Below are positions 1 through 29,196 of a stretch of 29,196 nt of DNA, piece by piece; position 1 is the first letter of the stretch, and the number at the start of each line of letters is the position of its first letter. The DNA is taken from the IMG/VR virus record IMGVR_UViG_3300042564_007660, positions 1-29,196 of that record; one strand, given 5' to 3'. The translations under genes were made by a program, and so were the position numbers. This DNA comes from a virus. A model generated the notes under the pieces. The model saw only the letters and a program-made list of their open reading frames with translations, was not told the origin of the DNA and made no database searches.

Positions 1-7
1 AAATACT

Positions 8-502
8 ATGGCTAATCTATTATTAAATGCTCCTTTAAAATACGAACCGAAAACACAGAATAGGTGGGTATTGTTGTTTCCTGATGATATTGGAATCCAA
101 ACTTGGGCTCTTGCTAAAGTTGCTTCTCCTTCTATAAAATTAGATAAGAAAGATATGTCTTTCATAAATACCAAAACCTATTTTGTATCAAGTTATGAAT
201 GGGAAGCAATGGAAATTACAGTTAGAGATTTTATTGCGCCTTCTCAATCTGAAGCTTTGATGGAATGGGTTCGACTTCATGCAGAATCTGTTACAGGTCG
301 TATGGGATATAATGTTGGTCAAGCTAAAGATATTATTCTTCAATCATTAGATCCTACTGGTGTTGCCACTGAAGAATGGTTGTTAAAAAATTGTATTGTT
401 GTAGATAGTGTAAAATTTGGAGATTTTGATTATTCTCAAGGAGATGTAAGGACATTGACATTCACAATACAACCACAATATTGCGTTCACTTATTTGGTT
501 AA
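8..502 (+). CDS. Tail tube protein (T4 gp19-like)
   Basis: This 164-residue protein fits the T4 gp19 tail tube family in length (T4 gp19 is about 163 residues) and in its general pattern. A short N-terminal arm (LLNAPLKYEPKTQNRW) is followed by a beta-rich core and a C-terminal segment ending in a strand (DVRTLTFTIQPQY). Such subunits stack as hexamers to form the inner tube through which DNA passes, inside the contractile sheath. The ATG lies only 7 bases into the window, but the N-terminus looks complete. It is followed by a strong terminator and then the chaperone and tape-measure genes, the order expected for a contractile tail cluster; a sheath gene probably lies just outside the window. 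The family call rests on pattern, length and context, not on an alignment. Confidence 0.85.
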   Translation: MANLLLNAPLKYEPKTQNRWVLLFPDDIGIQTWALAKVASPSIKLDKKDMSFINTKTYFVSSYEWEAMEITVRDFIAPSQSEALMEWVRLHAESVTGRMGYNVGQAKDIILQSLDPTGVATEEWLLKNCIVVDSVKFGDFDYSQGDVRTLTFTIQPQYCVHLFG

Positions 503-522
503 TTTTATAAAATATTTTTATT

Positions 523-556
523 GGGGATGGAATTTAAAAATTTCATCCCCTTTTTT
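523..556 (+). terminator. Rho-independent terminator after the tail tube gene
   Basis: A 12-13 bp hairpin (arms 523-535 and 538-550, GGGGATG... pairing with ...CATCCCC, one G-U pair) is followed directly by a run of six T. It lies 21 bases after the tail tube stop codon. Abundant tail tube mRNA could be ended or trimmed here before the lower-abundance chaperone and tape-measure genes. Confidence 0.88.
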
Positions 557-581
557 ATTTTTTATATTACTTACTATATAT

Positions 582-589
582 TATAAATA
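582..589 (+). promoter_or_regulatory. TATAAATA element, possible late promoter
   Basis: TATAAATA is the T4 late-promoter -10 consensus. It lies between the terminator at 523-556 and the ATG at 595. Because the ATG is only five bases downstream, transcription from it would give a nearly leaderless mRNA. It could instead be just the A/T-rich leader usual in Bacteroidota genes. Confidence 0.35.
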
Positions 590-594
590 AAATT

Positions 595-1386
595 ATGGAA
601 ATTGAAAAAAATGTTATGATGCAGCAACCAGGTCAAAATTCTTATGAACCATTGTCGGAAACTTTTCATTTACCCTCAAAAGGAATTTTTTATCCTCCGA
701 TAAATGAAAATGGTGATCGTTTGACATCTGTACAAGTATATGATTTGGTTACAGAAGATGAAAATATTCTTTTGAATACAACTTTACTTGAATCTGGTGA
801 TATGATTGATGTTCTTTTGAAGAAAAAGGTAAAAACTCCCTATCCTATTGAAAAATTTACAACTGGAGATAGAATGGCTATTTTTATATATCTTAGAACC
901 ACTATGGAAAGGATGTATAAAATAAAAGTAGTGGATCCTAAGACAAATCTTCCTTTTGAGTATGATGTTGATCTAATGACCTTAAAAATAAAAGAATCTT
1001 CAGTGTTGCCTGGTCAAGATGGATTGTTTGAATTCAAATTGCCTAAATCTGAACGAATTGTTAAATTCAGACTTTTAACAGGTGAAGATGAAGCAATCAT
1101 AAAAAATAAAAATAAAAAAGAGCAAGAAATTAAAAACAGTAATGATTCTTTTAATAGAATTATAAGATTAGAACAGCAAATTATTTCTATTGAAGGTATA
1201 ACTGATGTTTTTGAAAAAAGAAATTTCATTAGAAATATGAAAATTCCAGATAGTAGAAAGCTTACTAAATTTATGGATGATTGTATGCCTGTTTTAGATT
1301 TAAATATTGAGGTGCCCACTCCGAGTGGGGGAAGCTTTCGTACCCCTATGCCTTTCACTCCAGAATTCTTTTTCCCCGATCTATAA
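595..1386 (+). CDS. gp26-like baseplate/tail-assembly chaperone, upstream frame
   Basis: This 263-residue protein resembles the T4 gp26 'T4 baseplate protein' family. Near the N-terminus it has the typical FHLPSKGIFYPP segment, followed by a charged helical region and the ending PMPFTPEFFFPDL. It lies between the tail tube and tape-measure genes, the usual place for tail-assembly chaperones that coat the tape measure before the tube polymerises. Its last 83 bases overlap a second open frame (+1 relative to this one) that continues to 1558. The codons before the stop read TTC TTT TTC CCC, a plausible slippery site, and the 1311-1380 segment is clearly richer in G+C than its surroundings, with a small hairpin at 1315-1329. 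I infer that a minority of ribosomes shift frame to make a fusion of about 320 residues. The alternative is a plain gp26 homologue with a separate second gene. Confidence 0.7.
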   Translation: MEIEKNVMMQQPGQNSYEPLSETFHLPSKGIFYPPINENGDRLTSVQVYDLVTEDENILLNTTLLESGDMIDVLLKKKVKTPYPIEKFTTGDRMAIFIYLRTTMERMYKIKVVDPKTNLPFEYDVDLMTLKIKESSVLPGQDGLFEFKLPKSERIVKFRLLTGEDEAIIKNKNKKEQEIKNSNDSFNRIIRLEQQIISIEGITDVFEKRNFIRNMKIPDSRKLTKFMDDCMPVLDLNIEVPTPSGGSFRTPMPFTPEFFFPDL

Positions 1387-1558
1387 CCCTGAAGTTACAA
1401 AATATTATCTTTTGCAAAGATTATATCTTGTGCATAAAGGTAAATTTTCTTGGGGTGATGTTATGAGAATGCCATTGTGGGAAAAAAAGTTTTATTATGA
1501 AGAATTAATTTCAATTCAAGAAGAAATGGAAAAGGAATTGAAGAAAAATAAAAAATAA
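1307..1558 (+). CDS. Downstream chaperone ORF, probably made by frameshift (gp51-like position)
   Basis: This frame is open from 1304 to 1558. The listed start is a TTG inside the upstream gene, and the first 20 or so residues look like an out-of-frame reading of that gene. The protein-like part begins near 1382 (YNPEVTKYYLLQRL, then SWGDVMRMPLWEKKFYYEEL) and ends in a charged helix, a pattern seen in the small second components of tail chaperones. No ATG precedes this conserved-looking part; the first in-frame ATG, near 1463, would remove most of it. It is therefore most simply produced as the C-terminal extension of the 595-1386 product by a +1 (or -2) shift around 1366-1378. In T4 the small hub-assembly protein gp51 belongs to the same gene cluster. 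Equivalence is inferred from context. Confidence 0.55.
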   Translation: MRCPLRVGEAFVPLCLSLQNSFSPIYNPEVTKYYLLQRLYLVHKGKFSWGDVMRMPLWEKKFYYEELISIQEEMEKELKKNKK

Positions 1559-1566
1559 TAATGTTT

Positions 1567-1593
1567 GGGGGGCTTTTTAAAAAAAAGCCTCCC
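1567..1593 (+). terminator. Hairpin terminator before the tape-measure gene
   Basis: Arms 1567-1578 and 1582-1593 (GGGGGGCTTTTT against AAAAAGCCTCCC, one G-U pair) form a 12 bp stem with a 3-base loop. The following sequence, ATTGTATTT, is a weak T-tract, so termination may be partial. The internal T/A runs would also allow activity on the other strand. Confidence 0.6.
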
Positions 1594-1597
1594 ATTG

Positions 1598-1610
1598 TAT
1601 TTATAATAAA
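1598..1610 (+). promoter_or_regulatory. TATTTATAATAAA motif upstream of the tape measure
   Basis: This 13-mer occurs again, identically, at 15175-15187, and close variants precede other structural genes. It follows a hairpin terminator and ends eight bases before the ATG at 1619. It may be a phage late-promoter element or an A/T-rich translation-initiation leader. Confidence 0.35.
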
Positions 1611-1618
1611 TAATTAAT

Positions 1619-3667
1619 ATGGATGAATTAATAAGACAGCTTCTGAACGCATTGGAAACAGGTTTTAAGGAATATGGTCCTGAAGCTACTTTATATGGAC
1701 CTGAAGGTGTTGCAATGAAAATGATTTCACAAGGACTTTCGGAAATAGAAACGAGATTAAAAGTAATAGATAAAGACATTAATATTGGTGCAGAAGATTT
1801 TACTCCATATGGAGCTCTAGGGTATTGGAATGATGTTTATGAAAAAATAAGTAATGTTAATGAAAGTTTAGGTGTAGCAGGTAATTTAGGGAAGTCGCTT
1901 AAACATGAATTTAAAGAGGCGTATGTTGGATTAGCAGATATTGGAGTTGAAGCAGAAACATTGGGTAAAAATGTCAAAAAATTTTTAGATGATTATGGTC
2001 GTGTAACATTATTATCTTCTCAAGAGCTAATTGAAATGTCTTCAATGGCGAAAGTTTTTGGTGAAGATTCTATTGCAATTTTAGCCACCTATAGAGATTT
2101 AGGTCTTTCAATAGAAACCACAACTGCTCGAATGAAAAAGTTGACACTTGAATCTAATAAATATGGGGTTTTACCTTCGAAGGCTATAAAGCTTATTAAG
2201 GATAATTTAGATAAGGTTGATAGGTATTATTTCAAAGGAGGAACCAAGGCATTTGAGCAAATGGCATTAAAGGCTGCAAGCTTAAATAATGATATGAAGG
2301 GTGCCTTTACCATGATTGATAAAATTTTAGATGGGGGTGTTGAAGGTGCAGTTGAAATGGCGCAGAATTTTCAGATAATGGGCGGACCTATCGCTAAAAT
2401 GGGAAATGTATTTGATTTAATAAGCATGTCAGCAAGTGGAGATGCTGGAGCAATAAATGATATGCTGGCAAAAGCTGGAGCTGAAATGGCAACCATTGGT
2501 AAAAACGGTGAAATCACATTTGGTCCTGGTGCGATGATGCAAATGAGGGAATGGGCAAAAACCAATGGAGAAAGCATAGAGGATATTACCAAAAGAAGTA
2601 AGGCGATGTTTAAAGAAATGAATGTCGGTAAACAATTAGACCTAAGTTTGAGAAAGGTTCCAGAAGATTTTGAAGCAATGTCTAAAAAAGTTGCAGGTGC
2701 AGTGAGTGGAATGGATGCTTTTGGTAATTGGCTTGTTGTAATTGATGGTATAGAGAAGAAAGTGCAAGATTTAACTGAAGATGATATTAATGCTAAATTA
2801 TCCATATCCCCTGAAGGAGATGAAAAAGATACCTTTAAAGATATAACTAAGTCTAATATGGACTTAGGTGAAATTATAAATAAGTTGATTGCACAATTAA
2901 AGGTTACAGCTTTATCAAGTGCAGGCGAAGTTTATCAAAATTTAATTGGTACAGCTCAAAAGACTGCTGATAATATGGTTGCAACATTAAAACCTTTTGC
3001 AGAATCATTTTCAAAATTATCTGAAGGAGCCTATAATAATTTCAAACCAATTCTTGAAGGACTTTCTGGAGGAAATATTGGAGAGGCTTTATTGGGTGCT
3101 GCAACTAATTTAGGTAAAGTTGCTGCAACTTTTTTATTAATAACATCTCCAGCTGGAATGACTGTTGTTCTTGCTACAAGTTTTGGCGAAATGCTTTTGC
3201 CATATTTTATGGAAAGTATAACCGTTTTGAAAAATTTGATGTGGAATGCCAGTCAATATATCGTAGGAGGGATTACATATTTGGTAGATTATGCAATTCT
3301 TGAAATAAAAAAGTTTTTGTATCCTTTTTATGAAGAGAAAATGCCAACTTTTGAAGAAAATATGAAAAAATGGGGGTTTGAAACTGTTGATCTGTTACAA
3401 GATACAGCCATTTTAAAAGGGTATAAAGATGTTCCAGGATTGACGTATATGCAAAGTCAAGATTTAAGAAGTAAACTTGCTGAAGATCCAAGTAAAGGTG
3501 TGTATATGAAAGATTTAGGTGGAACTGTTTTTGAACATAAACTTACAGGGGAAATAACAGTTCAGATGCCTGATGGAAGTACAAGAACTTTGACTGCTGA
3601 AGAAATACCTATGGTGATGGAAGCAGTAAAAGATTTATTGAAAAATTCTGTAAATAAAACCAAATAA
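1619..3667 (+). CDS. Tape measure protein
   Basis: The 682-residue product is largely helical, with long stretches of Ala, Lys, Glu and Leu. Around residues 488-532 it has a strongly hydrophobic, Gly/Ala-rich segment, and the C-terminal 130 residues look more globular. Long helical proteins with a central hydrophobic stretch, placed directly after the chaperone pair and before the baseplate genes, are tail tape measures. These set tube length and leave through the tube during DNA injection. If it is fully extended as helix at 0.15 nm per residue, its length would correspond to a tail of roughly 100 nm, similar to T4 (gp29, 590 residues). Sequence identity to gp29 is not evident by eye, so the call rests mainly on position and composition. 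The ATG follows an A/T-rich leader without a Shine-Dalgarno. Confidence 0.75.
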   Translation: MDELIRQLLNALETGFKEYGPEATLYGPEGVAMKMISQGLSEIETRLKVIDKDINIGAEDFTPYGALGYWNDVYEKISNVNESLGVAGNLGKSLKHEFKEAYVGLADIGVEAETLGKNVKKFLDDYGRVTLLSSQELIEMSSMAKVFGEDSIAILATYRDLGLSIETTTARMKKLTLESNKYGVLPSKAIKLIKDNLDKVDRYYFKGGTKAFEQMALKAASLNNDMKGAFTMIDKILDGGVEGAVEMAQNFQIMGGPIAKMGNVFDLISMSASGDAGAINDMLAKAGAEMATIGKNGEITFGPGAMMQMREWAKTNGESIEDITKRSKAMFKEMNVGKQLDLSLRKVPEDFEAMSKKVAGAVSGMDAFGNWLVVIDGIEKKVQDLTEDDINAKLSISPEGDEKDTFKDITKSNMDLGEIINKLIAQLKVTALSSAGEVYQNLIGTAQKTADNMVATLKPFAESFSKLSEGAYNNFKPILEGLSGGNIGEALLGAATNLGKVAATFLLITSPAGMTVVLATSFGEMLLPYFMESITVLKNLMWNASQYIVGGITYLVDYAILEIKKFLYPFYEEKMPTFEENMKKWGFETVDLLQDTAILKGYKDVPGLTYMQSQDLRSKLAEDPSKGVYMKDLGGTVFEHKLTGEITVQMPDGSTRTLTAEEIPMVMEAVKDLLKNSVNKTK

Positions 3668-3712
3668 GTCAATTAAAGCGGTAAATTATAAAATTTTTAA
3701 TTAAAAAAGTAA

Positions 3713-3723
3713 TTATAATAAAA
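3713..3723 (+). promoter_or_regulatory. TTATAATAAAA motif upstream of the large baseplate gene
   Basis: This is a variant of the motif at 1598-1610 and 15175-15187. It lies in the 63-base gap between tape measure and baseplate genes and ends seven bases before the ATG at 3731. No hairpin terminator was seen in this gap. Confidence 0.28.
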
Positions 3724-3730
3724 TGAATAT

Positions 3731-6700
3731 ATGTCAACATTATTATCTTTAATAGGTGAAAATGAAAGATTTCGAATAAAACCTAAAAATCTTAGTGAAA
3801 CTGATGATGTCACTGAAAATGGTTTTTCATCTTATTTAGATGATTACGGATTAACAGCTATACAAGATTATAGTGATGATGTTAATACAGAATCTCCATC
3901 TGTATCTGAAGTTGGTGATATTGCATTAAGAGATAGAAAAGATTATAATGTATTCCCTCAAGATACTTACAGTGAAGCAGAAGTTGAAAGAATCGATGTT
4001 TCAGTCATTGATATGCCTGAAATCGATGAAATTAGTGAGGATATATATATTCCAAGGACAGTTTATAACAAATATTCAAATTTAGAATACATTCCGACTG
4101 AAATTCTTGATGCTGTAGGGGTTCAAGGTTACGATGGAACCTATGGTGATTACATTGGAACAATTCTTTCAAATCTTGAAAAAAGAGGTAACAGTCTTGC
4201 AGATATTTTTATTGGTAGATGGAATCTTGATGATTCTCCAATTGGTGTTATTGGAGGTGAAGCATTATATCGTGCATTAAATCAGCAATTTCAAGATGGT
4301 TTTTCAAGAAAAGTTGTTGGAATTATAAACAAAAATATTCTTTCTTTATTAGAAGGAGATGCTTTAATAAGAGAAGATTATGAAATTACTAATCCTAAAA
4401 ATAGGCTTGCAAGAGCTGCAGAATTTGCTGCAAAATTAGTTAGTCTTGAAAATCCAATATCATACCTTCCAGAGGATGTTTTTCAGTTCAATAGAGTTAG
4501 AACTGTTACTAATGGAAAAACGCTTTATATTGGCTCAGATTTGACTTATAAAGACCAAGTGGCACTTATACTGCAATATACAGGGAAGGGTCAAGAGAAG
4601 CAATTATTAAGCCTTGTAGACTTAAATATTTATAAGAATGAAATTGAAGGTAGAACTAGAACAATACGAGCTAATACTTATGCAAATTTCATTAAAGGTG
4701 CTATAAATAGTTTAGATAATTCAGATTTTATAGTTAAGGATGATTTGATTATTCCTTCTTCAAATGGTTATTATGAACCATATGGTATTGTAAGCCGACA
4801 TAAAAATAATGATAAAAGTTTTGGTACAAGAGAAAAACAATTATTCTCTGATGGATTTTGGTTTGTATGGACAACTGACCCTATTGATTTATCGCCTACA
4901 CTTGTAGATGAATCATTATATTCAATTGGGTGGGTGAAAAGACCTGAAGGTAAGAATAATTTTAAACAAAAATCTTTGCTGTATAAAACTCAGCAATTGG
5001 TAAATTCTGGTCAGGCATTTTTGGATTTAAGTAAAAAGGAATTTACAGAAGTTGTTGATGGGAAACCAAAAATAATTTCAAGAGGTGATGCTACAACAGC
5101 ATCTGCAGATGAAACATATGATGATGGAACATTAATTAAACAAGGTGAATATTTCAGGGTTTGGACAAAACAAAGAGGTTATAATAGGCTTGATAGAACT
5201 TTAAGACATCGTGGATTAGATAACGGTGAAAAAAGAAGTGTTCTTAATGATAATGGCATTCCTAATTATGCTCCTACAACAAGAGAAGCTAATAGTTTCA
5301 ATAAACTTACATCTGATACTTTTATAAAGAGGTATATGCTTTCTTTGGAGAATTTGGCTTGGAATGACTATATGGATGATTTACCAGAGTGTGAGCAAGG
5401 ACCTGGCGATCCGCTCACAGGTACAAGAGGTCGTATCATGTGGTTTCCTCCATATGATTTAACTTTTGATGAAACTGTCAATGCATCTTGGAATCCTCAT
5501 GAATTTATTGGTAGAGGAGAAAAAATATATACTTATGTAAATACTGAAAGAACTGGAAATTTGTCCTTTAAAATATTAGTAGACCATCCAGACATAATTC
5601 ATAGCTTATCTGGTGAAAAAACACAATACTGGGAGCGATATTTTAAAGGTGATAAGGCTGTTGAAAAGGATGCTATTAAAAAATATAATGAACTTACTAA
5701 ATTAACTCAAAAGGAATTAGATGAGATAAAAAAGATTCAAAATCCCACTCCTCCGAGATTTAAGAAAGTTCCTGTAGTGGTTAAACCTAAAAAAGAAGTT
5801 GATAATAAGAAATCAGAAGAAACTAAAAAGAAAATTGAAGAAACTAAGAAAAAACAAGAAGAAAATAAAGGTAAGGAAGAACAAGGTGGAAAAGGTGATG
5901 AAACTATAGGGTTAGGTAAACTTCTTTTGAGTGTTTATTTTCCTAATGAAGAAAGAATTGTACCATTGGCTCCTGTAACTTATAATTATTCTTCTGAAGA
6001 TGATAATTATACTGTTGATAAAAGTTTGTCATTAAAATTATTACAAGCTAAAAATTATGGTTATGAAGGTGGGGCTAAAATAGATGGATTAGATTTTCTT
6101 TCTACTGATGGATATATTATAGAAAGTGGTTCAGGTTTGAAATATAAAAAAAAGGGTCAAAATACCGCTGTAAATATAAATTATACTTATTTAAATGGAA
6201 ACCTCGCTTCTTATCAAATTGTTTGTAATGGAGTAAATCCTCCCAAAGGATATAAAGATAGAAATAATCTTGGATTAAATAATGATTTTTATTTTCAATG
6301 GAAATCTAAATTTTTAAGTTTATTAAAAGGTGTCAAAAAAGCAGAAATTACAATAATAGGAAATGCTTCTGGAGCAATACCTGTTGGTATAGATAATAAT
6401 ACTTTATCTTCAGGTAGGGCAAATAATGTAAAAGAATGGTTTGATAAAAATGTTATAAAACTTCTTAATACTCTTGGTCAAGATACTAAAGATATAATTA
6501 TAAAAGTGGAAAGTCAAGGCGATTTAGAAGATGTTGATAAAAAAAAGCGAAGTGAAGAGCTTGAAAAGGCAGGATTAGCTGGAATTCCATTTTGTAAAGA
6601 TTGCGATGAATCTGATAAAGAGGAATGTAAAAAAACCAGAAGGGTTGACATTTTTGTTAAGATATTGGATGAAGTTGTTGTTCCGCCAACACCTGAGCCA

Positions 6701-8083
6701 CCAATACCTCCATTTAATCCTACAGGATCAACTGTAGTTCCTGAAGAAGAACCTGTTGTAACCCCTGATATAGATAATACAATAGAAGACCTTGAAACTT
6801 CTGAAGAATTAGTTCCTGATGATACTCAAGATAATGGAGATCTTGATGGAAATATAATTGAACCTACTATAGACCCTGCAATCCTTCGTAAATTAGTATA
6901 TACTGAATGTGATTTTTTCAAATATTTAGAAACAAATCAGCCTTTTACTTATCAAACGATTAGTGAGAAAATAAAATATTTTACACCAGCATTTCACTCT
7001 ATTACGCCTCAAGGATTAAATTCTAGACTTACGTTTTTACATCAATGTACAAGACAAGGTGATAGTATTGGAATGGATGGTGTAGATAATATTAAAAACC
7101 TTGCATTTGGTAGACCTCCTGTTTGCATCCTAAGAATTGGTGATTTTTTCCATGTGAAAATTATTATTGATACTGTAAGTATAAAATATGCAAATGATAC
7201 TATTAAATGGGATACAAATCCTGAAGGTATAGGAGTTCAGCCAATGTTTGCAGATATTACATTAAATATAAAGATACTTGGTGGTATGTCATTGACTGCA
7301 CCTATAAATAGGCTTCAAAATGCATTATCTTTTAATTTTTATGCTAATACTGAAGTTTATGATGCAAGAGCTGATAGTGTTGTTTTTGAGCAAAAATTTG
7401 ATAAAGATGGTAATTTAGATAAAGATGCAACTTATGGCTCTCTTAAGGCAGCAAAAATTGTCGATGGTATCAAATTATCTTCATTAATCAAATTTAATGA
7501 TGCTCAAAGACAGGCGAGATTGGCAAAAATAAGACAAGATAGCCGTTTGACATTACAAAATTCAACAGATGCCATTGTTCCTACTGAACAAATTCAAAAT
7601 CTTGGTAAAGTTGAATCATTATTAGAATATAAAAAAATTGCAGGGTTGCCTTTAACTGAAAAGGAAAAAATTAATAAAAAGGTTGAAGATGAAACAAAGA
7701 ATAAATTTCAATTTACAAATTTAGCTCCTATTGATAGTAAAAATATAAAGATTACTATGTCTGAAAATTTGCAAGATGAAAAATCTTTATTGAATCAACA
7801 AGCTGGACAAATATATAAAAGTAGATTTAATCCAAAAAATCCTGACGATGTGGCGTATTTGAATAATTTATTGAAAACTGATGACCCACTTCCACCTTTT
7901 GATCCAAAAAATCCTTCATCTGTAAAAAAGTATACGGATTTTGCAGAGTCTATTTCTCAATATACACAAGCAAGTGTAAGCAATCCAAATAGTATTACAG
8001 AAGAAAATCAAAAGAAAACAACTGAAGAATATTTAACAGCATATAGAAAAGTTTGGATAGAATCAAGTTTATTAAGAAAATAA
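3731..8083 (+). CDS. Large multi-domain baseplate/tube-initiator protein with an OmpA-like domain
   Basis: This 1450-residue protein is a mosaic. Residues about 1-540 are unrecognised. Residues 567-627 (IMWFPPYDLTFDE... then FIGRGEKIYTYVNTERTGNLSFKI) look like a phage baseplate beta-domain. A Lys/Glu-rich linker follows at 668-725. Residues 865-977 resemble an OmpA/MotB C-terminal domain: ITIIGNASG, then N889-x2-L892-S893-x2-R896-A897-x2-V900, and a closing RRVDIFV. A Pro-rich linker at 982-1013 leads to a C-terminal domain (about 1050-1220) containing RPPVCILRIGDFFHVKI and a segment ending NFYANTEVYDARAD, which I associate with tube-initiator/baseplate proteins such as T4 gp48/gp54. Its place after the tape measure fits a role joining tube to baseplate. 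The OmpA part may bind peptidoglycan, although the usual Asp of the GHTD motif is Ser880 here (GNAS). The exact T4 counterpart is uncertain. Confidence 0.65.
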   Translation: MSTLLSLIGENERFRIKPKNLSETDDVTENGFSSYLDDYGLTAIQDYSDDVNTESPSVSEVGDIALRDRKDYNVFPQDTYSEAEVERIDVSVIDMPEIDEISEDIYIPRTVYNKYSNLEYIPTEILDAVGVQGYDGTYGDYIGTILSNLEKRGNSLADIFIGRWNLDDSPIGVIGGEALYRALNQQFQDGFSRKVVGIINKNILSLLEGDALIREDYEITNPKNRLARAAEFAAKLVSLENPISYLPEDVFQFNRVRTVTNGKTLYIGSDLTYKDQVALILQYTGKGQEKQLLSLVDLNIYKNEIEGRTRTIRANTYANFIKGAINSLDNSDFIVKDDLIIPSSNGYYEPYGIVSRHKNNDKSFGTREKQLFSDGFWFVWTTDPIDLSPTLVDESLYSIGWVKRPEGKNNFKQKSLLYKTQQLVNSGQAFLDLSKKEFTEVVDGKPKIISRGDATTASADETYDDGTLIKQGEYFRVWTKQRGYNRLDRTLRHRGLDNGEKRSVLNDNGIPNYAPTTREANSFNKLTSDTFIKRYMLSLENLAWNDYMDDLPECEQGPGDPLTGTRGRIMWFPPYDLTFDETVNASWNPHEFIGRGEKIYTYVNTERTGNLSFKILVDHPDIIHSLSGEKTQYWERYFKGDKAVEKDAIKKYNELTKLTQKELDEIKKIQNPTPPRFKKVPVVVKPKKEVDNKKSEETKKKIEETKKKQEENKGKEEQGGKGDETIGLGKLLLSVYFPNEERIVPLAPVTYNYSSEDDNYTVDKSLSLKLLQAKNYGYEGGAKIDGLDFLSTDGYIIESGSGLKYKKKGQNTAVNINYTYLNGNLASYQIVCNGVNPPKGYKDRNNLGLNNDFYFQWKSKFLSLLKGVKKAEITIIGNASGAIPVGIDNNTLSSGRANNVKEWFDKNVIKLLNTLGQDTKDIIIKVESQGDLEDVDKKKRSEELEKAGLAGIPFCKDCDESDKEECKKTRRVDIFVKILDEVVVPPTPEPPIPPFNPTGSTVVPEEEPVVTPDIDNTIEDLETSEELVPDDTQDNGDLDGNIIEPTIDPAILRKLVYTECDFFKYLETNQPFTYQTISEKIKYFTPAFHSITPQGLNSRLTFLHQCTRQGDSIGMDGVDNIKNLAFGRPPVCILRIGDFFHVKIIIDTVSIKYANDTIKWDTNPEGIGVQPMFADITLNIKILGGMSLTAPINRLQNALSFNFYANTEVYDARADSVVFEQKFDKDGNLDKDATYGSLKAAKIVDGIKLSSLIKFNDAQRQARLAKIRQDSRLTLQNSTDAIVPTEQIQNLGKVESLLEYKKIAGLPLTEKEKINKKVEDETKNKFQFTNLAPIDSKNIKITMSENLQDEKSLLNQQAGQIYKSRFNPKNPDDVAYLNNLLKTDDPLPPFDPKNPSSVKKYTDFAESISQYTQASVSNPNSITEENQKKTTEEYLTAYRKVWIESSLLRK

Positions 8084-8087
8084 AAAT

Positions 8088-8405
8088 ATGGATAGTATAA
8101 ACAGATATCAAAAATTCACTTCTAATAGTGAAACCAAAATAATGCCTTTTATTAAAATTCGTAAAAAGGGTAGTGATAAGAGTATCATTTGGAATAAAAG
8201 CACTCATCGTTTAGATGTATTGAGCCAAAGATATTATGGTGTTCCAAGTGAAGGTTGGCTTATAATGATGGCAAATGCACAATATGGTACGGATGAATTT
8301 GATATTCCTGATGGGGAATTAATAAGAATTCCGTATCCATACAAAACCTCTATTCAAGCTTATTTAGATGAGATTGTAAGATTTGATACTAAATTTGGGA
8401 TTTAA
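8088..8405 (+). CDS. Small LysM/gp53-like baseplate wedge protein
   Basis: The 105-residue product contains the pattern HRLDVLSQRYYGVPSEGWLI, then ANAQYG, then DIPDGELIRIPYP. This is the arrangement of LysM-like folds in phage tail proteins (tail protein X and the LysM part of T4 gp53): a start-up helix, a Tyr-Gly turn, a tryptophan helix and a final IRIPYP strand. In gp53-type proteins this fold works as a structural clamp in the baseplate rather than as a cell-wall binder. It begins four bases after the previous stop and precedes the hub-like gene, so the three are probably co-transcribed. The fold assignment is from the motif pattern; which T4 gene it replaces is inferred. Confidence 0.65.
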   Translation: MDSINRYQKFTSNSETKIMPFIKIRKKGSDKSIIWNKSTHRLDVLSQRYYGVPSEGWLIMMANAQYGTDEFDIPDGELIRIPYPYKTSIQAYLDEIVRFDTKFGI

Positions 8406-8433
8406 TTAATTATAAGGTAAATTAAATATAAAA

Positions 8434-11400
8434 ATGGGAGATATAGAAACAATTTCAAATGATAATTTTTTTACAGTTGTTGTAGATCCAAATGGGTTAA
8501 ATAAAGAAAATGTAAGAAATGAAGATTTATTCATTTATGTAGATTTCAGGTCTTTACCAAAAACCAGATCTGTTGTACATACAGATGGTTCAGTTGTTAA
8601 TGAAATTTTTGAAACAAAAGGAATTAGTTTTATTGCATCAAAAAAACAAAATGGTTCTAATTATCTTACAACTGATTATACTAACATAGGTGGTAGTAAT
8701 CCAAAGGAAGAAGAGGGGTTCGGCATTGAAAAAATAAATATTGAGTATGGTAAAGAATTTAATCCTCTTATAAAAATTGAATTTGTAGATGTGAGAGGTG
8801 CAGGGCTTTTAAATGGATATGAATCTGTTGATGATAATGGAATTCTTTCTAATAATTCTACATTTTCTTCGTTTTTTTCTTTACCTTATCCTATATTTAA
8901 ATTAACTGTAAAGGGGTTTTACGGAAAGGCTGTTTCCTATTGTTTACATCTTATGAAATGGACATTGGAATTAGATGGTCAAACTGGTAATTTTAAAATT
9001 GTTGCAGAATTTCAAGGATACACTTTTGCTTTTTTTAATGATATACTATTAAAACATGTTGTGACAATTATAAATACAAGTGTTGGACAGGAGGCTTTAA
9101 AAAAACATAATGTAATTTCAATGTCAGAACTTGTAACTCGCTTAGGAAAACTTACAAGTATTTCTGAAGAATATAAGAAAAATAGTAAAACTTTTGAGGA
9201 GTTAAAATTTATAAATTCATTATTACTTGATAGAATTGAATTTTTATCAAATAGTATTGGTGAAGTTATGACTCTTGCAACAATTTCTTCTTTTGGATCA
9301 CCTCTTCCTATACCCCAATTATCTAACGGTACAGACCAACTTTTTATTAGAGATGTAGGATTGATTTCTGAAGAAAAAATCGAAACTTTAAAGATTATTG
9401 TTGAAGATCTTGGAAAATATATAAATGAGTATAATGATTTTATCAAAACGAATTCATCGAAATATCCTTATGGAAATGAGTATAAAATTGATGATTTTGA
9501 TATTTCTGTTCCTACTATTGCATATCTGATAGATGATAGCACTACAAATATAATTATTGATAAAGTAAAAAAAGATGGTCTTTCGGATAATAATGCTTTA
9601 ACTACAACTTCTGCAATTAGGAGTAGGTTGAACATGCCAAATAATTCCGCAAAAAAATATTATATAGTCGATTTTCATAAATTCAGAAAGGAGGTATCTC
9701 AAATAAAAAGTGATTTATCAAAAAAGAAAAGTGAAATTGAAAAAAAGGTAAATGATGAATTGAATAAAGATATAGAAACTCAATTAAATTTGAAACTTAA
9801 TATTTCTAATGTAATGGAAATTATTCTTGGGAATGTAGAAGCATATTTAAAAGTTGTTTATGATTATGCTGTTGCAGCTGATGACCCTTATATTCAATCT
9901 CAAAGACTAAGTTCAATAAGAGGTGCTGTTACAGATATTCCTATTACTTATGAGAATAGAGTTTTTCCATTTCCATCAACTTTTGATCGAAACACAGGAG
10001 AAGAATTATGGATTGGGGATATTGTGGGAGATGATAATCCATATTTTCCAGAAATTGAACTTGTTAGGTTAAGTTTGAATTCAGTTGTGACTTCCGAAGG
10101 GAAAAATGTAAAAGATAAAGTAAATAATGATTCTGGTACAAGTGTAACTCCTATTGAAGATAGTTGGATACCTTTATATTTAGATGATATAAGTAAACCT
10201 TATTCAAATATAAATAATATAACTTATTCAGGTAACGATATTCCTTTAGAAGTTATATTTGAAATAAAATCAAGACTATTCAAAGCATATTTAAATACCG
10301 CATTTAGCTCGGATACTTTACAAAATTTGGCAAAAACTGATGCATCTTTTACATATTATCAAATAAAAGAACAAGTATTAAAAAATTTATTTAATAATAC
10401 TTCAAATGAAAATTTTATAAATACTTTTGCGACTGAACAGTTAGATGTTTTTAATATTACATCGATACTTGATAATAATACAATTTATATTGGAAGTACT
10501 ACTGATACAAAAGGTACAGTATTAGAAACATTATCTAAAGATATTGATTTTAAAACTGATAGTACTATAATTAGCAGTATTCAAAATCAAGAGAAACGTA
10601 AAATTATCAAAGAAATAAATGATGAAATAGAGGCATTAAAAAAACCTTTAGAAGATATATTAATTCCTAATAAATATAAAAAACTTCATAGGCAAGTTGA
10701 TAGAAATACTTATTTAATTAAGGGGGATATTACAGATTTAATATGGACTGAGGAGGTAAAATCTAATATTAGGAAGTTTTATAAATCTGAAACAAGTAAT
10801 GATTTATTGCAGGAAGTACCTGTTAATTTTACTATATCATCTAAAATAAATGATTTTTCAATTTTTGATGGTCAAATAAATCCTGCAGTAGATTTTTCAA
10901 AACCGATTGATCCGAATAGTAAATTCATAAATATAAAAAGGAATAAAATAGGTTTAGATTTACTTCCTCCAATTGTAGGTGCTACAACTGTAAATACAAA
11001 TAGTAAATCCCTTTTAAATACATATTATTATAAATTTTCTTCACCTCTTAATAAAGCATATTTATTTTTATTAACAACTCCAATAGATAATATTTCAGAT
11101 TTTTATAAAGTATTAGAATTTGGCGGTATGTATAAAATTACCAAAATACAGTTGGCATGGGTTGCAGGTCAATTTTGGAGAGCTAAATTTAAAAAAACTT
11201 ATAATAAAGATATATTTGATGTTATCATAGATAATATAATTGATGCCGTAATAAAAAATTTAATTAATCTTTCTGCAGAACAGATAGTACAAGCAAAAAT
11301 TTTATTAAGTGATTTAGGCAAACAAACTGAAAAATATTTACCAAATTTATCAGATTTTTCACAGGAATTTATTGATAAACTTGCAAAATTTTATGAAAGT

Positions 11401-13794
11401 TGGGCTATAAGATCATATAATATTGATCCAAACTTATTAATAAGTGATTATACAAATCAAGACAAAAGTATAGAAACTACGTTATTAAATTTTTTAGATT
11501 TTTATAGTTCTGGCGCAAATTTTTCAAATAGTGTAAATTTTGAAGGATTTAAATATTATTATGATTTACTTTTAAAAGAATTTACTGAACCCATTGATTT
11601 ACATGTTTTGAGTGTAAACAGTATTCTTTCAGGTGGAAAAAAAATATTTGATGTACCAGAGGAATTTCAACGTTCTTATGCCACTCAATGGATTTCAACT
11701 TTTAAAAAACTTGCATCTCAGAATAATAGAAATGAAATAAAAACTAATAATGACAGTAATACTGGAACAAATGGGTTTTATATCGCAGATAAGGATACTA
11801 AATTGGCAGCATATAAGTATTTTAAAAACTTATATGATAAATGGCTTGGTGGGACAAAAGATGGTAAAGTTTTTAACTCTTGTTCTGGGGGATTGAGCAA
11901 TGTTCCAGGTTCTAAATTAATAGATAGATTTCATTTTGTTGATTCAGCATTTAACCCTATAGGGCATATTGCAGTTGCAAATCCTGAAGTATTAAGAACT
12001 TTAACTAATTCATATGATTTATCTTTATTTATTGTTCTTAAAACTATTGGTGATGAATCAGGTTTTTTAAATTTAATTCTACCTTCATTTGTAAATTATA
12101 AATCTCCTAAAGAAGGATTAGAAATGTGGAAGCCTCAAACTACTATAGAAAATGTAAATTCAGGTGCTGCATATTTTTTTGTTTATACTCAACATCAAGA
12201 TTCTAAAGTTTTAGACATTGGAAAAAAATCTTTTTATGCAAATGATGGATTTGATTTAAGAGGTTCAGATATTGGTAATATCCCTCAACCCTTTAAAAAA
12301 AGAGTTCCTTTGAATATTGATCAAATTCCTAAAGATAAAGATAAGTATAATTTAGTTGTTTTTAGGGTTGGTTATGCGGATCAGAATCAAAACATCTTTA
12401 AATCTATAAAGATGAATCAAACGGAACATAAAGCTTCTATGGAATATGTTCAAGCTTTTATAGAAATGTATGATCCAAAGGGCGGTACAAAACCAATGTA
12501 TAAAAAAGCTAATTTATATAATATATTTTCTTTAAGGCAATATCAGGTAGATGTAACTTGCCTTGGGAATTTAAATTTACATCCTTTGAATTATTTTCAA
12601 TTGGATAATGTACCATTTTATCATGGAGCATATCAAGTTTTAAAAGTAAGTCACTCTATAACTCCTGGTAATGCTGAAACAACATTTTCTGGATGGAGAA
12701 TGCCAAGATTTGTACATCCAGTTTTAAAAACTGTTACAGCGTATATACAAATTCCTTTGTCAGATTCATTATTTAATGAAAAAGAAAGACGTAAACCTGT
12801 ATTTAGGTCATTAGCTGCTAATTACTCCGAAGCAGAAATTGCACCTGATAATTCAGGCTCATCTCCTAATGTAAAATCTTATAAATTAGGTGAAGATATT
12901 GGAACTGCTACATCTGTAACAACTCCAGAATTTACAGGGTCTCTTATAAATATTTCTGGATTTTCTGCAAATGAAATAAAACCTTTGAATCTAATTGAAA
13001 ACGTTAATTCTTTAGATAGATCAGGTTTATGGGCTACGTCAACAATTGCTTCAAAAATTCAAATATCAAGTGCAGAGTACACTTCATTAATTAATAAAGC
13101 AAAGCAATCAAATTCTCCTTCTGCACAAATAATGTTAATTAAACAAACAGTTCCTAACGATAAGCTTGGTACATTGGATAAATATTTAAAAGGGTTAAAT
13201 ACAAAACCATATATTGTTGGTAAATCAAGGGTTGCAAGACCTCTTACTGCTAAAGCAGATCTTGATGCTGCATATGGGTATATTGATTTTAATACTTTGC
13301 CTGCAGATGATGATGTTAATACACCAGGAAGAGCCGAATTTTATTCAAAAAATATAAGAGCTTATACATTACCATTTGGATTAAGAACTGTTTCAAATAA
13401 TGGTTCATTTAGTGGTTTGATCACTAAAGGTTATTTTCATAAAGAAGTCGGTGATTCTTTTGTTTATGCTATGAAAGAAGTTTTAGATTTTTATGGTTTC
13501 GATAATATTGAAAGTTTAGGTATAAATTTAACAGCTGGTACATTTAATTATAGAAGAATGCGAGGTGGAAGTTTACCATCATTACATGCATATGGGGCAG
13601 CTATAGATTTAGGAGCTGGGCAATTTTTAAATGCTGCTAAATGGAGTAAAAAAGATGCATTATTTGGATTACCTGTTTATAGACCTTTTTTAGATATAAT
13701 GGAAAAATGGGGCTGGTATAATCAAGGAAGATATAGAAATAATGATTATATGCACTTCCAAGCAGCAATTTATGGAAATATACAAAATTATTAA
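8434..13794 (+). CDS. Giant baseplate hub-like protein with C-terminal M15 zinc peptidase
   Basis: The protein has 1786 residues. The N-terminal region (about 100-200: PLIKIEFVDVRGAG, FFSLPYPIFKLTVKGFYGKA) is a conserved-looking beta-domain. The middle is mostly unrecognised, with Asn/Lys-rich and coiled segments. Residues about 1326-1434 (YQVDVTCLGNLNLHPLNYF..., YQVLKVSHSITPGN) look like the beta-barrel of hub proteins of the gp27/VgrG/gpD type. The C-terminus is an M15 peptidase: SLHAYGAAIDL supplies H1718 and D1725, and DYMHFQ supplies D1771 and H1774. This gives the His/Asp/His zinc site with a catalytic Asp three residues before the last His, as in T5-type L-alanyl-D-glutamate endopeptidases. 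I infer a tail-tip enzyme that cuts peptidoglycan peptides during injection, doing in one chain what T4 gp27 and gp5 do together. The peptidase call is strong; the hub call is moderate. Confidence 0.75.
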   Translation: MGDIETISNDNFFTVVVDPNGLNKENVRNEDLFIYVDFRSLPKTRSVVHTDGSVVNEIFETKGISFIASKKQNGSNYLTTDYTNIGGSNPKEEEGFGIEKINIEYGKEFNPLIKIEFVDVRGAGLLNGYESVDDNGILSNNSTFSSFFSLPYPIFKLTVKGFYGKAVSYCLHLMKWTLELDGQTGNFKIVAEFQGYTFAFFNDILLKHVVTIINTSVGQEALKKHNVISMSELVTRLGKLTSISEEYKKNSKTFEELKFINSLLLDRIEFLSNSIGEVMTLATISSFGSPLPIPQLSNGTDQLFIRDVGLISEEKIETLKIIVEDLGKYINEYNDFIKTNSSKYPYGNEYKIDDFDISVPTIAYLIDDSTTNIIIDKVKKDGLSDNNALTTTSAIRSRLNMPNNSAKKYYIVDFHKFRKEVSQIKSDLSKKKSEIEKKVNDELNKDIETQLNLKLNISNVMEIILGNVEAYLKVVYDYAVAADDPYIQSQRLSSIRGAVTDIPITYENRVFPFPSTFDRNTGEELWIGDIVGDDNPYFPEIELVRLSLNSVVTSEGKNVKDKVNNDSGTSVTPIEDSWIPLYLDDISKPYSNINNITYSGNDIPLEVIFEIKSRLFKAYLNTAFSSDTLQNLAKTDASFTYYQIKEQVLKNLFNNTSNENFINTFATEQLDVFNITSILDNNTIYIGSTTDTKGTVLETLSKDIDFKTDSTIISSIQNQEKRKIIKEINDEIEALKKPLEDILIPNKYKKLHRQVDRNTYLIKGDITDLIWTEEVKSNIRKFYKSETSNDLLQEVPVNFTISSKINDFSIFDGQINPAVDFSKPIDPNSKFINIKRNKIGLDLLPPIVGATTVNTNSKSLLNTYYYKFSSPLNKAYLFLLTTPIDNISDFYKVLEFGGMYKITKIQLAWVAGQFWRAKFKKTYNKDIFDVIIDNIIDAVIKNLINLSAEQIVQAKILLSDLGKQTEKYLPNLSDFSQEFIDKLAKFYESWAIRSYNIDPNLLISDYTNQDKSIETTLLNFLDFYSSGANFSNSVNFEGFKYYYDLLLKEFTEPIDLHVLSVNSILSGGKKIFDVPEEFQRSYATQWISTFKKLASQNNRNEIKTNNDSNTGTNGFYIADKDTKLAAYKYFKNLYDKWLGGTKDGKVFNSCSGGLSNVPGSKLIDRFHFVDSAFNPIGHIAVANPEVLRTLTNSYDLSLFIVLKTIGDESGFLNLILPSFVNYKSPKEGLEMWKPQTTIENVNSGAAYFFVYTQHQDSKVLDIGKKSFYANDGFDLRGSDIGNIPQPFKKRVPLNIDQIPKDKDKYNLVVFRVGYADQNQNIFKSIKMNQTEHKASMEYVQAFIEMYDPKGGTKPMYKKANLYNIFSLRQYQVDVTCLGNLNLHPLNYFQLDNVPFYHGAYQVLKVSHSITPGNAETTFSGWRMPRFVHPVLKTVTAYIQIPLSDSLFNEKERRKPVFRSLAANYSEAEIAPDNSGSSPNVKSYKLGEDIGTATSVTTPEFTGSLINISGFSANEIKPLNLIENVNSLDRSGLWATSTIASKIQISSAEYTSLINKAKQSNSPSAQIMLIKQTVPNDKLGTLDKYLKGLNTKPYIVGKSRVARPLTAKADLDAAYGYIDFNTLPADDDVNTPGRAEFYSKNIRAYTLPFGLRTVSNNGSFSGLITKGYFHKEVGDSFVYAMKEVLDFYGFDNIESLGINLTAGTFNYRRMRGGSLPSLHAYGAAIDLGAGQFLNAAKWSKKDALFGLPVYRPFLDIMEKWGWYNQGRYRNNDYMHFQAAIYGNIQNY

Positions 13795-13797
13795 TAT

Positions 13798-14655
13798 ATG
13801 AAACCATTTATTTACGGAGATATTAAAGTACGAGAATTTAATCAAAAAATTGCTAAAATTTTAGATCCTAATAAACCTCAATTATTAGGAGTAAGTCCAT
13901 TTCAAAGTTATAAATGGGTTTTAACTGTTTTGGCTGAACTTGGAATCACGTTACCAGAAGAAATAAATTCGGCTTGGAGCTTATTTTCAAATATAAATGA
14001 TGTTAGTATGAGATATGTAAATAAAGAAGTATTCTCATTAGGAGTTCAAAATTCATTTGATAATGCTTTGCTTTCAAAAGAGGTTAAAAGTGGTTCAATA
14101 TTATTTGGATATTTCCCTGGAAATCCATATGTATTTAAATCAATTGATGATATGGTTTCTGAAGCAATTTCACCTATAAAAATACTTCATCTTAATAAAC
14201 TTTTAAAGAGGGATGGTAAGGTTAATTTAAATGAAACTGAAAATGATTTTGGTTTTTTTGATTCTACCCCAATGAATAAAATGGTTTTTTCTGAAAAGGG
14301 TTATAAAGAAAAGTGGAGTGATGTTAGAAATAGAATTTTGATAAATAAAAAATTACCATTTACACCAATCAATCATGTTGGGATTTACTATAACGGACAT
14401 TTTTTTAATTTGACATCTAATCTTTCAGTGGAAGCTCCAGAAGCATTTAGAGCTGTAGCTTTTTATAATTTTAAAAATGGGTTTTTAAAAGTACGAGAAT
14501 TACTTGGTGATATACGAGATGCTGTAAATACTACTAATGATTTAATTAATGAAGTAAGAAGTGGTGTAGACACAGTAAATAACGAATTTAATAGGTTAGG
14601 GAACTTTACAGGTGTTGATGATGTTAATAAGGTGGTTAAAGATGTAAACTTCTAA
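13798..14655 (+). CDS. Baseplate-cluster protein, possibly a degenerate NlpC/P60 fold
   Basis: This 285-residue protein starts three bases after the hub gene stop. Its first 220 residues have an order reminiscent of NlpC/P60 peptidases: SPFQSYKWVLTVLAELGITLP in place of the usual DCSGFV...LGI.LP helix, then SGSILFGYFPG in the GDLVFF position, then NHVGIYYNGHFF in place of the HVGIY strand that carries the catalytic His. The protein contains no cysteine at all, so it could not act as a cysteine peptidase; it would be a binding or structural derivative. The last 60 residues (VNTTNDLINEVRSGVDTVNNEF) look like a short coiled coil and may trimerise. The NlpC/P60 resemblance is read by eye and is tentative. 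A safer label is a tail or baseplate-associated protein of unknown function. Confidence 0.45.
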   Translation: MKPFIYGDIKVREFNQKIAKILDPNKPQLLGVSPFQSYKWVLTVLAELGITLPEEINSAWSLFSNINDVSMRYVNKEVFSLGVQNSFDNALLSKEVKSGSILFGYFPGNPYVFKSIDDMVSEAISPIKILHLNKLLKRDGKVNLNETENDFGFFDSTPMNKMVFSEKGYKEKWSDVRNRILINKKLPFTPINHVGIYYNGHFFNLTSNLSVEAPEAFRAVAFYNFKNGFLKVRELLGDIRDAVNTTNDLINEVRSGVDTVNNEFNRLGNFTGVDDVNKVVKDVNF

Positions 14656-15167
14656 TGAAAATTGGTAATATTCTAACGAATTCTTTATACGTTCCAGATT
14701 ATTTGAATAATGTTTCTTTTGTGGAAGAAGGTGTTCCAACTATTATTGTTGGATGGAAAGCTGCAAAAGAACTTTATCCAGATATGTCATTAAGAGATTG
14801 GAAGATTTCCGATAATATTTATTGGACTATGGATAGCCAAGACGATAAAATGAAAATGGAAAGTGATCTTTTGAGGTTTAAATCTATATGTTTGGACAGC
14901 ATAATAAAAAAATATCAGTTCACTTACATTGATTTATTGCTGAATCCTGCACCAGCACTGAATTTCAGCCATTCCGACAAAATACTTTTGACAAACAGTA
15001 TAATCTATATTAAGAATCTCGAAAGTATTGTCTCTATATCTTTAGAATTAAGTAGTAGTGTAGGTTATGATATATTTAAACTTATTCCTAATAATATTTT
15101 AATGTTGGATGAAACAGCCGAAAACAAATTTGGCGTGGAAAATAAATTTTTATTATGTTTTTTATAG
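14655..15167 (+). CDS. Hypothetical protein translationally coupled to the baseplate cluster
   Basis: I do not recognise this 170-residue protein. Its ATG shares one base with the preceding TAA (TAATG), so it is probably made by translational coupling and may work with that neighbour. It is a soluble mixed alpha/beta protein with aromatic-rich segments (VPTIIVGWKAAKELYP, RDWKISDNIYWTM) and no signal peptide or clear membrane segment. It ends with a TAG stop, the only TAG among the genes whose ends lie in this window. A tail-completion or assembly role is possible from position only. Confidence 0.6.
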   Translation: MKIGNILTNSLYVPDYLNNVSFVEEGVPTIIVGWKAAKELYPDMSLRDWKISDNIYWTMDSQDDKMKMESDLLRFKSICLDSIIKKYQFTYIDLLLNPAPALNFSHSDKILLTNSIIYIKNLESIVSISLELSSSVGYDIFKLIPNNILMLDETAENKFGVENKFLLCFL

Positions 15168-15174
15168 TTAATGA

Positions 15175-15187
15175 TATTTATAATAAA
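15175..15187 (+). promoter_or_regulatory. TATTTATAATAAA motif upstream of the small-gene operon
   Basis: This is identical over 13 bases to 1598-1610. It lies eight bases after the TAG stop of the preceding gene and 26 bases before the ATG at 15214. If the hexamer-like TATAAT part acts as a -10 element, this gives a short but normal 5' leader. Confidence 0.4.
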
Positions 15188-15213
15188 ACACATAAAATTA
15201 AAACCCTAAAACT

Positions 15214-15351
15214 ATGGCATGCGGAACACCTGTTGGAAGAGTATTTACAAACGGACTTTGTTTGTATCCTAAAACAAACTACAGATATAATCAAGATACG
15301 GCTTCAGATAATATTGTAGCGATCTTCAAAGCAAAATATAATTTACTATGA
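15214..15351 (+). CDS. 45-residue hypothetical protein, first gene of an overlapping trio
   Basis: The frame reads MACGTPVGRVFTNGLCLYP and ends KAKYNLL, 45 residues, with two cysteines and no charged tail or membrane segment. Support for its being real comes from its arrangement. It follows a candidate promoter motif, and its TGA overlaps the next ATG in an ATGA junction at 15348-15351, the same junction used again at 15518-15521. I do not recognise a family. It has some resemblance in size and style (short, MA- start, Cys-containing) to the 62-residue protein at 25462, but no convincing similarity. Confidence 0.5.
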   Translation: MACGTPVGRVFTNGLCLYPKTNYRYNQDTASDNIVAIFKAKYNLL

Positions 15352-15521
15352 TTAATGATAAAAAGAATGAAGCACTTGATGCCTTTTTAGGTGAAGAAAG
15401 TGTGGAAGAAACAAAAAAAGAAACTGTAAAAACAGTTAAAAAAACATCTAAATCAGGCGAAATCGTAGAACATGTTGAGAAGAAACTTGTTCTTGAAGAT
15501 GGAAGACAACTTTTAATATGA
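15348..15521 (+). CDS. 57-residue Lys/Glu-rich hypothetical protein
   Basis: The frame starts MINDKKNEALDAFLGEES and ends LVLEDGRQLLI. It is highly charged, with a Lys/Thr/Glu-rich centre, and probably helical or disordered. Start and stop both lie in ATGA overlaps with the flanking genes, so translation of the three genes is very likely coupled. T4 has small acidic or charged prohead-core proteins (gp67, gp68), but nothing here shows that this is one; the comparison is only of size and charge. Confidence 0.5.
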   Translation: MINDKKNEALDAFLGEESVEETKKETVKTVKKTSKSGEIVEHVEKKLVLEDGRQLLI

Positions 15522-16258
15522 AAAAATTAGATATTGACAAAATCAGTAGAAGACTAATACAGATAACAGAGGCTATTAGCCCTGAAAGCTATTATTCTTT
15601 AGATGAAGACGATGTATTGAGCGAACAGGATGCGCCAGCTGAAGGCGATGAAGCAATGGATCAGGAGTTAGAGCAAATTATGGCAGGTGTTGGTGGTGAA
15701 ACACCTCCAGCTGAAGGAGCACCTGCAGCACCAACTGACGCTACAGCTCCACCTGCAGCACCTGCAGCACCTGAAGTCGCTACTACTACTCCAGAGGCAG
15801 CACCAACTGAACCTATGGCTTCAGAAACACCTTCTGAAGATGAAGTAGAGGTAGATGTTACAGACATTGTAAATAAAGTTGAGGGAACAGAAAATTCTGT
15901 TGAAGATGTTGAAGAAAAGATTGACAATATTGGAAGCCAGCTTAATCAATACATTGAGAAACTTACACAAGTTAACAGTGAATTGATGGATAAGATTTCT
16001 GAACTTGAATCTAACATGAATAAACAATTTTCAAAAAGAAATCCTACTCCAAATGAACAATTAATGTTGAGATCTATGTCTTCATATCCTTATAATCAAA
16101 AATTATCAGATTACTGGGAAGTAGGTGAAAAAGATTATTTCAAACCAAAAGGTAATATGGTTGATGATACAGAAGATGAAGAACCTGAAGAATACACTTT
16201 AACTCAAGAAGACATTGAAAGTACATTTAACCCAACGGATATTAAAAAAACTTTCTAA
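15518..16258 (+). CDS. Acidic Ala/Pro-rich coiled-coil protein, possibly structural
   Basis: This 246-residue protein has a basic N-terminal helix (KKLDIDKISRRLIQITEAI), then an acidic Ala/Pro/Glu/Thr low-complexity linker at residues about 30-110 encoded by repeated GCACCTGCAGCA-type units. A coiled coil follows at about 110-170 (VEDVEEKIDNIGSQLNQYIEKL and beyond), and the C-terminal tail ends in Asp/Glu-rich and aromatic segments. The linker region is richer in G+C than its neighbours. No family is recognised. The architecture, an anchor helix, flexible linker and oligomerising coil, suits a scaffold, neck or baseplate accessory protein. It sits between the tail cluster and the SSB gene. 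The start is fixed by the ATGA overlap with the upstream small gene. Confidence 0.7.
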   Translation: MKKLDIDKISRRLIQITEAISPESYYSLDEDDVLSEQDAPAEGDEAMDQELEQIMAGVGGETPPAEGAPAAPTDATAPPAAPAAPEVATTTPEAAPTEPMASETPSEDEVEVDVTDIVNKVEGTENSVEDVEEKIDNIGSQLNQYIEKLTQVNSELMDKISELESNMNKQFSKRNPTPNEQLMLRSMSSYPYNQKLSDYWEVGEKDYFKPKGNMVDDTEDEEPEEYTLTQEDIESTFNPTDIKKTF

Positions 16259-16264
16259 AAATTG

Positions 16265-16337
16265 AACTATTTGCATTTTGATGCAGTTATACTTACAACT
16301 TACATTTATTTTTAACAACTTAAAATTTTACAACTTA
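16265..16337 (+). promoter_or_regulatory. SSB leader with three ACAACTTA repeats, possible autoregulatory site
   Basis: The 78-base gap before the SSB gene holds ACAACTTA three times (16295-16302, 16315-16322, 16330-16337, the last ending on the A of the ATG) in an A/U-rich, largely unstructured stretch. Just upstream is an imperfect hairpin around TGCATTTTGATGCA. T4 gp32 represses its own translation by binding an unstructured leader next to a pseudoknot, so a similar control is plausible here. Confidence 0.35.
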
Positions 16338-17413
16338 TGGCAATCGGTAATCAAAACGCTACAGGAAGTAGCAAAAAAATCGAATCACCTTTCAAAGGTT
16401 TTACGAATTACAATCTTCAAGTTTTCACAAAAGATGGTGAAAACGTTTTTAAAATTGAAAGAAGTTTCATCATGAATTCCCCAAAGGAAGAAATGTTTGA
16501 TTCTGAAGAAGAGTTTAAAAAGGCTGAAGCGGAACATTCAAAGCTTATGGCAAAGTATCGCAAACATGTTGAGAAATGTCAATTGAATCCGACAGATAAA
16601 GATTCTTCTTACTATATCAGACAATATGAAAGAAACATGAAACTTCAATCTGAAGGTGGGGATAAAGTGATTTACGCATCATATCCTGCGGAAACTCCCA
16701 CTTCAAATATGATTGATGGAGTCATTTTCAACATGTCTCAAAAACTGGATGTTATTTCAGACAAGCAAAAAACTGAAAAGGTTTACTTTGATTTGGTAGA
16801 TTTCAAAAATAAAGAAATTTATCGTGTCAACAGTAGCTTTTCTACAGCAACAAGAGGTTGGTTAGATTCTATGCTTAGAATTGAAGATTTCAAAAATCCT
16901 ATTCAATTGAAATTTGAAATTGAAATGGATGCACAGAAAGATTTCAAAGAGCCAAAGCTTAGAGATGGGAAACAAATCATCAACGCTGTACTTATGAATG
17001 AATTCAGAGATGGATACTATCGTAAGAAAGTTAAGCCTCTTTACTATCAGTATGAAAAACTGAAAGAAGGTGAAAAGGGCAAGAAAGGTGAAACCCACAA
17101 ACATATCTGCACTGAACCTGATGCTCAAGAATATCATGATGCACTTCAGTTTGCTATCAAGAAAAGCTTCAATGGAGATATTATTGATTTCTTTGTGAAT
17201 AAAGTGAATAGCGTTATTATTCCAAGAATTCAAAAGAGTATGGTTGAACTTTTTGATGAAAAAGGCTATTCAGTAGAATACATGAAAAACGAAAAAACTG
17301 AATTGTTTACCCCTTACTTTAAAAGAAGTGGCAATATTCCTTCTGAAGAAGAATTTGCTTCTAATGAAGTTAGTGCCCCAACAAAATTCAATGAAGAAGA
17401 ATTACCCTTTTAA
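16337..17413 (+). CDS. Single-stranded DNA-binding protein (gp32-like role)
   Basis: The 358-residue protein ends in an acidic tail, KFNEEELPF, matching the DDDIPF-type tip by which SSB proteins recruit replication partners. The body is mixed alpha/beta, with many aromatic and basic residues suitable for binding single-stranded DNA (for example VIYASYPAE, KVYFDLVDFKNKEIYRV, FRDGYYRKKVKPLYYQYEKL). The N-terminus (MAIGNQNATGSSKK) looks flexible. I see no zinc-binding cluster of the T4 gp32 type; only two cysteines, far apart, are present. It sits next to flap exonuclease and helicase genes, as gp32 does functionally in T4-like replication. The call depends on the acidic tip, the size and the neighbours. 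An unrelated DNA-binding protein is possible but less likely. Confidence 0.68.
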   Translation: MAIGNQNATGSSKKIESPFKGFTNYNLQVFTKDGENVFKIERSFIMNSPKEEMFDSEEEFKKAEAEHSKLMAKYRKHVEKCQLNPTDKDSSYYIRQYERNMKLQSEGGDKVIYASYPAETPTSNMIDGVIFNMSQKLDVISDKQKTEKVYFDLVDFKNKEIYRVNSSFSTATRGWLDSMLRIEDFKNPIQLKFEIEMDAQKDFKEPKLRDGKQIINAVLMNEFRDGYYRKKVKPLYYQYEKLKEGEKGKKGETHKHICTEPDAQEYHDALQFAIKKSFNGDIIDFFVNKVNSVIIPRIQKSMVELFDEKGYSVEYMKNEKTELFTPYFKRSGNIPSEEEFASNEVSAPTKFNEEELPF

Positions 17414-17433
17414 CTAACCCTATAATTAACTCA

Positions 17434-17468
17434 GGTTCTCATTTTTTTATAAAGTGAGAACCTTTTTT
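17434..17468 (+). terminator. Rho-independent terminator after the SSB gene
   Basis: Arms 17434-17441 (GGTTCTCA) and 17455-17462 (TGAGAACC), extended by several A-T pairs, are followed by TTTTTT at 17463-17468. It starts 20 bases after the SSB stop codon and would end this highly expressed transcript. Confidence 0.88.
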
Positions 17469-17481
17469 ATATTTAAAAATT

Positions 17482-17982
17482 ATGGATTTACATACATTAA
17501 ATAAAAAAATTTTAAAAGGCGTTAGCTTAGAAGATGGAGATTTCAGAAATAATGCTTTAGAAGCCTTAATAAAAATTTATGAATCTGGAGCTGAATTCAA
17601 AAAAAGTAAGCTTCATGGTTCAGATATTGATTTAGATTTTATTTCTGCAGATATGTCAAATATTGCATCATATATGTTTACAATAGGAATGGCAAAATCT
17701 ATATCTAAAACACTTTTAGAAAACTCACAAGCTGTAGCTGACAGAAAATTATATGATACCGATAGAGAGTATTATAAAAATTCTTCTAAATCTTCCACCA
17801 TTCATACTACAAACATAAGGGGTATGGATGAGGTCAGACCATTCTTTCAATTATATTATCTTTTCAATGAGTTATATGAAGATTTGAATAGGCTTTTTGA
17901 AGGCTTAAGATCTATTTCCTCCAATAGAAGATTTGAGATTGAAAAAGGATTGATTGATTATACCATTAGAAAGAAGAAATAA
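17482..17982 (+). CDS. Helical protein, possibly a UvsY-like recombination mediator
   Basis: This 166-residue, nearly all-helical protein has no clear family signature. Its C-terminal half resembles the layout of T4 UvsY: an Arg/Lys/Tyr-rich segment (ADRKLYDTDREYYKNSS), a helix with aromatic residues (VRPFFQLYYLFNELYEDL), and a final helix ending RRFEIEKG. UvsY loads the UvsX recombinase onto DNA coated with gp32, and this gene lies directly after the SSB gene. The resemblance is by eye, so 'hypothetical, SSB-adjacent' is the conservative label. It starts 13 bases after the terminator's T-run, in an A/T-rich leader. Its stop codon directly abuts the parS-like palindrome at 17983-18002. Confidence 0.5.
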   Translation: MDLHTLNKKILKGVSLEDGDFRNNALEALIKIYESGAEFKKSKLHGSDIDLDFISADMSNIASYMFTIGMAKSISKTLLENSQAVADRKLYDTDREYYKNSSKSSTIHTTNIRGMDEVRPFFQLYYLFNELYEDLNRLFEGLRSISSNRRFEIEKGLIDYTIRKKK

Positions 17983-18002
17983 ATTGTTCCACGTGGAACA
18001 AT
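17983..18002. promoter_or_regulatory. Perfect 20 bp palindrome resembling a ParB binding site (parS)
   Basis: The core TGTTCCACGTGGAACA (17985-18000) is a perfect palindrome of the parS type, which is TGTTNCACGTGAAACA in Bacillus with close variants across bacteria. It is extended by AT on both sides to 20 bp. It starts at the base after a stop codon and lies 28 bases before the next ATG. As RNA it could also fold into an 8 bp stem with an ACGT loop followed by ATTTTAT, so a weak terminator is an alternative reading. Confidence 0.6.
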
Positions 18003-18030
18003 ATTTTATAACCAATTTAAATTATTTATT

Positions 18031-18270
18031 ATGCTTGAAGAAATTTTAGAACGTTATTCTGAAGAAGAATTATTGATTGCAGATGGGTTTAATGATGCCA
18101 TTATAGGTATCGATGAAAATTCGTTAAGAATTATCTATTCCGTAACAAAATGTATTGAAATTCTAATGAAAGATATGTCTGAAGAAGATGCATTAGAATA
18201 CTTTAGCTATAATGTATCTGGTGCATATGTAGGTGAAAAAACCCCTATATGGTGTGAAGATAATTTTTAA
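18031..18270 (+). CDS. 79-residue acidic hypothetical phage protein flanked by parS-like sites
   Basis: The protein MLEEILERYSEEELLIADGF... is acidic and probably helical at both ends, with the central pattern AIIGIDENSLRIIYSVTKCIEILM and the ending SGAYVGEKTPIWC. I associate proteins of this type, with the GAYVGEKTPI ending, with small conserved phage proteins of unknown function found in many unrelated phages; that association is from memory. The gene stands alone between two parS-like palindromes (17985-18000 and 18271-18286), the second starting at the base after its stop. Whether it has any link to those sites cannot be told from sequence. It has no DNA-binding motif I can see. Confidence 0.7.
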   Translation: MLEEILERYSEEELLIADGFNDAIIGIDENSLRIIYSVTKCIEILMKDMSEEDALEYFSYNVSGAYVGEKTPIWCEDNF

Positions 18271-18286
18271 TGTTCCACGTGAAACA
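18271..18286. promoter_or_regulatory. Second parS-like site
   Basis: TGTTCCACGTGAAACA matches the Bacillus parS consensus TGTTNCACGTGAAACA at every defined position. It lies directly after a TAA stop and ten bases before the ATG at 18296. Unlike the first site it is not a perfect inverted repeat (one mismatched pair), which makes a pure RNA-hairpin explanation weaker. The two site centres are 286 bases apart. Confidence 0.62.
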
Positions 18287-18295
18287 ATTTGAAAA

Positions 18296-19417
18296 ATGAA
18301 AACTTTATTAGTAGATGGAAACTCCTTGTTCAAAAATTCTTTTGAAGCTACAAGCAATACAAAAGAATATGAAAAGAATATCAACGGAGTTTTACTTTTT
18401 TTATCAAAATTAAGATCTATTGTTGATTCAGATCGGTACTCTCATCTTAAAATAGTCTTCGATGGAGAAAAAAGTGGCTCCTTAAGAAGAAATATCTATT
18501 CTGCATATAAACTTAAGCGAGAAGAAAGAAAATTGAATGCAGAGGAAACTGAGAAGAATCAGAAATATAAATCTCAAAAGGAAGAGTTGAAATCCTATCT
18601 GAAACATTTCTGCTTAGTTTATGAAGATAAAGTTGTAGAAGCTGATGATGTTATTGCTTATTATGTAAGAAATAAATCTTCAAATGAAAAAATAACAATT
18701 GTCACTGGAGATTTTGATTTGCTTCAATTAATTTCAAAAGATGTAGATGTTTATTATCTGAATAAAAAATTCAAAAATAAGACCAGGGAGGTTGAAAGAT
18801 ATGAAAAAGATAAAGATAGAGTTCATCTAATAATAGATCACAAAAATTTCAAAAAGTTTTATGGGTTTCCTTATGAGAATATTGCCACGATTAAAACAAT
18901 TTGTGGCGATGAATCTGATGAAATAAAAAATGTAAAGGGTATAAAAGAAACAACATTATTCAATTTATTTCCAGTTTTAAAAGAAAAAGTTTTAAATTTA
19001 GAAGAAATTAAACATATTTGTTTGAACTTTGTTAAAAATGCTGATGTTATCTCCAATGACAAAGAAAAATTTTCTTTATTAAAGGAAGATTTGAAACAAA
19101 AAGGTTTAAAATATCAATCGATGTATAATTCATACCAAAATATTTTAAATGGTATTACAGATGGAGTACAAGGAAATAATATTCTTGAAATAAATAAAAG
19201 AATTGTTGACTTGTCAAATCTTGAGTTTATTACAGATGAATGTATATTAAATCTAAAGAACTTAAATTATTTTTCTGATGAAAAAATTGAAGCTAAAGAT
19301 GCAGCTGAAATGATTTCAAAAATGAAAAAAACTGGAATACACGATGCTATAGTCGATAAATATAAATCAATTAATTATTTCTTTAAACCCTTTAAAAAAA
19401 CTTTTAAAAATGCGTGA
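18296..19417 (+). CDS. 5'-3' flap exonuclease (T4 RNase H / FEN family)
   Basis: The 373-residue protein has the metal-binding motifs of the PIN/FEN nucleases in order: LLVDGNS (D7), KIVFDGEKSGSLRR (D56), VVEADDVIA (E115, D117, D118), TIVTGDFDLLQL (D139, D141) and the helix-hairpin-helix segment ICGDESDEIKNVKGI (D205, D208). The Arg/Lys-rich stretch SLRRNIYSAYKLKREERK corresponds to the helical arch. Enzymes of this family remove RNA primers and 5' flaps during lagging-strand synthesis. T4 RNase H has 305 residues; this one has an extra C-terminal helical region. Its end overlaps the next gene by eight bases, so the two are coupled. The start lies ten bases after the second parS-like site. 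Confidence 0.9.
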   Translation: MKTLLVDGNSLFKNSFEATSNTKEYEKNINGVLLFLSKLRSIVDSDRYSHLKIVFDGEKSGSLRRNIYSAYKLKREERKLNAEETEKNQKYKSQKEELKSYLKHFCLVYEDKVVEADDVIAYYVRNKSSNEKITIVTGDFDLLQLISKDVDVYYLNKKFKNKTREVERYEKDKDRVHLIIDHKNFKKFYGFPYENIATIKTICGDESDEIKNVKGIKETTLFNLFPVLKEKVLNLEEIKHICLNFVKNADVISNDKEKFSLLKEDLKQKGLKYQSMYNSYQNILNGITDGVQGNNILEINKRIVDLSNLEFITDECILNLKNLNYFSDEKIEAKDAAEMISKMKKTGIHDAIVDKYKSINYFFKPFKKTFKNA

Positions 19418-20501
19418 CTACACAAGGAAACCTAACAGGTTCACATTTAGATTACTTTACAATGATGAAATAGTAACTTCATCGGAAAGAGATTTTGATG
19501 CTCCATTTCCAGAGGAATTCAATTTATCAAAATTATTAGACAAAAAAATCCATTTGAAGGGAGATGATTCTGTAATGAATCATGTTAATTACACTAATAC
19601 TTTTGAAAATTCATGGGAAGCTATAGAATTGGGAGAAGCTATTTCAGAAATTTTTAGACTAATTTTAAGAAATGGTACTGAACAGTATCTTTACAACCTT
19701 AATAAGTCTGAAAGAACATTGTTACTTGGAGATATGATGTCGATATCTGATGCCAATAAAACTATTAAGACTGAAAATAGTGCGACACAAGAATTGGTTG
19801 GTTATAGACAAAATGTTGACAATTGGTTCAAACAAAAAAATAATAAGTACACATTCGTAATTATTGACAGACGTTCTCTAGTAAGAAGAGATAATGGGAT
19901 GTTTAACGATTTGAAGGATCTGAATAACAAAATCGATGTACTTAGAGAAAAAGCTCAATACGGAAAGATTACAAAAGAAGAATTAGATATACTCAAAAGT
20001 CTTGAAAAAACGCTTCAGAGTAATTACTACGAAAGAGAAATTTTTAGGTATTCAATAAGTGCAGATGACTTTTCTTACAACGGAACCACCTTTGTACCAC
20101 CAATCGGAGTTATTTGGAAAGATTTCAATACTAGTTTTAATTCTCCTAATGAAGACATGAGAAGTTCTATTGAATACCATGATATTTCTGAGTTCTCATC
20201 ATTTTCTGAAAGAGCTATGAATTTAAGATTGAAGCTCCAGGTTATGAGAAATGCTCATCAAGAGGTTGAAAAGATGGGGGATAACATCAAAACAGCTTCA
20301 ATCGAGAAAGATATCAGAAAAGTCGAATCTGAACTCATTAAGGTTGAAAATATATACTTCAAAGGAATCCGAACTTTAATTAAAGAATATATAAATATGG
20401 ATTCATACGAAAATAGGTTTTTATACCAAAGAAGTAAAAATAATAATTACACTGTCAACAGTTCAGAAAAAGAGATAATCGAAGAATCGATAATGATTTA
20501 A
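19410..20501 (+). CDS. Hypothetical protein between flap exonuclease and helicase
   Basis: I do not recognise this 363-residue protein. It starts inside the last codons of the exonuclease gene (ATGCGTGA), which implies coupled translation. The sequence shows a mixed N-terminal half (residues 1-150), a coiled segment at about 165-205 (LKDLNNKIDVLREKAQYGKITKEELDIL) and a second coiled region at about 275-325 (LRLKLQVMRNAHQEVEKMGDNI and beyond). There is no nucleotide-binding loop, zinc cluster or membrane segment. From position it could be an accessory replication factor or helicase loader, but nothing in the sequence proves it. A strong terminator follows. Confidence 0.65.
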   Translation: MRDYTRKPNRFTFRLLYNDEIVTSSERDFDAPFPEEFNLSKLLDKKIHLKGDDSVMNHVNYTNTFENSWEAIELGEAISEIFRLILRNGTEQYLYNLNKSERTLLLGDMMSISDANKTIKTENSATQELVGYRQNVDNWFKQKNNKYTFVIIDRRSLVRRDNGMFNDLKDLNNKIDVLREKAQYGKITKEELDILKSLEKTLQSNYYEREIFRYSISADDFSYNGTTFVPPIGVIWKDFNTSFNSPNEDMRSSIEYHDISEFSSFSERAMNLRLKLQVMRNAHQEVEKMGDNIKTASIEKDIRKVESELIKVENIYFKGIRTLIKEYINMDSYENRFLYQRSKNNNYTVNSSEKEIIEESIMI

Positions 20502-20511
20502 AAATATTTGT

Positions 20512-20540
20512 CCCCTTCTAAAAAGAAGGGGTTTTTTTTT
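20512..20540 (+). terminator. Rho-independent terminator before the helicase gene
   Basis: CCCCTTCT (20512-20519) pairs with AGAAGGGG (20524-20531) across an AAAA loop, followed by nine T at 20532-20540. This is the cleanest terminator of the window, ten bases after the preceding stop codon. The helicase gene therefore needs its own promoter in the 60 bases downstream; CTATTTATCTTAATAC near 20577-20592 is a loose match to the recurring A/T motif. Confidence 0.92.
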
Positions 20541-20601
20541 GAACGTTTTTCTGTCTTAAAATGTTAAACCATTATCTATTTATCTTAATACAGGTAAAAC
20601 T

Positions 20602-22041
20602 ATGAAACATTTTGAAGATAAAAATATAGGATTAGGTTTTTTTGGTGAAGAATATGAATTAAAAGTTTTGAACTTAATTATAGGTTCTAAAGAAGTTAAG
20701 GGAAATGGTGTTGTAAGGGATGATTCATTTGGTCGCAAGATAATAAATAAACTTTCTTCGGAGCATTTTACAAATACATTGGCACAAAGACTTGTTGTAT
20801 CAATGAAAAATCATTATAAAGTAAACAACAAGATTCCTTTCTACGATACAATTAAAGAAAGGATTTTAGCTAACGCTCAAAACGAATATGACAGAGAGCT
20901 TTTTATAGAGTATTTGAAAGATATTCAAAAAGCTCATGTCGAAGAACCTAAATGGGTTAAAGATAATGTTGTAAACTTTATAAATTCTAAGAACGTATTT
21001 TCTTGTTTGGATGAAATCAAAGCATTGGTTATTCAAGGGAAATATGAAAAATTTGATGAACTACCAACACTTCTTCAGAGAAATATAATTTCAGCTGTTG
21101 ATGAAAATCCTTTGGAAGCATTTGTTCCTGGGGATTATCGACATTTGGAAGAAGGAGAAAGACATCCTATTCCTACAAAGATATCTGCTTTGGATTCAGA
21201 TATGAATGGTGGATTAGCTTATGGGGAATTTGCGTTGTTTATTGCGCCAAGCGGAGCAGGAAAGACCACATTTTCTACATATGTAAGTAACAATGCTGCA
21301 AAAGATGGTTATAATGTTCTTCAGATATTTTTTGAAGATACTGAAGAACAAATCAAAATGAAGCACGTTGCAAAGCTTATTGGTAAACCCATTAATTTTT
21401 CTTCAAATAAAAAGAATCGTAAAGTTGTAATTAAAGAAACCGATGATAAGCTCAGAAAAATAAGTGAAAAAGGTGGAAGTCTGGTATTACATTCAATGGA
21501 TTCTACTGAAACTACTGTTGAAGATATAAAAAATCTTTATATCAGAGCACAAGAACAAGGTGTATATTTTCCAGATACAGGTGAATACAGAAAAATTAAA
21601 TTTGACTTAGTAATTATTGACTATTTGGATTGTATAAAACCTAAAAAGAATTACAGTTCTGTATGGGAAGGTCAATCTGAAATTGCAAGAGACCTTGAGA
21701 AGTTATGTGGAAAAGACCAGCTTAATTTTGCATGTTGGTGTTTCACCCAAGGAACCAAAGCTTCTTTGAATGCAAAATTAGTTACAGGTGAGCAAATGGG
21801 CGGTGATTTTGGAAAATATAAAGTTGCTCACTTTGTTGCTTCTCTTGCAAGAACATTGGAACAACAATCAATGTGTAAAGCAACATTTTCTATTCTGAAA
21901 AGTCGTTTCGGAAGATCTGGTATCATATATCAGGATTGCATCTTTGATAATTCAAATTTAATTATTGAAATGGAGAAAGAGGAATTTCTCACAGATAAAG
22001 TAGTGAACGATATTTTAGTTGGGGCTACTGATGAGTATTAA
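20602..22041 (+). CDS. Replicative DNA helicase (DnaB / T4 gp41 type)
   Basis: The 479-residue protein has a helical N-terminal domain (about 1-170) and a RecA-like C-terminal domain that starts with the DnaB-type sequence ISALDSDMNGGLAYGEF. Walker A is APSGAGKTT (residues 215-223) and Walker B is FDLVIIDYLD, ending at D340. Later motifs include WCFTQGTKAS and the Arg/Phe-rich RFGRSG near the C-terminus. This is the hexameric 5'-3' helicase that unwinds DNA at the fork, equivalent to T4 gp41 (475 residues, nearly the same length). It stands alone between a terminator and the nrdBA pair. Its partners, primase and polymerase, are not in this window. Confidence 0.88.
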   Translation: MKHFEDKNIGLGFFGEEYELKVLNLIIGSKEVKGNGVVRDDSFGRKIINKLSSEHFTNTLAQRLVVSMKNHYKVNNKIPFYDTIKERILANAQNEYDRELFIEYLKDIQKAHVEEPKWVKDNVVNFINSKNVFSCLDEIKALVIQGKYEKFDELPTLLQRNIISAVDENPLEAFVPGDYRHLEEGERHPIPTKISALDSDMNGGLAYGEFALFIAPSGAGKTTFSTYVSNNAAKDGYNVLQIFFEDTEEQIKMKHVAKLIGKPINFSSNKKNRKVVIKETDDKLRKISEKGGSLVLHSMDSTETTVEDIKNLYIRAQEQGVYFPDTGEYRKIKFDLVIIDYLDCIKPKKNYSSVWEGQSEIARDLEKLCGKDQLNFACWCFTQGTKASLNAKLVTGEQMGGDFGKYKVAHFVASLARTLEQQSMCKATFSILKSRFGRSGIIYQDCIFDNSNLIIEMEKEEFLTDKVVNDILVGATDEY

Positions 22042-22109
22042 TTTTTTTAAAAAATTTTTTAATTTACTATTCAGATTGAGCTTCTATTTATTTAAACAAA
22101 ATCAAAAAC

Positions 22110-23060
22110 ATGAAAGAGAAAATTTTAATCGAGAACAAAGATCGTTATGTAATTTATCCAATAAAACATCCTGACATATGGGATTTTTATAAAACAGCAC
22201 AAGCTGCTTTTTGGATTGCTGAATCTGTAGATTTGTCAAAAGACCTTGATGATTGGGAAAAACTGAATGACAATGAGAAGTTTTTTGTCAAAAATGTAAT
22301 ATCATTCTTTGCTGCAAGTGATGGTATAGTAAATCACAATATTGCACACAACTTTATAAATGAAGTTCAATATCCAGAAGCAAGTTTCTTTTATGGATTT
22401 CAAATAGCAATGGAAAATATTCATAATTTGATGTACTCATTGTTAATTGATACATATGTAAAAGATATCGATGAAAGAGATGAATGTTTTAAAGCAATCG
22501 AAAAATTACCTATTGTAAAAAAGAAAGCTGAATGGGCACTCAAATGGATTGATTCAGATTCTTTTGCTGAAAGATTGATTGCATTTGCTGCAGTTGAAGG
22601 TATATTTTTCTCTGGTTCATTCTGCTCAATCTTTTGGTTAAAATCAAGAGGTCTTATGCCAGGACTTTGCCAAGCGAATTCATATATCAGCAAAGATGAA
22701 GCGTTACACACCGATTTTGCAATTCATCTTTACAATAACCATGTAGAATATAAAGTTTCAGAAGAAAGAATAAAAGAAATCATTCTTTCAGCGTATGAAA
22801 TTGAAAAAGAATTTATAACTGATGCACTTCCAGTTTCACTCATAGGGATGAATCAAAACCTTATGACACAATATATCCAATTTGTAACAGATCAACTCTT
22901 GATTCAATTTAGATGTAAACCTGTTTTCAATGTAAGACAACCATTTGACTTCATGATGCAGATTGCAATGAAAGCCAAACAAAACTTTTTTGAAGGAAGA
23001 CCTACTGAATACAAAAAAGCAGATTTATCAGGCTCAATCTCATTTGATGAAGAATTTTAA
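22110..23060 (+). CDS. nrdB: Class I ribonucleotide reductase small subunit
   Basis: All di-iron ligands are present with the family's spacing: D71 (FFAASDGIV), E102 and H105 (AMENIHNLMYS), E163 (AAVEGIFF), E197 and H200 (SKDEALHTDF). The radical tyrosine is Y109, four residues after H105 as in E. coli Y122. The MYSLLIDTYV context is closer to the eukaryote-like R2 type than to E. coli NrdB. The C-terminus (GSISFDEEF) is the acidic/aromatic tail that docks on the large subunit. At 316 residues it is slightly shorter than many R2 proteins. It makes the radical for dNTP synthesis and is followed 23 bases later by nrdA, the reverse of the common nrdAB order. Confidence 0.95.
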   Translation: MKEKILIENKDRYVIYPIKHPDIWDFYKTAQAAFWIAESVDLSKDLDDWEKLNDNEKFFVKNVISFFAASDGIVNHNIAHNFINEVQYPEASFFYGFQIAMENIHNLMYSLLIDTYVKDIDERDECFKAIEKLPIVKKKAEWALKWIDSDSFAERLIAFAAVEGIFFSGSFCSIFWLKSRGLMPGLCQANSYISKDEALHTDFAIHLYNNHVEYKVSEERIKEIILSAYEIEKEFITDALPVSLIGMNQNLMTQYIQFVTDQLLIQFRCKPVFNVRQPFDFMMQIAMKAKQNFFEGRPTEYKKADLSGSISFDEEF

Positions 23061-23083
23061 TAACAAATAAACCAAAGAAATTT

Positions 23084-25399
23084 ATGAACAAAATGGAAAT
23101 CGTTAAAAGGAACGGAAGTACAATGGAGTTTAATCCATCTAAAATATTGACAAGGATAAAAAAACAATCTGAAGAATTGAAAGTAAATCCTGATGAATTA
23201 TTTATTAAGGTTACTCAAGGAATTGGAGATGGTATCAGTACAAATCAAATTGATGATTTAATTGCTATTACTTCAGATTCTTTGTCACATAAGCATCCAG
23301 ACTATTCAAAATTGGCTGCAAACATCTTTATATCAAGACTTCATAAGGAAACTGAAGAAAATTATTTTAAGCTTATAAAGAGGTTAAAAAACAATGGAAT
23401 TGTTAATGAAACCTTATATAACAAAGTAAAGGAAAATTTTGAAGTTATACAAAAAGCTATTGATTATAGTCGTGATTATATGTTTGACTATTTTGCATGC
23501 TCTCGTTTGAAAGAAATTTACCTTCTTAAGGAAAGAGATGAAATTGTCGAAAGACCACAACATATGTACATGAGAGTTGCTTTGACTGTTACAGAAACAA
23601 TTGAAGATGCACTTAAATATTACGAGTTAGTTTCAACACATAAAATTTCCCCTGCAACCCCAATCTCGATTAATGCTGGGACAAATGATCAAAGCATGAT
23701 TTCTTGCAATTTGACGATGAACAAAGGAGATAATACACCAGATTTGTTAAAAACTCTTGCGAATATTTCTATATCTTCTTCAAGAGCTGAAGGAATAGGT
23801 CTTGCATTACATAATATAAGAAGTAAAGAATCTTATGTTGGTAAAGGTGGAGGAAAAGCAGGTGGTCTTTTGAAGTATATGAAAGTTGTTAATGAATCCT
23901 TAAGATTTTGGAATCAAAAAGGTAAAAGACCAGGTGCTGCAGCAGTTTATTTAGAACCTTGGCATAAAGATGTAGCAGACCTTATTGAAATAAGAAAAGA
24001 AGGGGCTGATGAACTTAGAGCAAGAGATATGTTTGCTGCACTTTGGATTCCTGACAATTTTATGAGAGCTGTGGAATCTGATGGAGATTGGTATTTGTTC
24101 TGCCCAAATGATCTTCTTAAGAATGGAATAAAACCTCTTTGGGAAGTCTATGGTGAAGAGTATGAAGTAGAGTATAATAAAGCTGTTTCATTGGGTATCG
24201 GTAATAAAATTAAAGCTCAAAGTCTTTGGAAGAAAATTCTTGAGGCTCAGATTGAGACAGGTGTGCCTTATATGACATACAAAGACCATGTTAATCATAA
24301 AAGTAATCAGCAGAATATTGGTACTATCAAATCTTCAAATTTATGCGCAGAGATTAACTTATATAGCGATGCTGAAACTACAGCACAATGCGTTCTTTCT
24401 TCATTAGTATTACAGAAATTTGTCAATAATAAAGTTTACGATTTCAAAGGATTATATGATGCTGCATATGAAGTTGTAAAATCTTTAAACGTTTTAATTG
24501 ATGTAAACGATTTTTCAACTGAAGAAGCTAGAAAGGGTGCAACTGAACAAAGAGCTTTAGCAATAGGTGTTCAAGGTCTTGCAGATACTTTTGCATTGAT
24601 GGGATTTCCATTTACTTCTGAAGAAGCTAAAAAATTGAATAAAGATATATTTGAAACAATTTATTATGCTTCATTGAAATCTTCATGTGATTTAGCAAAA
24701 GAAAAAGATGAAACTTATAAGTTCTTCAAAGATTCACCATTTTCTAAAGGAATTTTACAATATGACATGTGGAATGTAACAGAATTATCTGGTCTTTGGG
24801 ATTGGGATTCTTTGAAAGAAGATATCGTAAAATACGGTGTCATGAATTCAACTTTAACTTCAACTATGCCAACAGCATCAAGTGCATCAATTATTGGCAG
24901 CACTGAAGCAATTGAGCCATTTTTCAGTAACATGTATATCAGAAAAGTTATTGGTGGAGAGCATATCGTTATTAACAAATATTTGATACAAGATTTGGAA
25001 GAATTAAGTCTTTGGAATGAATACATCAAAACAGAAATTATAAAAAATGATGGTTCTATCCAGGATATAAATGTGATTCCTCAAGAAATCAGAGAAAAGT
25101 ATAAGACTGTTTATGAAATTTCTCAAAAGGAACTTATAAATATGTCTGCAGAACGTGCGCCTTTTATCGATCAATCTCAAAGTTTGAACATCTTTATGAA
25201 GAATCCAACTGTAGGCAAACTAACTTCTTCACATTTTCATGGATGGAGGCTCGGATTGAAAACTGGGCAATATTATCTTAGAACAGATGCAATCACAATG
25301 TCAAGAAAACAATTGGCAATTGACGTTAAAACTGAAAATGAAGACACGTTAAAGAAACCTGAAAATTCACCTTTTGAATGTTTTGGATGTTCGGCATAA
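23084..25399 (+). CDS. nrdA: Class I ribonucleotide reductase large subunit
   Basis: This 771-residue protein carries an N-terminal ATP-cone-like region (about 5-90, VKRNGSTMEFNPSKILTRI), so allosteric overall activity control is likely. Catalytic residues are present: redox cysteine C208 (MISCNLTMN), thiyl cysteine and glutamate C421 and E423 (NLCAEI), second redox cysteine C436 (AQCVLSS), and the Tyr pair in GQYYLRTDA for radical transfer. The C-terminal CxxC shuttle (CFGCSA, C766 and C769) takes reducing power from thioredoxin or glutaredoxin. Length matches class Ia R1 enzymes. With nrdB it would supply dNTPs for phage replication. No intron or inserted endonuclease interrupts it. Confidence 0.96.
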   Translation: MNKMEIVKRNGSTMEFNPSKILTRIKKQSEELKVNPDELFIKVTQGIGDGISTNQIDDLIAITSDSLSHKHPDYSKLAANIFISRLHKETEENYFKLIKRLKNNGIVNETLYNKVKENFEVIQKAIDYSRDYMFDYFACSRLKEIYLLKERDEIVERPQHMYMRVALTVTETIEDALKYYELVSTHKISPATPISINAGTNDQSMISCNLTMNKGDNTPDLLKTLANISISSSRAEGIGLALHNIRSKESYVGKGGGKAGGLLKYMKVVNESLRFWNQKGKRPGAAAVYLEPWHKDVADLIEIRKEGADELRARDMFAALWIPDNFMRAVESDGDWYLFCPNDLLKNGIKPLWEVYGEEYEVEYNKAVSLGIGNKIKAQSLWKKILEAQIETGVPYMTYKDHVNHKSNQQNIGTIKSSNLCAEINLYSDAETTAQCVLSSLVLQKFVNNKVYDFKGLYDAAYEVVKSLNVLIDVNDFSTEEARKGATEQRALAIGVQGLADTFALMGFPFTSEEAKKLNKDIFETIYYASLKSSCDLAKEKDETYKFFKDSPFSKGILQYDMWNVTELSGLWDWDSLKEDIVKYGVMNSTLTSTMPTASSASIIGSTEAIEPFFSNMYIRKVIGGEHIVINKYLIQDLEELSLWNEYIKTEIIKNDGSIQDINVIPQEIREKYKTVYEISQKELINMSAERAPFIDQSQSLNIFMKNPTVGKLTSSHFHGWRLGLKTGQYYLRTDAITMSRKQLAIDVKTENEDTLKKPENSPFECFGCSA

Positions 25400-25412
25400 A
25401 ATTTTTAATAAA

Positions 25413-25437
25413 AAAGGGAGATTTTTAATCTCCCTTT
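25413..25437 (+). terminator. Hairpin terminator after nrdA
   Basis: AAAGGGAGAT (25413-25422) pairs with ATCTCCCTTT (25428-25437) over a TTTTA loop. The downstream T-tract is weak (GATATTTAT), but the A-run before the stem and T's after it allow termination in either direction. It lies 13 bases after the nrdA stop and just before a candidate promoter motif. Confidence 0.65.
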
Positions 25438-25439
25438 GA

Positions 25440-25452
25440 TATTTATATTAAA
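25440..25452 (+). promoter_or_regulatory. TATTTATATTAAA motif upstream of the 62-residue gene
   Basis: This differs by one base from the 13-mer at 1598-1610 and 15175-15187. It directly follows the hairpin after nrdA, where the transcript switches from nucleotide metabolism back to structural genes. Nine bases separate it from the ATG at 25462. Confidence 0.35.
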
Positions 25453-25461
25453 ATACTAACT

Positions 25462-25650
25462 ATGGCATTTTATAACATTAGAAGCTGTCCTGTTAATCAA
25501 GCTTGTAGAAGAAAAGACGTAAGAAATTTACTTCCAAGACAAAACGATATTGAATCACAAACAATTCTCAATATCTTAAAAGATTGTTGGGAAACACCAT
25601 CAGGCAGTTGTTGGCAAACTGCTTCTGGAAGTTCTTGGCGAGTAGCTTAA
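25462..25650 (+). CDS. 62-residue protein with Trp/Cys octapeptide repeats
   Basis: The protein starts MAFYNIRSCPVNQACRRKD and ends with repeated octapeptides: CWETPSGS (codons at 25585-25608), CWQTASGS (25609-25632), then a partial SWRVA. The two full DNA units use different codons for the same Ser and Gly residues, so the repeat looks conserved at protein level. Four cysteines and three tryptophans in 62 residues is unusual and could indicate metal binding, disulfides or an aromatic ligand-binding or packing strip. It is followed 20 bases later by the gp25-like wedge gene and shares its transcription unit, so a small virion or tail-assembly role is likely. No family is recognised. Confidence 0.55.
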   Translation: MAFYNIRSCPVNQACRRKDVRNLLPRQNDIESQTILNILKDCWETPSGSCWQTASGSSWRVA

Positions 25651-25670
25651 TCAATTTAAATATTTTATAT

Positions 25671-26054
25671 ATGGCAAATGAAAATAATCTTGGAATAACC
25701 TTTCCATATCAGGAAGATTTAACTGGTAAATTTTTAAGATTAAATCAAAATGATAAAGAAGAATTGAAAAGTAAATTAGCCCTCTTGATAACAACTCAAA
25801 GAGGGCAAAGGCTTTTTAATCCAGACTTTGGAATAAATATTGAACAATTCTTATTTCAACCTATGGATGATCAAACGTATAATGCTATACGAGACGAAAT
25901 CACCAGTAATGTTACAAGATTCATACCTTCATTGAAAATTGAAAGTATTCAAACGGATGTTAGCGAATCTCAAAAATTAGTAGGTCTTCAAATACGATAC
26001 TCAATTTCAGATGGAGTTATTAAGCAAACAGATGAACTTGCTATTTTATTCTAA
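25671..26054 (+). CDS. Baseplate wedge protein (GPW/gp25 family)
   Basis: The 127-residue protein from ATG 25671 (MANENNLGITFPY) shows the gp25/W core: a helix, then LLITTQRGQRLFNPDFGINIEQFLFQPMD, then a long helix with EITSNVTRFIPSLKIESI, and a closing pair of strands. The RG-R-x-x-NPDFG pattern is the family's hallmark. gp25 forms part of the inner baseplate that starts sheath contraction and is conserved in all contractile machines. The frame stays open upstream to a TTG at 25584, but that part (MLGNTIRQLLANCF) overlaps the repeat gene and looks out of frame; the ATG after an A/T-rich leader gives the usual family length. It lies about 10 kb from the main baseplate cluster. Confidence 0.88.
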   Translation: MANENNLGITFPYQEDLTGKFLRLNQNDKEELKSKLALLITTQRGQRLFNPDFGINIEQFLFQPMDDQTYNAIRDEITSNVTRFIPSLKIESIQTDVSESQKLVGLQIRYSISDGVIKQTDELAILF

Positions 26055-26075
26055 TGAAAGTTGAATATGTTGAAG

Positions 26076-26087
26076 TATTTATATAAA
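26076..26087 (+). promoter_or_regulatory. TATTTATATAAA motif upstream of the fibre-like gene
   Basis: This is another variant of the recurring A/T motif, in the 48-base gap between the gp25-like and fibre-like genes, 15 bases before the ATG at 26103. No hairpin terminator is seen in this gap, so it could also be an internal promoter or only a leader sequence. Confidence 0.28.
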
Positions 26088-26102
26088 AATAAATAAAAAC
26101 AA

Positions 26103-26645
26103 ATGAAACCGAACAATTTTCCCCTAAGACCGAGTTTAGATGGTTCTGAAGAACTTTATACACAGACAGGAGACGTAGCTCAAAAATTTACTTTAAATGA
26201 TTTAAAAGCTTATTTAGAAGCTTCTGAGTGGACTGAGGTAATTATAAATATTTCAAGTGCCCAAATACTTTCAATGGGAAGTAGTCCAATTCAATTGCTA
26301 CCTAATGCAGGTCTTAATAAATACTATATTTTTGAAGGCATTTTAGAATTTATAGGAAATAGTACTCAATATAGCATACCTGATTCTACATCTGCAATTA
26401 GAATTTATTATGACCAATCATTTAATGGAGCAGGATGTTATTTTAATAAGGCTTTTCTTTTATCTAAAGGTAGCAGTGTAATACCATTTAATTCTATACC
26501 TAATGTTGGCACAAATAATGCTCAAAACGGAATTGGTTTAAATAGTTCAATTTTTTTAAGCACCAATAATAGTGAAAACCCCACTAACGGTAATGGAACT
26601 ATTCGAATTATATTAAAATATAAAATAAAAACTTTTGGTGCATAA
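26103..26645 (+). CDS. Putative virion fibre-like or decoration protein
   Basis: The 180-residue protein begins with a short motif-like segment, LRPSLDGSEELYTQTGDVAQKFTLNDLKAYL. This resembles the N-terminal adaptor of phage tail-fibre and neck-fibre proteins, where a 'SGSEELY..Q.G...K.TL..L' unit attaches the fibre. The remainder is rich in Ser, Asn, Gly and hydrophobic beta-strand patterns (for example SAIRIYYDQSFNGAGCYF, GTIRIILKYKIKTFG) with few charges, like a trimeric or jelly-roll beta domain. It is the last plus-strand gene and ends 19 bases before the convergent phosphoesterase gene. The structural call is from composition and context; receptor binding is possible but not shown. Confidence 0.55.
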   Translation: MKPNNFPLRPSLDGSEELYTQTGDVAQKFTLNDLKAYLEASEWTEVIINISSAQILSMGSSPIQLLPNAGLNKYYIFEGILEFIGNSTQYSIPDSTSAIRIYYDQSFNGAGCYFNKAFLLSKGSSVIPFNSIPNVGTNNAQNGIGLNSSIFLSTNNSENPTNGNGTIRIILKYKIKTFGA

Positions 26646-26664
26646 ATTTATTCTAAAAAATTTT

Positions 26665-27363
26665 TCAATAGTAATAATTAGTATTTTTACTTTGGGTATA
26701 TTGTTTTGTATTAACATCCATCATAGTCAATTTACCACCACATTTTATACCTGTATCAACATTGATAAGGTTTGATACAAAATCAGGTTTAAAATTTCTT
26801 GTTGTAGAGTGACCGATAAAAATTTCATCGATAATTATTCCTGTGTCTTTAAACGATACAGGAATTTTTCTTTTTTGTTGATGATAAGTCTTTGCAAGGG
26901 AGTAAAGTTTTCTATTCAAAGCAAACTTTCTTCTTCTTTGGGAATCTATAGCTCTCTTAGGGTTAAATCCTCCATGTAAGAAGATTTTGTTATCATGTAC
27001 ATGATAGTAGTCAGCTTTTGAAAAATATCTCTTTAGATTGGAAATTATGTCAGGATTATTTAATTTCTCAATAGTGCTTGCTCCTCCTGAAGGAATCCAT
27101 TCTTCATTTATTGTTCCATATTTAAGAAACTCTATAAGGAAAAAATCGTGATTTCCTATGATGGGTATAAAGTTGTCAAAAGACAATAACAGTTCTAAGC
27201 ATTTGTCAAAATCAGGTAGTCCATCAGCTAAGTCACCAATGAAGATTATTTTATCATCACTTCTATTAACATTCCCTTTGGTTAATAAGTCTTCCAAAGG
27301 TAAATAAGCACCATGTATATCACCTATAACATAAGTCTTAAACCGCTTTGCTTTCTTCTTCAA
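26665..27363 (-). CDS. Calcineurin-like metallophosphoesterase
   Basis: The 232-residue protein has the two-metal phosphoesterase motifs in order: GDIHG (residues 14-18, D15 and H17), GDLADGLPD (D44), GNHD (70-73), IFLHGGFNP and FIGHSTT. It is close in length to lambda phosphatase (221 residues) but lacks the Arg of the usual GDxxDRG, so the substrate may be a nucleotide or another small phosphoester rather than phosphoprotein. The reading frame has no ATG in use. It starts at a TTG eight residues before the first conserved strand, and in the same frame the sequence just upstream reads ATG AAA TAG. The gene lies 24 bases after the helicase gene stop and is probably co-transcribed with it. A clean TTG start or a damaged ATG start are both possible. 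Confidence 0.8.
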   Translation of the reverse strand: MKKKAKRFKTYVIGDIHGAYLPLEDLLTKGNVNRSDDKIIFIGDLADGLPDFDKCLELLLSFDNFIPIIGNHDFFLIEFLKYGTINEEWIPSGGASTIEKLNNPDIISNLKRYFSKADYYHVHDNKIFLHGGFNPKRAIDSQRRRKFALNRKLYSLAKTYHQQKRKIPVSFKDTGIIIDEIFIGHSTTRNFKPDFVSNLINVDTGIKCGGKLTMMDVNTKQYTQSKNTNYYY

Positions 27364-27387
27364 AAAATGCTATTTCATATAAATAGC

Positions 27388-29196
27388 TTAGAACGGTTCA
27401 AATTCTTTGGTCATATTCATATAATAGTTTAAATCTTCTGATGAATCTTTAAGTTGACATTGGATAAGCTCTTCTTCAGTCATATCTTCATAATGCTTAT
27501 TAGATATGTCAATTTTTCTTAAAGGCTGGATTTCATATCCTTCAATTTCTTTAGGATACATAGAAGCAAATTTATACAAATACTCATTTCCGCTCTTAAT
27601 CTTTTTAACCCCAATTCTTTGGAAATCAAAATAGTCATGGACTAATTTTATAGCATTCCTAGATTCGAGTTTATACATTCCAAGAATTGGAAGCTTACTT
27701 CTTAATTCATTTATTTTTCTAGTAATTTCTGTATTTGATATAACAGCGTTTTCTTCAAACTTTTTATTAGCCCATTCTTCAAATTTCCAAGTGAAAGTTG
27801 CGACTTCATTAACAACTTTTATACCTCGTATAGCATAAAACAACCCTGCGTTTTCAAGCCTTTCTTCGACATCAAAATATGATTTGATAATTTCTAAAGT
27901 TCGATGTTCACTTTCTGAAGAAATATTTAGCTTTCTAAAGATGTCATTTAATATTTTGTTAATATCTGAAATGGTATAAAGTACAAAGGAGCCTGTGGCT
28001 TTTTCTTTCTCACGATTTTTCTTATAGAATTTTATAAGATGTTTGGCAGTTTCTGATGAATTGTCTACAGCCTTACTAAAAGCATTAATTTTTTTAGTTA
28101 TTTGAACATTAATTTGTCTAACAATCTTACTCCAAATTCTGTCACTCATATTATACTCTTTAATCCATTTTTCAACAAGTTCACATGAATCTTCAAAAGA
28201 TAACGAGTTACATAAATATTTTATTTTTGTCCTTAGTTTTACTTGATATTGAGCCCTTGGAAGTGATTCAAGGTTAAATACAACATCATCTTCTACTTTA
28301 TTACAACATTCAACCTCTCCTTCGATTTTTATTTCTTCAAGGATTTTCAATACATCTTGAACAAGCATTTCTTTCCTTTCAGATTTCAATGTCTTAAGAT
28401 TTGACTGTTCCTCTGGATGTATTTCCTCAAGAACAAACATTTCTTCTTTAAACTGCCAATTATATTCATAAAGCAATACCTTCATAAATTCAAAATTCTT
28501 GTTGGCATAGCGTTTTTCTTCAATATATGCCATATTTGCTATACTCAAATAGTCAATTTCCCAAACTCCATCCCTAACTCTATAAAGTTTACTTTTACCA
28601 AATAGTTGTTGATTGAATACTTTTATAGCAGATTTATAACTTACACTATCACCTGTTACATATGCCTTATTGAAAAGCTCTTTTCCAATATTGGCATTTT
28701 TAATATAGTTCTCTTGAAGATTAACAATATCGATGTGGTCAGTTTCAGACATATCTTCTGAATCCAATGGCTTGTAAACGTAAATCATTGAGTCATTCTC
28801 AACACTTTTCGTAAAAATGTTTCTCAATCGATTTACCATTTGCTCCATATTTGTAGCACTTTCGGCTGTCATAAAATGAACCGATTTAAAATCATTATTA
28901 TAGATATTAACACCCTCTACAATAACTGAAGTACAAATGACAATATCAACATTATCTCTGATTAATTCCTTTGTTGTGAGCATAGTAAAATCCTCACTAT
29001 TTTTTTCATCAGCATTAATACATACAATACGATCCTTCTTCCAACCTTTCATCACCAAATAATCAATCAACTCACCCATTTTACCTTCTTCCTTTTTATT
29101 CTGAAGATAAATCAGATTTTTACCACTTCTACTAAGATTTTTTTCAATAGCAAATAAAATATTGTTATATCTTACAGGAGTGCAATATTTGATTGG
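27388..29196 (-). CDS. SF2 helicase C-terminal part, cut by the window edge
   Basis: The frame is open to the last base of the window, giving 602 residues without the N-terminus. An internal ATG at 29079 is not the real start, because the upstream codons continue helicase-like sequence (KNLIYLQNKKE). Visible are motif IV-like KNLIYLQN, motif V-like DIVICTSVIVEGVNI and motif VI-like QMVNRLRN, the second RecA lobe of superfamily 2 helicases. The pattern VEGVNI...NMEQMVNRLR is the kind seen in origin-binding or DNA-repair helicases of large viruses. A long C-terminal extension of about 450 residues follows with no recognised domain but a possible winged-helix-like end (residues after RKINELRSKL). 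Walker A and B lie outside the window. It would be transcribed leftward with the phosphoesterase. Confidence 0.75.
   Translation of the reverse strand, partial: PIKYCTPVRYNNILFAIEKNLSRSGKNLIYLQNKKEEGKMGELIDYLVMKGWKKDRIVCINADEKNSEDFTMLTTKELIRDNVDIVICTSVIVEGVNIYNNDFKSVHFMTAESATNMEQMVNRLRNIFTKSVENDSMIYVYKPLDSEDMSETDHIDIVNLQENYIKNANIGKELFNKAYVTGDSVSYKSAIKVFNQQLFGKSKLYRVRDGVWEIDYLSIANMAYIEEKRYANKNFEFMKVLLYEYNWQFKEEMFVLEEIHPEEQSNLKTLKSERKEMLVQDVLKILEEIKIEGEVECCNKVEDDVVFNLESLPRAQYQVKLRTKIKYLCNSLSFEDSCELVEKWIKEYNMSDRIWSKIVRQINVQITKKINAFSKAVDNSSETAKHLIKFYKKNREKEKATGSFVLYTISDINKILNDIFRKLNISSESEHRTLEIIKSYFDVEERLENAGLFYAIRGIKVVNEVATFTWKFEEWANKKFEENAVISNTEITRKINELRSKLPILGMYKLESRNAIKLVHDYFDFQRIGVKKIKSGNEYLYKFASMYPKEIEGYEIQPLRKIDISNKHYEDMTEEELIQCQLKDSSEDLNYYMNMTKEFEPF

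Follow-up and report, generated by a model that had tools for sequence, protein, structure and literature searches.

An OmpA/Pal/MotB-fold domain nested within a tube-initiator-like baseplate protein of contractile-tailed phages

Domains of the OmpA/Pal/MotB kind are used by bacteria to hold the cell wall, and an Asp in their ligand pocket coordinates the amine of DAP. Known members of the PF00691 family (for example, Acinetobacter baumannii OmpA, 3TD3-3TD5; Pal, 1OAP and 2HQS; TagL) belong to secreted or membrane-anchored cellular proteins. In TagL, four residues touch DAP (Asp486, Asn494, Leu497 and Arg501), and cell-wall binding is lost when Asn494, Leu497 or Arg501 is mutated (PMC8253398). 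Domain 3 of Tp0624 from Treponema pallidum also has the OmpA fold and keeps the Arg, but Ala stands in place of the Asp and Glu/Gln in place of the Asn, and no DAP binding was seen by soaking or calorimetry (PMC5104382). In contractile systems, the wall-binding type fold found attached to the tube-initiator beta-barrel is LysM, located on the C-terminal side or in a helix-rich domain of Alg7, Afp7/Pvc7 and Mu gp43; in Alg7, Mu gp43 and A-1(L) gp16, LysM joins the hub or tube initiator to the wedges (PMC8894135, PMC11915804, PMC10966104). That LysM serves as a connector there raises the question of why contractile baseplates carry wall-binding folds. Here we describe a phage family in which an unrelated wall-binding fold, that of OmpA, is nested in the core of a tube-initiator-like protein, while a LysM-like protein is encoded separately beside it. 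Literature searches on OmpA domains in baseplates led solely to papers on type VI secretion and to other unrelated work, and no earlier description turned up in searches on tube initiators and on huge phages.

The window, that is, the whole stretch of DNA analysed, is a 29,196-base viral contig. Judging from profile matches and gene positions, it encodes a contractile-tail gene set, including a tail tube gene (phrog_4542), a gp26-like hub protein gene (phrog_150), a likely tape measure gene and a gene for a gp25-like wedge protein. The ORF of interest (3731-8083, plus strand) lies between the likely tape measure gene and a gp53-like wedge protein gene and encodes a 1450-residue protein, which gene position and synteny mark as tube-initiator/baseplate-like; the sequence-only reading of this DNA had already placed an OmpA/MotB-type domain in a phage baseplate protein, and a contractile-tail baseplate as its setting is well supported. 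The wedge protein that follows is small (105 residues; 8088-8405, plus strand; phrog_7145, E = 2.2e-6), and its LysM-like label derives from a sequence pattern and not from a profile match. A LysM-like wedge gene of the same kind follows the OmpA-bearing gene in nearly all loci of relatives, and we therefore rejected the idea that the OmpA-like domain replaces a LysM connector. Next comes a 1786-residue protein (8434-13794, plus strand) that, given its gene position, is likely a baseplate hub protein. It resembles phage endolysins (phrog_17001, E = 1.7e-25) and ends in an M15, D-Ala-D-Ala carboxypeptidase-like peptidase domain (PF13539, E = 1.1e-5, residues 1715-1776). Further downstream, two ORFs (22110-25399) resemble the two subunits of a ribonucleotide reductase, the large one being nearest to its counterparts in Tenacibaculum and Cellulophaga phages, in agreement with a Bacteroidota host. 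On the minus strand (26665-29196), the sequence looks by eye like genes for a phosphoesterase of the calcineurin type and for a helicase-like protein that runs off the contig end.

Whole-protein scans of the 1450-residue protein against Pfam, PHROGs and NCBIfam gave no useful match, and its assignment comes from the conserved core, the two halves of which flank the OmpA-like domain. The N-terminal half (about residues 538-618; 5342-5584, plus strand; MWFPPY...IGRGExIYTY...VDHP) is near-invariant in 59 relatives and beta-rich, with pLDDT mostly 70-86 in an AlphaFold model of residues 529-1221 built with 59 aligned sequences. The C-terminal half (residues 1057-1216; 6899-7378, plus strand; RLTFLHQCTRQG) likewise consists of near-invariant columns. 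One relative, L075 (protein at 4595-8614 of its contig), retains the two halves of the core, with the LysM-like gene after it, but has no OmpA insert, and is the sole clear case of such natural absence among about 70 relatives. Its model is of modest confidence (mean pLDDT 60.5), and its top PDB matches are mostly tube initiators or tail-tube proteins (Afp7, a Streptomyces CIS, Pvc7 and A-1(L) initiators), each of them weak taken individually (best E = 0.037, with low TM-scores). In the BFVD viral library the core matched CIS tube proteins, tail-tube caps and one 458-residue entry, which is probably RM378 p067 as judged by protein length. Flavobacterium phage immuto (immuto35A_235) and Rhodothermus phage RM378 (Rm378p067) share the gene order, with proteins of 716 and 458 residues, respectively, occupying the same slot before a small and then a large protein. 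Both have a recognisable core in profile alignments (hhalign E = 5e-5 for immuto, with which the N-terminal half aligns, and 0.005 for RM378), and neither homologue gave an OmpA match. Insertion of the domain thus separates about 70 distinct relatives from L075 and the immuto and RM378 homologues. The gene also stands where a tube-initiator gene is expected, beside the wedge and hub genes of the tail cluster. Given this gene order and the fold resemblance of the core, identification of the 1450-residue protein as a tube initiator of the Afp7/Pvc7/Alg7 type, the counterpart of the T4 tail-tube cap, is well supported but not proven.

We then asked how firmly the inserted domain belongs to the OmpA family. 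PF00691 was not listed at E ≤ 1 when all 1450 residues were scanned, and the domain of the window protein alone reached E = 0.006 and 17.3 bits, below the cut-off of 27.2. Sub-threshold single-sequence matches of this kind could also come from a fast-evolving linker domain with an accidental NxxLSxxRA motif, and the question was therefore settled by family-level evidence. Scanned singly, the inserts of 37 of 57 relatives matched PF00691 at E ≤ 0.05 (best 1.2e-7), and matches to any other family came from at most two of the 57, so that the profile check, which falls short for the window protein by itself, succeeds for the family. Early PDB searches, with a profile of four close relatives (nothing found) or with six close full-length relatives (chance matches only), offered too little diversity, whereas with a profile of the 57 inserts the matches at E ≤ 1 comprised 55 distinct chains of solved structures (best 2.6e-9), nearly all of them OmpA, Pal, YfiB, MotB, MotY, TssL or similar. 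As a control, an HMM was made from 27 OmpA domains of the GHTD type, all of them cellular. At E ≤ 1e-3 it recognised 41 of the 68 inserts, none of 680 shuffled inserts and none of the N-terminal (0/68) or C-terminal (0/67) parts of the same proteins. The AlphaFold model shows an OmpA fold at pLDDT ~95 across residues 728-978, with a dip near residues 829-838, and its best 15 PDB fold matches all have this fold (OmpA, MotB, TssL, PorE and Dot; probability 0.94-1.00). A. baumannii OmpA and Helicobacter pylori MotB lead these matches, the modest E-values of which (1.3e-3 and up) probably reflect the long query and an extra segment. Profile, structure and control results together rule out accidental resemblance, which we regard as vanishingly improbable; residues 728-978 are a genuine OmpA/Pal/MotB-fold domain, as the sequence-only reading had proposed, and no other family fits better.

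The domain (5912-6664, plus strand) is larger than first supposed: it begins at about residue 728 (window position 5912) and not at residue 865, since strand b1 lies 120 residues upstream, split off by an extra segment. Strand b1 (residues 730-736) is followed by a conserved YFPN motif ending at residue 739 (5918-5947 for both, plus strand). The extra segment of about 110 residues (5948-6280, plus strand), absent from canonical OmpA domains and predicted mostly at high confidence, leads to helix a1 (851-865), after which b2 (871-877), a2 (889-914), b3 (922-928), a3 (932-946) and b4 (971-978) complete a b-a-b-a-b-a-b arrangement with the fold and element order of the PF00691 family. All residues singled out earlier are present: GNAS (877-880; 6359-6370, plus strand), the counterpart of GHTD with Ser880 for Asp; the N889xxL892SxxR896A signature at the start of helix a2 (6395-6421, plus strand), followed by V900; the C955xxC958...C966 loop (6593-6628, plus strand); and RRVDIFV (970-976; 6638-6658, plus strand) in the last strand b4, with R970 in 58 of 59 members. 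The signature and the RRV of the last strand are common to cellular and phage domains. The six closest relatives all keep C955, C958 and C966, and cysteine is also recurrent near residue 832 (C832; span 6224-6628); these cysteines might form a metal site or disulfides. The flanking stretches are also as described from the sequence, Lys/Glu-rich before the domain (about residues 645-725; 5663-5905, plus strand) and Pro-rich after it (about 983-1050; 6677-6880, plus strand); the second is acidic as well. Both linkers have pLDDT ~40-50, fall within the low-confidence stretches that flank the domain in the model (about 619-725 and 983-1050) and are predicted to be disordered.

Used as a query against viral contigs, the conserved C-terminal half of the core found 110 relatives; 80 of these were kept and, with closer relatives, gave 71 distinct proteins. 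The OmpA-like domain lies between the two core halves in about 70 distinct relatives, on viral contigs of up to 413 kb. Five members (L022, L044, L049, L054 and L082) are on contigs of 363-413 kb, which indicates that the gene set belongs partly to very large phages. Cultured phage records contain next to nothing of this family: with two of its members as queries, tblastn gave no match among 50,697 records at E limits of 0.01 and 1, and only weak matches (E 3-4) pointed to immuto and RM378. A first scan of genome contigs likewise returned nothing, and a scan with a better alignment recovered six loci, Bacteroidales metagenome-assembled genomes (MAGs) among them. From these few genome contigs, which may be unintegrated phage sequence, we infer hosts in Paludibacteraceae, Bacteroidales, Bacteroidota and others. 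One further member (L097) comes from a single-cell genome of Prochlorococcus, where its contig measures 51 kb, unlike the Bacteroidota hosts suggested elsewhere, and is possibly a co-sorted virus. Within the family, core and OmpA identities correlate (Spearman 0.62 over 1653 pairs; 0 of 500 permutations as high), which indicates that the domain has mostly been inherited vertically, along with its protein, and the OmpA part diverges much faster (mean pairwise identity 29% versus 62% for the core). A crude tree of phage and cellular OmpA domains, which are too short for the purpose, does not settle the origin of the phage domain.

Against this divergence, the near-invariant insert columns are A879, N889, L892, R896 and R970. 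The equivalents of three TagL contacts are retained almost without exception (Asn889 in 57/58, Leu892 in 57/58 and Arg896 in 58/58 members), whereas the position of the Asp holds Ser in 49, Asn in four and Thr in three of 59 members and never Asp; the replacement noticed at Ser880 is thus fixed in the whole phage family. Consequently, the canonical DAP-binding motif TD(x)7NxxLSxxRA occurs in 0 of 59 members with respect to its Asp, although its NxxLSxxRA part is present. Some members read GFASPQG or SYASPQG at the GHTDxxG site. Cellular OmpA domains in three MAGs holding family members have Asp in 27 of 29 cases, and the other two, in Bacteroidales proteins of the outer-membrane type (L114 and L117), read GYASPEG and keep the Asn, Leu and Arg; the Asp-to-Ser change therefore occurs in cells too, and these cellular domains fall outside the phage group in the crude tree. 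That the domain binds DAP and anchors the tail exactly as Pal/OmpA anchors the outer membrane would accord with the shared fold and with three of the four DAP contacts. However, the residue for the DAP amine is missing in 59 of 59 members, a fixed loss that speaks against canonical DAP binding, as does the Asp-less Tp0624 precedent, and we consider such anchoring improbable.

What, then, might the domain do? From sequence and model evidence, we tentatively favour, at somewhat less than an even chance, a role as a tethered tail-tip dock on wall peptides with a non-canonical pocket. Nested between the tube-initiator halves, the domain would hang outside the ring at the tail tip on its disordered linkers, leaving the pocket exposed. 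Once the tube tip and the hub with its M15 peptidase arrive in the periplasm, it would dock on peptidoglycan stem peptides through the retained Asn/Leu/Arg pocket, head-group recognition being altered by the Asp-to-Ser change, and the docked domain may hold the tip steady or in place during cleavage by the peptidase. Consistent with such docking are the centring of conservation on the pocket although the OmpA part averages far lower identity than the core, the correspondence of Asn, Leu and Arg to TagL contacts needed for wall binding (PMC8253398), the flexible linkers on both sides, the M15 peptidase in the neighbouring gene and the resemblance of the core to tube initiators. Weighing against it, the Asp is never present and Tp0624 offers an Asp-less precedent (PMC5104382), the Asn and Leu are perhaps kept for the fold alone, L075 manages without the domain, and the core assignment comes from weak single fold matches. 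LysM, moreover, is also a wall-binding fold and yet serves as a baseplate connector (PMC8894135, PMC11915804, PMC10966104).

This last precedent, together with the fixed loss of Asp and the lack of DAP binding by Tp0624 (PMC5104382), makes a strong rival of a purely structural role, to which we assign a substantial chance, well above one in four. Here the OmpA-like domain would be a protein-docking piece with no peptidoglycan binding. During assembly it would connect the ring of the tube initiator with the wedges, the sheath initiator or chaperones, much as LysM does between hub or tube initiator and wedges in Alg7, Mu gp43 and A-1(L) gp16 (PMC8894135, PMC11915804, PMC10966104). However, an interface with conserved baseplate proteins would not be expected to diverge so much faster than the core, and the neighbouring gene already supplies a LysM-like connector. 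The long disordered linkers and the conserved pocket Asn, Leu and Arg also speak against a structural link. A tethered, fast-evolving domain with little conserved but its pocket is easier to reconcile with ligand binding than with a fixed protein interface, and it is on this basis that we prefer wall docking.

With most of the ligand pocket conserved and the rest divergent, wall binding and a re-used scaffold can be told apart with one purified domain. Scarce as it is among cultured phages, the family points to a set of structural genes from phages that are poorly known and in part very large. It may also represent, although we think this rather unlikely, a large clade of contractile phages with a wall-gripping OmpA domain at the tail tip, in which a new, Asp-free specificity for another stem-peptide head group would position the tip and its M15 peptidase during penetration.
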